From Achromobacter dolens (GTDB lineage Bacteria; Pseudomonadota; Gammaproteobacteria; Burkholderiales; Burkholderiaceae_B): 64,000 nt of DNA. The notes under the pieces are model-generated. The model ran no database searches, was not told the origin of the DNA, and saw only the letters and a program-made list of their open reading frames with translations. The stretch's first letter is position 1, and every line of letters begins with the position of its first letter. The translations under genes and the position numbers were made by a program. Shown here piece by piece: positions 1 to 64,000 of this stretch. The DNA lies in the NCBI RefSeq assembly GCF_902859745.1, contig NZ_CADIJW010000001.1, positions 62,001-126,000 on the forward strand, in the 5' to 3' direction.

Positions 1-3000
1 GACATGGCGTTTGGCAGCCATCACGTCGTGGTCAAGGTGTTCTCGCCGGGCCTGGATGCGTACGCGCCGGTCTATCCCGAGGGCGTCGATGCCGATGCGC
101 CGGACGCAACGTCCAACTGGGGCTCCTGGGACGTCAACGTGCAGTCGCTGTCGTTCGACGGCGTGATCGTTCCGGGCGTGACCGAAGTCAACCTGTTGGA
201 GACCACGAGTCCCGTGACGGACTACACCCAGCCCATCCTGACGGGCGCGCTGGGCAGCCTGCCCGCGCCAGGCGAGTACGTGGCCATCTACGACGCCCTC
301 AATGGCGGCGCGCCGACACTGGTGGGCAGGGCGGACGTCACGCCTGCCAGCGAAGGCTCGGGAGCGACGTGGCGCTACGAATTCCCCGCTGACAGCGAAC
401 TGAGGGATGGCGTCCACCGGCTGCGCGCCGTGGTCGAGCGCGCCGGGCCGGAGGATGGGGCGCCACAGGCCCTGCTCAGCGCGGCTCCGCCTGCCGTCAT
501 CGTAAGCACCGAGCTGCCCGAGCAGCAGGTGGTGATCGACCAGGTCATGGATGACGTGGGCGTCTACACGGGCCTGATCGTCAGCGGCGCTTCCACCGAC
601 GACACGCAACCTTCGCTGTCCGGGACGCTGTCAGGCCCGTTGCTCGCCGGACAACGCCTGCAAGTCCGCGTGGAGGACGTCAACAATCCCGGCCGGTCCT
701 TCTCCTACCAGCCGCAGATCGATGAAACGGGCCTGGCCTGGTCGCTGCGGATCGATCCCCCGCTGGCCGAGGGCAACTATCGCCTGATGGCGGGCGTGGT
801 GAACGGCGGCGACGCCATGGGACCGCGGCATGCCGAATTCGATCTGCGTATCAACAGCCTGACCTTCAGCGAGCTGGATGACGCCGCCGGCCCCATCAGG
901 GGCAATGTGTTCGACGGCGACGGTCCGTTCCTGACCGACGACCATGCGCCGGTGCTGCGCGGCCAACTGGGCACCGCGCTGGGAGAGGGCGAGGCGTTGC
1001 AGATCGTGGCGGCGCAAGCAGGGAAGGAGACGGTGCTGGGCCAGGCTTCGCTGATCGAGCGCCCGCAGGGCGGATTCACCTGGCAACTGGAGCTGGGCGC
1101 GTCGCAAGGCGGCGCGGGTGAGTTGCCGGAAGGGCATTCCACCTTGTCGGTGCGAGTGGTGGACACGGCCAGCGGGCAGATTCGTCTGGCGGTGGACCGG
1201 GAAATTGACTTCGATGATGGCACGCCCACGGGGGTCGTCAACATCACTGAGGTTCGTGACCAGATTCCTGGCAACAGCGGCTTCGTCGGCGCGCTGGCTC
1301 CCGGTCAGAGCACCGATGATCGCCGGCCGCTGATCTCGGGCGTGCTGCTGGACGGGAATACGCTGCCGGCATCGCGCGCGGTGCAGATCGTAGACTCCGT
1401 GAGACAGCCCGATGGCAGGGTGGTCGAGAACGTACTGGGCCTAGCCACGCTCAATGCCGACGCCGCCGACGGCAGTTGGCGCTTCACGCCGCCCGGAGGC
1501 CTGGAACTGGGTGACCATACGTTTTCCGCCCGGATCGTCAACCGGGCCAACGGGCAATTGGGACCGGTGGGCCAGACATTCACCGCCAGGGAAAGCCAAC
1601 TGACCATCAACGCGGTCCAGGACAGTGTCGGTGCGCTGCAGGGCAATCTGCTGGATGCGAAGCTGTTTGCCCAGCCGCCCTTCACCGACGACGTGCGCCC
1701 GCAGTTGTCGGGCAGGCTGGGCATGCCGCTGGGGCCGAATGAGCGCGTCGCGGTCTATGATTCGGTCGATGGCACCGCTGCGGTCCTGCTGGGCGTGGCG
1801 ACCGTGGCGGACACCACCTGGAGTTTCCAGCCAACCGCGGGTTTGAGCAACGGCGCGCACGGGTTCCAGGTCAGGGTGGAGCGGATCGTCGCCGGTGCAA
1901 GGCCTCAGGTCCTGCTGTCGGATTCGACGGTTCCCATCACGATCGACGCCGTCGCCCAGCCGGTGACGGCGGTGGTGCTCACGGTGAACGTAACCGATCG
2001 CGTGGGCGCCGATGGCTCGCAGGTGGGGCCGGTCGGCTTTCGCGCCAGCACCGACGACCGGAGGCCGGTGGTCAGCGGCACTCTGAGCGAGGCGGTGGGG
2101 GCGAGCCAGCAAGTGCAGGTGTTCCTGTCGCGCGAGGACGGCGCCATGCGCCGCCTGGGCGCGGCAACCCTGAACGGCGTCAACTGGACCTACACCCTGA
2201 CCGAAGCATTGCCGGATGGGCTCGCGACGCTCCACGCGCGAGTGGTGGCGGTCAATTCGGGGCTGACCAGCAATACGCTGGCGACCTCGGTGAACGTGAA
2301 CAGCATCCAGGTGTCCGAAGTGGTCGAACCGACCACGGGCGTCAATGTGCTGGGCCGGGATGGCCATGGCACCGCCGACAACCAAGTGACGCTGCGTGGC
2401 CAGCTCGGGGCGCCGCTGCTGCTGCCGTCGGAGCGGGTGACGATCTACGTGAAGGGCGAGGGCGCCGCGCTGTTCACGCCGGTTGGCGTGGCGAAGTTCG
2501 AGGCGAACGGCACCGACTGGACTTTCAGCCTGCCGCAAAGCAATGGCGCGCCGCGAGTCTGGCAGGAGGGACGCTACGAGGTGTCGGCGCGTATCGAGGA
2601 TGCCTCCACGCGCGCGGTGCGGGCGGTGACGAAGGTGGGCTTCACGGTCGACACCCAGGTTCCCCAGGAACACGCGGAAATCGTCGGCTACGAAGACCAC
2701 GCCGGGCCGCTGCAGGCCCTGTTGACGCAGGCGGGCGTCAGCACCGATGACACTCGCGGCATCGTGCGCGGCAAGCTCGACAAACCGATCAACGCCGATA
2801 CCCGCCGCGTGGTGTTGTATGACCGTATCGACGGTCAGATGGTGCGGCTGGGAGAAGCCTTGGCCACGGACACCGAGTGGACTTTCCAGAACCGGGAACC
2901 GCTTGGGGCTGGTGTCCATACGTTCCTGGCGCGAGTCGAGAATATCGTATTGGGCAAGGAGGGCGATGCCTCGTCGGAATTCACCATCCATGTGCAACAG

Positions 3001-6000
3001 GTAACCCTGGACTCCATCGCGGATCCGGCGCACCTGGACCAGAACATCCTGCTGCCCGGGGTCGATGGCGCCTCGAAACAGGGGAAGTTCGTTTTTGGCG
3101 GTCACCTGGGCGCGCCGCTGGGAGAGGGCGAAGTCCTCAAGCTGGTTATCGACGATGTGCCTCGCGATGGCCATGTCACGTTCGATCAGGCCAGCCTGAC
3201 GTGGTCGGGCACGCTGGCCGATGACGAAGTCCTCGGGGATGGCGCCCATGTCATCGCCGTCCAGGTCACGGACCATGACGGCGCCGAACTGCGGGCGGTG
3301 TCGGCATCGCATACGGTCTACATCGACGGTGGCGCGCCCACCGAGACCGCGACGATCAGCCAGGCCCGCGACATATACGGGGCGGGATCCTCATTCACGG
3401 GCGCCAACGCCACCGGGGTGCCGTCCGACGACGCGCTGCCACAGCTCAAGGGCAGTGTTTCCGCGCGGCTGGCCGGCGGGCTGAGCGTGGCGGTGTACGG
3501 CCGCTTGCCCGGGCAGGCCGATCAGGTCCTCCTGGGCTATGCCACCGTGGATGCGAATGCCGAATGGACGTTCCAGGTCGACCGGGAGCTTCCCTTCGGC
3601 GACACGGTATTCAATGCCCGCGTGGTCAACCGGGCGGATCCTCAGACCCTGCAAGGCCCGCTTTCGTCGGACTTCGTCGTGCACCAGCAGTCCGTGAGCA
3701 TCACGGCGCTGATCGATGACCAGGGGGATGTCCGCGGAGATCTGTTCGCGCTTGAATCCCTCGGGGCAAACGGACGCCCGGTCCTCATGCGCACCGACGA
3801 CGCGCGTCCGACCTTGAAGGGCCATCTGGCCCAGCCGCTCGGCAGTGGCGAGGTGCTGGCGATCTTCCGAGGCAGCAACAGGCTCGGCGAGGCCCAGATG
3901 GACGCCGACGGAGTGTCGTGGTCCTTCACGCCGCAGGCGGACGTGGAGACGGGCAGCCAGCGCTTCAGCGCCGTGCTGCTGACGTCCGACGGGGTGTCGC
4001 GCATGTCGGCGCAAACCCCGGAAATCACGGTGTCGACGCTGCGGCCGGGTCATGCGGTGGCCATCACGTCGGTGCTGGATTCGAACAATCTGCTGGGTAC
4101 GTGGGACCGGACCGCGCGCGGGCAGGAGGTGCCGCGGCGCGAGGTGGTGACGACGGCGGTGCTCGACGATACGCGTCCGCGCTTGTCGGGCACCTTGGGG
4201 CAGGCGCTGAACGCCTTCGAGGTGCTGCGGGTCTACGCCGAGCATGACGGTGTTGTCCAACTGCTGGGCACGGCTAATACCGACGGCCTGACCTGGTCGT
4301 TGCGGCCGCCGGTATCGCTGCCGGCCGGCGCAAGCCATATTTACGCGGCCATCGAGAACAGAGGGGATAGCTTCGGCGCGGTGCGGTCGGATGCGGTCGA
4401 TGTCAACGTGCTGTCGCTCTCGCCGATATCGGTGCAGGACCTGTCGGCGCAGGGCGCTGTCGAAACGCTGCGTCCGATCCTGCGGGCCAGGGTGAATACG
4501 GATAGAACGCAGGGACTGTCGGTGCGCGTGCTGGTCGATGGTGACGCGGCAGGCGAGGCGTCCGTCGGCGCGGACGGCGCGTGGACGTTCCAACTGCGCG
4601 CGGACCTGGCGACGGGCATGCACCGGGTCGAATACGTGTTGCTCGATGGCGGCGTGCCGGTCGAGGCGGTACGGAGCCTGGCGCCCGTTAATGTCATGGT
4701 GAGCGGCGCCGATGCGCCCGCGTTCGGCGTCACGTTGACGACAGGCGCCGAGCCCATCTTCACCGACCGCGGCTTGACGATGCTGACCGGCACCACCACC
4801 GAGGCGGTGACGCCGGGCATGGGCGTCATGGTGTCCATCGATGGCAAGGACGTGGGGGTGGCCGGGTTCGATGCCTCGGGTACCAATTGGTCCTACACGC
4901 TGTGGGCGCAGTCGCCGGGCGCCCACCAAGTGGCTGTCAGACCGGTCAATCTGGCGACGCTGGCGCCGGCCCCGGACAGCGAGGCGCGGACCACCGTCTA
5001 CCAGAATGCGATCACGATCGACGCGCCTGACAACGCGCAGCTCCTGGCGGACGGCGGACTGGTGGCGTTGATCGGCAGCGGCGACCTGATGTTGTCCGGC
5101 CACCTGGCGAGCGAGTTGCCGGCCGGGACCACGCTGCAGGTACGGCGCGATGGCGTGGCATTGGGAAGCGCGACGCTGGAAGGCAAGAAATGGAGCTATG
5201 CGCTGACGTCTTCCGATCAGTTGGCGGGGGATCATCAGTACAGCGTGGTGGCGCTGCCAGCGGGCGTGGATGCCGGGGATGCCAGCGTGGCGCCCGCGTT
5301 GTCGGCGCAGACGGCGTTGACGCTGGTGGCGGCCGGAAGCGGGCCGAGTCCGGATCTGTTCGCGTCGATCACGGGGCTGATAGACGGCCAGCGGCCGGGC
5401 CAGTTGAGCGCCAATTCCACCATCGAGGGCCAGATCGCGACATTGCGCGGCACCGTCAGCACCGCTTTGGGTGGACAGGATCAGATCGTGGTCTACGGAC
5501 AACCGCAGGACGGCGAGCGGCAGCGGCTGGGCGTGGCCCGGATGTTGACCGACACGACCTGGGAGTTCCGGATAGGCGAGGCCCTGCCGTCGGGCTCCTA
5601 CACGCTGAGCGCGATTCCCGAGAACCGGTTGACGGGGATCGGCAACGACATCGCCGCGGCGATAGCCAATTTCCAGGTCCAGCATCTCACCATCACCGAG
5701 CTGAACGACCAGACGGGGGCCTTGCAGGGCAACCTGCTGGATCAAGATCCAGGCTCGCGCCTGACCGACGAGGCCACTCCGCTCATCAAAGGCACATTGA
5801 GCGCGCCGCTGGCCGAGTTCGGGCAACGCCTGCGCGTGTCGGATACCTTCAATGGCGCCACCTCCGAGCTGGGCCAGGCCGTGATCGACAGGGCCGACCC
5901 GCTGAAATGGTCCTTCCGGCCGGATGCGCCGCTGCTGGACGGCCGGCACGTCCTGTCGGTGGAAGTGGTGGGGGCCACCACCGCCATTGCCGAGACCGGG

Positions 6001-9000
6001 GACAGCGTGTCCTTCCGCAAGGACAGCAGCACGCCCGCCCAGACCGTGTCGATCGTGACCGTGCGCGACGATGACGGCCCGGTCGTGGGCAATGTGCCGA
6101 TGGGTGGGGACATCGACTTCCGGCGTCCGCTGGTTTCCGGCAGGCTCAGCGCGGCGTTGTCGAACGCGCAGGTGTTGCGCCTCTGGCAGGATGACGGCCA
6201 GGGCAACGTCAGTTACCTGGGTGAGGCCACGGTCACCGGAACCAATTGGCAATGGCGCAGCGACGTGGACATGGCGCTCGGCACCGTCAATCTGTTCGCG
6301 ACAGTGGACAACGCGGCGCGGGCGGGTACCACCTATACCGCGCAGGATAGCGCGATCCATGGCAGGCCTTCGCCCACCTTCAGCTTCCACCTGCAAGGGC
6401 TGGAGGGCATCGAGGTCAAGGACGCCAAGGGCGTCGTGGTGGGGCAGAACACCAGCGAGCGGCAGTTCACGATCAGCGGAGCGCTGGCCGCGCCGCTGGC
6501 CGATGGCGAGTACGTGGAAGTCCGCGACGGCGCCCAGCTCCTGGGACGCGCCAGTGTTCAAGAGCAGCAGTGGCATTTCGACATCGAGGTGCCGCTGGGC
6601 AATGGCCAGCACGACTTCAAGATCTCGATCGGCGGCGCCGGCAACAGCCCCACGACGCCGTTGGTGTTCGAGACGCTGGCCGTCAACGTGCATGACGCCG
6701 CGCCGGACCCCTTGCAGGCGGGGTTGATCGAGGCCGTGATCGCCCTGTCGACCGGGCAGGTGCTGTCGGCCGACAGCCGTTTCGACACGCTTGCGGCGCA
6801 AAGTGTCCGGCCTGGCCAGAGCCTGGATGGCAAGCGGGTCGGGATCTTCGGCACGCTGGCGCGGGAGCCGCGCGCCGGCGACCTGGTGCAGGTCTTCGAC
6901 AACGACGTGCTGCTGGGCGCAGCCGCGGTTGTCGGCACGCGCTGGCGTTTCAACGCGCCGCCCTTGTCCGAGGGCGAACACACGTTCTCGCTGCGCATCA
7001 ACGAGCAGCCGGTGCCCGCGCCGGATCCGGTCCATGCCGCTGCCTATCCGGTCGTGGTGCTGGGTGACGACGCCATCCGCATCGATGCGCTCGCCAGCCG
7101 CGTGGATCCGGCGCAAGCCTTGAACGGATCGTTGTCTCACGGCTTGGGACGGGACGAGGTCCTGGGCGTGTACCGCACGCTGAACGGCGAAACCGTGCGG
7201 CTGGGCGATGCCACGGTACAGGGCGCCGCGGACAAGGACGGCCGCTTCGCGTGGTCGTTCACCCCTGCCGCGGGCATGGGGCTGGGCGTGGGCGCACAGA
7301 CCCTGACCGTGCAGGTCGAGGGGCCGACGCACACGCGCGTTGCCGCGGCGCAGGCGCTGCCCGTGCTCATCGACGAGGCTGCCATTGCGACAGCGGCGAC
7401 GATATTGTCCGTGTCGACGCCCCAAGCCAGCGGATTGTCCGGCGTGGAGTCTGGCGCGACGATCGCCAGCGCCGCGCTGGTGGTGAGCGGGGCGCTGGAC
7501 CGCGGTCTGCTGGGCAGCGAGCGGGTCGTCCTGTATGACGGCGATACCCGGATGGGCTACGCCAGCGTCCATGCCAATGGCCGCAACTGGACCTACGTGT
7601 CGCCAGGGTTGAACAATGGCTCGCACACGTTGACCGTGGCGGTGGAGAACGAACCGGGCGTCAAGGGGGCAACCTCGCAGCCGTTCGCGTTGACCATCGT
7701 CGCCCCTGCGCCGGGCCAGGTCGTCACGCCGGTCAGCGTTCAGAACGGCGACGCGGCGCTGGGCAGCGCGGTGCAGCTCGATACCGGCGGGTTCTCGGTA
7801 TTCGCGTGGAATATGGGGAGTGCGCAGGCGACCAATATCAACAACATCTGGGCGACTTCCACGGCCAATCCCGCTGGCCAGGGGCAGTTGCCGGAGCTTA
7901 ACTTCAGGGGGTACAACAGCGCGCTGCTGCCGGGTGTGCCGTATGCCACCATCGCCAACTACGTTGGCAGCGGCTGGTTCCACGTCAGCCCCGAACAGGC
8001 CGGCATCTGGACATTCCGATCGCCGGTGGTGGACGATTTCGAGATCGTCAGCGTCGATGGCGACCGGGTGATGGTCGGCCGCGAGTATCTGCGAAATGGC
8101 ATCCAAGGCGACGTCAGCCTGGATGCGGGCTGGCACTACCTGCGGGTCGATACCGGCAACACCGGCGGGGTGGGGTCTTGGGTGATGCAATGGCGCCGCC
8201 CAGGCGAATCCGAGTTCAGCGTGATCCGCGACGTGCAAACCGGTCCAACCGAGCAGGGCGTGGCCCTGGGGGCGAAGGACGCGGACCACCACGTGAAGCT
8301 GGACTATACGTTGAGCGCGCCCCTGGGCAAGGACGAGACGTTGCAGGTGGTGGACTTGACGGCGCATCGAACGGCAGAGGGGCTGCGCGTGCAGTTCTGG
8401 AATCTGCCCCAAGATGCCAACCGCAGCTTCCCGGACGCATTGGCGTTGACCGCGACCGTGGCGCCGGTGGTGTCCCGCATGGCCGACAACCTGCCCTACG
8501 ATTGGCGGCACGCGTTCGACAGCGGCGTGACCATGTCCGACGCTTCGCTGATCGGGCGGGCGACGGGTTGGTTCCATGTCGCGCAGGCGGAGGCCGGCAC
8601 CTGGCTGATCCGCAGCACGACCCGGGACGATCAGGTTCAGCTCAAAATCGACGGCTACACCCTGCTGTCGCCCGACAGGGGAATGCCCCACGGGCAGTAT
8701 GCCTCCCTGCACCTGGAGGCGGGATGGCACTACCTGGATTCCACGCTGTTCCAGCAGGGGGTCCTGAGAGATGACTGGCATGTCAGCGTCATCAAGCCTG
8801 GAGAGACCGCCTTCGCGCCGCTGACCGGATTCGCGCAGTTCGAGTCCGCCGTGTTGGGCAACGCGGTCAACGAGGCCGGGGACCCCACCGCCTTCTCCTT
8901 CCAGGCCCAGGTCGACGATGGCCAGAGTCATACCTTGTTGGCGACCGTGACCCCGGCCGGCGCGGACGGGCCGGTGTCCGACCCGATGACGCATGGCGAG

Positions 9001-9468
9001 CCCGGCATGGTGTTCCTGGCCAATGGCGCCTTCGGCATCGTTGACAAGAAAGTCGAGGTCACGGGCGACGGGCAGTTGGTCGATTTCGCGCGCAGCCACG
9101 GCACGATCAACGCGGTGGATCTGGACGCCGACAAGGCGGCCCATGAGCAGGGCAACACCCTGGTCATGGACTCTACTGATGTGCGGCTGATGTCGGATGT
9201 CGGGTCGGCCATGTCCCTGAGCAACGACGGCTTGTTGAACGGCGCGTTCCGCCAGTTGGTGGTACAGGGAGGCGAGCACGATGTGCTGCAGTTCGGCCAA
9301 CTGGGTGGCGCGCGGTTCTGGACGGAAAGCGGCCAGATCAAAGGGAACGACGGAGCCGATTACACGGTGTTCACCGAACCCGCACTGGCGCTGCAGGTGA
9401 TCGTGGACACCCACGTCGCGCTTGCGCTGGACAGCGCGCTGCATTCCAGCGCCCATCCGGTCATCTGA
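1..9468 (+). CDS. Giant Ig-like repeat surface protein (adhesin-like), 5' end outside window
   Basis: The reading frame is open from the first base, so the N-terminus lies upstream; about 3155 residues are visible. About 22 modules of 100-125 residues repeat, each with a recognisable core (S/T-TDD-x-RP-x-x-SG-x-L, then W-x-F and a G-x-H/Y segment), for example near residues 74, 197, 310, 436, 560, 682, 913, 1140, 1263, 1387, 1920 and 2037. This is the pattern of bacterial Ig-like domains in giant adhesins. Near residues 2597-2740 and 2793-2940 there are two related modules with G-W-F-H-V, D-D and L-x-A-G-W-H-Y-L motifs, resembling PA14 folds. The last 130 residues (N-T-L-V-M-D, VVQGGEHDVLQF, a D-Y-x-V-F strand) resemble the C-terminal module of type I-secreted giant adhesins. 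Type I export is an inference; no transporter is in the window. MotB- and MotA-like genes follow directly. Almost no cysteine is visible. Confidence 0.85.
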   Translation, partial: DMAFGSHHVVVKVFSPGLDAYAPVYPEGVDADAPDATSNWGSWDVNVQSLSFDGVIVPGVTEVNLLETTSPVTDYTQPILTGALGSLPAPGEYVAIYDALNGGAPTLVGRADVTPASEGSGATWRYEFPADSELRDGVHRLRAVVERAGPEDGAPQALLSAAPPAVIVSTELPEQQVVIDQVMDDVGVYTGLIVSGASTDDTQPSLSGTLSGPLLAGQRLQVRVEDVNNPGRSFSYQPQIDETGLAWSLRIDPPLAEGNYRLMAGVVNGGDAMGPRHAEFDLRINSLTFSELDDAAGPIRGNVFDGDGPFLTDDHAPVLRGQLGTALGEGEALQIVAAQAGKETVLGQASLIERPQGGFTWQLELGASQGGAGELPEGHSTLSVRVVDTASGQIRLAVDREIDFDDGTPTGVVNITEVRDQIPGNSGFVGALAPGQSTDDRRPLISGVLLDGNTLPASRAVQIVDSVRQPDGRVVENVLGLATLNADAADGSWRFTPPGGLELGDHTFSARIVNRANGQLGPVGQTFTARESQLTINAVQDSVGALQGNLLDAKLFAQPPFTDDVRPQLSGRLGMPLGPNERVAVYDSVDGTAAVLLGVATVADTTWSFQPTAGLSNGAHGFQVRVERIVAGARPQVLLSDSTVPITIDAVAQPVTAVVLTVNVTDRVGADGSQVGPVGFRASTDDRRPVVSGTLSEAVGASQQVQVFLSREDGAMRRLGAATLNGVNWTYTLTEALPDGLATLHARVVAVNSGLTSNTLATSVNVNSIQVSEVVEPTTGVNVLGRDGHGTADNQVTLRGQLGAPLLLPSERVTIYVKGEGAALFTPVGVAKFEANGTDWTFSLPQSNGAPRVWQEGRYEVSARIEDASTRAVRAVTKVGFTVDTQVPQEHAEIVGYEDHAGPLQALLTQAGVSTDDTRGIVRGKLDKPINADTRRVVLYDRIDGQMVRLGEALATDTEWTFQNREPLGAGVHTFLARVENIVLGKEGDASSEFTIHVQQVTLDSIADPAHLDQNILLPGVDGASKQGKFVFGGHLGAPLGEGEVLKLVIDDVPRDGHVTFDQASLTWSGTLADDEVLGDGAHVIAVQVTDHDGAELRAVSASHTVYIDGGAPTETATISQARDIYGAGSSFTGANATGVPSDDALPQLKGSVSARLAGGLSVAVYGRLPGQADQVLLGYATVDANAEWTFQVDRELPFGDTVFNARVVNRADPQTLQGPLSSDFVVHQQSVSITALIDDQGDVRGDLFALESLGANGRPVLMRTDDARPTLKGHLAQPLGSGEVLAIFRGSNRLGEAQMDADGVSWSFTPQADVETGSQRFSAVLLTSDGVSRMSAQTPEITVSTLRPGHAVAITSVLDSNNLLGTWDRTARGQEVPRREVVTTAVLDDTRPRLSGTLGQALNAFEVLRVYAEHDGVVQLLGTANTDGLTWSLRPPVSLPAGASHIYAAIENRGDSFGAVRSDAVDVNVLSLSPISVQDLSAQGAVETLRPILRARVNTDRTQGLSVRVLVDGDAAGEASVGADGAWTFQLRADLATGMHRVEYVLLDGGVPVEAVRSLAPVNVMVSGADAPAFGVTLTTGAEPIFTDRGLTMLTGTTTEAVTPGMGVMVSIDGKDVGVAGFDASGTNWSYTLWAQSPGAHQVAVRPVNLATLAPAPDSEARTTVYQNAITIDAPDNAQLLADGGLVALIGSGDLMLSGHLASELPAGTTLQVRRDGVALGSATLEGKKWSYALTSSDQLAGDHQYSVVALPAGVDAGDASVAPALSAQTALTLVAAGSGPSPDLFASITGLIDGQRPGQLSANSTIEGQIATLRGTVSTALGGQDQIVVYGQPQDGERQRLGVARMLTDTTWEFRIGEALPSGSYTLSAIPENRLTGIGNDIAAAIANFQVQHLTITELNDQTGALQGNLLDQDPGSRLTDEATPLIKGTLSAPLAEFGQRLRVSDTFNGATSELGQAVIDRADPLKWSFRPDAPLLDGRHVLSVEVVGATTAIAETGDSVSFRKDSSTPAQTVSIVTVRDDDGPVVGNVPMGGDIDFRRPLVSGRLSAALSNAQVLRLWQDDGQGNVSYLGEATVTGTNWQWRSDVDMALGTVNLFATVDNAARAGTTYTAQDSAIHGRPSPTFSFHLQGLEGIEVKDAKGVVVGQNTSERQFTISGALAAPLADGEYVEVRDGAQLLGRASVQEQQWHFDIEVPLGNGQHDFKISIGGAGNSPTTPLVFETLAVNVHDAAPDPLQAGLIEAVIALSTGQVLSADSRFDTLAAQSVRPGQSLDGKRVGIFGTLAREPRAGDLVQVFDNDVLLGAAAVVGTRWRFNAPPLSEGEHTFSLRINEQPVPAPDPVHAAAYPVVVLGDDAIRIDALASRVDPAQALNGSLSHGLGRDEVLGVYRTLNGETVRLGDATVQGAADKDGRFAWSFTPAAGMGLGVGAQTLTVQVEGPTHTRVAAAQALPVLIDEAAIATAATILSVSTPQASGLSGVESGATIASAALVVSGALDRGLLGSERVVLYDGDTRMGYASVHANGRNWTYVSPGLNNGSHTLTVAVENEPGVKGATSQPFALTIVAPAPGQVVTPVSVQNGDAALGSAVQLDTGGFSVFAWNMGSAQATNINNIWATSTANPAGQGQLPELNFRGYNSALLPGVPYATIANYVGSGWFHVSPEQAGIWTFRSPVVDDFEIVSVDGDRVMVGREYLRNGIQGDVSLDAGWHYLRVDTGNTGGVGSWVMQWRRPGESEFSVIRDVQTGPTEQGVALGAKDADHHVKLDYTLSAPLGKDETLQVVDLTAHRTAEGLRVQFWNLPQDANRSFPDALALTATVAPVVSRMADNLPYDWRHAFDSGVTMSDASLIGRATGWFHVAQAEAGTWLIRSTTRDDQVQLKIDGYTLLSPDRGMPHGQYASLHLEAGWHYLDSTLFQQGVLRDDWHVSVIKPGETAFAPLTGFAQFESAVLGNAVNEAGDPTAFSFQAQVDDGQSHTLLATVTPAGADGPVSDPMTHGEPGMVFLANGAFGIVDKKVEVTGDGQLVDFARSHGTINAVDLDADKAAHEQGNTLVMDSTDVRLMSDVGSAMSLSNDGLLNGAFRQLVVQGGEHDVLQFGQLGGARFWTESGQIKGNDGADYTVFTEPALALQVIVDTHVALALDSALHSSAHPVI

Positions 9469-9478
9469 GAGGGTTGTG

Positions 9479-10522
9479 ATGCAAAGTCAATCTTCGTCAA
9501 ACATCAACTACTGGCCGGGCTTCGTGGACGCCTTCTCCAACCTGGTGCTGGCGCTGGTCTTCGTGATCGTGATCCTGGCCATGTCGCTGGGGATGTTCAG
9601 CGGCATCATGGCCAAGATGGCGATCCAGCGGGCGCTGGTCGAGCAGCGCCTGGATGAATCGCGGGCGGCCTCGGCCTCGCTGGCGGGGGATGGCACGGGC
9701 GGAGCGTCGGCGGGCGGCAAGGATCCCGCCGCGCGGGCTGTCGCGCAGCCGCAGGCGCGCGACGGGGGCGATCAGGCGCAGGACGCACATGCGGAGGAGG
9801 CGATGGATGCCTCCGATAGCGCCGACGATGTAAAGGCGCAGGCCTCGCCGCCCGCGCAGCCGGCATCGGCGCCGCCTGGCAACGACCCGCGGCCTGAACA
9901 GACGGCGGAGGCAGGCGGTGACGCGCCGGGCATGCCGGCCGCCGTTCACGCCGAGCCCGCTTCCAGCGCCGATGTCAGGGCCGTGTCCGGTGGGCGCGAA
10001 GGCGCGGCGCGGGACGATGCCTCCCCCAGGCGGGAGGCGCAGGCAAGCGCTGCCGCCGCCAGGGAGGAGGATGCCCTGGAGCATGCGACCTTGCGCCGCG
10101 AGAACGATGCCCTGCGGCAGGAACTGGCTGCCTTGCGCAAGAAGCAGGCTGCGCTGGAACATGGGGCGGGGAACGGGGCGGGTCGCAACGAGGCGGGAGC
10201 GGGCAAACAGAAACCGGTCGACAAGTTCGGGCCGACGATGCCGCAGGAAGACCGCCGTTTCCGCCAGCAGATCGAGGACGACCTGCAACGCACGCTCAAG
10301 GAGTTCGAGGCGCGGCGCGACAGCGGCGCCAGCATCGACGTGGTGATCTATGTGCCGAATTACGCGCTCACCGAAAACAAGCGCACGGCTTTGTTCTATC
10401 TCATTTCTATCAAGGACTATTTGATGAAGCGGAAAGTGGCGCCCGGGCAGATCCGGATGCACATGACCCCGGCGCCCGCCGGGCAGAAAGACATGACGGT
10501 CTCCATGTCCGTCGAGCCTTGA
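9479..10522 (+). CDS. MotB/SiiA-like inner-membrane protein with long low-complexity linker
   Basis: 347 residues. I chose the ATG at 9479, 10 nt after the adhesin stop, because a GAGGG stretch lies just before it and the protein then begins with a proper MotB-like N-terminus. A short cytoplasmic tail and Y-W-P-G-F-V-D17 lead into one membrane helix at residues 19-40; Asp17 sits where MotB-family proteins carry the proton-accepting aspartate. Residues 55-195 are Ala/Gly/Asp/Glu-rich and probably disordered, 197-228 form a coiled coil, and 255-347 look like a degenerate OmpA/MotB-type domain in which I cannot find the usual peptidoglycan-binding N-x-x-L-S-x-x-R-A motif. The next gene encodes its expected MotA-like partner. 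By analogy with SiiA of Salmonella SPI-4 it may energise or regulate surface display of the giant adhesin; this is an inference. Confidence 0.8.
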   Translation: MQSQSSSNINYWPGFVDAFSNLVLALVFVIVILAMSLGMFSGIMAKMAIQRALVEQRLDESRAASASLAGDGTGGASAGGKDPAARAVAQPQARDGGDQAQDAHAEEAMDASDSADDVKAQASPPAQPASAPPGNDPRPEQTAEAGGDAPGMPAAVHAEPASSADVRAVSGGREGAARDDASPRREAQASAAAAREEDALEHATLRRENDALRQELAALRKKQAALEHGAGNGAGRNEAGAGKQKPVDKFGPTMPQEDRRFRQQIEDDLQRTLKEFEARRDSGASIDVVIYVPNYALTENKRTALFYLISIKDYLMKRKVAPGQIRMHMTPAPAGQKDMTVSMSVEP

Positions 10523-10532
10523 GGAGCCGATC

Positions 10533-11840
10533 ATGATTCGTTTCCGATCGATACGCTGGCAAGTGGCGAAGGTGCTGTCGCCGCTGATCTGCGCGGCGGT
10601 GGCGTCAGCCATCTGGCCGGACCTGATCAAGCTGGCGCTGGGATCAGGCCATGCCATCACCTTCGTGATCCTGACGGGTATCGCGGTGGGCACCCTGCTC
10701 ATCGTCAACCAGAGCCTGCGGATCAACACGCGATGGGATGCCCTGAGGCGATTCATCGCCGAGGTCGAGGGCCAGGGGAAGGACTGGCGCACGCTGCCTT
10801 ATGTCAAGACCACCCTGGGCAAGGTGCTGCTGCGCCAGGAAACCCTGGCGCTGGGGCAGGAGGCCCTGGAAAAGGACGTACAGGACCTGCGGGTGCGCGT
10901 CTATCAGGCCCAGATATTGCCGGATTTCCTGGTCGGCCTGATGGTGGCGCTGGGCCTGGTCGGCACGTTCATCGGCCTGATCTATACGCTGGGCGACGTC
11001 GGCGGGATGCTGGCGGAACTCAACACGAACTCCGTCGATGGGTCCCAGGTCGAGCAGGTCTTCGGGCGCCTGGTGGCGCAGTTGCAGAGTCCGCTGACCG
11101 CCATGGGCACGGCCTTCGCGGCATCGCTCTTCGGCCTGGTGGGCTCGATCCTGCTGGGCCTGATGATGGTGCTGCTGCGGGGGCAGATCGAGGATTACAT
11201 CCGCGCCGTCCGCAAGTTCATGCTGGAGTGCCTGGACGTTCGCAACCAGCGCCTGAGCATCATGCCTGGCGACGTGGTGAACGAGCAGATGCTGGCGCGC
11301 CAGGTGCACCACCTGGGCGAACTGGTCGAGCGGCTGGCGCAGCGCCAGGCCGAGACGCTGCAGTCGCACGAGGCCTTGCAGCGGCAATTGGCGCAGGCGC
11401 GCGAACGCGACGAGCGTGTGCAGGCGCAGATCGAGGCGCGCTTCGAGCAGATCGGCGACTGGCAAGACGCGGCGATCGCGCAGGTGAACACCGTCAAGGC
11501 GCGCTCGGACTCGATCGACGAGGCGCTGACGCTGCTGATCGAGCGCGGTGGCGCCGTGGTCGGCGCGGTACGGGCGTTGGCGGATGCGTCAACCGAGGAG
11601 TCGGCCGAGCTGCGCCGCGCCGCCGGCGTGCTGGCGGAGCTGGGCGACGCCCAGAAGGCGCAGAGCCAGGTGCTGGATCAATGCGCGCAGGGGCTGGCCC
11701 AGGCGCCGCGGATACTGGAAACGCTGCAGGCCTGGAATCAGGCGGTGAATGCGCACCAGGATGCGCGCCTGCAGGGGTTCGAGACGCAGTTGCAGATGAT
11801 CCGGGCGTTGCTGGAGCGCAGCCCGGTCGGCGGCGCCTGA
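10533..11840 (+). CDS. MotA/TolQ/ExbB-like proton-channel protein with coiled-coil tail
   Basis: 435 residues starting 10 nt after the MotB-like gene with GAGGAG upstream of the ATG. Predicted membrane segments are at about residues 12-32, 38-60, 128-155 and 188-215. The last two contain the MotA/ExbB signature pattern (G-L-V-G-T-F-I-G-L and A-F-A-A-S-L-F-G-L-V-G). Residues 245-430 form a long charged, Gln/Glu/Arg-rich coiled coil in the cytoplasm. Such proteins form pentameric ion channels around a MotB-like dimer and turn proton flow into work across the periplasm. SiiB of Salmonella is the best functional analogue because it too is encoded beside a giant Ig-repeat adhesin. A long cytoplasmic tail also occurs in ZorA of Zorya defence systems, but no other Zorya gene is present. 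Last gene of this operon. Confidence 0.82.
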   Translation: MIRFRSIRWQVAKVLSPLICAAVASAIWPDLIKLALGSGHAITFVILTGIAVGTLLIVNQSLRINTRWDALRRFIAEVEGQGKDWRTLPYVKTTLGKVLLRQETLALGQEALEKDVQDLRVRVYQAQILPDFLVGLMVALGLVGTFIGLIYTLGDVGGMLAELNTNSVDGSQVEQVFGRLVAQLQSPLTAMGTAFAASLFGLVGSILLGLMMVLLRGQIEDYIRAVRKFMLECLDVRNQRLSIMPGDVVNEQMLARQVHHLGELVERLAQRQAETLQSHEALQRQLAQARERDERVQAQIEARFEQIGDWQDAAIAQVNTVKARSDSIDEALTLLIERGGAVVGAVRALADASTEESAELRRAAGVLAELGDAQKAQSQVLDQCAQGLAQAPRILETLQAWNQAVNAHQDARLQGFETQLQMIRALLERSPVGGA

Positions 11841-11852
11841 TTGCCGGCGCGT

Positions 11853-11875
11853 CCACGCCGCCTGGGGCGGCGTGG
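11853..11875. terminator. Stem-loop between convergent genes
   Basis: A perfect 10-bp stem (ccacgccgcc / ggcggcgtgg) with a 3-nt loop sits between the MotA-like gene and the convergent RidA gene. There is no clear T tract, so it may act as a bidirectional RNA 3'-end hairpin rather than a classic intrinsic terminator. Confidence 0.5.
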
Positions 11876-11876
11876 A

Positions 11877-12308
11877 TCAGAGCGGCAGCAGCGCCGTTGC
11901 CTCGATTTCCACCAGCATGCCATCCAACGCCAGCCGCGGCACCGGGATCAGGGTGCAGGCAGGCGCCAGGTGCACGCCCCAGCGTGACTTGATCTCGTTT
12001 GAGAAGAGCGCCAGGCGCTCCTGGCTGTGGTCGACCACCAGCACGGTCAGCTTGGCGACGTCGAACAGGGTGGCGCCAGCCGCCTGCAGGGCGGTCTGGA
12101 CGTTGTCCAGCGCCTGGCGCACCTGGGCCAGGAAGTCGGGCGACAGCTCGCCCCGGGTGTTTTCGCCGCCCTGGCCGGCGGCGAACACCAGCCGGGCGGG
12201 CGTGTCGGCCACGGCGACGTGCGAGTAGCCATTGGGGCGGGGGTCGTACAGACCGGGCGGGTTGATGAAGGCGAGCGAGGACAGGGCTGGGGTGATGCGG
12301 GACGACAT
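11877..12308 (-). CDS. RidA/YjgF family protein
   Basis: 143 residues from the ATG at 12308; a longer frame exists upstream but the residues before this Met are unlike the family, and GGAG precedes the chosen start. RidA proteins hydrolyse reactive enamine/imine intermediates produced by PLP enzymes; members of the wider family have other roles. The family's C-terminal strand (V-E-I-E-A-T-A) and the preceding Arg in the C-T-L-I-P-V-P-R segment are visible. Single gene, convergent with the MotA-like gene. Confidence 0.85.
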   Translation of the reverse strand: MSSRITPALSSLAFINPPGLYDPRPNGYSHVAVADTPARLVFAAGQGGENTRGELSPDFLAQVRQALDNVQTALQAAGATLFDVAKLTVLVVDHSQERLALFSNEIKSRWGVHLAPACTLIPVPRLALDGMLVEIEATALLPL

Positions 12309-12417
12309 GCGAAGGCTCCGTGGACAAGCGTATTGACGAAGCCGCAGTATCAAACCTCAACCGTGGTTGAGGTCAAGGCGGCGGCCGCCGCCATCACTTG
12401 TCGGCCGGGCCGACGGA

Positions 12418-12705
12418 TCAGGACAGGGTGCGCGGCGGCATCGCCGACAGGTCGGCCAGGCTCAGGCCGCAGCCCCGGGCGCGCTCGGCCAGGGTGGCGC
12501 TTTGTTCCAGCGCCCGCTTGCTTTCGAGCAGCAGCACGTCGAGCTGTTCGTCCAGCGATGACGCCATGGCCCAGGCCCGCTCGGTGAATTCGACGGAGAA
12601 GGCGTCGACACAGGCCTTGCAGATGGCCGTGCCGTTCCGTTCCAGCAGCGGGGCGCCTTGCGCCAGCGTCGAGAGGCAAAAATGACAGGCGAGGGCGCGG
12701 CTCAT
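12418..12705 (-). CDS. Small protein with ClpX-type C4 zinc finger
   Basis: 95 residues. Cys7, Cys10, Cys29 and Cys32 form C-x2-C-x18-C-x2-C, the same spacing as the N-terminal zinc-binding domain of ClpX, and the flanking residues (CHFC, I-C-K-A-C-V) also match that domain. No AAA+ domain follows; the remainder (35-95) is helical, with many Ala, Leu and Glu residues. In ClpX this domain dimerises and recruits adaptors and substrates. A free-standing copy might bind an adaptor or compete with ClpX, but this is speculation. It is a monocistronic gene between RidA and a chemoreceptor. Confidence 0.65.
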   Translation of the reverse strand: MSRALACHFCLSTLAQGAPLLERNGTAICKACVDAFSVEFTERAWAMASSLDEQLDVLLLESKRALEQSATLAERARGCGLSLADLSAMPPRTLS

Positions 12706-12820
12706 GCGGGGGGGCTCGTGGTCGGGGGAAGGCCGGCCGCAGGGGGAGCGGGGCCTGACCTTCTGGACAACGGCCGATCGGGCGCAGTCTTAAATCGGCG
12801 CGTCCGCGTTACCGACCCTT

Positions 12821-14437
12821 TCAGTTCACGTAGGCGGGGCTCAATGGCGCGGAGATGGCCTGGGGCGTGACGTCGATCACCGTCCCGGCCGGCAGCTTGA
12901 AGAACGCGGCGCTGGCGGCCAGGCGCTTGGCCTGTTCCTCCAGCGACGAGGCCGCCGCCGCGGCTTCCTCGACCAGGGCGGCGTTCTGCTGGGTGACGTC
13001 GTCCATCTGCGTCACGGCGCCGTTGATCTGGTCGATGCCGACGGACTGCTCGGTCGAGGCCTCGGTGATTTCCGCCATGATCTGGGTGACGCGCTGCACC
13101 GACGCCACGATTTCCTGCATGGTGTCGCCGGCGGCGCGGACCTGGTCGGCGCCGCTTTCGACGTTGCTGGAGGACTGTTCGATCAGGTCCTTCACTTCGC
13201 GGGCGGCCTGGGCGCTGCGCTGGGCCAGCGTGCGCACCTCGCCGGCGACCACCGCGAAGCCCTTGCCCTGCTCGCCGGCGCGGGCGGCCTCGACCGCCGC
13301 GTTCAGGGCCAGGATGTTGGTCTGGAAGGCGATGCCGTCGATCACCGACACGATCTCCGAGATGCGGCGCGAGCTTTCCGAGATGCGGGCCATGGTCTGG
13401 ACCACCTGGCCGACCGCCTCGCCGCCGCGCAGGGCGATGGCGCGGCTCTCGGCCGCCAGGGTGTTGGCCTGGTGCGCGTGCTCGGTGTTCTGCTTGACGG
13501 CCGTGGCCAATTCTTCCATGGACGCGGCGGTCTCTTCCAGCGACGCGGCCTGTTCCTCGGTGCGGGCCGACAGGTTGGTGTTGCCCGAGGCGATTTCGGC
13601 CGCGCCGGTGTTGATCTCGGTGACGCTGCGGCGCACTTCGCTGACGGTGCGGGTCAGGCTCTCCTGCATGCGCTTGAGCGCCGTGAACAGCACGCCGATC
13701 TCATTCTTGGAATTGACCGTGACGCGCTGGGTCAGGTCGCCGGAGGCGATGCGGTCGAAATGCACCGCGGCGTCCCTGAGCGGTTGCAGCACCTGGCGGC
13801 CGATGAAGCGCCAGCAGCCCAGCGCCAGCGCGGCGGCCAGCGCCAGCATGATGATGGTGGACAGCTCGGCCCGTTCGTAGCGCAGGTCGGACGCGGTATT
13901 GATCTCGGCGCTGCGGCGTTCGGTGTGCGCCAGGAAGGCGGTCACGCGTTCGGCGAAGCGGGCGTCGGCGCCGCGGGTGTCCACCACGGCGGCGGCATAG
14001 CCATCGGCGGATTGTTTCTGCAGCGCCTGCTCCAGCGCTTCGATGCTGCGCACATAGGCGGTGAAGACGGTGTCCAGTTCGCTGGCCAGCTTCAGGCCGG
14101 CCTCGGTGCTCTTGGGCACGCGCTGGTAGATGGCGAAGTGCTTGCGCGCTTCCTGCAGGTACTGCGTGGCCTGGTCGACACTGCCCTGGGCCTGGCTGCC
14201 CTTGCCGGACACGATGTCCAGGTAGGCGGCGACCAGCATCAGCCGGCTGCGCAGCAGCAGCGTCTGCGTTTCGTACAGCGGCCGGGTCTGCTCGGCGGCG
14301 ACCGAGTTCAGGTCGTCCACCGCGACGTCGGCGTCCCGCGCATAGATCCAGCCCATGCTTGTGGCCGTTGTCAGCGCCAGGAGGAAGATGGCCATCACGG
14401 CCAGCAGGCCGGTGCGTATCTTCAGGTTCTTAAGCAT
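12821..14437 (-). CDS. Methyl-accepting chemotaxis protein (transmembrane)
   Basis: 538 residues. Membrane helix at about 11-31, a periplasmic four-helix-bundle-type ligand domain at 32-190, second helix at 192-210, HAMP at 212-265 and a signalling hairpin whose tip carries the invariant G-I-A-F-Q-T-N-I-L-A-L-N-A-A-V-E-A-A-R-A segment near residues 360-385. It senses an extracellular signal and controls CheA. The C-terminus (P-A-Y-V-N) lacks a clear CheR/CheB-tethering pentapeptide. The gene is monocistronic and preceded by an AT-rich region with a palindrome. Confidence 0.95.
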   Translation of the reverse strand: MLKNLKIRTGLLAVMAIFLLALTTATSMGWIYARDADVAVDDLNSVAAEQTRPLYETQTLLLRSRLMLVAAYLDIVSGKGSQAQGSVDQATQYLQEARKHFAIYQRVPKSTEAGLKLASELDTVFTAYVRSIEALEQALQKQSADGYAAAVVDTRGADARFAERVTAFLAHTERRSAEINTASDLRYERAELSTIIMLALAAALALGCWRFIGRQVLQPLRDAAVHFDRIASGDLTQRVTVNSKNEIGVLFTALKRMQESLTRTVSEVRRSVTEINTGAAEIASGNTNLSARTEEQAASLEETAASMEELATAVKQNTEHAHQANTLAAESRAIALRGGEAVGQVVQTMARISESSRRISEIVSVIDGIAFQTNILALNAAVEAARAGEQGKGFAVVAGEVRTLAQRSAQAAREVKDLIEQSSSNVESGADQVRAAGDTMQEIVASVQRVTQIMAEITEASTEQSVGIDQINGAVTQMDDVTQQNAALVEEAAAAASSLEEQAKRLAASAAFFKLPAGTVIDVTPQAISAPLSPAYVN

Positions 14438-14507
14438 GGTGGGGGGCTCCTGTGTCTGTCTTGGGGCTGACCCGTCAAAGCGTGGTCGCGGAAAATCCGG
14501 CAGACTG

Positions 14508-14528
14508 TAAATTTGAATTACAAATTTA
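14508..14528. promoter_or_regulatory. AT-rich palindrome upstream of chemoreceptor
   Basis: Perfect 8-bp arms (taaatttg / caaattta) separated by aatta, 71 bp upstream of the chemoreceptor start in otherwise GC-rich DNA. Likely an operator or part of the promoter; I could not fit a sigma-28 promoter to it. Confidence 0.4.
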
Positions 14529-14620
14529 ACAATTGATTATTTTTCATCCCGGCATTCTGCTTTCGGCAACGCTGCGGTACGGCCTGGCTTTCCCGCGCGT
14601 TGGCGGGCGTCGCAGCAGGG

Positions 14621-15532
14621 TCAGAACAGTTGAGGGGCGTCGCTGCGGATGAAGCGCAGGAAGCGGTGCGCGGCGTCCGACAGGGGGCGCGAGGCGTGCG
14701 TCTGGAACTGCAGTTGGCCGGCGTTGAGCAGCGCGTCGTTGATGGGCCGGCAGATCAGCCGCCCGCTTTCGAGGTGCTCGACGGCGGTCAGGCGGGCGCA
14801 CAGGGTGACCGCGTCGCTGGCCAGGACGTAGTGGTAGGCCGCGCCCGGCAGATTCGAAGTGAAGGCCGGTGACAGCGTGACGTTGTACAGGCTGCAGGCC
14901 ATGTCCAGCACCTGCCGCAAGGCGCTGCCGCCATCCGGCAGCGCCAGCGGATAGGCCGAAAGCTGCGTGATGTGCAGCGATTCGCAGGCGGCCAGCGGGT
15001 GGCCGGGGCGCATCACCGCGACGATCTCGGCGGGATGCGAATAGATCACGGCGATGTCCTTTTCCGCCGTGTGGCTGTAGGTGACGCCGATGTCGGCCTG
15101 CGCCGAGCGGACCCGCTCGGACACCAGGCCGGCGTCGAGGATGTGCAGCTTGAAGCGGATGGTCGGGTGTTCGGCCTGGAAGGCGGCGAACTTGCGCGGC
15201 AGGGCGTAGGCGGCGAAGCCGGGCGCCCCGGCGATCTTCACGGTCTGGGTGTAGCGGCCGTTCTGGCCATCGATTTCGGCATAGGTGCGGGCGGCATCCG
15301 CCTCGACGCGGCGCGCGTGGTCGGCCAGGATGCGGCCGACTTCGGTGACCCGCATGCCCTTCGGGTGGCGTTCGAACAATTGGTTGTGCAGGCGTTGCTC
15401 CAGGCCGGCGATCTGGCGGCTGACGGCCGAGCTGACGACATTGAGCCGCGCGGCGGCGCCATTGACGGACCCTGTGTCGACGACAGTGAGAAAGTAACGA
15501 AGCGCGGTGCTGTCGAATTGGAATCGCTTCAT
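14621..15532 (-). CDS. LysR family transcriptional regulator
   Basis: 303 residues from the ATG at 15532 (M-K-R-F-Q-F); the open frame continues upstream but that extension is unlike the family. Winged-helix HTH at about residues 7-66 (Y-F-L-T-V-V-D-T-G-S-V-N-G-A-A-A-R-L), followed by a periplasmic-binding-protein-like effector domain to residue 300. No gene diverges from it within 400 bp, so its target is not obvious from position. Confidence 0.9.
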   Translation of the reverse strand: MKRFQFDSTALRYFLTVVDTGSVNGAAARLNVVSSAVSRQIAGLEQRLHNQLFERHPKGMRVTEVGRILADHARRVEADAARTYAEIDGQNGRYTQTVKIAGAPGFAAYALPRKFAAFQAEHPTIRFKLHILDAGLVSERVRSAQADIGVTYSHTAEKDIAVIYSHPAEIVAVMRPGHPLAACESLHITQLSAYPLALPDGGSALRQVLDMACSLYNVTLSPAFTSNLPGAAYHYVLASDAVTLCARLTAVEHLESGRLICRPINDALLNAGQLQFQTHASRPLSDAAHRFLRFIRSDAPQLF

Positions 15533-15942
15533 TGATGTGCGTGCCGTAAATCTCAATGTCGAGTCCGGGCGGCTGGCAACCGCTATGAACGGCGCGGGAG
15601 GCGGCGGTCCTTGGGATGGCCGCGCGCCGTGCCGTCTTGTGAACGCCACGGCCAACGGCGTCGGACCACGCAAGCGAGGGTGGGTTGCGCCGCGGAAAGA
15701 GCGCTTTCCGGGAGCCCGGCGCGCTGCAATGCCAGCCCCGGGGCCTGTGGGCCAGGCGATTGGGCCAGTGGTGGAATTTATTCCAGCAACACCTTTTGCC
15801 ACAATCGCAAATTTATCAATATTGCATTCTAATTTCGGCAATAAGCCCTGGCACAGCGATTTACGGCCCTGCGCAGGCCCCAGACGCAAAAAAAGCGCGC
15901 CCGAAGGCGCGCTTGAAAGCAGCGTGCAAGCGTTGTGGCGCG
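15533..15942. other. Intergenic region with AT-rich LysR promoter area and a terminator
   Basis: 410 bp without a convincing gene. It holds an AT-rich stretch at about 15770-15850 including the palindrome TGGAAT-TT-ATTCCA at 15772-15785, probably the control region of the minus-strand LysR gene, and the terminator of the fur operon at 15888-15914. Confidence 0.5.
15888..15914 (-). terminator. Rho-independent terminator of the fur-like operon
   Basis: Read on the minus strand: 9-bp stem aagcgcgcc / ggcgcgctt with a TTCG tetraloop followed by seven T. It lies 28 bp after the stop of the 139-residue gene. Confidence 0.9.
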
Positions 15943-16362
15943 TCAGTCGATCACGAAGCCGCCGGGGCCGGCCTGGCCGAGCAATTCGCGCGCGCACTGC
16001 ACCGCTTCATGCGGCGTGGCCACGGCCAGGAACGGCATGCCGAAGGCGCGCGCCATCTTTTCGCCGCGTTTGCGGATCTTGTCGAGCGCGTCGGCGTCGC
16101 GTTCGACGGCGATGAACGCGCGGCAGCGGGCCTTCAGCCTCGGCATGTTGGCGGTCTGCCAGTCGATCATCGCCTTGCGGTCGCCGTGGCTGGCCTCGGT
16201 GCGCATGTCGGGCACCACCATGACGAAGGTCTCGGGGTTGTCGACCAGCATCTCCATCTCGCGGATCCAACTGGCGGAATAGCCGGCCGGGGCGCCGCCG
16301 TGCTTGGCGGTGACGATGGGGAAGTGGGATAGGTCGTGGAAGAAAAACTGGTCGCGGTTCAT
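15943..16362 (-). CDS. Conserved hypothetical protein co-transcribed with Fur paralogue
   Basis: 139 residues, not recognised. It begins inside the last codons of the Fur-like gene (4-nt ATGA overlap), so the two are translationally coupled. The sequence is a soluble alpha/beta mix without cysteines clustered for metal binding; it has aromatic N-terminal residues (F-F-F-H-D-L-S-H-F), a W-I-R-E-M-E-M-L segment and a strand F-V-M-V-V-P-D-M-R. The layout (helix plus F-x-A-V-E-R near residues 85-90) recalls SpoIIAA/STAS-like folds only loosely. Its coupling to a metal-type regulator suggests a role in metal or stress physiology, which is inference. Confidence 0.7.
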   Translation of the reverse strand: MNRDQFFFHDLSHFPIVTAKHGGAPAGYSASWIREMEMLVDNPETFVMVVPDMRTEASHGDRKAMIDWQTANMPRLKARCRAFIAVERDADALDKIRKRGEKMARAFGMPFLAVATPHEAVQCARELLGQAGPGGFVID

Positions 16363-16799
16363 TCGAATTCTCCGATGGAAAGGGCGGGCGCGGCCTTGCG
16401 GCAGCCGCAGCCGCCGTAAAGCACCAGGCTGTAGGAGTCCAGCGCGAAACCGCGTTGCCTGGCGATATCACGCACCAGTTGCGCCATTTCGGGGTCGCTG
16501 GACTCCAGGATCCGGCCGCAATGGCGGCAGACCAGGTGGTCGTGGTGTCCCTTGTCATTCAACTCGTACACGGTGCAGTGCGAGTCGAGCTGAGTTCGTT
16601 TGAGCAGTCCGGCGTCTTCGAGTTGCGTGATGACGCGATAAACCGTGGCCAGGCCGATGCTGCTGTGTTCCGAGATGAGGTTGCGGTAGATGTCCGCCGC
16701 GCTCATGTGCTGGTCCGCGTGCTGGTGGAAGATGTCCAGGATCTTCAGGCGCGGGAAGGTGGCTTTGATGCCGGCCACGCGCAGGCGGGTATGGTCCAT
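16359..16799 (-). CDS. fur: Fur family metal-responsive transcriptional repressor
   Basis: 146 residues from the ATG at 16799, chosen because GGAGA lies 6 nt upstream and the protein then aligns with Fur (A-G-I-K-A-T-F-P-R-L-K-I-L near the N-terminus). Winged helix at 10-85 with the I-G-L-A-T-V-Y-R-V recognition helix, then the metal/dimer domain with H-H-D-H and C-R-H-C motifs. The C-terminus is short, ending with a G-G-C-G-C cluster instead of the His-rich tail of E. coli Fur. It may be the main Fur or a paralogue; betaproteobacteria usually carry the principal fur elsewhere. A Fur-box-like site lies between it and the divergent AraC gene. Confidence 0.88.
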   Translation of the reverse strand: MDHTRLRVAGIKATFPRLKILDIFHQHADQHMSAADIYRNLISEHSSIGLATVYRVITQLEDAGLLKRTQLDSHCTVYELNDKGHHDHLVCRHCGRILESSDPEMAQLVRDIARQRGFALDSYSLVLYGGCGCRKAAPALSIGEFE

Positions 16800-16834
16800 G
16801 TAGATTCTCCATGCCGGGGGCGATGCCCGAATGA

Positions 16835-16849
16835 TGAGAATGATGTACA
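16835..16849. promoter_or_regulatory. Putative Fur box
   Basis: tgagaatgatgtaca matches 10 of 14 defined positions of the 7-1-7 Fur consensus (TGATAATnATTATCA). It is 36 bp upstream of the Fur-like start and 58 bp from the divergent AraC start, so it may autoregulate and affect both genes. Confidence 0.5.
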
Positions 16850-16906
16850 TTTTCAAGTGGCCCCGCTAACGGAATTCCGTCAACCTGTAGCTCAAATCTG
16901 CCAACC

Positions 16907-17686
16907 ATGCGCGTGACCGTGGTCCACAACGCCTTGCCCGATGTCCTGCTGACCCCGTTCAGCATGCGGCATCCGCGCGCATCCAAGGGGCTGTCGGTGC
17001 CCGACCACGTGCACAACGAGGGCATGCTGGTGCTGGTGCATGAGGGTCTGGTGATGGTGCAGTCGGGCGCCGAGGTCTGGACGGTGCTGCCGGGCAGCCT
17101 GGGCTGGATTCCGCCCGGGGTCTCGCACGCGGCGCGCTGGTTCGGCGAGGCGCGCGGTTCGTTCCTGTACGTGCGGCCCGACGCCTGCGCCCGGCTGCCG
17201 GATCATTGCCGCTCGTGGCCGTCTTCGCGCCTGATCGACGCGCTGATGGAGCGCTTTACCACCAGTGCGCCCGGCGAGCTGCCCGAGGCCTATCTCGAAC
17301 AACTGTTCGAGGTGTTGCTGGTCGAGGTCAAGCAGCGCGAGCATGCCCCGGTGCTGCTGCCGATGCCGGACGATCCGCGCCTGCAGGACCTGGCCCACAC
17401 CCTGCTGGGCACGCCCGAAGACCCCTCCGGCATCGACGAATGGGCGCAGCGGCTGAACATGTCGACGCGCACCCTGATGCGCCGCTTCCGTCAGGAAACC
17501 GGCGTCACGCTGGGCCAGTGGCGCCAGCAGGCGCGCCTGTTGCGCGGGCTGGAAATGCTGTGCCGCGGCGGCTCGGTCACCGAAGCCGCGCTGTCGGTCG
17601 GCTACGAGAGCACCAGCGCCTTCATCGGCAGCTTCCGCGCCGCCTTCGGCATGACGCCCACGCGCTACCTCGCCGGCCGGGAGTAA
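16907..17686 (+). CDS. AraC family transcriptional regulator
   Basis: 259 residues. N-terminal cupin-like ligand domain (residues 10-105, with P-D-H-V-H-N-E-G and a P-G-S-L-G-W-I-P-P turn) and a C-terminal AraC-type double HTH at about 160-257, including the signature G-Y-E-S-T-S-A-F-I-G-S-F-R-A-A-F-G. Divergent from the fur-like gene. Target unknown; members with this cupin layout often control nearby efflux or metabolism genes. Confidence 0.92.
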   Translation: MRVTVVHNALPDVLLTPFSMRHPRASKGLSVPDHVHNEGMLVLVHEGLVMVQSGAEVWTVLPGSLGWIPPGVSHAARWFGEARGSFLYVRPDACARLPDHCRSWPSSRLIDALMERFTTSAPGELPEAYLEQLFEVLLVEVKQREHAPVLLPMPDDPRLQDLAHTLLGTPEDPSGIDEWAQRLNMSTRTLMRRFRQETGVTLGQWRQQARLLRGLEMLCRGGSVTEAALSVGYESTSAFIGSFRAAFGMTPTRYLAGRE

Positions 17687-17862
17687 GCCGCCAGGCAGGG
17701 GGTGCGGTCGCGCCGCTGGCTGCCGTCCAGCCCTGGCCAGCCTTTACGGATCTTCACTTTTTCCCGACAGATTTGCGGATCTTCGCGGATGCCCTTTGCC
17801 TACCATGGCGGCAGGGTAGGACAGGTCTTCTCGTCCTGCCCGCCATGCATCAAGGGTGTTCC

Positions 17863-18021
17863 ATGACTTGCCAACCTTTCCTCGCTTTCCCGCCGGCCGG
17901 GAGCGCCGGCGCCGCCGCGGCTCCGACGGCTGTCCTCGCCTTCGCCCACGTCCTGGCGCGCCTGCTGGCGGCCACGCGCGCCGCCTGGCAGCTCGACGCC
18001 GCCGCCGGGAGCACGCCGTGA
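17863..18021 (+). CDS. Small Ala-rich ORF translationally coupled to hydrolase
   Basis: 52 residues, too short for routine gene calling. The ATG has AAGGG 6 nt upstream, and its TGA stop overlaps the GTG start of the following hydrolase (gtga), the classic arrangement of translational coupling. Residues 20-45 (A-P-T-A-V-L-A-F-A-H-V-L-A-R-L-L-A-A) could form one amphipathic or membrane helix. No function is recognised; it may be a leader that sets hydrolase expression or a real small partner protein. Confidence 0.5.
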   Translation: MTCQPFLAFPPAGSAGAAAAPTAVLAFAHVLARLLAATRAAWQLDAAAGSTP

Positions 18022-18881
18022 CGACCCCGCGTACCGGCGCGCTGCTGATCCACGGCCTGGGCGGCACGGAATTCGACATGGGCTCGCTTCACAAGGTGCT
18101 GGCGCGCGCCGGGGTGCAAACCCATGGCGTCACGCTGCCCGGGCACGCGGGGCGGCCCGAGGACCTGCTGGACGTGCGGGTCGAGGACTGGATGGACGTC
18201 GTCACCCGGCGCTATCGCGAGCTGTGCGAGCAGTACGAGGTGGTGCACGTCATCGGCATGTGCCTGGGCGCCTTGCTGGCGGTCGAACTGTGCAAGCGCG
18301 AGTCGCACACCCGCGGCGCGCTGGTGTCGCTGTCGGCGCCGGTTTTCCTGGATGGCTGGAGCACGCCCTGGTACCGCGGCCTGCGCTATCTGCTGTATCA
18401 CGTGCCGGGTGTGCCGCGACGCATCCGGGTCGAGGAAGAAGATCCCTACGGCGTCAAGAGTGAACTGGTGCGGGCCTTCATCAAGGCGGGCTTTGCGCGC
18501 GGCGACGGCTTTCACTACCAATGGGTGCCGCTGGCCTGCGTGCGCCAGGTCGATCGCCTGCGCGGCATGGTCAAGCGCGGCCTGGAGCGGATGCGCTGCC
18601 CGACGCTGGTGATGCACGCAGTCGAGGATGAGCTGACCAGCCCGCGGTCGGCGCGGCTGCTGGGGGCGCGCATTCCCGGCGCGTCGGTGGTGCTGCTGCA
18701 GGACAGCTATCACATGATCTGCGTCGATCACGAGCGAGAGCGCGTGATGCAGAACGTCCTGAGTTTCCTGGGCAAGGACCCGGGCATCGTGCGCGTGCGG
18801 CGTCGCGACAATGCGCCGCGGCTCGCGCGGGGGCAGGAGGCGCAGGCGGGCGCCGAGGGCATGCTGGTCGCCGCCCGCTAG
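18018..18881 (+). CDS. Alpha/beta hydrolase (Est30/carboxylesterase-like) with Cys nucleophile
   Basis: 287 residues from GTG 18018; a longer frame opens at 17856, but the residues upstream of the GTG are Arg-rich and out of character, while H-G-L-G-G-T-E-F-D at residues 11-19 is the oxyanion-hole region of the family. The nucleophile elbow reads G-M-C-L-G with Cys82 in place of the usual Ser; Asp204 and His232 (D-S-Y-H-M-I) complete a plausible triad as in Est30-type carboxylesterases. Cys at this site is known in dienelactone hydrolases. Substrate unknown; coupled to the small upstream ORF. Confidence 0.85.
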   Translation: MTTPRTGALLIHGLGGTEFDMGSLHKVLARAGVQTHGVTLPGHAGRPEDLLDVRVEDWMDVVTRRYRELCEQYEVVHVIGMCLGALLAVELCKRESHTRGALVSLSAPVFLDGWSTPWYRGLRYLLYHVPGVPRRIRVEEEDPYGVKSELVRAFIKAGFARGDGFHYQWVPLACVRQVDRLRGMVKRGLERMRCPTLVMHAVEDELTSPRSARLLGARIPGASVVLLQDSYHMICVDHERERVMQNVLSFLGKDPGIVRVRRRDNAPRLARGQEAQAGAEGMLVAAR

Positions 18882-18894
18882 GGCGGCAGGCGAA

Positions 18895-19368
18895 TCAGGC
18901 CGCGGCCGGCTGGTCGGGCTGGTTGGGGTGCGACGGGCCTTGGGGATCGTTTTCCGCGTCGGGCCGCGGCGGCACCGCGGGCAGGCCCAGCGCCAGCCGC
19001 AGTCGCTGGCAGTCGGGATTGGGCGAGCCGTCGGGCATCCAGATGTCGAACTCGCGGCAGGGCGTCGGGCGGTTCTCGTAGATGGCGCAGTGGATGCCGG
19101 GTCGGCCCAGTTCGCCGCGCAGCGAGATGCAGCGGCCGCCGCCCATTTCAGTGCCCTTCATGCAGGCGCGCAGCGGGCTCATCTGCGTCACGAGGTCGAG
19201 CGGCACCTGGCCGCCGTTTTCGCCGGCCAGCTCGCCGATATAGAACGACACCCGGAAATGCGAGCAACAGGCGCCGCAGTCCAGACAGGGATTGGTGGCG
19301 GGGTTGCTGTCGCCGGCCAGCAGGGCGGGCGACACCAGGGTCAGGGCGGCTGTCTCGAGCAGGGACAT
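18895..19368 (-). CDS. YkgJ family cysteine-cluster protein
   Basis: 157 residues from the ATG at 19368. The cysteines C-L-D-C-G-A-C-C near residue 30 plus later Cys residues at R-C-I-S, H-C-A-I, T-P-C-R-E and D-C-Q-R match the YkgJ/UPF0153 family of presumed zinc- or iron-sulfur-binding proteins. Their biochemical role is not established. Convergent with the hydrolase gene, 13 bp apart. Confidence 0.85.
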   Translation of the reverse strand: MSLLETAALTLVSPALLAGDSNPATNPCLDCGACCSHFRVSFYIGELAGENGGQVPLDLVTQMSPLRACMKGTEMGGGRCISLRGELGRPGIHCAIYENRPTPCREFDIWMPDGSPNPDCQRLRLALGLPAVPPRPDAENDPQGPSHPNQPDQPAAA

Positions 19369-19583
19369 GGCGGGGATCCGAAAGCCTGTCCGGTCCCGGC
19401 ATGACGCAAAACGGGCTTGCATGCCGCAAGCCCGCCTGGCCGATCCGGGACGCGCTCGGGCACGGCCGGCGCGGGATCAGGGTGGGAAATAGTAGCTGGA
19501 TTCGGCTTGCGGCCGCTACGACTTTTTTTGGGGACGTTGCTGCGGTAGCATCGGAAACCCGATAGCCGCCAGGACCCTTTCCC

Positions 19584-20189
19584 ATGACCGCCAACTCCGA
19601 CTTTTCCGACGGCCTCGCCCGTTGCGCCTGGGTCGACACGTCCGCCGAATACATGGCGTACCACGACAACGAATGGGGCCGCCCGCAAGGCGACGACCGC
19701 GCCCTGTTCGAGCAATTGTGCCTGGAAGGATTCCAGTCGGGCCTGAGCTGGCGCACCATCCTGAACAAGCGCGAGGCCTTCCGCCGCGGCTTTGCCGCGT
19801 TCGAGCCGGCCAAGGTCGCGCGGTTTGGCGAAAAGCAGGTGCTGGCGCTGCTGGCCGACGCCGGCATCGTGCGCCATCGCGGCAAGATCGAAGCCGTCAT
19901 CAACAACGCCCAGCGGGCGCTGGAGATGATCCAGCGCGAAGGGTCGCTGGGAGCGTTCTTCTGGCGTTTCGAGGCGCCCCCGGGATCCCCGTCCACGCGC
20001 GGCGCGTCGACCTCGGCGCAATCCGAGGCCTTGTCCAAGGCCCTCAAGAAGCTGGGGTGGAAGTTCGTCGGCCCGACCACGGTGTATGCCTTCATGCAGT
20101 CGGTCGGCATGGTCAACGACCATCATCCCGACTGCCACTGCCACGGTCTCAGCGAGCAGGCGCGCAAGGCGTTCCGGCGGCCGGCGTAA
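19584..20189 (+). CDS. tag: DNA-3-methyladenine glycosylase I
   Basis: 201 residues. Removes 3-methyladenine from alkylated DNA. The N-terminal C-A-W-V plus Y-H-D-N-E-W-G and the C-terminal G-M-V-N-D-H-H-P-D-C segment carry the Cys/His zinc-snap residues typical of Tag. Length is usual for the family. Preceded by a GC-poor stretch, so probably transcribed alone. Confidence 0.95.
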   Translation: MTANSDFSDGLARCAWVDTSAEYMAYHDNEWGRPQGDDRALFEQLCLEGFQSGLSWRTILNKREAFRRGFAAFEPAKVARFGEKQVLALLADAGIVRHRGKIEAVINNAQRALEMIQREGSLGAFFWRFEAPPGSPSTRGASTSAQSEALSKALKKLGWKFVGPTTVYAFMQSVGMVNDHHPDCHCHGLSEQARKAFRRPA

Positions 20190-20305
20190 GGTGGCTGGTC
20201 CAAGGCGGCCGACACAAGGGGGGCTGGCACAAGGCGGCCCGTTGGCTAGGCGCCTGTGCATAACGTGGCGGCGGGCCGGCACGCATCGCCGGTCTCCTGC
20301 GGCGC

Positions 20306-22231
20306 CTATCCGGCAGCGGCCGGCGCCTTTGCATCCTGCGCCACGGCGGCCGCGCCCGGGATGCAGTAGCGCCCTTCGCGGTAGGCCCAACTGGGCCAAA
20401 GCGCGTGCGCCAGCGCCTCGTCGGCCAGCGCCGGGTCCAGCGGCGCCGGGGCATAGTCTTCCGGCGCGGTGTAGCGGTACTGCACCGGGGTCTTGTTCGG
20501 CGCCAGCACCAGCAGGTCGTTTTCCTTCAGGTAGCCATAGGTGTTGTCGTACTGCATGATGGCGCGGCCCGGCGTGCTGCGGGTCAGGTCATGGCCGAGC
20601 ATCGGGTGTTCGGTATCGACGCCGATCAGCGACAGCAGCGTCGGCGCCAGGTCGATCTGGCTGATCAGGCGGTCGTCGCGCCGCGGTTCGATGCCGGCGC
20701 CCAGGATCACGGCGGGAATATGGAAGTGGCGCACCGGCACCAGGCTGGCGCCGAACACGCGCGAGTCGTGGTCGGCGGCGATCAGGAAGACCGTGTTTTC
20801 CCAGTACGGTGCCGCCTTGGCGCGTTCAAAGAAGCGGCCCAGGGCCCAGTCGGCGTAGCGCACGGTGTTTTCCACCGTGGCCGGGTTGCCTTCGGTCTGA
20901 ATGCGGCCCGCCGGGTATTCCCAGGGCGAATGGTTCGAGACGCTGAAGGCCAGCGTGAAGGTGGGCTGGTCGCCGTCCTCGCGCAGCAGCCGGTCGAGCT
21001 GGTTGAACATGTCCTCATCGGACGCGCCCCAGGTGCCGACGAAGGCGGGATCGACAAAGTCCTCGCGGTCGACGATCTGGCGAAAGCCGTTGCCCAGGAA
21101 GAAGCCCTTCATGTTGTCGAAGTGCGATTCGCCGCCGTAGATGAAGCGCGAGTGGTAGTCGTGGCGGCCCAGCAGGTCGGCCAGCGAGAAGAAGCCGCGT
21201 TGCGAGCGCGGCAGCTTGAGCACGGCCTGCGCCGGCGTGGGCAGGAAGCCGGTCACCACCGCCTCCAGGCCGCGCACCGAGCGCGTGCCGGTGGCGTAGG
21301 CGCGGGTGAAGGTCCAGGCGTCGCGCGCCAGCGCGTCCAGTTCGGGCGTCAGATCCATGCCGCCCAGGCCGGCGCTGTACTGCGCGCCCAGGCTCTCTTC
21401 CAGAATGATGACCAGGTTGAGCGGCCGCGCGGTCTTGCGGCTGGCGGGCTGGCGATGCAGGCTGGGGTATTCCGCGTTGGCCGGCGGATAGGGCAGGCCA
21501 GCCCGCGTCAGTACGCGGCGCTGCATGTCATCGTCGTCCATGCCGCCGTACACAGCCGAGGCCGACTTTTCGTTTTTCATGCTGTAGACGGCGTAGAACA
21601 CGTTATAGAGCGAGTTCAGGGCCAGGGTGTTGAGCATGCCGTCGGAACTGTAGGCCACCGACGACGGGTTGATCGGCCGGTGGCCGAGGGTGCCGCGGAT
21701 CGCCAGGATCACCACCGCCAGGAGCGCCAGGCTGGCCAGCGGCATCTGCCACCAGGCCAGTTGCGCGTCGGGCTCGGCGTGGCCGAACAGCGCATAGCCG
21801 CCCCAGCCAATCAGCCCGAGGGCGCCAAAGCCGCCCAGCAGCGCGCCCTTGTAGCCGCGCCACAGCATGCCCGAGACTTCGCGCGGGTGCTTCAGGTATT
21901 CGACGAACAACCGGTTGGGACGGGTGTCGTATTCGAGAATGAAGGGCGGCGTGGCGACTTCCAGGAACGCCAGCAGGATGAACGCGACCAGATACCAGAT
22001 GCCGGCGGCGGTGGCGGCGAACGGCAGGTGGCCGAGCCACGGCGACAGCACGATCGGCAGCGCGCCCAGCACGCCGATCTGGTGCGCGTCGATGCGCAGC
22101 CCGCCCAGCAGCAGGGGAGCCAGGCCGCCGGCGTTGCGCACGCGCTGCCATTGCCAGGCGGCCAGGGCCAGGCGGCTGAGGGTCAGTAGCGCGAACGCCG
22201 CCACCACGAAAATCAAGCTCGAATGCCGCAT
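20306..22231 (-). CDS. LtaS-like sulfatase-fold membrane phosphotransferase
   Basis: 641 residues. About four to five N-terminal membrane helices (within 1-195), then an extracytoplasmic sulfatase-fold domain. Visible catalytic features: metal-binding E-E-S-L-G near 279, T-G-T-R-S-V-R-G near 313 (position of the nucleophilic Thr), Y-G-G-E-S-H-F, S-N-H-S-P-W, and A-D-H-D-S-R near 485. In Gram-positives LtaS transfers glycerol phosphate; Gram-negative relatives (OpgB, EptA-like, CptA) put phosphoglycerol or phosphoethanolamine on periplasmic glucans or LPS. The substrate here is not known. Divergent from asmA. Confidence 0.85.
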   Translation of the reverse strand: MRHSSLIFVVAAFALLTLSRLALAAWQWQRVRNAGGLAPLLLGGLRIDAHQIGVLGALPIVLSPWLGHLPFAATAAGIWYLVAFILLAFLEVATPPFILEYDTRPNRLFVEYLKHPREVSGMLWRGYKGALLGGFGALGLIGWGGYALFGHAEPDAQLAWWQMPLASLALLAVVILAIRGTLGHRPINPSSVAYSSDGMLNTLALNSLYNVFYAVYSMKNEKSASAVYGGMDDDDMQRRVLTRAGLPYPPANAEYPSLHRQPASRKTARPLNLVIILEESLGAQYSAGLGGMDLTPELDALARDAWTFTRAYATGTRSVRGLEAVVTGFLPTPAQAVLKLPRSQRGFFSLADLLGRHDYHSRFIYGGESHFDNMKGFFLGNGFRQIVDREDFVDPAFVGTWGASDEDMFNQLDRLLREDGDQPTFTLAFSVSNHSPWEYPAGRIQTEGNPATVENTVRYADWALGRFFERAKAAPYWENTVFLIAADHDSRVFGASLVPVRHFHIPAVILGAGIEPRRDDRLISQIDLAPTLLSLIGVDTEHPMLGHDLTRSTPGRAIMQYDNTYGYLKENDLLVLAPNKTPVQYRYTAPEDYAPAPLDPALADEALAHALWPSWAYREGRYCIPGAAAVAQDAKAPAAAG

Positions 22232-22460
22232 CGGGCCTCCAGGTAATACTACTGCGCCGCCGCCAGGACGGTTGCCGGTCGATCGCCGCGCATTTGAACA
22301 GGGCGGGCGTCAAAAAAACGGTGGAAATCCTTCCGTGCGGGGGCAAACGGCGGGATCCCGCGGGGGCGGCTTTGTAACTTTTGCCGACCGCGCTCTATGA
22401 CACGGAAAAATCCGTACACATTATGGGGCCCGCAAGCTTAACCCGCCGCGCGCGGCGCGC

Positions 22461-22474
22461 TACCCTTTAGGGTA
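22461..22474. promoter_or_regulatory. Palindrome in asmA/LtaS-like divergent region
   Basis: TACCCT-TT-AGGGTA lies about 50 bp upstream of the asmA start within a 293-bp divergent control region (22232-22524). Another small inverted repeat (acgga / tccgt) sits near 22402-22415. Either could be an operator; no known site is recognised. Confidence 0.3.
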
Positions 22475-22524
22475 AATAGGGCCGGTGCATCGGCGCTCCG
22501 GCGGCAACGGCAAGGATAATAACG

Positions 22525-24597
22525 ATGACGCGCAAAACAAAAATAGCGGTCGGGATTGTGGGCAGCCTCGTCGTCCTGGTGGCGGTGCTGGTCGTGCTGG
22601 TCGCCACCTTCGACTGGAACCGCGCCCGGCCGATGATCAACGAACGCGTCAGCGCGGCCATCGGACGGCCGTTCGCCATCAATGGCGACCTGACCGTGAC
22701 ATGGTCGCGTGAATCGGACGAGAGCGGTTGGCGCGCATGGGTGCCATGGCCGCACATCGTGGCCAACGACATCAGCGTCGCCAATACCGAATGGGCTAGG
22801 GTGCCGGAGTTCGCCACCCTCAAGCGCGGTGAGTTCAGCCTGTCGCCGCTGCCGCTGCTGGCCCACCGGGTCGTGATCCGGCGCATCCAGTTGACCGAGC
22901 CCGCCGCCGACCTCGAGCGCCTGGCCGACGGTCGCGCGAACTGGGTCTTCACCCTGCCCGAGACCGGCGAGCCTTCGCCGTGGGTGCTGGACATCAATGA
23001 AATCGGCTTCGACAAAGGCAGCGTCGGCCTGTCCGATGCGATCCTGCAGGCGGACCTGACCGTGCTGGTCGATCCGCTGGGCAAGCCCGTGCCGTTCGCC
23101 GACGTGGCCGGCGCGGCCTTCGTGCCCGAAGACGCCGCCGCCGCGGCGCCGCGCGACTATGTCTTCGGCTGGAAGGTCGACGGTAAATTCAAGAACCTTC
23201 CCACCAAGGGCGAAGGCAAGGTCGGCGGCATGCTGGCGTTGCAGGATCCCAAGCAACCGTTCCCGGTGCAGGCCGACGTGTCGATCGGCGGCACCAAGGC
23301 GGCCATCACCGGCACCCTGACCGACCCGGCCAACCTGGGCGCGCTGGACCTGCGTCTGAAGCTGTCGGGCGGCTCGATGGCGCAACTGTATCCGCTGACC
23401 GGCGTGACGCTGCCCGACACCCCGCCGTATTCCACCGATGGCCACCTGGTGGCCAGGCTGCGCCACGCCGGCGGCGCGGTGTTCGAATACCGTGATTTCA
23501 ATGGCCGCGTCGGCAACAGCGACCTGCATGGCGACGTGACGTTCTCGCTGGCGGCCCCGCGTCCGAAACTGACCGGCAAGCTGTCGTCCAAGCAGTTGCG
23601 CATGGCCGACCTGGGGCCGCTGATCGGCGTGCAGTCCGGTAAGCCCGCCCCGGCCCAGGACAAAGCCAAGGACGCCCCCGCCAAGCCGCCCAACGGCAAG
23701 GTGCTGCCGACCCAGGCGTTCCGCACCGACCGTTGGCGCGACATGGACGCCGATGTGGCGCTGGAGGCCGGCCGCATCGTGCACGATGCCAAGCTGCCGT
23801 TGACGGACCTGACGGTGCACTTGATCCTGCAGGACGGCCAACTCACGCTCGATCCGCTGCGCTTCGGCATGGCCGGCGGCAACATGGCGGCGACCGTGCG
23901 GCTGGACGGATCCAAGGCGCCGCTGACGGGGCGAGTCGAGATGCACGCGCGGCGATTGCGGCTCAAGCAACTGTTCCCGTCGGCGGAGTCGATGCAGAGC
24001 GCGCTGGGCGAATTGAACGGCGACCTGGCGCTGTCGGGCACGGGCAATTCCGTGGCCGCGTTGCTCGGCTCGGCCAGCGGCGATATGAAGATGCTGGTCA
24101 ACGATGGCGTCATCAGCCGCAGCCTGATGGAGATTGCCGGCCTGAACGTCGGCAACTACGTCGTCTCGAAGCTGTTCGGCGACGACGAGGTCAAGATCAA
24201 CTGCGGCGCGGCCGACCTGGAGATGAAGAGCGGCGTGATGACGCCACGCGTGTTCGTGTTCGACACCGAGAACGCGCTGATCAACATCACCGGCACCACC
24301 GACTTCAAGAACGAGAAGCTCGACCTGGACATCACGCCCGACAGCAAGGGCTTCCGCATTTTCTCGCTGCGTTCGCCGCTGTATGTGCGCGGCACCTTCG
24401 GCAAGCCGGACGTGGGCGTGCACGTGGGGCCGCTGGCGGCGCGCGGCGCGGGCATGGTGGCGCTGGGCGTGATCCTGACGCCGGCGGCGGGTCTGCTGGC
24501 GCTGATCGCGCCCAGCACCTCCGACGACAACTCCTGCGGCACGCTGCTCAAGCAGATGCGCACCCCGCCCAAGGCGCCGGCGCCCAAGGGCAAGTAG
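22525..24597 (+). CDS. asmA: AsmA family protein
   Basis: 690 residues. One N-terminal membrane anchor (residues 7-29) followed by the periplasmic AsmA domain: F-D-W-N-R-A-R-P at the helix end and the conserved C-terminal block with L-N-V-G-N-Y-V-V-S-K-L-F, I-N-C-G-A-A-D-L and the T-E-N-A-L-I-N-I-T-G strand. AsmA-type proteins belong to the group of bridge-like proteins thought to carry phospholipid between membranes. A Lys/Pro/Ala-rich insert is at about 370-395. Its stop is only 6 bp from the convergent diguanylate cyclase stop. Confidence 0.92.
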   Translation: MTRKTKIAVGIVGSLVVLVAVLVVLVATFDWNRARPMINERVSAAIGRPFAINGDLTVTWSRESDESGWRAWVPWPHIVANDISVANTEWARVPEFATLKRGEFSLSPLPLLAHRVVIRRIQLTEPAADLERLADGRANWVFTLPETGEPSPWVLDINEIGFDKGSVGLSDAILQADLTVLVDPLGKPVPFADVAGAAFVPEDAAAAAPRDYVFGWKVDGKFKNLPTKGEGKVGGMLALQDPKQPFPVQADVSIGGTKAAITGTLTDPANLGALDLRLKLSGGSMAQLYPLTGVTLPDTPPYSTDGHLVARLRHAGGAVFEYRDFNGRVGNSDLHGDVTFSLAAPRPKLTGKLSSKQLRMADLGPLIGVQSGKPAPAQDKAKDAPAKPPNGKVLPTQAFRTDRWRDMDADVALEAGRIVHDAKLPLTDLTVHLILQDGQLTLDPLRFGMAGGNMAATVRLDGSKAPLTGRVEMHARRLRLKQLFPSAESMQSALGELNGDLALSGTGNSVAALLGSASGDMKMLVNDGVISRSLMEIAGLNVGNYVVSKLFGDDEVKINCGAADLEMKSGVMTPRVFVFDTENALINITGTTDFKNEKLDLDITPDSKGFRIFSLRSPLYVRGTFGKPDVGVHVGPLAARGAGMVALGVILTPAAGLLALIAPSTSDDNSCGTLLKQMRTPPKAPAPKGK

Positions 24598-24603
24598 GCG
24601 GCG

Positions 24604-26199
24604 TCAGCGCGGCAACGCCATGCGGGCGCCGTCGCGCGCCTGGTTGTCGGCGACGCAGACCGCGTTGCGGCCGTGGTTCTTGGCGTAGTAGAGGGCGCGG
24701 TCGGCGCGCTGGATCACCTCGTCCAGCGTGGCGCCGTGCTCCGGGTAGCAGGCCACGCCGGCCGACAGCGTGATCGGCGCGGGCAGGCCGGTTTCGGTGC
24801 CGAGCGCCTCCAGCTTCTGGCGCAGTCGCTCGGCCGTGGCCACCGCGGCCGCCAGCGGCGCACCCGGCATCAGCATCACGAACTCCTCGCCGCCGCTGCG
24901 CGCGACCGTGTCGCCGCTGCGCGACCCCTCGATCAGCAACGCCGCCAGCACCTGCAGCGCGCGGTCGCCGGCGGCATGGCCGTACAGATCGTTGACGTTC
25001 TTGAAGTGATCGATGTCCAGCGCCACGATGGCCAGCGGCGTCTCGGCGGCCTGCAGCAGCGCCATGGCTTCGTTCAGGCCGCGGCGGTTCAGCAGCGACG
25101 TCAGGGTGTCTGTGGTGGAGGCGCGGCGCAGGTCGCGGATCTTGTGCTGGATCGAGTTCAATCCCATCAGCAGCGCGCGCTTGAGCTGCGAGGCTTCGAA
25201 ATACCACGAACGCACTTTGCGGATGCGCTCGGCCGAGTCGGGGTCCTGCATGTGCTTGGCGATGCTGGCCAGTTCCCCGAGCGGGCGGGCGATCCAGCGC
25301 GACAGCAGCCAGATCAGCAGGATCGAGATCAGCAGCAGCGGCAGGGTGTTGCGCGCGGTCGCCATCAGCAGGTCGTTCAGGGGCAGCAGGGTGCTGGCCA
25401 CCGGCCGCTGCGCGACGATGGTCCAGCCGGTGCTGGGCACCGGCGCGAAGCCGGCCAGGATCTCGGTGCCCGTCGCGTCGGTGAAGCGCGCTTCGCCGGT
25501 TTCGCCGCGCAGCGCCGCGGCCAAGGCGGTCTTGTTCGCGGACATGCTGCCCAGGCGGCTGCGGTCGGGGTGATAGATCAGGGTGCCGTCACGCGCCAGC
25601 ACATACAGCAGCGAGTCGTCGCGGTTGAAATGCTGGCCGAGCAGGCGATCCAGCACGTTGTCTTCGTGCAGGTAGAGCGTGCCGGCGATATAGCCGAGAT
25701 AGCGGTAGTCGCGCGAGAAGATCGGATGGGTGTACAGGATCAGCCAGCGGCCGGTGCTGGCGCGGAAGGGTTCGCTGATGAACGGCCGGCGCGTGCTCAG
25801 GGCGGTCCGGGCGGCGTCGCTGGTCATCTGCTGGCCCATCAGTTGCGGGTAGGAGGTCGACACCGCCAGCACTTTGCCCTGCGCCGACACCACGAAACTG
25901 GAATTGAAATGGCCCAGTTGCTCTTCCTGGCGCCGCGTCTCCGACGACATCAGTTCCGGGTGGGTCTCCATGTGGGCCAGCATGTCGGCGCTGTAGGCCA
26001 GGTGACGCCGCAGGTCAGCAAGGAAATATTCCGTGGTGGCGGCGAGCTTGGCGGCATAGACACGGTTGCTTTCGAGCGCGTTGTGCAACAGCAGGTCGCG
26101 TTGCACCAGGTAGCTGGCATGCAGACCCGCGGCCAGCACCAGGAAGATCGACAGCAGGCTGATCCATAGGATGAGACGCCGGAGGTCGAGGCGGAGCAT
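24604..26199 (-). CDS. Diguanylate cyclase with periplasmic Cache sensor
   Basis: 531 residues from the ATG at 26199. Membrane helices at about 8-28 and 280-302 flank a double-Cache-like periplasmic domain; a HAMP-like linker and a GGDEF domain (365-520) follow. The active-site motif is S-G-G-E-E-F near residue 436, an active variant, and R-S-G-D eight residues before it fits the inhibitory I-site, so product feedback by c-di-GMP is expected. It should make c-di-GMP in response to an extracellular signal. Lies between asmA and a TetR gene. Confidence 0.93.
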   Translation of the reverse strand: MLRLDLRRLILWISLLSIFLVLAAGLHASYLVQRDLLLHNALESNRVYAAKLAATTEYFLADLRRHLAYSADMLAHMETHPELMSSETRRQEEQLGHFNSSFVVSAQGKVLAVSTSYPQLMGQQMTSDAARTALSTRRPFISEPFRASTGRWLILYTHPIFSRDYRYLGYIAGTLYLHEDNVLDRLLGQHFNRDDSLLYVLARDGTLIYHPDRSRLGSMSANKTALAAALRGETGEARFTDATGTEILAGFAPVPSTGWTIVAQRPVASTLLPLNDLLMATARNTLPLLLISILLIWLLSRWIARPLGELASIAKHMQDPDSAERIRKVRSWYFEASQLKRALLMGLNSIQHKIRDLRRASTTDTLTSLLNRRGLNEAMALLQAAETPLAIVALDIDHFKNVNDLYGHAAGDRALQVLAALLIEGSRSGDTVARSGGEEFVMLMPGAPLAAAVATAERLRQKLEALGTETGLPAPITLSAGVACYPEHGATLDEVIQRADRALYYAKNHGRNAVCVADNQARDGARMALPR

Positions 26200-26213
26200 G
26201 GAAGGTAGGACCG

Positions 26214-26855
26214 TCAGGCGTGGGCGCGGCCTGGGGGCGGGCCGGAATGGGGCAGGCCGGCGAGCGCATCCCAGGCGCACATCGCCTGGCGCGCGACCGC
26301 TTGCAAGGTCTTGCGGCTGGCGCCGTCGCGCGCCTGGATCGACATTCCGTGCAGGATGGTGGTGTAGAACGCGGCCAAGCCTTTCAGGTCGGTGCCGGCG
26401 GGCAATTCGCCGGCGGCGGCGCCGGCGGTCAGGCGGGCCAGGATGCGGCCTTGCATTTCGCGCCGATTGTCGCCCAGGAACACGCCCACGCCGGCGTCGG
26501 TGTCGGCGCCGGCCGGCGCGCCCAGCACGATCAGGCAGCCCGGCGGAGCGCCGGGGGTGGTGAAGCGTTCGGCAGCCGCCAGCAGCATGCCGCAGATGCC
26601 CGCGCGGGCGGTGGGGGCGTCGGTCAGCGCGCGGCGCGATGCGGCGCCGTCGGTGTCGCGGTAAAGCTGCACCGCTTCGCGAAATAGTCCCTCTTTAGAG
26701 CCGAATGCGCCATAGAGACTGGGCGAGTTGATGCCCATCGCGGCCGTCAGATCGGTTAGCGATGCTCCTTCATATCCCTTCGACCAGAAGACTTCCATGG
26801 CCTTGCGCAAGGCCTGGGCCCGGTCGAAGTTCCTGGGACGCCCACGTTCTGCCAT
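26214..26855 (-). CDS. TetR family transcriptional regulator
   Basis: 213 residues from the ATG at 26855. HTH at residues 9-55 (A-L-R-K-A-M-E-V-F-W-S-K-G-Y-E-G-A-S-L-T). The C-terminal part contains P-G-C-L-I-V-L-G-A, typical of the TetR subgroup that regulates adjacent oxidoreductases. Divergent from an SDR gene, with a 20-bp near-palindrome between them. Confidence 0.92.
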   Translation of the reverse strand: MAERGRPRNFDRAQALRKAMEVFWSKGYEGASLTDLTAAMGINSPSLYGAFGSKEGLFREAVQLYRDTDGAASRRALTDAPTARAGICGMLLAAAERFTTPGAPPGCLIVLGAPAGADTDAGVGVFLGDNRREMQGRILARLTAGAAAGELPAGTDLKGLAAFYTTILHGMSIQARDGASRKTLQAVARQAMCAWDALAGLPHSGPPPGRAHA

Positions 26856-26937
26856 GACCCGGATTTTACTCGCGAGAGTTATTTTGTGTTGATTGATAAA
26901 AAAATCGTTGACGGCCGCTTGGCGGCAGTCGATGATA

Positions 26938-26957
26938 TTTGTACTGAACACTACAAA
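26938..26957. promoter_or_regulatory. Putative TetR operator
   Basis: tttgtactga/acactacaaa: 8 of 10 positions are symmetric. It lies 14 bp upstream of the SDR start codon and 83 bp from the tetR start, suited to repress the SDR gene directly. Confidence 0.6.
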
Positions 26958-26970
26958 TTATGGTGAATCC

Positions 26971-27717
26971 ATGCAGAACCTGATCGGAAAAGTGGCTTTC
27001 GTGAGCGGCGGCAGCCGTGGCATCGGCGCGGCAATCGTGCGCCGCCTGGCGTCGGAAGGCGCGGACGTGGCTTTTACCTACGTCAGCGCCTCGTCGCGCG
27101 AGACGGCGCAGGCGCTGGCGCGCGAACTCGAGGCAGAGGGACGACGCGCGCGAGCCATCCAGGCCGACTCGGCCGATCCGGCGCAAGTGCGGCGGGCGGT
27201 GGAGCAGGCCATCGGCGAACTGGGCCCGGTGGATGTGCTGGTGAACAACGCCGGCATCTTCCTGGCCGGCCCGCTGGACGAGGTCACGCTGGAGGACTAT
27301 GACCGCACGATGAACATCAACGTGCGCGCGCCGTTTGTCGCGATCCAGGCGGCGCAGGCCTCGATGCCGGACGGCGGCCGCATCATCAACATCGGCAGTT
27401 GCCTGGCCGAACGCTCGGGCCGCGCCGGCGTGACACTGTACTCGGCCAGCAAGTCGGCGCTGCTGGGCATGACGCGCGGCCTGGCGCGAGACCTGGGCGC
27501 GCGCGGCATCACCGCCAACGTGGTGCATCCGGGTCCGATCGACACCGATATGAATCCGGCCGATGGCGAGCGTGCGGGCGACCTGGTGGCGGTGTTGTCG
27601 TTGCCGCACTACGGCGAAGTGCGCGACATCGCCGGCATGGTGGCGTTCCTGGCCGGTCCCGACGGGCGCTACGTGACGGGTGCGAGCCTGGCGGTGGACG
27701 GCGGGTACGCAGCCTGA
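26971..27717 (+). CDS. SDR family oxidoreductase
   Basis: 248 residues from ATG 26971; an upstream in-frame Met would make translation begin inside the operator. Rossmann motif G-G-S-R-G-I-G (13-19), N-N-A-G near 92, and Y157-x3-K161 show a classical NAD(P)-dependent SDR. Substrate unknown. Paired with the divergent TetR regulator, a widespread arrangement in proteobacteria. Confidence 0.92.
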   Translation: MQNLIGKVAFVSGGSRGIGAAIVRRLASEGADVAFTYVSASSRETAQALARELEAEGRRARAIQADSADPAQVRRAVEQAIGELGPVDVLVNNAGIFLAGPLDEVTLEDYDRTMNINVRAPFVAIQAAQASMPDGGRIINIGSCLAERSGRAGVTLYSASKSALLGMTRGLARDLGARGITANVVHPGPIDTDMNPADGERAGDLVAVLSLPHYGEVRDIAGMVAFLAGPDGRYVTGASLAVDGGYAA

Positions 27718-27808
27718 TCCGGCGCTCCCTGCGCGGCCTGAGGCCAGGGCGAGGGCGCCCGCATCGAAGGGCCCGCGTCTGTTTTTTTGGGGGCTATCTG
27801 CAATGGAC

Positions 27809-27837
27809 TTGCACAATTAAAAAAAGGTCCCTATAAT
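27809..27837 (+). promoter_or_regulatory. Sigma-70 promoter of tRNA-Lys
   Basis: TTGCAC and a perfect TATAAT separated by 17 bp, in an A-rich spacer. Transcription would start about 80 nt upstream of the mature tRNA. Confidence 0.85.
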
Positions 27838-27926
27838 CTCGCTTCTTCGCTGGTCAAACACAACAAACGCAGCGGCGACAACGCGAAAGCGGCGTTTACC
27901 AAGTGGTGGTTGTGATTGAACATGCA

Positions 27927-28002
27927 GGGCTGTTAGCTCAGTTGGTAGAGCAGCGGACTCTTAATCCGTAGGTCGAGTGTTCGAGCCACTCACAGCCCAC
28001 CA
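27927..28002 (+). tRNA. tRNA-Lys (anticodon CTT)
   Basis: 76 nt with a full cloverleaf: acceptor arms GGGCTGT / ACAGCCC, encoded CCA, D-loop AGTTGGTAGA, anticodon stem CGGA/TCCG with loop CTCTTAA (anticodon CTT, reads AAG) and T-arm GAGTG-TTCGAGC-CACTC. Single gene with its own promoter and terminator. Confidence 0.97.
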
Positions 28003-28010
28003 AAATTTCG

Positions 28011-28044
28011 AAGGCCGTCGACGTTAATCGTCGACGGCCTTTTT
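28011..28044 (+). terminator. Terminator of tRNA-Lys
   Basis: 13-bp stem (aaggccgtcgacg / cgtcgacggcctt), 5-nt loop and a run of five T, starting 9 nt after the tRNA. Confidence 0.93.
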
Positions 28045-28064
28045 CACGTCGACGGCCTTTTTCA
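28029..28064 (+). repeat. 18-bp tandem duplication of the terminator 3' arm
   Basis: cgtcgacggcctttttca occurs twice in direct tandem (28029-28046 and 28047-28064), so the right half and T tract of the tRNA terminator are duplicated. The second copy could also pair with the left arm. Confidence 0.85.
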
Positions 28065-28113
28065 TTTTCCGCGCGCCGGTGACTTTCCAGGCCTGTGGGC
28101 GCCCGCGGGCTTG

Positions 28114-28125
28114 CCCCCCCCCCCC
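28114..28125 (+). repeat. C12 homopolymer
   Basis: Twelve consecutive C between the tRNA terminator and the 3' end of azoR. Tracts of this length are prone to slipped-strand changes, and poly-C tracts drive phase variation in Bordetella. No gene or promoter is obviously controlled by this one. Confidence 0.8.
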
Positions 28126-28160
28126 ATGATTCGGGGCCGGCCGCTGCCGCTGGCGTCGCG

Positions 28161-28784
28161 CTAGAAATCCTGCGCGATCGCGCTCGCGCTGATCCTGGCC
28201 TGCGCGATGGTGTCCGTGGCCAGGGCGTCCCAGGTGTGTTCGACCATCAGGCGCCGCACTTCCTTGACGCCGATGAACTTCAGCCAGAAGTCGAGGTAGT
28301 CGGCCTGGTGCGCGAAGCCGGGGCTGGCGGGATAGGCGATGGGGTCGTGGCCCTGGCCGCGGACGTGGATGACCAGGGCGCGCGGGATGCTCAGCATCGG
28401 GCCGTATGCCCGCCCGTCGAAGCTGAACAGCATGCCGCGCTGGCTGACCAGGTCGATCAGTTGCTTGAGCTTGTACGGATAGTCGAAATTCCACATCGGC
28501 ACGCCAAGCACGATCCGGTCGGCCTGCTGAAAGCGCCGGGCGAGTTCGGTGATGCGGGCCCAGATCGTGGCCTCGGCATCGTCCAGCGGGGCTTTGGCGA
28601 CGCCCTTGTACTTGGCGCCGATCGCCCGGCTGTCGAAGTCGGGCAGGTCTTCTTCCCACACGTTCAGGGTGTCGACCTCGAGTTCGGGGTGAGCCTGGCG
28701 ACAGGCGGCCAGGAACGACTGGGCGATGGCGATCGACGCCGAGCGGGCGCCACGGGGGGAAGATTCGATGTTCAAGAGACGCAT
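28161..28784 (-). CDS. azoR: FMN-dependent NADH:azoreductase
   Basis: 207 residues from the ATG at 28784. Flavodoxin-like fold: N-terminal S-S-P-R-G phosphate-binding loop, P-M-W-N-F-D-Y-P-Y-K-L-K-Q-L-I-D flavin-contact segment typical of AzoR. Such enzymes reduce azo compounds and quinones with NADH and often respond to thiol or quinone stress. A perfect-armed palindrome lies upstream. Confidence 0.9.
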   Translation of the reverse strand: MRLLNIESSPRGARSASIAIAQSFLAACRQAHPELEVDTLNVWEEDLPDFDSRAIGAKYKGVAKAPLDDAEATIWARITELARRFQQADRIVLGVPMWNFDYPYKLKQLIDLVSQRGMLFSFDGRAYGPMLSIPRALVIHVRGQGHDPIAYPASPGFAHQADYLDFWLKFIGVKEVRRLMVEHTWDALATDTIAQARISASAIAQDF

Positions 28785-29101
28785 GCTGCAAAGTCCGGAT
28801 GGGGCGAGCGTCGTAAGTTTGGTTGCCAGTCGGCCCGCCAGGGGAAATACGATTGCAAATGCAATCGTTAGGCGGGCAATTGTATCGTTGTCCGATGGAA
28901 TTGCAAACGCCATCGCGGGACGGCCTGTGGGGCGGCCCGTGGGGCGGTATCACGGCGCACCGCCGGGTCCGGGCGCCGCGAAGTACGCCATCGGCGGGCA
29001 GACAGGATTAAGCCTGGACTGAATGGTGATTGCATCCTGGCTAAATCACCGCGAGCGATGTCCTCTCTATAGTGAGGGCATCGAATCCAAGGAGTGCCCC
29101 C
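28785..29101. other. Divergent control region azoR / HAD gene
   Basis: 317 bp without a gene. Contains the 20-bp palindrome at 28849-28868 and a TATAGT at 29068-29073 that may be the -10 of the HAD gene; no good -35 is seen. Confidence 0.4.
28849..28868. promoter_or_regulatory. Operator-like palindrome upstream of azoR
   Basis: ACGATTGCA-AA-TGCAATCGT has perfect 9-bp arms around a 2-bp centre, 64 bp upstream of the azoR start. A related imperfect pair (gcaatt / aattgc) follows at about 28875-28903. Likely the site of a MarR/HxlR/LysR-type regulator encoded elsewhere. Confidence 0.55.
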
Positions 29102-29770
29102 ATGCCTGTAATTGCCCCGTCCGCCGCCTATCCCCGCGCGGTGCTGTTCGATCTGTTGACCGCGCTGCTGGATTCCTGGACGGTGTGGAATGCCGCGGCC
29201 GGCGCCGAGGCGCGCGGCCGCGCCTGGCGCGCAGAGTATCTGCGCCTGACGTATGGCTGTGGCGCCTACCAGCCGTATGAGCAATTGGTCGAGACCGCCG
29301 CCGCGGCGGTGGGGCTGCCGGCCAGCGCGCCGGCGGCGCTGGAGGCGGAGTGGGACCGGCTGCCGGCCTGGGACGGCGCGCGCGAGCTGCTGCGGGCGCT
29401 GCGTCCGCACTGCCGATTGGGCGTGGTCACCAACTGTTCGCGACGCCTGGGACATCGCGCGGCGGGTCTGCTCGGAGTGGACTGGGACGTGGTGGTGACC
29501 TCGGAAGAAGCGGGCTTTTACAAGCCGGATCCCCGGCCCTACGAACTGGCGCTGGCGCGGCTGGAGGTGCCGGCCGCGCAGGCGGCGTTCGTGGCCGGCT
29601 CAGGCTACGACCTGTTCGGCACCAGCAAGGTGGGGCTGCGCACCTATTGGCACAACCGCGTGGGCCTGGCCTTGCCTGAAGGCGCGCCGGCGCCCGAGGC
29701 GCAGTCGCCGCGACTGGATGACGCGTTGCCGTGGCTGGCCGGGTTCGGCGCGGGCGCGGCGGTGCGCTAG
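29102..29770 (+). CDS. HAD superfamily hydrolase, haloacid dehalogenase-like
   Basis: 222 residues from ATG 29102 with AAGGAG 6 nt upstream. HAD motifs: nucleophile F-D17-L-L-T, motif II V-T-N-C-S, motif III Lys in Y-K-P-D-P-R-P-Y-E-L, and motif IV G-S-G-Y-D-L. The second Asp of the phosphatase signature D-x-D is Leu here, as in the dehalogenase branch, where that position is not Asp. Actual substrate uncertain. Confidence 0.85.
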   Translation: MPVIAPSAAYPRAVLFDLLTALLDSWTVWNAAAGAEARGRAWRAEYLRLTYGCGAYQPYEQLVETAAAAVGLPASAPAALEAEWDRLPAWDGARELLRALRPHCRLGVVTNCSRRLGHRAAGLLGVDWDVVVTSEEAGFYKPDPRPYELALARLEVPAAQAAFVAGSGYDLFGTSKVGLRTYWHNRVGLALPEGAPAPEAQSPRLDDALPWLAGFGAGAAVR

Positions 29771-29883
29771 CCGGGGGCGGTACAAACTGTTGCGCGCTCG
29801 CGATTCCCGCAGCGGGCGGGACAGGCCTTAACATGGTCCCTGCCGGCATCCGCCGGCGCACCGACAGGATCGTGGAGGTTGTC

Positions 29884-30531
29884 ATGCAATCAAGAACAAT
29901 GCTCAAGCGTATCGCTGTAGTCGCGGCAATGGGTGTGCTGGTGGCGGGGTGTGCCACGCAACAGCAGACCAACACCGCGGTGGGGACCGGGGCGGGCGCG
30001 GCCGTGGGGGCCGGCATCGGCGCCCTGATCGGCCATGGCACCGGCGCGGCGGTCGGGGCCGGCATCGGCGCCGTGGCCGGCGGCCTGATCGGCTACAACT
30101 GGAAGGTGGTGAAGGAAGACGTGCAGAAGTCCGGCGCGACCTCGCTGGGCATCGACGTGGTCGAGATGCCGGATGGCAGCCTGAAGGTCAACATCCCGAG
30201 CAACGTGTCGTTCGATACCGACAAGACCGACCTCAAGCCGGCGTTGCTGCCGGTGCTGGACAGCGTGGCGCGCTCGCTCAACCAGCATCCCGAATTGCGC
30301 GCCAAGGTGGTGGGCCATACGGACAGCACGGGCGCGCTGGCGCACAACCAGACCTTGTCCGTGAACCGGGCGCGCAGCGTCACGGAGTATCTGTCGCGGC
30401 AGGGCGTGGCGGCGACGCGGCTGACGATCGAAGGGCGCGGGCCCAACGACCCGATCGGCGACAACGCCACCGCCGACGGCCGGGCGCTGAACCGCCGGGT
30501 CGAGATCTACCTGTACGCAGTCAAGCAGTAG
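29884..30531 (+). CDS. OmpA family outer-membrane lipoprotein
   Basis: 215 residues. Lipoprotein signal with lipobox V-A-G-C23, then a Gly-rich glycine-zipper segment (residues 33-75) and a C-terminal OmpA domain (105-213) with the peptidoglycan-binding N-x-x-L-S-V-N-R-A motif and G-H-T-D-S-T-G. Similar to YiaD/Pal-like lipoproteins that tie the outer membrane to peptidoglycan and may insert a glycine-zipper helix in the membrane. Confidence 0.93.
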
Positions 30532-30649
30532 TAGCATGCGGGCGCCGCGCCCATCATGCGTCGACGGCATGCCGATGGCCGTGATGGTGCCGGGCCGTCG
30601 CCGACGCGAACGGCGCGGCGCTCTTCCCTGGCTTTTCCTGGAGTTCGCC

Positions 30650-30976
30650 ATGAGCATGTTTCCCCCTGCCCGCATCGGCACCGATATCGCGATCGCGGCC
30701 CTGTCCGGTTGGCAGGCCGTCGCGATGCGCGACGCGATCGAAAAGCGCTTCCGTTTCGCCAATTTCAACGCCGCCTTCGGTTTCATGGCGCGAGTGGCGA
30801 TGTTCGCCGAGAAGCTGAACCACCACCCCGAATGGACCAACGTCTACAACCGGGTCGACGTGATGCTGACCACGCACGATGCCGGCGGCGTGACCGAGCT
30901 GGACGTGCGCATGGCGCAGTTCATGGACGAGGCCGCCGCGCAGATGGGCGCGACCGCGCCGAAAGCGGCCGCCTAG
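30650..30976 (+). CDS. phhB: Pterin-4a-carbinolamine dehydratase
   Basis: 108 residues from ATG 30650, preceded by GGAG at 6 nt; upstream in-frame Met codons give an Arg-rich tail that does not belong. The signature [13 protein letters not shown] and the [12 protein letters not shown] strand define the PCD family, which regenerates tetrahydrobiopterin for phenylalanine hydroxylase. No hydroxylase gene is adjacent. Confidence 0.9.
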
Positions 30977-30981
30977 ACGGA

Positions 30982-31437
30982 TCAGCCTTCGCGCGTGCCG
31001 GAGGGCTCGCGCTGATGCGCGATCAGGCGGTCGAGCATGTCGCCGAGCTGGCGCTGTTCGTCGGCGCTGAGGCAGCCGAAGATCTCCTGGTTGCGGCGCG
31101 CGATCAGATCGATGATGCGCCGGTAGTGGGTATCGCCCGCGGCCGTCAGCGACAGCACCACGCCGCGGCCGTCGGCCGCCGAGTCCTTTTTCCTGATCAG
31201 TCCACGTTCGACCAGGGCCTGCGCCGAACGGCTCGCCTGGCCCTTGTTCAGGTTGGCGGCCAGCGCCAGGTCGTTGACCGAGAGCGGCGCGTAGCGGCCG
31301 ATCGCGGCCAGGCAGCGCGCCTCGCCCAGCGGGATGCCGCAGTCTTCCAGATAGGCACGATTCGTGTCACGGTCGGTGATCTTGTTGATCACGTGCAGGC
31401 GGTAGGTCAGGAATCGTTCGAGGGCGGGCGTGGTCAC
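30982..31437 (-). CDS. MarR family transcriptional regulator
   Basis: 151 residues. Winged HTH at about 45-110 (L-S-V-N-D-L-A-L-A-A-N-L-N-K-G-Q-A-S-R-S-A-Q-A-L, then a D-G-R-G wing). Its start overlaps the stop of the 73-residue gene by 4 nt, so it is the third gene of the monooxygenase operon and most likely its repressor, acting at the paired palindromes upstream of the monooxygenase. Confidence 0.93.
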   Translation of the reverse strand: MTTPALERFLTYRLHVINKITDRDTNRAYLEDCGIPLGEARCLAAIGRYAPLSVNDLALAANLNKGQASRSAQALVERGLIRKKDSAADGRGVVLSLTAAGDTHYRRIIDLIARRNQEIFGCLSADEQRQLGDMLDRLIAHQREPSGTREG

Positions 31438-31655
31438 GTCGGGCGATCGGCGGTGGCGGCGGGATAGTGTGCCACAGGGGCGGCGCTGGCCGCCTCGGCC
31501 TGCGCCAGCAGGGCGGTTGCGGCCTCGGCGTCCGGCAGGCGCGCCAGCGCCGACAGGCCGAGGATCGACAGGAACAGCGGCGCCTGCGCGGGGCCGACGC
31601 GAGTCAGGGCCTGCGCCATCAGGGTGTACACCCGGTCCAGTTCATCATTGCTCAT
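31434..31655 (-). CDS. Small protein of monooxygenase-MarR operon
   Basis: 73 residues, overlapping both neighbours by 4 nt (ATGA), which argues strongly for a real gene. Helical throughout (M-S-N-D-E-L-D-R-V-Y-T-L-M-A-Q-A-L). Size and position resemble DUF2783-type small proteins that accompany MhpA-type hydroxylases, but I cannot confirm family membership. It may help fold or stabilise the hydroxylase. Confidence 0.75.
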   Translation of the reverse strand: MSNDELDRVYTLMAQALTRVGPAQAPLFLSILGLSALARLPDAEAATALLAQAEAASAAPVAHYPAATADRPT

Positions 31656-33286
31656 GCTTGTGGCTCCCGGGGCGAGGGGGCGATCATCGGATAGTAGGGG
31701 GCCAGCGCGGCGCGCAGGACGCGCTCGTCCGCCATGGCCCAGCGGCCGAGCACATAGCCGTCCGGCCGCAGCAGCCAGACCGTGCCGGGCTGCGCGCCGA
31801 AGCGCTCGCGCAGGTGGCGGTGCGGGTCGCGCCAGGCGTCAGGCGCCGGTCCGTCGACGACGATGGCCTGCAACGGACTGGCGCTGTGCCGGGTGATGGC
31901 CGCGAGCGTGCGCAGGGTCTGGGCGGCGCGGGCGTCCGCGGCGCAGGCCAGCAGCACGAAACCCTGGCCGAAACACGCGCTGAGGTAGCGCGGCGACGCG
32001 TCGGCGTCGGCCAGCAGCAGGTCGGGCGCGGGCTGGCCGGGGGCCGCGGCGAGTGGCTGGCCTTGCGCGCCGTCAGGCAGGTTCAGCGGCGAGCCGTCAT
32101 ACGAGATGGGGGCGGATTGACGCGGATTGATCAGCGGCCGGGCGCGTTCGTCGGTCAGGGCCAGCCGCAGAGCGGCCTCACGCATCAGGCGGAAGCCGAA
32201 ATCCGGCGGCGCCATGAACTCGGTGCTCTTGGCGCCGTAGGCCAGATTCTGGCGGGTGGCGTGGACGCGCTCGCCGCTGTAGCTGTCGAGCAGGTCCTCG
32301 CAAGCCTGGCCGCGCAGCACCCAGGCCAGCTTCCAGGCAAGATTGCCGGCATCGTCCAGGCCGGAGTTCAGGCCGCGCACGCCGAAGATCGGCACCAGGT
32401 GGGCGGCGTCGCCGGCGAACAGCACGCGGCCGTGACGGTAGCGTTCCAGCGTCAGGCATTTGGCGTTGTAGAGCGAGATCCAGAGCGGCTTCCATGGCGC
32501 GGTCTCGCCGATCATGTCCAGATGGCTCTGCACCCGCGGCAGCACGTTCTCCGGCTTGACCGCCTCGGCGGCATCCTCGTCGTCGCGGATCTGGTAGTCG
32601 ACGCGCCAGACGTTGCCGGGCTGGCGGTGCATCAACAGGGTGGAGCCGGGATTGGACGGCGGATCGAACCAGGCCAGTCGTTCGACGGGGCGGTCGGACG
32701 TCTGTTCGATATCGACAATGACGTAGCGGCCGTCGTACTGCATGCCCTCCAGCTTCAGGCCCAGCGCGTCGCGCACGCTGCTGCGACCGCCGTCGCAGGC
32801 CACCAGCCAGTTGGCGCGCACGGTGTGATGCTGGCCGTCGATCTCGGCCTCGACGTCGACGCCGTCCGGGCCCGGACGCACCGAGACGGCCCGGGCCGAC
32901 CACTGCAGCACGGCCTGGCCGGGCTGGCGCAGCATGGCCAGGTGCGCGTATTCCTCGACGAAGTACTGCTGGATGTTGACCATCGGCGCGAAGCGCTGTG
33001 TCGGGTCGTGCGGCATTTCGAAGTGCAGCACTTCGCGGTCGCGGTAGTAGCTGCGGCCGCCGCTCCAGGGCAGGCCGGTGGCTGTCAGCGCCGCGTCGGC
33101 GCCAGCCCAGCCCAGGATTTCCTGCGAACGGCGCGAGATGCAGATGGCGCGGCTGCCACTGCAATAGCCGTCGTCGGCCTCGAGCGTGAGCGAGGCGATG
33201 CCGTAATGCGCCAGCAGCGCGGCCAGGGTGAGCCCGACCGGACCGCCGCCGACGATCAGGACGGGCACGCGGGCTGGGAGTGCCAT
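31652..33286 (-). CDS. FAD-dependent monooxygenase (MhpA/PheA-type aromatic hydroxylase)
   Basis: 544 residues. N-terminal FAD-binding G-G-G-P-V-G, the C-D-G-G-R-S-S-V-R motif near residue 165 that contacts FAD and NADPH, and G-D-A-A-H near 290 define class A flavoprotein hydroxylases. The C-terminal thioredoxin-like domain (400-540) is as in MhpA and phenol hydroxylases. It probably hydroxylates a phenolic or 3-arylpropionate-like compound; no ring-cleavage gene is nearby. Start codon preceded by GGAG and by two operator-like palindromes. Confidence 0.92.
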   Translation of the reverse strand: MALPARVPVLIVGGGPVGLTLAALLAHYGIASLTLEADDGYCSGSRAICISRRSQEILGWAGADAALTATGLPWSGGRSYYRDREVLHFEMPHDPTQRFAPMVNIQQYFVEEYAHLAMLRQPGQAVLQWSARAVSVRPGPDGVDVEAEIDGQHHTVRANWLVACDGGRSSVRDALGLKLEGMQYDGRYVIVDIEQTSDRPVERLAWFDPPSNPGSTLLMHRQPGNVWRVDYQIRDDEDAAEAVKPENVLPRVQSHLDMIGETAPWKPLWISLYNAKCLTLERYRHGRVLFAGDAAHLVPIFGVRGLNSGLDDAGNLAWKLAWVLRGQACEDLLDSYSGERVHATRQNLAYGAKSTEFMAPPDFGFRLMREAALRLALTDERARPLINPRQSAPISYDGSPLNLPDGAQGQPLAAAPGQPAPDLLLADADASPRYLSACFGQGFVLLACAADARAAQTLRTLAAITRHSASPLQAIVVDGPAPDAWRDPHRHLRERFGAQPGTVWLLRPDGYVLGRWAMADERVLRAALAPYYPMIAPSPREPQA

Positions 33287-33302
33287 GCTGTCTCCAGGAT
33301 AT

Positions 33303-33320
33303 TAGTTGTTTGCGCAACTA
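33303..33320. promoter_or_regulatory. MarR operator-like palindrome, site 1
   Basis: TAGTTG-TTTGCG-CAACTA, 16 bp upstream of the monooxygenase start. Shares its core with site 2; centres are 29 bp apart. Confidence 0.7.
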
Positions 33321-33331
33321 TATCGTCGGAT

Positions 33332-33349
33332 TGGTTGTGTGCGCAACCA
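33332..33349. promoter_or_regulatory. MarR operator-like palindrome, site 2
   Basis: TGGTTG-TGTGCG-CAACCA, same architecture as site 1 (GTTG-x-x-TGCGCAAC). Two sites in phase near three helical turns suggest cooperative repressor binding over the promoter. Confidence 0.7.
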
Positions 33350-33361
33350 TTTGGCCACGGC

Positions 33362-33388
33362 AAAAAAAACCCGCCGGGTCGGGCGGGT
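33362..33388 (-). terminator. Terminator of the DUF6776-like gene
   Basis: Minus-strand stem acccgcc / ggcgggt with a 6-nt loop followed by eight T, 22 bp past the stop. Confidence 0.9.
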
Positions 33389-33409
33389 CTTGTCTGCGCG
33401 CGACAGCGC

Positions 33410-34108
33410 TCAGTTGCGCACGTAGTAGATGCGCATGGCCTGTTGCTTCTGGCTGCCGTCCATGACACGCAGCACCACGACCTTGGGAGTGAAGCCGTCG
33501 GGCAGCTTCAACTGGCCCAGCGCGTAGTCGTAGCGGTCGACGTTGAGCGTGGGGCCTTCCGGCGTGATGGTGGCGGCGCGGCCGTTGGGGTAGCTGCCGT
33601 CGATGGAGAAGGTGAGCGTCCCCTTGAATGGCGCGCCATTGCGCTCTTCGCGCATCACCAGCACCTGGTAGTCGAGCTGGCCGGGCTGGCGCTTGAAAGT
33701 GGCCGAGCGGATGCCCAGGTTGCCGCCGCGGGGGTCGGGCGGCATGGCGTCCTGGAACAGCACCAGTTCCTTGTTCAGCGTTTCCAGCCTGGCGCGGGCG
33801 TCGGCCAGGTCGGCGGTGAGTTTTTCATGGCCGGACTTGTTGGCGTCGCGTTGCTGCGTGGCCTCTTCGAGTTGGCTTTGCAGGCGCTGGTTCTCGAGCT
33901 TGGAGGCGCTCAGTTCGCTGTGCAGTTGTTCGGATTGCTCGACGGTCAGCCGCTGCGGGCCGTAGTTGGTCTGCAGGAAGAGCACGCCGCCCGCGCCCAG
34001 GGCAATGCCCACCAGCAGCAGGACCAGCCAGCGCGGCATGCGGCGCGTGCGTTGGCCCGGTTGGTAAACGGAGGGCTTGAATACGGCCCGTTGCGATCTT
34101 CCAAACAT
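33410..34108 (-). CDS. DUF6776-like membrane-anchored coiled-coil protein
   Basis: 232 residues from the ATG at 34108; a second ATG 6 nt upstream would leave no space to the AGGA ribosome site, so the inner one is preferred. One membrane helix at about 27-47 (W-L-V-L-L-L-V-G-I-A-L-G-A-G-G-V-L-F), a coiled coil at 55-115 and a C-terminal beta-rich domain. The layout fits the DUF6776 family of gammaproteobacteria and betaproteobacteria; function unknown. Neighbours are cell-envelope genes. Confidence 0.75.
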   Translation of the reverse strand: MFGRSQRAVFKPSVYQPGQRTRRMPRWLVLLLVGIALGAGGVLFLQTNYGPQRLTVEQSEQLHSELSASKLENQRLQSQLEEATQQRDANKSGHEKLTADLADARARLETLNKELVLFQDAMPPDPRGGNLGIRSATFKRQPGQLDYQVLVMREERNGAPFKGTLTFSIDGSYPNGRAATITPEGPTLNVDRYDYALGQLKLPDGFTPKVVVLRVMDGSQKQQAMRIYYVRN

Positions 34109-34264
34109 CCCCATTCCTAGAAAACGTCCTGTGTGTTGCCTGACCCTGCGCCGCGCGCACCAGTCAAAGCGTCAGAGAATACCCGGTTAAGCCGGGGCGA
34201 TGGGCGCGCGGACAAGCCTCGTTGCGCACCTTGATATTGTGAAATATGTGGGCATTGGCCGGAC

Positions 34265-35991
<1,727 letters not shown>

Positions 35992-36159
35992 GGAAGATCC
36001 GTGTCAGAAGGGCAATATTGCGGAAAATTGGGTTGCGCGCACATAAGGCTGGGCGTCTGGCGCGGCTTCTCTATAATACCGGCTCGTTTCCGTTAGCATG
36101 GGCCCCTGCCGGGCGCCATCGCCTGGTTCCCCCATCGTCAAAAAGGGCTGTTTTCACTC

Positions 36160-38553
36160 GTGCGCAAGGTTCGGTGGTTGATCCTATCTGCTATCAGCGT
36201 CGCCGGGGCCGTTCAGGCCCAGGGCAGCCAAGGCTCGGCTCCCGCGTCGACGTCGATCACGGCGGCTCCTGAGCTGCGCACTTCCCCCGGGCTGCGGGTG
36301 CACCGCCTGCCGGACGGGAACATCCCGGCCTATATGGAAGCGGACACCATCGAGGGTGATCCGGATTCCGACCTGACCCTGACCGGCGCGGCCCAGGTCC
36401 GCCGCATCGACGGCGTCATCAAGGGCGATCGGATCAACTACCGCAAGGATACCGGCGAGGTGGACGTGCAGGGCAACGCGCGCATGATGCGCGACGGCAC
36501 CCTGGTGACGGGGCCCAACGCCAAGTTCAACGTCGACAAGTACTCCGGCGAAGTCGAGAAACCGAATTTCTGGCTGGGCGCCACCGGCGGCTTCGCCGTG
36601 GCGGAACACGCCGACATCTTCAGCAAGTCGCAGATGCGGCTGCATACGGTCACCTACAGCGGCTGCTCGTGCGAGACGCCGTCGTGGTACATCAAGGCCA
36701 AGACGGTCGACATCGACTTCGATGAAAACGAAGGCGTGGCCCGCAATGGCGTGCTGTACTTCAAGGACGTGCCGATCCTGGCGTCGCCCTACATGACCTT
36801 CCCGGTCAAGAAGGAACGCAAGTCGGGTTTCCTGATGCCGACTTATGGCACCACCAGCAAGGGCGGTTTCGACTTTTCTCTGCCGTACTACCTGAACATC
36901 GCGCCGAACTATGACGCGACGATCCAGCCGCGCTACTTTTCCAAGCGCGGTTTGCAGTTGGGCGGCGAGTTCCGCTACCTCGGCGCGAGCTACGCTGGCA
37001 GCTTCTACGGCGCTTATTTGCCGAACGACAACGTCAGTGGCGAAGACCGCTGGATGTACTGGTGGCGCCATCAGCAGTTGCTGGGCAACGGTTTCTACGC
37101 CGACTGGGACGTGGCCAAGGTCTCGGATAACGACTACTTCCGCGATATTTCGCAACTGGGCCTGAACCAGGCGTCCACCACCTACCTGCCGCAGCGCGCG
37201 CGGGTGGGCTGGTCCTCGACATACTGGAGCGCCTATGCGCAGGTCTACAAGTACCAGACCCTGCAGGATCCGGATGCGCTGTTGACGCCGCCCTATGACA
37301 AGCAGCCCGAGCTGTACCTGCGCGGCGCCCGCTACGACTGGGGCGGCTTCGACGTGGACTGGACCTCGACCGCGGTGCGTTTCAGCAAGCCGCTGTTCCT
37401 GGGCAATCGCAACGGTCCCAACGGCGACCGCCTGCAGACCTACCCGACTGTGTCATATCCGATCGTCCGTCCGGGCTGGTTCGTGATTCCCAAGGCCGGG
37501 GTCAATTACACCCAGTACCAGACGGATTGGTATCACGGTGACTGGCTCGGTTTGAACTCGGGCACGGCCAATGCCGGCACCTCGTTCGGCTACCCGCGCT
37601 CGCAGTCGCGCACGGTGCCCATCATGTCGCTGGACGCCGGCCTGATCTTCGAGCGCGACACCACGTTGTTCGGCAAGGATTCGATCCAGACCCTGGAGCC
37701 GCGGTTGTACTACCTGCGTGTGCCGTACCGCGACCAATCCAAGATTCCGGTCTACGACACATCGCTGTCCGACTTCAGCTTTTCGCAGGCCTTCGAGGAG
37801 AATATCTACACCGGTGGCTGGGATCGCATTTCCAACGCCAATCAGTTGACCGCCGCGCTGACCACGCGCTGGCTCGATGCCTCCACCGGTTTCGAACGCG
37901 CGTCGCTGGCCGTGGCGCAACGACTGTATTTCGCCGACCAGCAAGTGACGTTGCCCGGCGAGACGCCGCGCGAGAACGTGCGCTCCGACTTCCTGGTGGG
38001 CGCCAGCGCCGCTTTGACCGACACGTTCTCGACTGACGTGGCGGCGCAGTACAACCCCTACGACAACCGCTGGTCGCGCGGATTGCTCAGCGGCCGTTGG
38101 TCGCCGCAGCGCCTGACGACGGTGGCCTTGGCCTATCGTTATCAGCGTGATCCGCAGCCGGGCGTGGCTTATCAGCCGCAAGGGCAGAACCAGATCAGCC
38201 TGGCAGTGCAATGGCCGTTCACCAAGCGCTGGTACGGCGTGGGCCGCGTGGACTATTCGCTGCGCGACGGTCCGTCCAGCACGGTCAGCGGTACCAACGA
38301 CTCCCCGCGTATCACGCAGGCCATCGCCGGCCTCGAATACAAGGGCGATTGCTGCTGGGTTGGCCGGATGGTGTTCCAACGCTACGCCGTGTCCGCCACC
38401 GACGCCAACACGGCGCTGTTTTTCCAGTTGGAGTTGACCGGACTGGGTTCCCTGGGAACCGATCCGATGAACCTGCTGAACAGAAGTATCCCCGGTTACT
38501 CGCGCATCACCCCGCCTGCGCCCACCGGGACCACATTTGAAAGGTATGAATGA
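36160..38553 (+). CDS. lptD: LPS-assembly protein LptD
   Basis: 797 residues with a GTG start at 36160 and a short signal peptide (cleavage likely after A-V-Q-A). N-terminal OstA-type periplasmic domain (45-160) and a C-terminal beta-barrel (250-790). Cysteines in G-C-S-C near 169 and D-C-C-W near 730 match the two inter-domain disulfides required for function. With LptE it inserts LPS into the outer leaflet. A TATAAT at 36072-36077 may be its -10, though the -35 is poor. Stop overlaps the surA start. Confidence 0.95.
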   Translation: MRKVRWLILSAISVAGAVQAQGSQGSAPASTSITAAPELRTSPGLRVHRLPDGNIPAYMEADTIEGDPDSDLTLTGAAQVRRIDGVIKGDRINYRKDTGEVDVQGNARMMRDGTLVTGPNAKFNVDKYSGEVEKPNFWLGATGGFAVAEHADIFSKSQMRLHTVTYSGCSCETPSWYIKAKTVDIDFDENEGVARNGVLYFKDVPILASPYMTFPVKKERKSGFLMPTYGTTSKGGFDFSLPYYLNIAPNYDATIQPRYFSKRGLQLGGEFRYLGASYAGSFYGAYLPNDNVSGEDRWMYWWRHQQLLGNGFYADWDVAKVSDNDYFRDISQLGLNQASTTYLPQRARVGWSSTYWSAYAQVYKYQTLQDPDALLTPPYDKQPELYLRGARYDWGGFDVDWTSTAVRFSKPLFLGNRNGPNGDRLQTYPTVSYPIVRPGWFVIPKAGVNYTQYQTDWYHGDWLGLNSGTANAGTSFGYPRSQSRTVPIMSLDAGLIFERDTTLFGKDSIQTLEPRLYYLRVPYRDQSKIPVYDTSLSDFSFSQAFEENIYTGGWDRISNANQLTAALTTRWLDASTGFERASLAVAQRLYFADQQVTLPGETPRENVRSDFLVGASAALTDTFSTDVAAQYNPYDNRWSRGLLSGRWSPQRLTTVALAYRYQRDPQPGVAYQPQGQNQISLAVQWPFTKRWYGVGRVDYSLRDGPSSTVSGTNDSPRITQAIAGLEYKGDCCWVGRMVFQRYAVSATDANTALFFQLELTGLGSLGTDPMNLLNRSIPGYSRITPPAPTGTTFERYE

Positions 38554-40121
38554 TGCGTAGGTTGCACTCTTTGCGTCGCTTCTCCGGCAACGCGCTGTTG
38601 CTGGCCGTTTGCGCCGCTTTCTCCGCCGCGCACGCGGCCGAGCCGAACGCCAAGGGCGCCAAGAATGCGCCGACCACGCAGAAAAGCGCGCCGCCCGCCG
38701 GGGAGCAGTTCGTCGACGGCATCGCCGCCGTGGTCGACAAGGACGTGATCACCCTGCGCGAATTGCGCGATGCGTCGCTGCGCATTGCCGGCGAACTGAA
38801 GGCCCGCGGCATCCAGGTGCCCGACGACAAGACCTTGCAGCACCAGGTATTGCAGCGCCTTATCATGGAACGGGTGCAGCGCCACGAGGCCGACCGTCTC
38901 GGCATCCGCGTCGATGATGCCCAGGTCGACCAGGCCATCAAGACCATTGCCGACCGCAACAAGATCAGCCCGGCCCAGTTGCGCCAGGAAATCGAGAAGT
39001 CCGGCACCTCCTGGGACAGTTATCGCAAGTCCCTGAAGGACGAGATCCGCTCCGATCGCCTGCGCCAGCGCGCGGTCGACTCCACCATCGTCATTTCCGA
39101 TGCCGAGGTCGATGCGTTCCTGAGGGACCAGCGCCGCAATCCGGCGTTCGGCGCCGCCCCCCCGTCGGCGCAGCAGGCCCAGCCGCAACCGGCGCCGGAA
39201 GCCGCGCCCGAGCAGGCCGCCGCGCCGGCCGGTCCGATGCTCTACGCCGTGGCGCAGATCCTGGTGCGCGTGCCGGAAGGCTCGTCGCCCGATCAGGTCG
39301 CCGCGTTGCGCAAGAAGGCCGAGGACCTGCTGGCCCGCGCCAAGCGCGGCGATGACTTCGCCAGCCTGGCGGCCGCCAATTCGGACGGCCCCGAAGCCCT
39401 GCAAGGCGGCGTGATGGGCGTGCGTCCGCTGGACGGCTGGCCCGACCTGTTCGCCAAGGCCCTCGGCAATCTGCAGAAGGGCCAGGTGTCGACGCTGCTC
39501 CAGAGCGGCAACGGCTTCCACATCCTCAAGGTGATGGACCGCGGCACCGCGCAACCGGCGCCCAGCCGCACCGCCCGCGCCCCCGCTCCCGCGCCGGCAC
39601 CGCAGCCGCGTCCGCAACCCCAGGCCCAGGCGCCGCAAGGTCCGGTCGAGGTGATGCAGACGCATGCGCGCCACATCCTGATCAAGACCTCGACCGTCAT
39701 GAGCGACGAGCAGGCCCGCCAGCGCCTTGAACAGGTGCGCCAGCGCCTGGTGGCGGGCGATGCCAAGTTCTCGGACATGGCGCGTCAATACTCACAGGAC
39801 GCGACCGCGCCGCAGGGAGGCGACCTCGGCTGGCTCAATCCGGGCGAGACCGTGCCGACCTTCGAGGCAGCGATGAATGCGCTGAAGCCGGGCGAGATCA
39901 GCCAACCGATCCAGACGCCGTTCGGCTGGCACCTGATCCAGGTCGAAGAGCGCCGCCAGCACGACGCCACCGACGACCTGGCCCGCATGCGCGCCCGCCA
40001 GACGCTGTTCGAGCGCCGTGCCCAACCCGCTTTCGAAGATTGGCTGGATCAGTTGCGCGCCCAGGCGTACATCGACAACCGGCTGGAAAAGCAGGACCGT
40101 ATCAACCAGAACAACCGCTGA
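38550..40121 (+). CDS. surA: Periplasmic chaperone / peptidyl-prolyl isomerase SurA
   Basis: 523 residues, overlapping lptD by 4 nt (two ATG codons in tandem; either could start). Signal peptide to about residue 29, SurA N-terminal domain (50-175), two parvulin domains near 230-325 and 369-465, C-terminal helix. Two Pro/Ala/Gln-rich linkers (195-228 and 333-366) make it about 95 residues longer than E. coli SurA. It escorts outer-membrane proteins, including LptD itself, to the BAM complex. Confidence 0.96.
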   Translation: MMRRLHSLRRFSGNALLLAVCAAFSAAHAAEPNAKGAKNAPTTQKSAPPAGEQFVDGIAAVVDKDVITLRELRDASLRIAGELKARGIQVPDDKTLQHQVLQRLIMERVQRHEADRLGIRVDDAQVDQAIKTIADRNKISPAQLRQEIEKSGTSWDSYRKSLKDEIRSDRLRQRAVDSTIVISDAEVDAFLRDQRRNPAFGAAPPSAQQAQPQPAPEAAPEQAAAPAGPMLYAVAQILVRVPEGSSPDQVAALRKKAEDLLARAKRGDDFASLAAANSDGPEALQGGVMGVRPLDGWPDLFAKALGNLQKGQVSTLLQSGNGFHILKVMDRGTAQPAPSRTARAPAPAPAPQPRPQPQAQAPQGPVEVMQTHARHILIKTSTVMSDEQARQRLEQVRQRLVAGDAKFSDMARQYSQDATAPQGGDLGWLNPGETVPTFEAAMNALKPGEISQPIQTPFGWHLIQVEERRQHDATDDLARMRARQTLFERRAQPAFEDWLDQLRAQAYIDNRLEKQDRINQNNR

Positions 40122-40139
40122 TCGCAGCCCGGGTTTTTC

Positions 40140-40931
40140 ATGTCTCAACACCAGGCGCGCAAGCGCTTTGGCCAGAACTTCCTGACCGACGAGAGCGTGG
40201 TCGAGTCGATCGTGCGCGCGGTCAGTCCCGCTCGCACCGACACCGTGGTCGAGATCGGGCCGGGCCTGTCGGCGCTGACGCGGCCGCTGCTCGAGCGGCT
40301 CGATCACCTGACCGCGGTCGAGATCGACCGTGACCTGGCGGCGCGCCTGCGCAAGCAGTTCGAGGAAGGTCGCCTGACCGTGGTCGAGGCCGACGCGCTG
40401 ACGGTGGATTTCTCGCAGTTCGGCGCGGGGCTGCGGGTGGTAGGCAACCTGCCCTACAACATCTCCAGTCCGCTGCTGTTTCATCTGATGACCTGGGCCG
40501 ACCATGTCCGCGACCAGCATTTCATGCTGCAGCGGGAAGTGATCGACCGCATGGTCGCGCAGCCCGGCAGCGGCGATTTCAGCCGCCTGTCGGTGATGCT
40601 GCAGTCGCGCTATCGCATGCACAAGCTGTTCGACGTGCCGCCCGAGGCCTTCGATCCGCCGCCCAAGGTGGTGTCGGCCATCGTGCGCATGGTGCCGTTG
40701 CCGGCCGAGCGCCTGCGCCCGGTCAGCGCGCGCGCCTTCGAGACCGTGGTGGCCCGCGCCTTCTCGCAGCGCCGCAAGATGTTGCGCCGGGTGCTGGCCG
40801 ACTGGGCCCCGCAGGTGCCTTGGGAAGCGCTGGACATCGCGCCCACCGCGCGCGCCGAGGATATATCGGTGGATCGCTACATCCGCCTGTCGGATGCGCT
40901 GGTCGAGGCCGGCGTGCTGCAGGGCGGTTGA
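40140..40931 (+). CDS. rsmA: 16S rRNA (adenine1518/1519-N6)-dimethyltransferase
   Basis: 263 residues. SAM-binding [12 protein letters not shown] near 36 and the catalytic N-L-P-Y-N-I-S-S-P at about 103-111 identify RsmA/KsgA. Start 18 nt after surA. In E. coli pdxA lies between surA and rsmA; it is absent here. Confidence 0.96.
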
Positions 40932-40954
40932 TGCCGTACCGCCGCCAGGCAAGC

Positions 40955-40982
40955 AAAAGCCCGCGTACAGCGGGCTTTTTTT
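40955..40982. terminator. Bidirectional terminator rsmA / glycerate kinase
   Basis: Stem agcccgc / gcgggct, 5-nt loop, flanked by AAA on the left and TTTTTT on the right, between convergent genes; works on both strands. Confidence 0.92.
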
Positions 40983-41003
40983 CGTGATGACGCGCGGTGG
41001 CCG

Positions 41004-42146
41004 CTACAGCATGCGCTTCTGCGCCGCCATCCACAATTGCATCACGTCACGGGCGCGGTCATGCAGCAGGCGTTCGGCATCGGCCAGGGCTTGCTGCAAA
41101 GTGATGGGGCCGGGCGCCAGGCTGAAGGCGGCGCTGATGCCGCCGGCGTGCAGCGCTTCGTAGCCTTCACCAAGGGAGCCGGCCAGCGCCACCACCGGCA
41201 CGCCGGCCTGGTGTGCAATGCGGGCCACGCCCGCCGGCGTCTTGCCGCGCAGGGTCTGCGCGTCCATGCGGCCTTCGCCAGTGAAGGCGAGCGTGGCGCC
41301 TTCCATGGCCTGCGCCAGGCCGCCGAGTTCGGCGACGATCTCGACGCCGGGCCGGAAGTGCGCGTTCAGGAACGTCTTGGCGGCGAAGCCGAGGCCGCCC
41401 GCGGCGCCCGCGCCGGCATCGTGGCGGCGGTCGCTGCCCAACTGGCGCGCGCAGATGTCGGCGAAGTGGCCGAGCATGGCGTCCAGCGTCTGCACTTGTT
41501 CGGGCGTGGCGCCTTTCTGCGGACCGAAGACGTGCGAGGCGCCCTGCGGGCCGCACAAGGGATTGTCGACGTCGGAGGCGATGACGATGCTTGTCTTCGC
41601 CAGCCGCGGATCGAGGCCGCGCATGTCGATGCTGGCCAGTTGGCCCAATGCGCCGCCGCCCGGCGGCAGGCTGCGGCCGTCCCGGTCGAGCAGGCGCAGG
41701 CCCAGCGCGGTCAGCATGCCGGCGCCGCCGTCGTTGGTGGCGGAGCCGCCCAGGCCCAGGATGATGCGTTCGGCGCCGGCATCCAGCGCCGCCAGGATCA
41801 ATTCGCCCACGCCGTGGCTGCTGGCGCGCATCGGATCGCGCTTGGACGGCGCGATCAGTTCGAGGCCGGCGGCCGCGGCCATCTCGATGATGGCGGTGCC
41901 GTCGTCGAGCAGGCCCCACACGGCGTCGACCTTGTGACCCAGGGCATCGTTGACCGTGCGCTCGCGCGCCTGGCCGCCGGCCGCCGCCAGCACCGCCTCG
42001 ACCGTGCCCTCGCCGCCGTCCGCCATCGGAATGCAGACCGTCTGCGCGCCGGGACAGGCGGCCTTGACGCCGCGCGCGATGGCCGCGGCGGCGTCGGGGG
42101 CGGAGACGCTTTCCTTGAAGGAGTCGGGTGCGATGACGATTTTCAC
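41004..42146 (-). CDS. Glycerate kinase (type 2)
   Basis: 380 residues from a GTG at 42146 (V-K-I-V-I-A-P-D-S-F-K-E-S, the usual family N-terminus). Family motifs: M-A-D-G-G-E-G-T near 50, L-G-G-S-A-T-N-D-G-G-A-G-M near 130, and F-T-G-E-G-R-M-D near 290. It phosphorylates D-glycerate to a phosphoglycerate and feeds lower glycolysis; the divergent neighbour is pyruvate kinase, the same pathway. No strong ribosome site is seen ahead of the GTG. Confidence 0.92.
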   Translation of the reverse strand: MKIVIAPDSFKESVSAPDAAAAIARGVKAACPGAQTVCIPMADGGEGTVEAVLAAAGGQARERTVNDALGHKVDAVWGLLDDGTAIIEMAAAAGLELIAPSKRDPMRASSHGVGELILAALDAGAERIILGLGGSATNDGGAGMLTALGLRLLDRDGRSLPPGGGALGQLASIDMRGLDPRLAKTSIVIASDVDNPLCGPQGASHVFGPQKGATPEQVQTLDAMLGHFADICARQLGSDRRHDAGAGAAGGLGFAAKTFLNAHFRPGVEIVAELGGLAQAMEGATLAFTGEGRMDAQTLRGKTPAGVARIAHQAGVPVVALAGSLGEGYEALHAGGISAAFSLAPGPITLQQALADAERLLHDRARDVMQLWMAAQKRML

Positions 42147-42252
42147 GAGGTCGGCCACGGTGCGTTGAGGGACGGGATGTCGATCATGATACCCGCGTGT
42201 CCGCCGCCGTCGTACCATAGCGCTTTCGTTGTTCATGTGAGAGTGGATCGCC

Positions 42253-43695
<1,443 letters not shown>

Positions 43696-43704
43696 GCGGT
43701 CTCG

Positions 43705-43740
43705 CGGCGCGCGGTGCCTGTAGGCAGGCCTGGCGCGCCG
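43705..43740. terminator. Stem-loop between convergent pyk and spmAB-like gene
   Basis: Outer arms cggcgcgc / gcgcgccg with an inner hairpin tgcc-tgta-ggca; no T tract. Possible 3'-end structure. Confidence 0.35.
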
Positions 43741-43771
43741 TCGAGGCAGCGTGGCTGGCGGCCGGCGCCGT

Positions 43772-45001
43772 TCAACCGAAGAACCAGTAGCACACGCCGA
43801 TGGCCGCCAGCACCCCGGCCAGGTCGGCGACCAGCGCGCAACCCACCGCGTGGCGCGCGCGCAGGATGCCGACCGAGCCGAAATACACCGCCAGCACGTA
43901 GAAGGTGGTCTCGGTGCTGCCTTGCACCACCGCCGCCAGCAGCGCGGGGAAGCTATCGACGCCGAAGTGCGTCATGGTTTCGAGCATCATGGCGCGGGCC
44001 GCGCTGCCCGAGAACGGCTTGACCAGCGCGGTGGGCAGCGCGTCGACGAAGCGCGTGTCCCAGCCGGCATTGGCGGCCAGCCAGCGGATGCCGTCGAGCA
44101 GGAAATCCAGCGCGCCCGAGGCCCGCAGCACGCCGACCGCGCACAGCATTGCCACCAGGTACGGCAGCAGACTCTTGGCGATGTCGAAGCCTTCCTTGGC
44201 GCCTTCGATGAAGGCCTCGTACACCGGCACTTTCTTGCAGGCGCCGACGATGAGAAAGGCCAGCAGGATGCCGAACAGCGCCAGGTTGCCCATCAGCGAC
44301 GACAGCGCGGCGATGGCGCTGGCCGACATGCTGGCCAGCAGCGCCATGAAGCCGCCCAGCAGCAGCGCCGCGCCGCCCAGCCACAGCATCACGACGGGAT
44401 CGAGCAGCCGCAGGCGCTGGCACGCCGCCACCGCCAGGAAGCCGGCCAGCGTCGAGGCGCTGGTGGCCAGCAGGATGGGCAGGAACACCAGGGTCGGGTC
44501 GGCCGCGCCCTGCTGCGCGCGGAACATGAACAGCGTCACCGGCAGCAGCGTCAGCGACGAGGCGTTGAGCACCAGGAACAGGATCTGGGCGTTGCTGGCG
44601 GTGTCGGGCTTGGGATTGAGCGCTTGCAGTTCGCGCATCGCGCGCAAGCCGATGGGCGTGGCGGCATTGTCCAGGCCCAAGCCGTTGGCGGCGAAGTTGA
44701 GCGTGATCAAGCCGATCGCGGGGTGGTTGCGCGGCACCTCGGGCATCAGGCGCGCGAACAGCGGCCCCAGCAGCCGCGCCAGCCGTTCCACCAGACCGGC
44801 GCTTTCGGCGATGCGCAGAAATCCCAGCCACAGCGTCAGCGTGCCGAACAGCAGCACCATCACCTCGACCGACACCCGCGCCATGTCGAACAGGCTGGCG
44901 ACCATGGCGCGGAACACGTCCGCGTCGCCGATGGCCAGCCAGCGGTACAGCGCGGCCGCGGCGGCAGTCAGGAAGAAGCCCAGCCAGAGTTTGTTCAGCA
45001 T
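43772..45001 (-). CDS. Fused SpmA-SpmB-like nucleoside recognition (Gate) membrane protein
   Basis: 409 residues from the ATG at 45001 (the frame stays open far upstream as a shadow of the opposite gene). About 10 hydrophobic segments in two halves: the first resembles SpmA (L-T-L-W-L-G-F-L-R-I-A-E and N-F-A-A-N-G-L-G-L-D-N-A-A-T-P), the second SpmB (G-A-K-E-G-F-D-I-A and G-S-T-E-T-T-F-Y-V-L-A-V-Y-F-G). In spore formers these are separate genes; a single fused form is common in non-sporulating proteobacteria and presumably transports a nucleoside-like solute or ion. Function unproven. Confidence 0.88.
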   Translation of the reverse strand: MLNKLWLGFFLTAAAAALYRWLAIGDADVFRAMVASLFDMARVSVEVMVLLFGTLTLWLGFLRIAESAGLVERLARLLGPLFARLMPEVPRNHPAIGLITLNFAANGLGLDNAATPIGLRAMRELQALNPKPDTASNAQILFLVLNASSLTLLPVTLFMFRAQQGAADPTLVFLPILLATSASTLAGFLAVAACQRLRLLDPVVMLWLGGAALLLGGFMALLASMSASAIAALSSLMGNLALFGILLAFLIVGACKKVPVYEAFIEGAKEGFDIAKSLLPYLVAMLCAVGVLRASGALDFLLDGIRWLAANAGWDTRFVDALPTALVKPFSGSAARAMMLETMTHFGVDSFPALLAAVVQGSTETTFYVLAVYFGSVGILRARHAVGCALVADLAGVLAAIGVCYWFFG

Positions 45002-45148
45002 GCGGTGTGTGCCCGGATAGCGAAGGGAATGCGCACCAGCGCGGGGAGGCCCATTGTCGCAGAGTCGGACCCATGGGGTTTGTCCCCGATGGCCCAATTC
45101 TGGTACTTTGCCCTGATATGCCCAGTGGCATCGAACGAGAGAGAGCAC

Positions 45149-47416
45149 ATGGATTTCAACGCCTGGCGCCGGCGCCGCATCTCCGAACCCGCATACCGTT
45201 GGGCCCGCAACGCGATGCCGCCGCTCTCGGCCACCGAACGCGAGGCCATCGAGGCCGGCGACACCTGGTGGGAAGCCGACCTGTTCACCGGCAATCCCGA
45301 CTGGCGCAAGCTGCTGGACGTGCCCGCCGCCGCCTTGACGCCGGATGAGCAACGCTTCATCGACGGCCCGGTGGCGCAGTTGTGCGCCATGCTGGACGAA
45401 TGGGACATCACCTGGCATCGGCGCGACCTGCCGCCCGAGGTCTGGGCCTTCCTGAAGGCGCAGCGCTTCTTCGGCATGATCATCCCCAAGCGTCACGGCG
45501 GCCTGGGCTTCTCGCCCTACGCCCACTCCGAGGTGGTGCGGCGCATTTCCGCCTATTCCATCACCGCTGGCGTGACGGTCATGGTGCCCAATTCGCTGGG
45601 GCCGGGCGAGCTGCTGATGCAGTTCGGCACCCAGGCCCAGCGCGATTACTGGCTGCCGCGGCTGGCCGACGGCCGCGAGGTGCCGTGCTTCGGCCTCACC
45701 AGCCCCGAGGCCGGCTCGGATGCCGCGTCCATGGTGGATACCGGCGTGGTCTGTCGCCAGGTGGTGGACGGTCGCGAGCTGATCGGCGTGCGCCTGAACT
45801 GGCACAAGCGCTACATCACGCTGGGGCCGGTGGCCACGGTGCTGGGGCTGGCGTTCAAGATGTCGGATCCCGACGGCATCCTGGGCGGCGCGCGCGATAT
45901 CGGCATCTCGGTGGCGCTGGTGCCGACCGACGCGCCCGGCGTCGAGATCGGTCGCCGCCACCTGCCGGCGATGCAGGTGTTCCAGAACGGACCCAATCGC
46001 GGCCGCGACGTGTTCGTGCCGCTGGACGCGCTGATCGGCGGCGTCGAGCGCGCCGGGCACGGCTGGCAGATGCTGATGAGCGCGTTGGCGGCGGGGCGCG
46101 GCATTTCCTTGCCGTCGCTGTCGGCGGCGGCGTGCGTGATGAGCGCGCACGCCACCGGCATGTACGCCCGGGTGCGCGAGCAGTTCGGCATCCCCGTTGG
46201 CAAGTTCGAGGGCGTGCAGGAAAAGCTGGCCAGCCTGGCGGCCAACGCCTACCTGGTGGAAGCGGCCCGGCGCCTGACCTGCGCCGCGCTGAACCAGGGC
46301 GTGAAGCCGGCGGTGGTGTCGGGCATCATGAAATACCACGCCACCGAGCGCATGCGGGTGTCGGTCAACGACGCCATGGACGTGCATGCCGGCCGCGCGG
46401 TGATCGACGGACCCAGCAACTACCTGGGCGCGCTGTACCGGGCGGTGCCCATCGCCATCACGGTCGAGGGCGCCAACATCCTGACGCGCAACCTGATCAT
46501 CTTCGGCCAGGGCGCGATCCGCGCCCACCCCTACCTGATGCCGGAGATCCTGGCGCTGGGCAATCCCGATGAAGAGCGCGGCATGGAAGTGTTCCACGAC
46601 GTGTTCTGGCGCCACCTGCGCCATACCGGCATGAACACGCTGCGCGCCATCGGCCGCGCCTGGACCGGCGGCCTGCTGGCGCCGTCGCCGGTATCCGGCC
46701 CCACCGCCGGCCACTACCGTCGGCTGGGCCGCTATGCGGCCGGCTTCGCGCTGCTGGCCGACGCCGCGCTGGCGCGCCTGGGCGGCGGCCTCAAGCGCCG
46801 CGAGATGATCTCGGCGCGGCTGGGCGACATCCTGGCCGAACTCTACCTGTTGTCGGCGGTGCTCAAGCGCTGGGAAGACGAGGGGCGCAAGCACGACGAC
46901 CTGCCGCTGGTGCGTTGGTGCATGGCGCAGGGCTATGCCGAGATCGAAAAACGCATGGACCAGGTGTTGTCGAACCTGCCTGGCCGGCCGTTGGCCTGGG
47001 CATTGCGCGCCGCCATCCTGCCGTTGCGGCTGGCCAAGGGGCCGGACGACGCGCTCAGCCGCGAATGCGCGGAGCTGCTGCTCAAGCCGTCGCCGACCCA
47101 TGCGCGGCTGGCGGCCGACCTGCAACGTTCAGCGGGCGCCCAGGGCGATGAGGATCCGCTGGCGCTGCTGACCCGCGCCTTCGCCCTGGTCGACGCGGTG
47201 CAACCGATCCGTGACCGGCTGCGCCAGTCGGGCGTGCGCGATTGGCGCGAGGCGCACCGGCACGGCGCCATCACGGCGACGCAGGCGGCGCAGTTAGAAG
47301 AGGCCGAGGCGATCGTCGCGCGGGTGCTGCAGGTGGATGATTTCGCGCCGGAGGAACTGGCGCCGGGGCAGGCGCCGGGCCCGGCTCCCGCCCCGAAGAA
47401 CGATCAGTCGTCCTGA
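45149..47416 (+). CDS. fadE: FadE-type acyl-CoA dehydrogenase
   Basis: 755 residues from the ATG at 45149; upstream frame is a shadow of the opposite gene. The acyl-CoA dehydrogenase core (100-460) has [11 protein letters not shown] near 190 and a C-terminal DUF1974-type domain (from about 470) as in E. coli FadE. It catalyses the first oxidation of fatty-acid beta-oxidation. Its last 13 nt overlap the convergent def gene. Confidence 0.93.
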
Positions 47417-47937
47417 TTCGGGTCCATGCCGGGGAACAGGATTTCGGTGAAGCCGAACTTCGAGAAATCCTGGATCCGGGAAGGATAGAGCCGGCCGATC
47501 AGGTGGTCGCACTCGTGCTGCACCACGCGGGCGTGGAAGCCCTCGGCCTCGCGGTCGATGTCGCGGCCGTAGGGATCCTTGCCCTGGTAGCGGATGTGGC
47601 GGTAGCGCGGCACCAGGCCGCGCAGCCCCGGCACCGACAGGCAGCCTTCCCAGCCGTCTTCCATGTCGTCGGACAGCGGCGTGATGACCGGGTTGCACAG
47701 GATCGTCTGCGGCACCGCCGGCGCGTCGGGATAGCGCTCGTTGCGGTCGAAGCCGAAGATGACCAGTTGCAGGTCCACGCCGATCTGCGGCGCGGCCAGG
47801 CCCACCCCTTGCGCCGCCGCCATGGTCTCGAACATGTCTTCGATCAGGGCGTGCAGCTCGGGGGTATCGAAGCGCTCGACCGGCGGCGCGACGCGCAGCA
47901 GCCGGGGATCGCCCATTTTGAGGATGGAGTGGATCAT
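47404..47937 (-). CDS. def: Peptide deformylase
   Basis: 177 residues with all three motifs: [17 protein letters not shown] and Q-H-E-C-D-H-L-I-G (Cys and two His bind the metal). Removes the N-formyl group from nascent proteins. Not next to fmt, so probably a second deformylase. Confidence 0.95.
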
Positions 47938-47954
47938 GGCGATGGCGGGTGGGT

Positions 47955-48350
47955 TCAGTCCACTCGTCCTTTCTTCTGGATGAACTCGATCTTGTAGCCG
48001 TCCGGGTCCTCGACGAAGGCGATCACGGTGGTGCCGTGCTTCATCGGGCCGGCCTCGCGGGTGACCTTGCCGCCGCGTTCCTTGACCTTGTCACAGGCTT
48101 CGTAGGCGTTGTCGACTTCCAGGGCGATGTGGCCATAGCCGTTGCCCAGGTCGTACTTGTCGGTGTCCCAATTGTGGGTCAGTTCGATCACCGCGCCTTC
48201 CGATTCGTCCTGGTAGCCGACGAAGGCCAGCGTGAACTTGCCGTCCGGGTAGTCGTTGCGGCGCAGGACGCGCATGCCGAGCACGTTGGTGTAGAAGTCG
48301 ATGGACTTGTCGAGATTGCCGACTCGCAGCATGGTGTGGAGCATACGCAT
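47955..48350 (-). CDS. gloA: Lactoylglutathione lyase (glyoxalase I)
   Basis: 131 residues from the ATG at 48350. Metal ligands are visible: H5 in M-L-H-T-M-L-R-V, Glu in V-I-E-L-T-H-N-W, His in Y-G-H-I-A-L-E-V and Glu in Y-K-I-E-F-I-Q. Detoxifies methylglyoxal as the glutathione hemithioacetal. Confidence 0.95.
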
Positions 48351-48361
48351 GGTGGAATTCC

Positions 48362-49504
48362 TTAAGCGATGAGGGGTGGCGGGAAGCCGTGGACGTGTCC
48401 GGCGGACTCCCGGGTTATGCCGAGGTCTTGCAGCGCGCCGCCCATGGCGTCGACCGCAAGCCGCATCTGGTCGGGCCCGAAGGCGCCGATGCAACCGACC
48501 CGGAAAGTGGGCAGTTCGGTGTTGGTGAAATTGCTGAGCACGAAGCCGCGCTGCTTGAGCGCGTCCACGAACAGTTGCAGGTTCCAGGTCGGCGCGTCGG
48601 GCGCATGCACGTTGACGACGATCGGGCCCTGCAGCGCGGGCGGCAGGTAGGGGCGGAGCCCCAGGCCGGCCACGCCGTCGTAGAGGGTGCGCATGTTGGC
48701 GGTGTAGCGCGCCAGCCGGGCTTCGCGGCCTTCATGATGATACAGCTCCAGCGCCACGGCCAGCGCCGCAAGCGTCGGCGCTGGCGGGGTGAAGCGCGGG
48801 CCGGCGTTGGGCGCCAGGGTGTGCTGGTAGATGTCGGCCAGGTCCAGAGACCAACTGCCGGCGTTGCCGCGCGCGGCCTCCAGGCTGTCGCGGCGGCCCA
48901 CCACGAAGGCGGCGCCGGGCAGGCCTTCCAGGCATTTGTTGGCCGTCAGCACCACGGCGTCCACGGCGGGCAGGGCGCGCATGTCGAGCGGCAATGCGCC
49001 GAACGCCGAGACCGCGTCGACGATGACGCGGCGACCCAGCGCGTGGGCGATGCGGGCCAGTTCCGGCACGTCGTGGCAGATGCCGCTGCCGGTCTCGCTG
49101 TAGACCAGCGCGACGTGCGTCAGGCTCGGGTCCTGCTCCAGCGCCTGTGCCACGGCCTGCGGGTCGACGCGGTCACGCGCGCCCACGTACAGCGGCACGG
49201 CGACGCGGCCGGCCTCGGCGGCCAGCTTCTGCAGGCGGCCCGCGTAGGCGCCGGTGGACGGCACCAGCAGGCGGCCGCCGGGCGGCACCAGGGTGCGGAT
49301 GGCGGCTTCCACCGCGAAGTGGCCGCAGCCCGGCAGCGCCAGCGCCACGTGCGTGTCCGCGTCGGCCTCGGCCACGCGCAGCACGTCGGCGCAGACCTGG
49401 CGGTACAGCGCGCGGAATTCGTTGTCCCAGGGCGCGTAGTCCTGCGCCATGGCGGCCTTCACCCGCGCATCGGTCGTGACCGGGCCGGGAATCAGCAGAA
49501 GCAT
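48362..49504 (-). CDS. Class V aminotransferase, PhnW-like
   Basis: 380 residues from the ATG at 49504 ([11 protein letters not shown]). PLP Lys190 lies in [11 protein letters not shown], the motif of 2-aminoethylphosphonate:pyruvate aminotransferases; alanine-glyoxylate and serine-pyruvate transaminases are related alternatives. No phosphonate hydrolase (phnX) or transporter is adjacent, so the substrate is uncertain. Its stop lies 11 bp upstream of gloA. Confidence 0.85.
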
Positions 49505-49591
49505 GGTGTGTCTCCGTGGGTGCTCATGCGAGGCTTCTTTTAGTGGGAACACGCCCCTGGGCCGGTTGCGCGGGCGTCTCTCGCACCGACC

Positions 49592-50575
49592 CTAGAATTG
49601 CGGCAGCGAGGCGGGGTCGTGGCGCCGCAGCACGTTCTTGGCTTCCTCGAAGTCGGGCAGGATCTGGCCGACCTCGCGCCAGAAATCCTGGCTGTGGTTC
49701 ATTTCGCGCAGGTGCGCCAGTTCGTGCGCGATGACGTAGTCGATGATGGCCGGCGCGAAATGGATCAGGCGCCAGTTCAGCATGATGTTGCCGTCGCTGG
49801 TGCACGAACCCCAGCGCGTGGCCGCCGACGACAGGCGCCAGCGGCGGATCTTCAGGCCGCTGATCTGCAGGAAGTGCGCCAGCCGGGCGCCGAACCAGGC
49901 GCCGGCGCGCTGCTGCAGCCAGGCCTGGGCGGCGTCGCGGATGCGGCCCTGGTCGGCGTCGGCCGGCAGCGCCAGCCACAGCGTGTCGCCGTCGGCCGGG
50001 GCGTCGGCATCGCCGGACAGGCGGGTCTGGCGGCTGTCGCCGCCCACGCCCAGCACGATGCGCTTGCCCAGGTAGGGCAGCTCGCCGCCCGCCTGCCAGC
50101 GCGTGTGGGCCATGGCGAGCTGCTGCTTGCGGGTGTGCCATTCGCGCAGCTTGGCGACGATCCAGCGGGATTTCTCGCGCACCGCGTCGTCGATCTGCGC
50201 CAGCGTGACCCAGTTGGGCGCCGTGACGCGCAGGCCGTCGTCGGTGATGACGAAGCCGATGCTGCGGCGGCGCGAGCGCAGCAGCACGAAGCCGATGGGT
50301 TGCGGATCGGTGTCCACCTCGCGCCAGCGCGCGCCGGGCGGCAGCGGATCGGGGCAGGGGGTGGGCACGCGCGCGGCGGCGTTGGGCGAGAGCGTCAGCA
50401 GCGGTTCGCCGGCCGGCTTGGGCGCGGAAGAGGCAGGAGGAGGGAACAGCGGCGCGGGCGGCGTGGCCACCGGCGCCTTGGGCGGCGCGGGAGACGCGCT
50501 CAAGGGCGACGCGTCAGCAGACGCGTCGGAGTCTTGCACGTCGAACAGGAGTTCGAGCTGGTCAGTGCTGGGCAT
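49592..50575 (-). CDS. YgjP-like zinc metallopeptidase
   Basis: 327 residues. A Pro/Ala-rich N-terminal extension (1-80) precedes the YgjP/DUF45 domain with W-G-S-C near 260 and the zinc motif H-E-L-A-H-L-R-E-M-N-H near 280-290. Proteolytic target unknown. The start overlaps plsC by 14 nt; it is the last gene of the glyQ operon. Confidence 0.88.
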   Translation of the reverse strand: MPSTDQLELLFDVQDSDASADASPLSASPAPPKAPVATPPAPLFPPPASSAPKPAGEPLLTLSPNAAARVPTPCPDPLPPGARWREVDTDPQPIGFVLLRSRRRSIGFVITDDGLRVTAPNWVTLAQIDDAVREKSRWIVAKLREWHTRKQQLAMAHTRWQAGGELPYLGKRIVLGVGGDSRQTRLSGDADAPADGDTLWLALPADADQGRIRDAAQAWLQQRAGAWFGARLAHFLQISGLKIRRWRLSSAATRWGSCTSDGNIMLNWRLIHFAPAIIDYVIAHELAHLREMNHSQDFWREVGQILPDFEEAKNVLRRHDPASLPQF

Positions 50576-51290
50576 ACCTTTCTGGATTGAGACGCCGCAT
50601 TTCCCCTTCGATCCAGTCCTGCACTTTCTGGTTCAGTTCCTCGGGGGAGATTCCCTTCGATTCTATCGCGGGACCGATGGACAGCGTAACCATGCCCGGA
50701 TATTTGATGAAGGCGTTGCGGCGCCAGCATTCGCCGGCATTGTGCGCCACCGGGATGACCACCGCGCCGGTGCGCGAGGCCAGCAGCGCGCCGCCCATCT
50801 TGAAGCGCGCGGTCTTGCCTGGCGGCACGCGGGTGCCTTCCGGGAACAGCAGCGGCCAGCGGCCTTCGTCCAGCCGGACCTGTCCCTGCTTGACCACCTG
50901 TTCGAAGGCGTCGCGGCCCTTGGAACGGTCGATGGCGATCATGCGCAGCAGCGCCAGGCCCCAGCCGAAGAACGGCACCATGTGCAGTTCCTTCTTGTAG
51001 ACGAAGCACACTTCGCGCGGCATGTAGGCCGGGAAGAACAGCGTTTCCCAGGCCGACTGGTGCTTGGACAGCAGCACCGCCGGGCCGTCAGGCAGGTTTT
51101 CCCAGCCCTTGACCTGCCAGCGGATGCCGCAGAACACCTTGGCGCCCCAGATCGCCAGGCGCGGCCAGCCCACCGTGAGCTTGTAGCGCAGGTGCAGCGG
51201 CAGCGGCGCCCACAGCACGCAGGCGAAGGCATAGGGGATGACCGTGATGGCCAGGAACAGGAAATAAAGGAGCGAGCGCAGCCGGGCCAT
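50562..51290 (-). CDS. plsC: 1-acyl-sn-glycerol-3-phosphate acyltransferase
   Basis: 242 residues from the ATG at 51290, which overlaps the gmhB stop by one nucleotide. N-terminal membrane helix (5-27), then K-H-Q-S-A-W-E, the H-x4-E variant of the acyltransferase motif, and F-P-E-G-T-R near 150. Acylates lysophosphatidate in phospholipid synthesis at the inner membrane. Substrate could also be another lysophospholipid. Confidence 0.92.
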   Translation of the reverse strand: MARLRSLLYFLFLAITVIPYAFACVLWAPLPLHLRYKLTVGWPRLAIWGAKVFCGIRWQVKGWENLPDGPAVLLSKHQSAWETLFFPAYMPREVCFVYKKELHMVPFFGWGLALLRMIAIDRSKGRDAFEQVVKQGQVRLDEGRWPLLFPEGTRVPPGKTARFKMGGALLASRTGAVVIPVAHNAGECWRRNAFIKYPGMVTLSIGPAIESKGISPEELNQKVQDWIEGEMRRLNPERYAQH

Positions 51291-51829
51291 CAGTTGTCCT
51301 GGAGCAAGGCGTCGACCACGGCCGACAGGTCGTCGCAGACCCGCGTGTTCTCGGGCAGGCCGCCCTTGGCCAGCGTCTTCTTGCCGTTGCCGGTCAGCAC
51401 CAGCCACGGCGCGCAGCCGGCAGCGGTGGAGGCCTGCAGGTCGCGCAGCGAGTCGCCCACGGCCGGCACGCCGGCCAGGTCGACGTCATAGCGGTGGCCG
51501 ATCTGCTCGAACATGCCGGGACGCGGCTTGCGGCAGGTGCAGTCATCGTCCGGGCCGTGCGGGCACATGAAGACGGCGTCCACGCTGCCGCCGACGGCGG
51601 CCAGCTCGCGCCGCATCTTGGTGTGGATGGCGGTCAGCGTGTCCATGTCGAACAGGCCGCGCGCCAGGCCGGACTGGTTGGTGGCGACCACCACCGTCCA
51701 GTCCGCCTGCGTCAGGCGGGCGATGGCCTGCAGGCTGCCGGGCAGGGCGATCCATTCGTCGGGACTTTTGACGAAGGCGTCGCTGTCCTGGTTGATGACG
51801 CCGTCGCGGTCGAGGATGATGAGCTTCAC
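51290..51829 (-). CDS. gmhB: D-glycero-beta-D-manno-heptose-1,7-bisphosphate 7-phosphatase
   Basis: 179 residues. HAD fold with L-D-R-D-G-V-I-N-Q-D at the N-terminus, A-T-N-Q-S-G near 51 and a zinc-binding Cys/His set (C-P-H-G-P-D-D-D-C-T-C-R-K-P-R-P-G). Makes heptose-1-phosphate for the LPS core. Overlaps glyS by 4 nt and plsC by 1. Confidence 0.95.
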   Translation of the reverse strand: MKLIILDRDGVINQDSDAFVKSPDEWIALPGSLQAIARLTQADWTVVVATNQSGLARGLFDMDTLTAIHTKMRRELAAVGGSVDAVFMCPHGPDDDCTCRKPRPGMFEQIGHRYDVDLAGVPAVGDSLRDLQASTAAGCAPWLVLTGNGKKTLAKGGLPENTRVCDDLSAVVDALLQDN

Positions 51830-53964
51830 TGTGCCAGCCTGGAAATGTCAGCGACCTGGTTCATCAGGGTGTGCAACTGGCCCAGCAGCGCCAGCCGGTT
51901 GGCGCGCACCGCGGGGTCTTCGGCCATGACCATGATGTCGGCGAAGAAAGCGTCCACCGGCTCGCGCGCCTGCGCCAGCGTGCGCAGGTTGGCGGCGAAG
52001 TCGCCGGCGGCCAGTTGCGCCTCGGCCTGCGGACGCAGCGCGGCGATGGCGGCGGCCAGCGCCTTTTCGGCGGGCTCGACCAGCGCGGCGTCATTGACCG
52101 CGCCGATCTCGCCCTCGGCCTTCTTGAGCAGGTTGCCGATGCGCTTGTTGGCGGCGGCCAGGCTGGCGGCTTCGGGCATCTGCGCGAAGGCGGCGGCGGC
52201 GCGCACGCGCTCGCCCACCTGGTGCAGCGGCGGCGTCAGGGCGATGACGGCCTCGACCGCGTTGCGGTCGTGCTCGTTGATCAACTGGTTGCGGTAGCGT
52301 TCGTAGATGAAGGCGCGCACTTCCGCCAGCGTGTCGGCGGGGATCTTGCCGGCCGGGAAGGTGGCGGCGGTGGCGGCCAGCAGGCCGTCCAGCGACAGCG
52401 GGCCGTCCTGGTTGAGCTTGAGCCAGCCGCCGGCGGCCAGTTGCTCGAAGGCGCTGATCAGGCCCAGCGCGGCGCGGCGCAGGCCGAAGGGGTCGCGTTC
52501 GCCGGTGGGCGCCAGGCCAATGGCCCAGATGCCGACCAGGGTCTCGGCGCGTTCGGCGATGAACAGCGTGGCGGCGGTCAGGTCGTCCTGCGAGACCGGC
52601 GTGTCGTAACGGTTGCGGTACTGGGTGCGCAGCGCCTGCACGACGCTGTCCGGCTCGCCGTCGCCGGCGGCATAGTAGGCGCCCATGATGCCTTGCAGCT
52701 CGGGGAACTCGCCCACCATGTTCGAGCCCAGGTCGGCCTTGGCCAGCAGCGCGGCGCGGTCGGCGGCGGCGACGTCGCCGCCCAGCTTGCCGGCCACGTC
52801 GCGGGCGATGGCGCGCACGCGCTCGACGCGTTCGAGCTGGGTGCCCAGCTTGTTGTGGTAGACGATCGAGCCCAGTTGCTCGACGCGCGCGGCCAGCGGC
52901 GTCTTGCGGTCGGTCTCGAAGAAGAACTGGGCGTCGGCCAGGCGCGGGCGCACCACGCGCTGGTTGCCTTCGACGATGTTCACCGGGTTGTCCGTGCGCA
53001 TGTTGCTCACGATCAGGAAGCGGTGCGTCAGGCGGCCGCTGGCCGGGTCGAACAGCGGGAAGTACTTCTGGTTCAGGCGCATGGTCAGGATCAGGCATTC
53101 CTGCGGCACTTGCAGGAACTGTTCCTCGAACTCGCCGACGTAGACGGTGGGGTGTTCGACCAGGGCGGTGACTTCATCGAGCAGGGCGGCCACTTCGGGG
53201 TCGTCGCCCAGCGTGGCCGACAGGCGGCCGGCGTGGTCCAGCAACTGGCGCTGGATCTCGTCGCGGCGGCCTTCGAACGAGGCCACCACGCGGCCCTTTT
53301 CGGCCAGGGTGGCGGCGTAGGCGTCGGCATCGGCGATGGCGATGGCGCCGCTGCTCATGTAGCGGTGGCCCAGCGTCTCGCGGCCGGCGGTCAGGCCGAG
53401 GGCGGTCACGGGGACCACGTCGGCGCCGAACAGCGCGATCAGGCCGTGCGCCGGGCGCACGAACTTGACCGTGGTCTCGCCGTCGGCCAGTTGGTAGCGC
53501 ATGACCTTGGGGATCGGCAGGCCATCGATGGCCGCGTCGATGCCTTCCTGCAGGCCGGCGGCCAGCGCGGCGCCGGGGGCGGTGCCGCGGGCGACCAGGT
53601 AATCCTGCTTGCCGTCGGATTCCCGTTCCAGGGTGGCCAGGTCGATGTTTTCCAGGCCCTTGGCGGCCAGCTTCTTCTGCAGCGCCGGGGTGGCCTTGCC
53701 GTCTTCGGTCAGGCCGATCTTCACCGGCATCAGCTTTTCGGCGTAGGCCTGGTCGGGCGCCTGGGCCAGCACGGCCGACAGGCGCACCGCCAGGCGGCGC
53801 GGCGTGGCGTAGGGCTCGACGGCGCAGCCGTCGGCCAGCAGGCCGTGGCGCGCCAGCGTGGCGCGCACGCCCTCGGCGAAAGCCTGGCCCAGCTTCTGCA
53901 GGGCCTTGGGCGGGAGTTCTTCGGTCAGCAGCTCGACCAGCAGGGGGCGGATGTTCGTCGTCAT
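51826..53964 (-). CDS. glyS: Glycine--tRNA ligase beta subunit
   Basis: 712 residues. N-terminal L-L-V-E-L-L-T-E-E-L-P-P-K and the long tRNA-binding architecture of the bacterial alpha2-beta2 glycyl-tRNA synthetase. Begins directly after the glyQ stop with no spacer. Confidence 0.97.
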   Translation of the reverse strand: MTTNIRPLLVELLTEELPPKALQKLGQAFAEGVRATLARHGLLADGCAVEPYATPRRLAVRLSAVLAQAPDQAYAEKLMPVKIGLTEDGKATPALQKKLAAKGLENIDLATLERESDGKQDYLVARGTAPGAALAAGLQEGIDAAIDGLPIPKVMRYQLADGETTVKFVRPAHGLIALFGADVVPVTALGLTAGRETLGHRYMSSGAIAIADADAYAATLAEKGRVVASFEGRRDEIQRQLLDHAGRLSATLGDDPEVAALLDEVTALVEHPTVYVGEFEEQFLQVPQECLILTMRLNQKYFPLFDPASGRLTHRFLIVSNMRTDNPVNIVEGNQRVVRPRLADAQFFFETDRKTPLAARVEQLGSIVYHNKLGTQLERVERVRAIARDVAGKLGGDVAAADRAALLAKADLGSNMVGEFPELQGIMGAYYAAGDGEPDSVVQALRTQYRNRYDTPVSQDDLTAATLFIAERAETLVGIWAIGLAPTGERDPFGLRRAALGLISAFEQLAAGGWLKLNQDGPLSLDGLLAATAATFPAGKIPADTLAEVRAFIYERYRNQLINEHDRNAVEAVIALTPPLHQVGERVRAAAAFAQMPEAASLAAANKRIGNLLKKAEGEIGAVNDAALVEPAEKALAAAIAALRPQAEAQLAAGDFAANLRTLAQAREPVDAFFADIMVMAEDPAVRANRLALLGQLHTLMNQVADISRLAQ

Positions 53965-54876
53965 TTATGCAGCCTCCCCGGCGGCCTTGTCGCGGCCCAG
54001 CATGGGAAAGCCCAGTCGTTCGCGGGAATCGTAGTAGGCCTGCGCGACGGCGCGCGACAGGTTGCGGATGCGGCCGATATAGGCGGCGCGCTCGGTCACG
54101 CTGATCGCGCCGCGCGCGTCCAGCATGTTGAAGGTGTGCGCGGCCTTGAGCGTGGCTTCATAGGCCGGCAGCGCCAGCGGCACGTCCATCAGGCGCTTGG
54201 CCTCGGCTTCGTAGTCGTTGAAGTGCGCGAACAGCATCTCGGCCGACGAGTATTCGAAGTTGTAGGTGGATTGTTCCACTTCGTTCTGGTGGAACACGTC
54301 GCGGTACAGCACGCGGCGGCCGTTGGCGCCTTCGGTCCAGACAAGGTCGTACACGCTCTGCACGTCCTGCAGGTACATGGCCAGGCGTTCCAGGCCGTAG
54401 GTGATCTCGCCCGTGGTCGGGGTGCAATCCAGGCCGCCGACCTGCTGGAAGTAGGTGAACTGGGTCACTTCCATGCCGTTGAGCCACACTTCCCAGCCCA
54501 GGCCCCAGGCGCCCAGCGTCGGGTTTTCCCAGTCGTCCTCGACAAAACGGATGTCGTGCTGGGTCGGGTCGATGCCCAGCGCCTTGAGCGAGCCGATGTA
54601 CAGGTCCAGGATTTCCGGGGGCGCGGGTTTCAGCACCACCTGGTACTGGTAGTAGTGCTGCAGGCGGTTGGGGTTCTCGCCGTAGCGGCCATCCTTGGGG
54701 CGGCGCGAGGGCTGCACGTAGGCCGCGCGCCAGGGCTCCGGGCCGATCGCCCGCAGGAACGTGGCGGTGTGCGAGGTGCCGGCGCCGACTTCCATGTCGT
54801 AGGGCTGCAGCAGGGCGCAACCCTGCTTGTCCCAGTATTCCTGGAGCGTAAGGATGATTTGCTGAAAGGTGAGCAT
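53965..54876 (-). CDS. glyQ: Glycine--tRNA ligase alpha subunit
   Basis: 303 residues. [22 protein letters not shown] and [13 protein letters not shown] are typical of the catalytic alpha subunit. First gene of the operon glyQ-glyS-gmhB-plsC-ygjP. No T-box or glycine riboswitch is apparent upstream; the 258-bp region to 55134 has GC-rich inverted repeats (54943-54976). Confidence 0.97.
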
Positions 54877-55134
54877 AGGATTCTTGGAATTCGATCGCCG
54901 GGCGACGTCTGCCGTGGGCGTGGGAAACCGGGCATTTTAACTGGCCCGGGGCGGCCCCGGGGGCGGCCCCCGGGATTGCGGTTACATTCTGGCCGTTACA
55001 TCTCGGACGAGGCGTGCTCCAGGCGGACACCGGCGGCGCGGCGCCCTGCGGCTGTCCGGCATTGGTCGTATCATTCCAGGTTGACCAGTCTTATATAAAA
55101 CCAACATCCCCAAAACCCCGGAAGGAGCATCCGC

Positions 55135-55902
55135 ATGTCTGACCTGATCAAGGTGGAAGTCGCCGACGGCATCCAGATCATCACCATCAATCGCCCCGAG
55201 GCCAAGAACGCCATCAACCTGGAAACCGCCCAGGCCATGGCCGCCGCGCTGGATCAACTGGACAGCCGCGACGACGTGCGCATCGGCATCCTGACGGGCG
55301 CGGGCGGCACGTTCTCGTCGGGCATGGATCTGAAGGCCTTCGCCAAGTCGGGTCAGCGTCCGTATGTGGAGGGCCGCGGTTTCGCCGGCCTGAACGAAGC
55401 GCCGCCGAAAAAGCCGCTGATCGCCGCGGTCGAAGGCTATGCGCTGGCCGGGGGCTGCGAGATGGCGCTGGCGTCCGACCTGATCGTGGCCGCCAGCAAC
55501 GCCAAGTTCGGCCTGCCCGAAGTCAAGCGCGGCCTGGTGGCCGGCGCCGGCGGCATGCTGCGCCTGCCGCGCCGCCTGCCGTACCACATCGCCATGGAAG
55601 TGATCCTGACCGGCGACATGCTGGGCGCCGAGCGCGCCTACGGCTTCGGCCTGGTCAACCGCCTGACCGAGCCGGGCGGCGCCCTGGCCGGCGCGCTGGA
55701 ACTGGCCCGCGCCATTGTCGAGAACGGCCCGCTGTCGGTGCAGACCGCCAAGAGCATCGTGGCGCAGTCCGGCGACTGGACCCAGGAAGAGATGTTCAGC
55801 CGCCAGCGTCCGTTGATCGCCCACATCTTCTCGTCGGCCGACGCCAAGGAAGGCGCCACGGCTTTCGCGGAGAAGCGCAAGCCGGTCTGGCAAGGTAAAT
55901 AA
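55135..55902 (+). CDS. Enoyl-CoA hydratase/isomerase (crotonase) family protein
   Basis: 255 residues with GGAGCA before the ATG. Crotonase features: oxyanion-hole F-S-S-G-M-D-L near 64, A-L-A-G-G-C-E-M-A near 105 and G-L-P-E-V near 126-130. Probably hydrates short enoyl-CoA thioesters; not linked to a specific pathway by position. Confidence 0.9.
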   Translation: MSDLIKVEVADGIQIITINRPEAKNAINLETAQAMAAALDQLDSRDDVRIGILTGAGGTFSSGMDLKAFAKSGQRPYVEGRGFAGLNEAPPKKPLIAAVEGYALAGGCEMALASDLIVAASNAKFGLPEVKRGLVAGAGGMLRLPRRLPYHIAMEVILTGDMLGAERAYGFGLVNRLTEPGGALAGALELARAIVENGPLSVQTAKSIVAQSGDWTQEEMFSRQRPLIAHIFSSADAKEGATAFAEKRKPVWQGK

Positions 55903-55906
55903 ATGG

Positions 55907-55990
55907 GTGCCCCCACGCCGCGCTCGCCATGCGAGCTAGCTGCCCCCCGCGGGGGCTCTTTTGCCTTGGGGCGGCCCGGCGGCAAAAGTA
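55907..55990 (+). repeat. Dispersed-type intergenic repeat with terminator hairpin
   Basis: Starts 5 nt after the crotonase stop. Contains ctcgc-cat-gcgag (55923-55935), the hairpin gccccc-cgc-gggggc with a following tctttt (55942-55962), and outer arms cttttgcc / ggcaaaag (55958-55988). I recall similar GTGCCCCCACGC...GGGGGC modules in Achromobacter/Bordetella intergenic regions; copy number was not checked. The second hairpin can serve as terminator. Confidence 0.6.
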
Positions 55991-56062
55991 TTCCTTTCAC
56001 CAGCGCGGCTGGCCGGTAGGTCGGCCGCGTTTTCACGTTCCCTTCGTTAATCGCATATCGCC

Positions 56063-57586
56063 ATGTCCGTCCTCATCAAAGAAGAAGACTTCATCCAGTC
56101 GATAGCCGATGGCATTCAGTTCATCAGCTATTACCACCCCGTCGACTACATCCGCCACCTGGCCCGCGCCTACGAGCGCGAGGAAAGCCCGGCCGCGCGC
56201 GACGCGATGGCGCAGATCCTGACCAACTCGCGCATGTGCGCCGAGGGCAAGCGCCCGCTGTGCCAGGACACCGGCATCGTCAACGTGTTCCTGAAGGTCG
56301 GCATGGGCGTGCGCTTCGACACCAAGCGCACCCTGCAGGAACTGTGCGACGAAGGCGTGCGCCGCGGCTACCTGAACCCGGACAATCCCCTGCGCGCCTC
56401 GGTGCTGGACGATCCGCTGTTCGCCCGCAAGAACACTCGCGACAACACGCCCTGTATCCTGCACGTCGAGCTTGTCCCGGGTGACAAGGTCGACGTGCAA
56501 CTGGCTTCGAAGGGCGGCGGTTCGGAAAACAAGTCCAAGTTCGCCATGCTCAACCCCAGCGATTCGCTGGTGGACTGGGTGCTCAAGACGGTCCCGACCA
56601 TGGGCGCCGGCTGGTGCCCGCCGGGCATGCTGGGCATCGGCGTCGGCGGCACCGCCGAAAAGGCCATGCTGATGGCCAAGCAGTCGCTGATGGAAGACAT
56701 CGACATGTACGAACTGCTGGCCCGCGGCCCGCAGAACAAGCTCGAAGAGCTGCGCATCGAGCTGTACGAAAAGGTCAACGCGCTGGGCATCGGCGCGCAG
56801 GGCCTGGGCGGCCTGACCACCGTGCTGGACGTCAAGATCAACACCTTCCCGACGCACGCGGCCTCCAAGCCCGTCGCCATGATCCCGAACTGCGCGGCCA
56901 CTCGCCACGCCCACTTCGAGCTGGACGGCTCGGGCCCGGCGCGCCTGGACCCGCCGTCGCTGTCGGAATGGCCGGAAGTGCACTGGGCGCCGGACTACAA
57001 CAAGTCCAAGCAGGTCGACCTGAACACGCTGACCAAGGAAGAGGTCGCCAGCTGGAAGCCGGGCCAGACCCTGCTGCTGTCGGGCAAGATGCTGACCGGC
57101 CGCGACGCCGCGCACAAGCGCATCCAGGACATGCTGGCCAAGGGCGAGCCGCTGCCGGTGGACTTCACCAACCGCGTCATCTACTACGTCGGCCCGGTCG
57201 ATCCGGTGCGCGACGAAGTGGTGGGCCCGGCCGGTCCGACCACCGCCACCCGCATGGACAAGTTCACCGACATGATGCTGGAGCAGACTGGCCTGATCGC
57301 GATGATCGGCAAGTCCGAGCGCGGCCCCGTCGCGATCGAGTCGATCAAGAAGCACGGCTCGGCCTACCTGATGGCCGTGGGCGGCGCGGCCTACCTGGTG
57401 TCCAAGGCGATCCGCGGCGCCAAGGTGCTGGGTTTCGCCGACCTGGGCATGGAAGCCATCTATGAGTTCGACGTGAAGGACATGCCGGTGACCGTGGCGG
57501 TTGACGCCCAGGGCACCTCGGTCCACACCACCGGGCCGAAGGAATGGCAGGCCCGGATCGGCAAGATCCCGGTCGCCGCCGCGTAA
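56063..57586 (+). CDS. fumA: Fumarate hydratase, class I
   Basis: 507 residues. L-C-Q-D-T-G-I-V-N-V-F near 72, I-P-N-C-A-A-T-R-H near 277 and a third Cys in the middle part supply the 4Fe-4S ligands; S-G-K-M-L-T-G-R-D-A-A-H is in the C-terminal domain. Interconverts fumarate and malate in the TCA cycle; oxygen-labile iron-sulfur type. Monocistronic. Confidence 0.95.
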   Translation: MSVLIKEEDFIQSIADGIQFISYYHPVDYIRHLARAYEREESPAARDAMAQILTNSRMCAEGKRPLCQDTGIVNVFLKVGMGVRFDTKRTLQELCDEGVRRGYLNPDNPLRASVLDDPLFARKNTRDNTPCILHVELVPGDKVDVQLASKGGGSENKSKFAMLNPSDSLVDWVLKTVPTMGAGWCPPGMLGIGVGGTAEKAMLMAKQSLMEDIDMYELLARGPQNKLEELRIELYEKVNALGIGAQGLGGLTTVLDVKINTFPTHAASKPVAMIPNCAATRHAHFELDGSGPARLDPPSLSEWPEVHWAPDYNKSKQVDLNTLTKEEVASWKPGQTLLLSGKMLTGRDAAHKRIQDMLAKGEPLPVDFTNRVIYYVGPVDPVRDEVVGPAGPTTATRMDKFTDMMLEQTGLIAMIGKSERGPVAIESIKKHGSAYLMAVGGAAYLVSKAIRGAKVLGFADLGMEAIYEFDVKDMPVTVAVDAQGTSVHTTGPKEWQARIGKIPVAAA

Positions 57587-57604
57587 ACGGGCGACAGGAA
57601 CGCG

Positions 57605-57635
57605 AAAAGGGCGCCGGTGACGGCGCCCTTTTTTT
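57605..57635. terminator. Bidirectional terminator fumarase / chemoreceptor
   Basis: 10-bp stem aaagggcgcc / ggcgcccttt with 6-nt loop and a T run on the plus strand, A run on the other side. Confidence 0.92.
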
Positions 57636-57697
57636 CCCGGGGACGATTCGCGGCCTGCCGTCGGCGCGGGCGCCCGTGGTCGCCCGATCAGGGCCGG

Positions 57698-59164
57698 TCA
57701 GTAGCGCACGTACTCCAGCGCCGATTGCGAGGACGCCGGTGCGCGGGGCGCCGCGGCCCGCGCCGACGCCGCTTCGCGCGCCGCCTCGGGTCGGTCCTGG
57801 GCCTCATAAGCGCTCTGCAGTTCGTGCGCCGCCTCGGCCGTCATCTGGGTGATGTCCTCGGTGACTTCGCCCAGCTTGGCCGATTGCGCCAGCGAGACCT
57901 CCACCACTTCGCCCATGATCTCGGTGACCCGCCGCGACGAGGTCACGATGTTCTCCATGGTGGCGCCGGCGGACTGCACCTGTTCGGCACCGTTGCCGAT
58001 CTGCTGGACCGAGGTGGTGATCAGGTCCTTGATCTCCTTGGCCGCGGATGCGCTGTTCTGGGCCAGGCTGCGCACTTCCGCCGCCACCACGGCGAAGCCC
58101 TTGCCGTGCGGGCCGGCGCGCGCCGCCTCGACCGCGGCATTGAGCGCCAGGATATTGGTCTGGAACGCGATGCCGTCCATCACGCCGATGATCTCCGAAA
58201 TGCGCTTGGAACTGTCGGTGATGGCGCCCATGGTGGCCACCACGCCGGCCACGGTCTTGCCGCCTTCCTCGGCGACCTGGCAGGCGTCGCGGGCCAGCGT
58301 GTTGGCCTGGCTGGCGCGCTCGGCGTTCTCGGTCAGGCCCTGCACGGCCACGCGCAGCGTCTGCGCGGCGGTGAAACGCTTGGTGATGTCGGTGGCGAAC
58401 TTCACCACCTTGAAGGGCCGGCCCTCGGCATCGAAGATCGGGTTGTAGCTGGCCTCGATCCAGACGCGGCGGCCGCCCTTGCCGATGCGCAGGTATTGGC
58501 CGGTGTCGTATTCGCCGCCGCGCAGCTTGCGCCAGAATTCCTTGTAGGCGGGGCCGCGGACTTCCTCGGGCAGCACCAGCATGCTGTGGTGGCGGCCGCG
58601 CAGTTCGTCTTCGCGGTAGCCCATGGCGTCCAGGAACAGGTCGTTGGCGCGGATGATGGTGCCATCCAGCTCGAACTCGATGATGCCCTGCACCTTGGAG
58701 ATGGCGGCAAGCTGGCCCTCAGTGTCGGCCTGGCGGCGCTGCTGCTCGGTGACGTCGGTGGCGTACTTGACCACCTTGAAGGGCCGGCCGGAGGCGTCGA
58801 GGATCGGGTTGTAGCTGGCCTGCAGCCAGACGTCGCTGCCGTCCTTGTGGATGCGGCGGTAGCGGCCCGCGTCGTACTCGCCACGCTTGAGCTTGGCCCA
58901 GAAGGCCTGGTATTGCGGGCAGTCGCGTCGATCGGCTGCGACGAAGATGCGATGGTGCTGCCCCAGCAGTTCGTCGAGCGTGTAACCCATGGCATCGAGG
59001 AAATTCTGGTTGGCCATGAGCACATGGCCGTCCAGGTCGAACTCGATGACCGCCTGCGCCTTGTGGATGGCCGCGATCTGGCCGAGAAGATCCGCATTCC
59101 GTGTGTCGCGCGTGCGCCGAAACAGGCGCCGTAACACGCGCCTCAAGGGTCTGGTCACTGGCAT
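57698..59164 (-). CDS. Soluble chemoreceptor with two PAS domains
   Basis: 488 residues from the ATG at 59164. No membrane helix. PAS1 (about 30-145) and PAS2 (150-265) are very similar and each ends with A-S-Y-N-P-I plus G-R-P-F-K-V-V-K, a clear internal duplication; the methyl-accepting domain follows (275-455, with D-G-I-A-F-Q-T-N-I-L-A-L-N-A-A-V). The layout matches BdlA/Aer2-like cytoplasmic sensors, which use PAS-bound cofactors such as haem or FAD to detect redox or oxygen. Confidence 0.92.
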   Translation of the reverse strand: MPVTRPLRRVLRRLFRRTRDTRNADLLGQIAAIHKAQAVIEFDLDGHVLMANQNFLDAMGYTLDELLGQHHRIFVAADRRDCPQYQAFWAKLKRGEYDAGRYRRIHKDGSDVWLQASYNPILDASGRPFKVVKYATDVTEQQRRQADTEGQLAAISKVQGIIEFELDGTIIRANDLFLDAMGYREDELRGRHHSMLVLPEEVRGPAYKEFWRKLRGGEYDTGQYLRIGKGGRRVWIEASYNPIFDAEGRPFKVVKFATDITKRFTAAQTLRVAVQGLTENAERASQANTLARDACQVAEEGGKTVAGVVATMGAITDSSKRISEIIGVMDGIAFQTNILALNAAVEAARAGPHGKGFAVVAAEVRSLAQNSASAAKEIKDLITTSVQQIGNGAEQVQSAGATMENIVTSSRRVTEIMGEVVEVSLAQSAKLGEVTEDITQMTAEAAHELQSAYEAQDRPEAAREAASARAAAPRAPASSQSALEYVRY

Positions 59165-59286
59165 GGTGGCTCGCTCGGCGCAATAGGGAGTGGATCGGAC
59201 GGTGGCCGAAATCATAAGGTCAAAACCCTGGCCGAATGTGAGCCTTCATTCGTTATATCGTCTGATAAGTGAGATCCTCAATCACG

Positions 59287-60516
59287 TTAGCGGATCCGCG
59301 TCGACACGAATTCCGCGATGGCCCGTGGCGATTTTCCCAACACCTCGCGCAGCACCTCCTCGGTGTGCTGGCCCAGCAGCGGCGGCGCGCGTCGGTACAC
59401 CACGGGGGAGTCCGAGAACCGCAGCGGGCTGGCCGTCACCGGCGCCGCGCCACCCCCCGGGTGCGGCAGGTCGCGGCGCAATTGCCGCGCCTGCGTCTGC
59501 GGGTGGGCGAAGGCCTGGGCGATATTGTTGATCGGGCCGCAGGGCACGCCCACGGCCTCCAGTTTGGCGATCCAGTCATCGCGCCGGCCCTGGCGCATGA
59601 TGTCGGCCAGCAGCGCCACCAGCAGCTCGCGATTGGCCACGCGCAGCCGGTTGGTGGCAAAGCGCGGATCGTCCCCCAGCTCCGGCGCGCCGATGGCCTT
59701 GCAATAGGCGCGGTACTGCGATTCGTTGCCGGTGGCCACGATCAGATGGCCGTCGCTGGCGGCGAAGACCTGGTAGGGCACCACGTTCTGGTGCGCGTTG
59801 CCGGCGCGCGTCGGCGCCACGCCGGAATTGAAGTAGTTGGAATTCTGGTTGGCCAGCAGCGCCACGTGGCTGTCGAGCAGCGCGATGTCCAGGTGCTGGC
59901 CGAGGCCGCTGCGGTGGCGTTCCTGCAAGGCCGCCAGGATCGCCACGGTGGCGTACATGCCGGTGACGATGTCGGTCACCGCCACGCCGGCCTTCTGCGG
60001 TCCGCCGCCGGGCAGGTCGTCGCGTTCGCCGGTGATGCTCATCAGGCCGCCCATGCCCTGGATCATGAAGTCGTAGCCGGGGCGGCGCGCGAACGGCCCG
60101 TCCTGGCCGAAGCCGGTGACCGAGCAGTAGATCAGGCGCGGATTGATGGCCTTCAGGCTGGCATAGTCCAGGCCGTACTTGGCCAGCCCGCCGACCTTGA
60201 AGTTCTCGACCAGGATATCGCTGACCGCTGCCAGTTCTCGGATCAGCGCCGCGCCATGCGGCGTGGCCATGTCGGCCTCGACCGAGCGCTTGTTGCGGTT
60301 GGCGCTGAGGTAATAGGCGGATTCGTTGGTGTCGACGCCATTGCCGTCCTTCAGGAAGGGCGGGCCCCAGGCGCGGGTGTCGTCGCCGACGCCGGGGCGC
60401 TCGATCTTGATGACGTCGGCGCCCAGGTCGGCCAGGTTCTGCGTGCACCACGGGCCTGCCAGGATGCGCGACAGGTCCAGCACGCGGATGCCGTCCAATG
60501 CGGGCGGGCGCGTCAT
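59287..60516 (-). CDS. Family III (CaiB/BaiF) CoA-transferase
   Basis: 409 residues from the ATG at 60516. V-L-D-L-S-R-I-L-A-G-P-W at the N-terminus, a Gly-rich G-E-R-D-D-L-P-G-G-G segment near 230 and catalytic Asp215 in L-L-D-S-H mark a formyl-CoA-transferase-type enzyme. It moves CoA between carboxylic acids. Its start overlaps the MaoC-like gene stop by 4 nt. Confidence 0.92.
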   Translation of the reverse strand: MTRPPALDGIRVLDLSRILAGPWCTQNLADLGADVIKIERPGVGDDTRAWGPPFLKDGNGVDTNESAYYLSANRNKRSVEADMATPHGAALIRELAAVSDILVENFKVGGLAKYGLDYASLKAINPRLIYCSVTGFGQDGPFARRPGYDFMIQGMGGLMSITGERDDLPGGGPQKAGVAVTDIVTGMYATVAILAALQERHRSGLGQHLDIALLDSHVALLANQNSNYFNSGVAPTRAGNAHQNVVPYQVFAASDGHLIVATGNESQYRAYCKAIGAPELGDDPRFATNRLRVANRELLVALLADIMRQGRRDDWIAKLEAVGVPCGPINNIAQAFAHPQTQARQLRRDLPHPGGGAAPVTASPLRFSDSPVVYRRAPPLLGQHTEEVLREVLGKSPRAIAEFVSTRIR

Positions 60517-61373
60517 GATTGCACCTCGGCGGCGCCATGGCTCATGACGATGATGTCGCGTTCGACGGCGCGGGCGATGAAGCGGATCTGGCCGTCCGGC
60601 ATGCGCCACATATCGCATTGCAAGGTTTCGCCCGGGTAGACCGGCGCCGAGAAGCGCGCATCCAGCCGGGTCAGGCGGGAGGCGTCGTAGTCGCACCAGG
60701 TCTTCACCAGCGCGTGCGCGGCGATGCCGTAGGAACACAGGCCATGCAGGATCGGCCTGGGGTAGCCGGCCTGGTGCGCCACCTCGGGGTCGGCATGCAG
60801 CGGATTGCGATCGGCGTTCAGGCGGTACAGCAGCGCCGCCTGCGGTGGAATGCGCAGTTCGCAGCGGCGCTCCGGCTCGCCCTGCGGCGCGGCGGGCAGC
60901 GGCTCGGGGCTGGCGTCGCCCTGGCCGAAGCCGCCGTCGCCACGGCAGAAGGTGCTTTGCCGCAAGGTGGCCAGGTGCGTGCCGGCGCTGTCGTGCAGCG
61001 TGCGTTCGGTGACCACGATCGCACCCTTGTCCGCGCCCTTGTCGATCACGTGGGTGACGCGGCTCCTGCCGATCACGGTGCCGGACGTGGGCAGGGGCGC
61101 GTGCACCGCCAGGCGCTGCTCGCCATGCACCAGCCGGACCCAGTCGATGCCGGCGCGCGGGTCGCTCATCCAGAAGCCCGGATAGCCCAGCACCACGCTC
61201 ATGGTGGGAAAGGCGCGCAGGTCTTTCTCGTACACGTAGCGCAGTTGCCGCTCGTCTTCCGGATCCTGCCCCAGGCCGATGCCCAGGGCGTAGAGCATCG
61301 TGTCCTTGTCGTCGTAGTGCTGGCGCACGTCGTCGAAGCGCCAGTGCTTCACGGTTGCGTAATCGAGTGGCAT
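60513..61373 (-). CDS. MaoC-like double hotdog acyl-CoA hydratase
   Basis: 286 residues. N-terminal hotdog-like domain and a C-terminal MaoC domain with the hydratase-2 motif D-R-N-P-L-H-A-D-P and G-Y-P-R-P-I-L-H-G-L. Resembles the peroxisomal-type 2-enoyl-CoA hydratase 2 and mesaconyl-CoA hydratase families. Middle gene of the CoA-transferase operon. Confidence 0.88.
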   Translation of the reverse strand: MPLDYATVKHWRFDDVRQHYDDKDTMLYALGIGLGQDPEDERQLRYVYEKDLRAFPTMSVVLGYPGFWMSDPRAGIDWVRLVHGEQRLAVHAPLPTSGTVIGRSRVTHVIDKGADKGAIVVTERTLHDSAGTHLATLRQSTFCRGDGGFGQGDASPEPLPAAPQGEPERRCELRIPPQAALLYRLNADRNPLHADPEVAHQAGYPRPILHGLCSYGIAAHALVKTWCDYDASRLTRLDARFSAPVYPGETLQCDMWRMPDGQIRFIARAVERDIIVMSHGAAEVQS

Positions 61374-61380
61374 GGCGGCC

Positions 61381-62295
61381 TCAGATGGGATCCCAGTCGA
61401 TCACGTCGGGCGAGCGCTCCAACGCGTAGAAATGCTTGCGCATGGCGGGCACGGCGATCTCGCCGATCAGCTCGGGCGTCCAGCCTTCGCCGTGGTGCAC
61501 GCTGCGCAGCGGCCGCGGCTGGCTCATCAGCATGATCTCGTTGGCGCGCACCGCGAACACCTGCGCGGTGATGGCGCTGGCCGCGTCGCTGGCCAGGTAC
61601 ACCGCCATGGGCGCGACCTTGTTGGCCTCCATCTTCTTCAGCTTTTCGACGCGCGCCTTCTCCTCGTCGGTCTCGGCGGGAATGGAGCTGGTCATGCGGC
61701 TCCAGGCGAACGGCGCGATGCAGTTCGAGCGCACGTTGTAGCGCGCCATGTCCAGCGCGATCGACTTCGACAGCGCGACGATGCCGAGCTTGGCGGCGGC
61801 ATAGTTGGCCTGGCCGAAATTGCCGATCAGGCCGGACGTGGATGTCATGTGCACGAAGGCGCCGGATTCCTGCTCGCGGAAATACGGCGCGGCGGCGCGG
61901 CTCATGAAGAACGAACCGTTCAGGTGCACGTCGATGACCTGGCGCCACTCCTCCTCGCTCATCTTGTGGAATACGCGGTCGCGCAGGTTGCCGGCGTTGT
62001 TGACCACCGCATCGATGCGCCCGAAGGCGTCGATGGCGGTCTGGATGACGCGGCTGGCGCTGTCGTACGCGGCCACGCTGTCGGTGTTGGCGACGGCCTG
62101 TCCGCCCGCCGCGACGATCTCGCTTGCCACGGCCTGCGCGGGGCCTTCGCCGCCGCCCTCGCCGGTGAGCGAGACGCCGATGTCGTTGACCACGACCTTG
62201 GCGCCCGCCTGCGCCATGGCCAGCGCGATGCCGCGGCCGATGCCGCCGCCCGCGCCTGTAACGACCACTACCTTGCCGGAAACAATACCGCTCAT
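61381..62295 (-). CDS. SDR family oxidoreductase (hydroxyacyl-CoA dehydrogenase-like)
   Basis: 304 residues. G14-A-G-G-G-I-G20 Rossmann motif, V-N-D-I-G, N-N-A-G and Y165-x3-K169; the C-terminal extension (245-304) resembles the dehydrogenase part of type 2 multifunctional enzymes. First gene of the operon; likely oxidises the hydroxyacyl-CoA made by the MaoC-like hydratase. Confidence 0.9.
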   Translation of the reverse strand: MSGIVSGKVVVVTGAGGGIGRGIALAMAQAGAKVVVNDIGVSLTGEGGGEGPAQAVASEIVAAGGQAVANTDSVAAYDSASRVIQTAIDAFGRIDAVVNNAGNLRDRVFHKMSEEEWRQVIDVHLNGSFFMSRAAAPYFREQESGAFVHMTSTSGLIGNFGQANYAAAKLGIVALSKSIALDMARYNVRSNCIAPFAWSRMTSSIPAETDEEKARVEKLKKMEANKVAPMAVYLASDAASAITAQVFAVRANEIMLMSQPRPLRSVHHGEGWTPELIGEIAVPAMRKHFYALERSPDVIDWDPI

Positions 62296-62443
62296 TGGGG
62301 CTTACTCCAGATGCCGCGGCGCGCGCCGCGTGGGAAACAGTTCCGCGTCAAACCGTATGGTTTACGGGGTTGCCCCATGGTATGGTCGTCACGGCATTCG
62401 AAGAATTCAAAATTAGAAATGCCCCCCTTCTGTGTGGTGGAAC

Positions 62444-63343
62444 ATGAGACATGATCTGACTGACCTGCGGCTCTTCGTGAACGTGGGGGAAACGCTCAAT
62501 CTGACCCGCGCGGCCGAACGCACCTTCCTGTCGCTGCCCGCCGCCAGCGCGCGCGTCAAGCACATGGAAGAGGCCTTCAAGGCGCGGCTGCTGGTGCGCA
62601 TGGCGACGGGCGTGGCGCTGACGCCGGCTGGCGAGGTGCTGCTCAAGCACGCCAACGCGGTGTTTCGCCAGCTCGAATGCCTGAACGCCGACCTGCAGCC
62701 CTACGCCAGCGGCCTGAAAGGGCGGCTGCGGCTGCTGGCCAACACCACCGCCACCAATTCCTTCCTGGCGGATGCGCTGTCGACCTTCCTGGCCGAGAAC
62801 CCCGACGTGGACGTCGAGCTGGAAGAGAAGATCTCCGGCGACATCGTCATCGCGATCCGCGCGGGCGCCGGCGACCTGGGGCTGGTGGCCGGCAACATCG
62901 ACGTCGAGGGCCTGGATGTGACGCCGCTGTTCCGCGATGAGCTCACCGTGGTCACGGCGCTGAACCATCCGCTGGCGGCGTCGAAGTCCGCCCATTTTGC
63001 CGACCTGATCGATGCCTATCAGTTCGTCGGCATCCATCCCGACAGCGCCATCCAGACCTTCCTGGAGGACATCGCCAGCGGCCTGGGCAAGCGCATCTGC
63101 CAGCGTGTGCACGTGGGCAGTTTCGAGGCCGTGTGCCGCATGGTCGAGGCCGGCGCCGGCATCGCCGTGGTGCCGCGCGCCTGCGCGGCGCGCTACAGCC
63201 GGCCCGATGCCTTGCACGTGTTGAAACTGGAAGATCCCTGGGCCCTGCGCGACCGCCTGCTGTGCCGCCAGCGCGGCCGCGACCTGCCCAGCTTCGCCGA
63301 GTGCTTCATCGAACACGTGCAGCGCGCGGCGCGAGGACAGTAG
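62444..63343 (+). CDS. LysR family transcriptional regulator
   Basis: 299 residues from ATG 62444. HTH at residues 5-63 (L-F-V-N-V-G-E-T-L-N-L-T-R-A-A-E-R-T-F) and an effector domain at 85-295. Divergent from the SDR/MaoC/CoA-transferase operon, and so its likely activator. The 148-bp gap (62296-62443) is AT-rich near 62390-62420. Confidence 0.92.
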   Translation: MRHDLTDLRLFVNVGETLNLTRAAERTFLSLPAASARVKHMEEAFKARLLVRMATGVALTPAGEVLLKHANAVFRQLECLNADLQPYASGLKGRLRLLANTTATNSFLADALSTFLAENPDVDVELEEKISGDIVIAIRAGAGDLGLVAGNIDVEGLDVTPLFRDELTVVTALNHPLAASKSAHFADLIDAYQFVGIHPDSAIQTFLEDIASGLGKRICQRVHVGSFEAVCRMVEAGAGIAVVPRACAARYSRPDALHVLKLEDPWALRDRLLCRQRGRDLPSFAECFIEHVQRAARGQ

Positions 63344-63664
63344 CCGCGGCGGGGGCGGTGTCGTGGCGCGGCGAGCGTGGCGTTCCGCCCGCGCCGACGG
63401 CTTGACGGGCCGCATGGCCGTCGCCGTGGCGCCACATCGGATGCGCGATAGTGTCCGTTCAGCGAACACGGCATCGCGGCGAAAGAGGGGCTTTTGAAAA
63501 TGTGTAGCGGCAAAAGCGGCCGCGCGGCAAATAATAAAAAAAGCCCCGGCCGCGCCTGACGCGCAGGCAGTAGAAAAATGGGGCCGGCAGGCGGCAAGGC
63601 ACCGCGTTGTTCCGGTGTGGTTTGCGGCCGCGCCACCGACAAGAACGAGACTCAGGAGACTGCC
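63344..63664 (+). other. Intergenic region before the Bug gene
   Basis: 321 bp with no supported gene. Holds an AT-rich stretch (63525-63540, aaataataaaaaa) that may be promoter sequence and short GC inverted repeats; nothing definite. Confidence 0.4.
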
Positions 63665-64000
63665 TTGCTAGATCCTCAACGCCGCCGCGTGATCGCGGGG
63701 CTGGGCGCTGCGTGCGCCACGACGTTGCTGCCCACCTTCGCCCGCGCCGCCGCCTGGCCCGGGCACGCCGTGACCTTCATCGTGCCGTTTCCGGCCGGCG
63801 GTCCGGTGGACACCACCGCGCGCTTCACGGCGCAGCCGCTGGGCCACCTGTGGTCGGTGCCGACGGTGGTGGACAACCGCTCGGGCGCCGGCGGCATCGT
63901 TGGCGCGCAGTTCGCCGCCAAGGCCGAGCCGGACGGCTACAACTTCTTTTTTGCTTCCATCCATCATGCGGTGCTGCCGAGCCTGCGCGGCGACCTGACC
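63665..64000 (+). CDS. Bug-family (TctC) solute-binding protein, 3' end outside window
   Basis: 112 residues visible. TTG start at 63665 with AGGAG 6 nt upstream. N-terminal R-R-R-V-I-A-G-L-G-A-A-C-A-T is a likely Tat or Sec signal, then the family's V-T-F-I-V-P-F-P-A-G-G-P-V-D. Bug proteins capture carboxylates or similar compounds in the periplasm for tripartite transporters or signalling. It may serve the neighbouring acyl-CoA operon. Confidence 0.9.
   Translation, partial: MLDPQRRRVIAGLGAACATTLLPTFARAAAWPGHAVTFIVPFPAGGPVDTTARFTAQPLGHLWSVPTVVDNRSGAGGIVGAQFAAKAEPDGYNFFFASIHHAVLPSLRGDLT

Follow-up and report, generated by a model that had tools for sequence, protein, structure and literature searches.

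LapA, a large adhesin exported by a type I secretion system (T1SS), stays attached to the cell through its N-terminus. The same is described for the large T1SS adhesin ArtA of A. xylosoxidans, and passages of that report name hlyD, hlyB and tolC as well as a gene for a LapG-like protease near by (PMC9430717). In Salmonella SPI-4, whose genes are lettered siiA to siiF, a giant Ig-like adhesin (SiiE) and a full T1SS (SiiCDF) are encoded together with a motor pair, SiiAB; the motor genes come first, and the MotB-like gene directly precedes the MotA-like one. Excerpts of one paper describe SiiAB as a proton channel and state that an uncoupler reduces SiiE surface retention and that external acid increases it (PMC6272769). 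According to passages of a 2025 review, deletion of siiA/siiB leaves SiiE secretion intact and lowers invasion, SiiA binds peptidoglycan via R162/R167, SiiB contacts the ABC protein SiiF, and the use that SiiAB makes of the proton gradient in SiiE retention or release is unclear (PMC12607715). One introduction lists SiiAB as the T1SS motor (PMC12204202). Among titles and abstract openings, mostly of literature outside subscription, no description of T1SS-linked MotA/MotB pairs outside Salmonella was found.

The window analysed here, a 64,000-nucleotide stretch of the Achromobacter dolens genome, opens inside the gene for a giant adhesin, which is followed by genes for a MotB-like protein (MBL) and a MotA-like protein (MAL):

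1..9468, + strand: the last 3155 of the 4067 residues of the giant Ig-like adhesin, whose gene starts 2736 bp before the window (G000:C1:59265)
Outside the window, upstream part of the same gene, + strand: BapA-prefix-like N-terminal domain of the adhesin
9479..10522, + strand: MBL, MotB/SiiA-like, 347 aa, with a single hydrophobic stretch in its hydropathy profile, a long low-complexity linker and a small C-terminal domain
9527..9529, + strand: codon of MBL Asp17 in the motif WPGFVDAFSN, candidate ion-binding Asp
10196..10519, + strand: MBL periplasmic domain of the OmpA/SiiA kind, without the GHTD signature
10382..10384, + strand: codon of MBL Arg302, aligned with Arg60 of 6qvp and fitting SiiA R162 by spacing
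10533..11840, + strand: MAL, MotA/ExbB-like, 435 aa, with hydropathy stretches consistent with four TM helices; its C-terminal tail is about 240 residues long
10950..10979, + strand: MAL TM3 motif LGLVGTFIGL; G141, L142, G144, T145, F146, G148 and L149 invariant (26/26)
11091..11147, + strand: MAL TM4 motif; P187, M191, F195, S198, G201 and S205 invariant (26/26)

The full row reads OEP-ABC-HlyD-adhesin-MBL-MAL, with a complete T1SS (OEP, ABC and HlyD) immediately 5' of the adhesin gene and gaps of 10 nt each between adhesin and MBL and between MBL and MAL. A sequence-only reading of the window had already noticed these two gaps and had proposed looking upstream for T1SS genes and in homologues for a conserved adhesin-MotB-MotA order. 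Both searches bore it out: the complete T1SS directly upstream disposes of its main possible refutation, a lack of such genes there, and the order recurs in A. pulmonis (locus L090) and in another genome of the same genus (G002), where the six-gene row is identical. Two frames in this region were rejected, namely a 234-aa frame filling the space before the ABC gene, where the gene is a 481-aa OEP, and an extra 210-residue ABC N-terminus, which is just an open frame, the likely start overlapping the OEP stop. An ordinary-looking chemoreceptor gene lies nearby on the opposite strand.

With the genome's own upstream sequence, the complete adhesin ORF (L008:4265-16468) encodes 4067 aa and contains a single stop, the terminal one; within the window its frame runs uninterrupted from the edge to 9468. 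The earlier length of over 3150 residues is corrected accordingly: 3155 residues lie inside the window, out of 4067 for the whole protein. It matches Pfam Big_13 (E 3.9e-49), and a profile built from its own repeats finds 26 Ig modules, 25 strong and one weak. As 22 strong matches, among 23 in all, start inside the window, the earlier count of about 22 modules is right for that part. In the Pfam scan, HemolysinCabind (RTX nonapeptide repeats) was absent from this adhesin; three of the five adhesin frames scanned from relatives contain it. A PDB search with the whole adhesin as query returned no matches at E up to 0.01.

Taken by themselves, the window proteins earn the MotB- and MotA-like labels only weakly in Pfam, but the labels hold through their families. 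Pfam OmpA finds no match in the window MBL and MotA_ExbB scores the window MAL at 13.4 bits, below the cut-off, whereas OmpA matches 13 of 26 MBL family members at E up to 0.1 and MotA_ExbB 17 of 26 MAL members at E up to 0.01, the window protein being among neither group. NCBIfam PRK09039 matches residues 5-36 of the window MBL (E 1.6e-6), and hhalign of MAL with four own-genome rows gives E 3.2e-5 over 49 columns. The alignments, from which near-duplicates and cut rows were omitted, hold 19 (A5), 26 (A6), 25 (A7), 18 (A8) and 26 (A9) rows, A7 being without L094, L095, L148, G002, G008 and G216. In the N-terminal TM helix of MBL, Asp17 is invariant in all 26 rows of A6; a second, Asp-less MBL is present in two loci (L104 and G216), neither copy of which is in A6. 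Long MAL-like frames occur in the same genus.

When a profile of the MBL domain was searched against the PDB, the best match, a weak one (E 0.086), was 6qvp, which we take to be the SiiA domain (the structure file itself names an "Inner membrane protein"); a smaller profile gave no match. The hhalign score of the MBL domain against 6qvp (27.2) lies above those of 200 shuffles and 400 window pieces, but its power to single out SiiA is weakened by the stand-alone OmpA-type domains described below, 18 of 39 of which score at least 27.2 against the same profile (range 15.6 to 37.5). The place of SiiA R162 was assigned from spacing, the aligned portion of the 6qvp chain having a single pair of Arg residues at positions i and i+5. 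The residue there is Arg in all 25 aligned T1SS-linked MBLs, the window's included, and in none of 38 stand-alone ones, which have Glu, Asp or His instead. At the place of R167, Arg is found in 22 of 25; L104 has Ala there, and the window protein and that of A. pulmonis have Tyr, so wall docking may differ in these two. The MBL linker is also far longer than that of SiiA. Drawn from the SiiA side and the gene context, the likeness agrees with the earlier view of a related but differently ordered system: the periplasmic domain, OmpA/SiiA in kind, carries the Arg that stand-alone pairs lack, and the motor genes stand last in the row, not first as in SPI-4.

Pairs of this general kind fall into two lineages. 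Named genomes were scanned with a profile of six T1SS-linked MALs, which gave at least 589 stretches, 412 of them confirmed; T1SS or adhesin genes flank MAL in 29 of the best 80 loci (27 by script, L101 and L104 on inspection), a count that is not a frequency because the query consisted of T1SS-linked MALs and only these best 80 were analysed. A tree of 84 MAL rows is divided by one branch (support 100/99.2) into 34 and 50 rows. The smaller side, which includes the window MAL, comprises 31 T1SS-labelled rows together with L101, L104 and L129. Among the best 80 loci, MBL was found in 27 of 30 loci on this side and in 41 of 50 on the other; it lies upstream of MAL in 28 of 28 T1SS-linked MBLs versus none of 41 stand-alone ones, and the GHTD signature is present in 0 of 28 versus 39 of 41. 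Within the 34-row branch, G008 has MAL preceding MBL. The C-terminal tail of MAL has a median length of 251 residues in T1SS-linked and 180 in stand-alone proteins (25 and 45 measured, after 14 of the 84 rows were dropped for want of the motif). The stand-alone pairs, of the kind annotated as PRK09039 "peptidoglycan-binding protein", share with the window the WPGFVDA motif, the TM Asp and the MotA-like TM3/TM4 motifs but differ in having the MotA-like gene first and GHTD in the MotB-like protein, and neither HlyD nor an adhesin was found alongside them. Channel genes without an adhesin, which the earlier reading would have counted against itself, do occur, but they belong to a distinct lineage that differs in gene order and MotB type; in the window's own lineage only L129 has no adhesin in view. 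Rows of the window's motor type are found in many other proteobacteria, including Methylobacillus, Methylovorus and Herbaspirillum.

The substrates of these rows share an N-terminal domain, detected in 20 of 27 T1SS loci (in the remaining seven the substrate start is out of view) and in one of 53 other loci, the adhesin-linked L101. It resembles in kind the N-terminal domain of BapA-type adhesins: of 19 substrate N-termini, 8 give a match to NCBIfam NF033677, the BapA prefix-like domain, at E up to 1 (the best at 9e-5), and the window adhesin itself gives none. Across 399 genomes of the order, it was found in six, four of which have a T1SS-type MAL, and no such MAL was found in the remaining genomes with at most three candidates scored per genome (Fisher p 1.4e-8; 7.2e-8 counting G045, a fifth genome above the MAL threshold, which has a stand-alone pair). 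Three of the genomes (G000, G060 and G108, two of one genus) supplied profile rows for this co-occurrence, so that only G216 and G214 are out of sample. The five genomes above threshold are a lower bound, since few candidates were scored in each. G214 has MBL and OEP, with no MAL found, and the plain T1SS adhesin row of G143, whose domain match is weak (E 3.5e-4), has no motor pair, unlike the window.

Retention of the LapG type was rejected for this adhesin: LapG (PF06035) has no matches in the genome and adhesin residues 1-250 contain no dialanine motif [TPA]AA[GTR]. Like LapA and ArtA, the adhesin is a large T1SS substrate, but where LapA/LapD/LapG is protease-operated the window has a channel-like gene pair. 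Among five PDB matches of the six-row MAL profile, the sole MotA-type chain was ZorA of the Zorya defence system (8qyh, weak, E 0.011); in contrast to Zorya, none of the row's scanned genes is a defence gene and the partner of MAL is SiiA-like. No match was confirmed in the viral contigs searched.

We consider it likely, taking the explanation as a whole and the SiiAB-like motor with it, that the row forms one self-contained surface-display system, in which MBL and MAL would be an ion-driven complex dedicated to this T1SS and controlling adhesin retention. Export by the T1SS would be a one-step process starting with the C-terminus of the adhesin. MBL and MAL would assemble as a MotA/MotB-type inner-membrane complex working like SiiAB, in which MAL forms a ring, ions pass MBL Asp17 inside it, and the periplasmic domain of MBL is docked on the cell wall. 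The complex may then act on the stalled T1SS, the last exported part of the adhesin being its BapA-prefix-like N-terminal domain, so that proton motive force would set whether the adhesin is parked on the surface or let go. By analogy with the published Salmonella work, proton flow may thus drive or gate adhesin display, as the sequence-only reading had proposed.

The pair could instead boost secretion, the proton gradient pulling or pushing the long adhesin through the T1SS and not holding it. Many linked substrates are indeed long, their frames ranging from over 2000 to 3051 aa, with several truncated at the locus end, and G216 has a frame of 9542 aa; the longer MAL tail could also reach the ABC protein. 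Other substrates are not giant, however (Methylobacillus has some of 969 to 1057 aa and G008 one of 1243 aa), Salmonella secretes SiiE without SiiA and SiiB, as stated in passages of PMC12607715, and for the large ArtA the available passages name only the three secretion genes and the protease (PMC9430717). A booster is therefore unlikely. Still less probable is a wall-anchored, T1SS-linked sensor converting the pull on the adhesin into an ionic or conformational signal; this would be compatible with a domain of the cell-wall type and with an N-terminus that is parked, and a chemoreceptor gene is nearby, but the row itself contains no signalling gene and that chemoreceptor looks unremarkable and lies on the opposite strand. 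That the genes encode a general cell-envelope pair merely adjoining the adhesin is highly improbable: such stand-alone relatives make up 50 of the 84 tree rows, but the window MAL belongs to the opposite, well-supported side, the MBL type and gene order are unlike theirs in nearly every case, the genes are 10 nt apart, and the linkage is repeated in many families.

The SiiAB-like retention motor, as the preferred reading, suggests that ion-driven motors for large adhesins are more widespread than the single studied case of Salmonella. Tentatively, and with slightly less than even confidence, we propose that large T1SS adhesins across Pseudomonadota, whether of the Ig type, the RTX type or another, are commonly parked and released by an ion-driven motor pair together with an N-terminal docking domain that the substrates share, a general mechanism existing alongside the LapDG system, which is operated by a protease. 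If so, the motor would act on the adhesin through this N-terminal domain, and its presence in the substrates names a candidate contact site. The occurrence of the family in environmental, culturable bacteria such as Methylobacillus, Methylovorus and Herbaspirillum offers many test objects for the SiiAB question.

The adhesin gene is intact and 12.2 kb long; its 3' part fills the first 9468 bases of the window, and the remainder was taken from the contig (G000:C1) of the same genome. Big_13 of Pfam matches its product with an E-value of 3.9e-49, an NCBIfam Ca2+-stabilised adhesin repeat is matched as well, and a profile built from the protein's own repeats counts 25 strong modules and one weak one. 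The 22 strong modules and one weak module that start inside the window agree with the approximately 22 Ig-like modules of the sequence-only reading. At about residues 3460-3870 of the adhesin (L008), two near-C-terminal stretches (GWFHV...GWHYL) look PA14-type by eye, with no Pfam match. The type I secretion genes that had been expected upstream are all there: genes for the outer membrane factor (OEP), ABC transporter and HlyD adaptor were found, so a complete type I secretion system (T1SS) precedes the adhesin. The adhesin is followed by a MotB-like protein (MBL) and a MotA-like protein (MAL), and the two 10-nt gaps reported earlier proved exact.

Features of the row, in gene order.
L007:12351-13796, OEP, TolC-like outer membrane factor (PF02321, E 9.3e-33); its stop overlaps the likely ABC start
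upstream of the adhesin, ABC transporter (TIGR03375, 624 bits, short of the 693-bit cut-off)
L007:15961-17199, HlyD adaptor (TIGR01843, 295 bits, over cut-off)
L008:4265-16468, adhesin ORF, 4067 aa
window:9479-10522, MBL, 10 nt after the adhesin
window:10533-11840, MAL, 10 nt after the MBL
window:12821-14437, minus strand, chemoreceptor gene (TarH-HAMP-MCP), shortly beyond the row

The row seems to end at the MAL, since a RidA-type gene and the chemoreceptor gene follow on the opposite strand.

Another Achromobacter genome (G002) carries the same six genes in identical order, with identities to the window row of 87% (OEP), 91% (ABC), 93% (HlyD), 77% (adhesin), 88% (MAL) and, over 241 residues, 63% (MBL). 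Adhesin-MBL-MAL is also kept in Achromobacter pulmonis (L090), whose locus begins within the adhesin, so the order that the sequence-only reading proposed to look for recurs in both. The site of the row differs between A. pulmonis and the species of the window: an 8-kb stretch flanking the row in L090 matches the window's genome in four large pieces (83-97% DNA identity) at G000:C5:129804-137768, a different contig from that of the row (C1). This likeness points to Achromobacter as the genus of the window's genome. No match to the L090 flank was seen for the sequence downstream of the row in the window. Given these different neighbours and a close MAL in only 2 of 37 same-genus genomes, own included, the row is an accessory and probably mobile element. 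A distant MAL occurs in G008. In addition, 30 of the 37 genus genomes have a frame of 1100-1467 aa that weakly matches MAL (27-34%; for example, G000:C28:44979-45731), probably another long MotA-like family.

The MBL consists of one hydrophobic stretch, a long linker and a small C-terminal domain, and the Asp of its motif WPGFVDAFSN is present in 26 of 26 aligned rows, an alignment that omits the Asp-less second MBL copies of L104 and G216. The hydrophobic stretches of MAL are compatible with four TM helices, followed by a tail, and the TM3 and TM4 motifs are invariant. Taken alone, the window's MBL and MAL are only weakly linked to the superfamily by Pfam, but MotA_ExbB matches 17 of 26 MAL family members and OmpA 13 of 26 MBL members, and judged by sequence the family as a set has a clear MotA/MotB link. 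In two loci (L104:8096-8719 and L065:11614-12663), a second MBL with the TM Asp replaced by Ala (WPGYVAA, WQGYVAA) adjoins the first, so that the axle may be mixed, one of its ion sites being dead.

Named genomes were scanned with a profile of six T1SS-linked MALs; 412 loci were confirmed, of which the best 80 were kept (E-values of the scan relate to candidate stretches only). Scripted screening of these best 80 picked up HlyD, RTX or adhesin genes adjoining MAL in 27; on inspection, L101 and L104 are also adhesin-linked, and L129 showed no adhesin linkage. The order OEP-MBL-HlyD-MAL, flanked by RTX and ABC genes as far as the locus shows them, is seen in 22 of the 27 T1SS loci, in Herbaspirillum (5), Methylobacillus (3), Methylovorus, Limnohabitans, Pseudomonas sp. 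IPO3778, Ideonella, Paucibacter, Aquabacterium and others. G008, outside this count, is an exception (MAL-OEP-MBL-HlyD-RTX-ABC). In a MAL tree of 84 rows (the best 80 of 412 plus the window, G002, G008 and G216), one branch with support 100/99.2 parts all 31 T1SS-labelled rows and L101, L104 and L129 from the other 50, in a tree whose bootstrap is not settled, in which eleven rows, G008 and L110 foremost, are on long branches, and in which long branches join one another. Within the same 80 loci, the MBL gene is upstream of MAL in 28 of 28 cases on the T1SS-linked side versus 0 of 41 on the other, and the OmpA signature GHTD occurs in 0 of 28 versus 39 of 41 MBLs; these were located by motif, with none in 3 of 30 T1SS-side and 9 of 50 other-side loci. 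A class survey gave a MAL match in 19 of 369 genomes besides the window's own, and a search for HlyD in these regions, of which some lie on short contigs, found it in none of the 19. Among the 53 loci without a T1SS label (best 80 of 412), 29 (L105, L122 and L134, for example) show an ABC-transporter frame, which is on the other strand in 28 and might be a second partner for the stand-alone pairs.

The substrates share an N-terminal domain with the pattern V.V.DVDLVL...DG....L..GAL.A....KV.F.DG; in 18 aligned rows, three columns are invariant and the window is 20-36% identical to the others. It was found in 20 of the 27 T1SS loci (best 80 of 412), the substrate frame of the other seven starting at the locus edge, and in one of the remaining 53, L101, in a second adhesin after MAL. 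Most of these rows had also built the profile; leave-group-out profiles still find the domain at E-values of 4.7e-12 to 3.8e-25 (window adhesin, 4.3e-16). NF033677 (BapA prefix-like) matches 8 of 19 substrate N-termini at E up to 1 but not the window adhesin. Among 399 genomes of the order, six have the domain; a T1SS-type MAL occurs in four of these and was found in none of the rest. In G216, which is outside the profiles, the domain opens a frame of 9542 aa, and immediately downstream comes a row with the order glycosyltransferase-OEP-ABC-HlyD-MBL-MBL-MAL. This frame (G216:C16, L183/L184) has ALTTAQ repeats (PF20080; part scanned) and the adjoining glycosyltransferase is of family 41 (L065:17444-19441), possibly marking a glycosylated giant adhesin. 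In G214 (L181:9826-16032) the domain forms a separate frame of 130 aa next to an MBL; after it come a frame in which Ig-like sequence is fused to a partial EAL domain, and an OEP. The locus looks like a rearranged relic, and no MAL was found. G143 has a weak match in a T1SS row of the usual kind, which lacks the MBL/MAL pair. Substrates are not always giant, measuring 969 to 1057 aa in Methylobacillus.

The best match of a profile of 25 MBL domains among 177,635 PDB sequences was 6qvp_A ('Inner membrane protein'), which aligned along nearly the full domain at a weak E of 0.086, followed by Pal (0.12), a foldase, an OmpA domain, a sodium-driven flagellar motor component and YiaD. We take 6qvp to be the domain of SiiA, which with SiiB serves the Salmonella adhesin SiiE. 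With the full-length MBL profile 6qvp was sixth (E 0.09), and it was absent among matches of a seven-row profile. In hhalign the MBL domain and 6qvp score 27.2 (probability 54, E 1.3e-4), above 200 shuffles (maximum 19.7) and 400 window pieces (maximum 18.7), which indicates that they are related. However, 18 of 39 stand-alone OmpA-type domains reach the same score, so it is not specific to SiiA. More telling is an Arg present in 25 of 25 T1SS-linked MBLs and aligned with Arg60 of 6qvp; in stand-alone MBLs the position five residues before the OmpA Arg is occupied by Glu (27), Asp (10) or His (1) and by Arg in 0 of 38, four frames without the motif having been set aside. As aligned, this Arg sets the T1SS-linked MBLs and 6qvp together, apart from the stand-alone MBLs. 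A second Arg five residues further on, in 22 of 25 T1SS-linked MBLs, aligns with Arg65, and the spacing equals that of SiiA R162 and R167, which are needed for peptidoglycan binding according to excerpts of a review (PMC12607715). At this second place the window and A. pulmonis have Tyr and L104 has Ala. The shared first Arg, the unspecific hhalign score and the Tyr thus favour a pair that works like SiiAB over one that is SiiAB.

Within the limits of sequence evidence, LapG-type release is excluded. Excerpts of two papers (PMC6272769, PMC12607715) describe SiiAB as a proton channel and report that uncoupling reduces SiiE retention, that acid outside increases it, and that siiA/siiB deletion leaves SiiE secretion intact. 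That the MBL/MAL pair is a secretion booster is unlikely, and that it is a tension sensor is more improbable still. By its likeness to SiiAB, the pair of the window row would instead probably couple proton flow to retention of the adhesin, as described for Salmonella.
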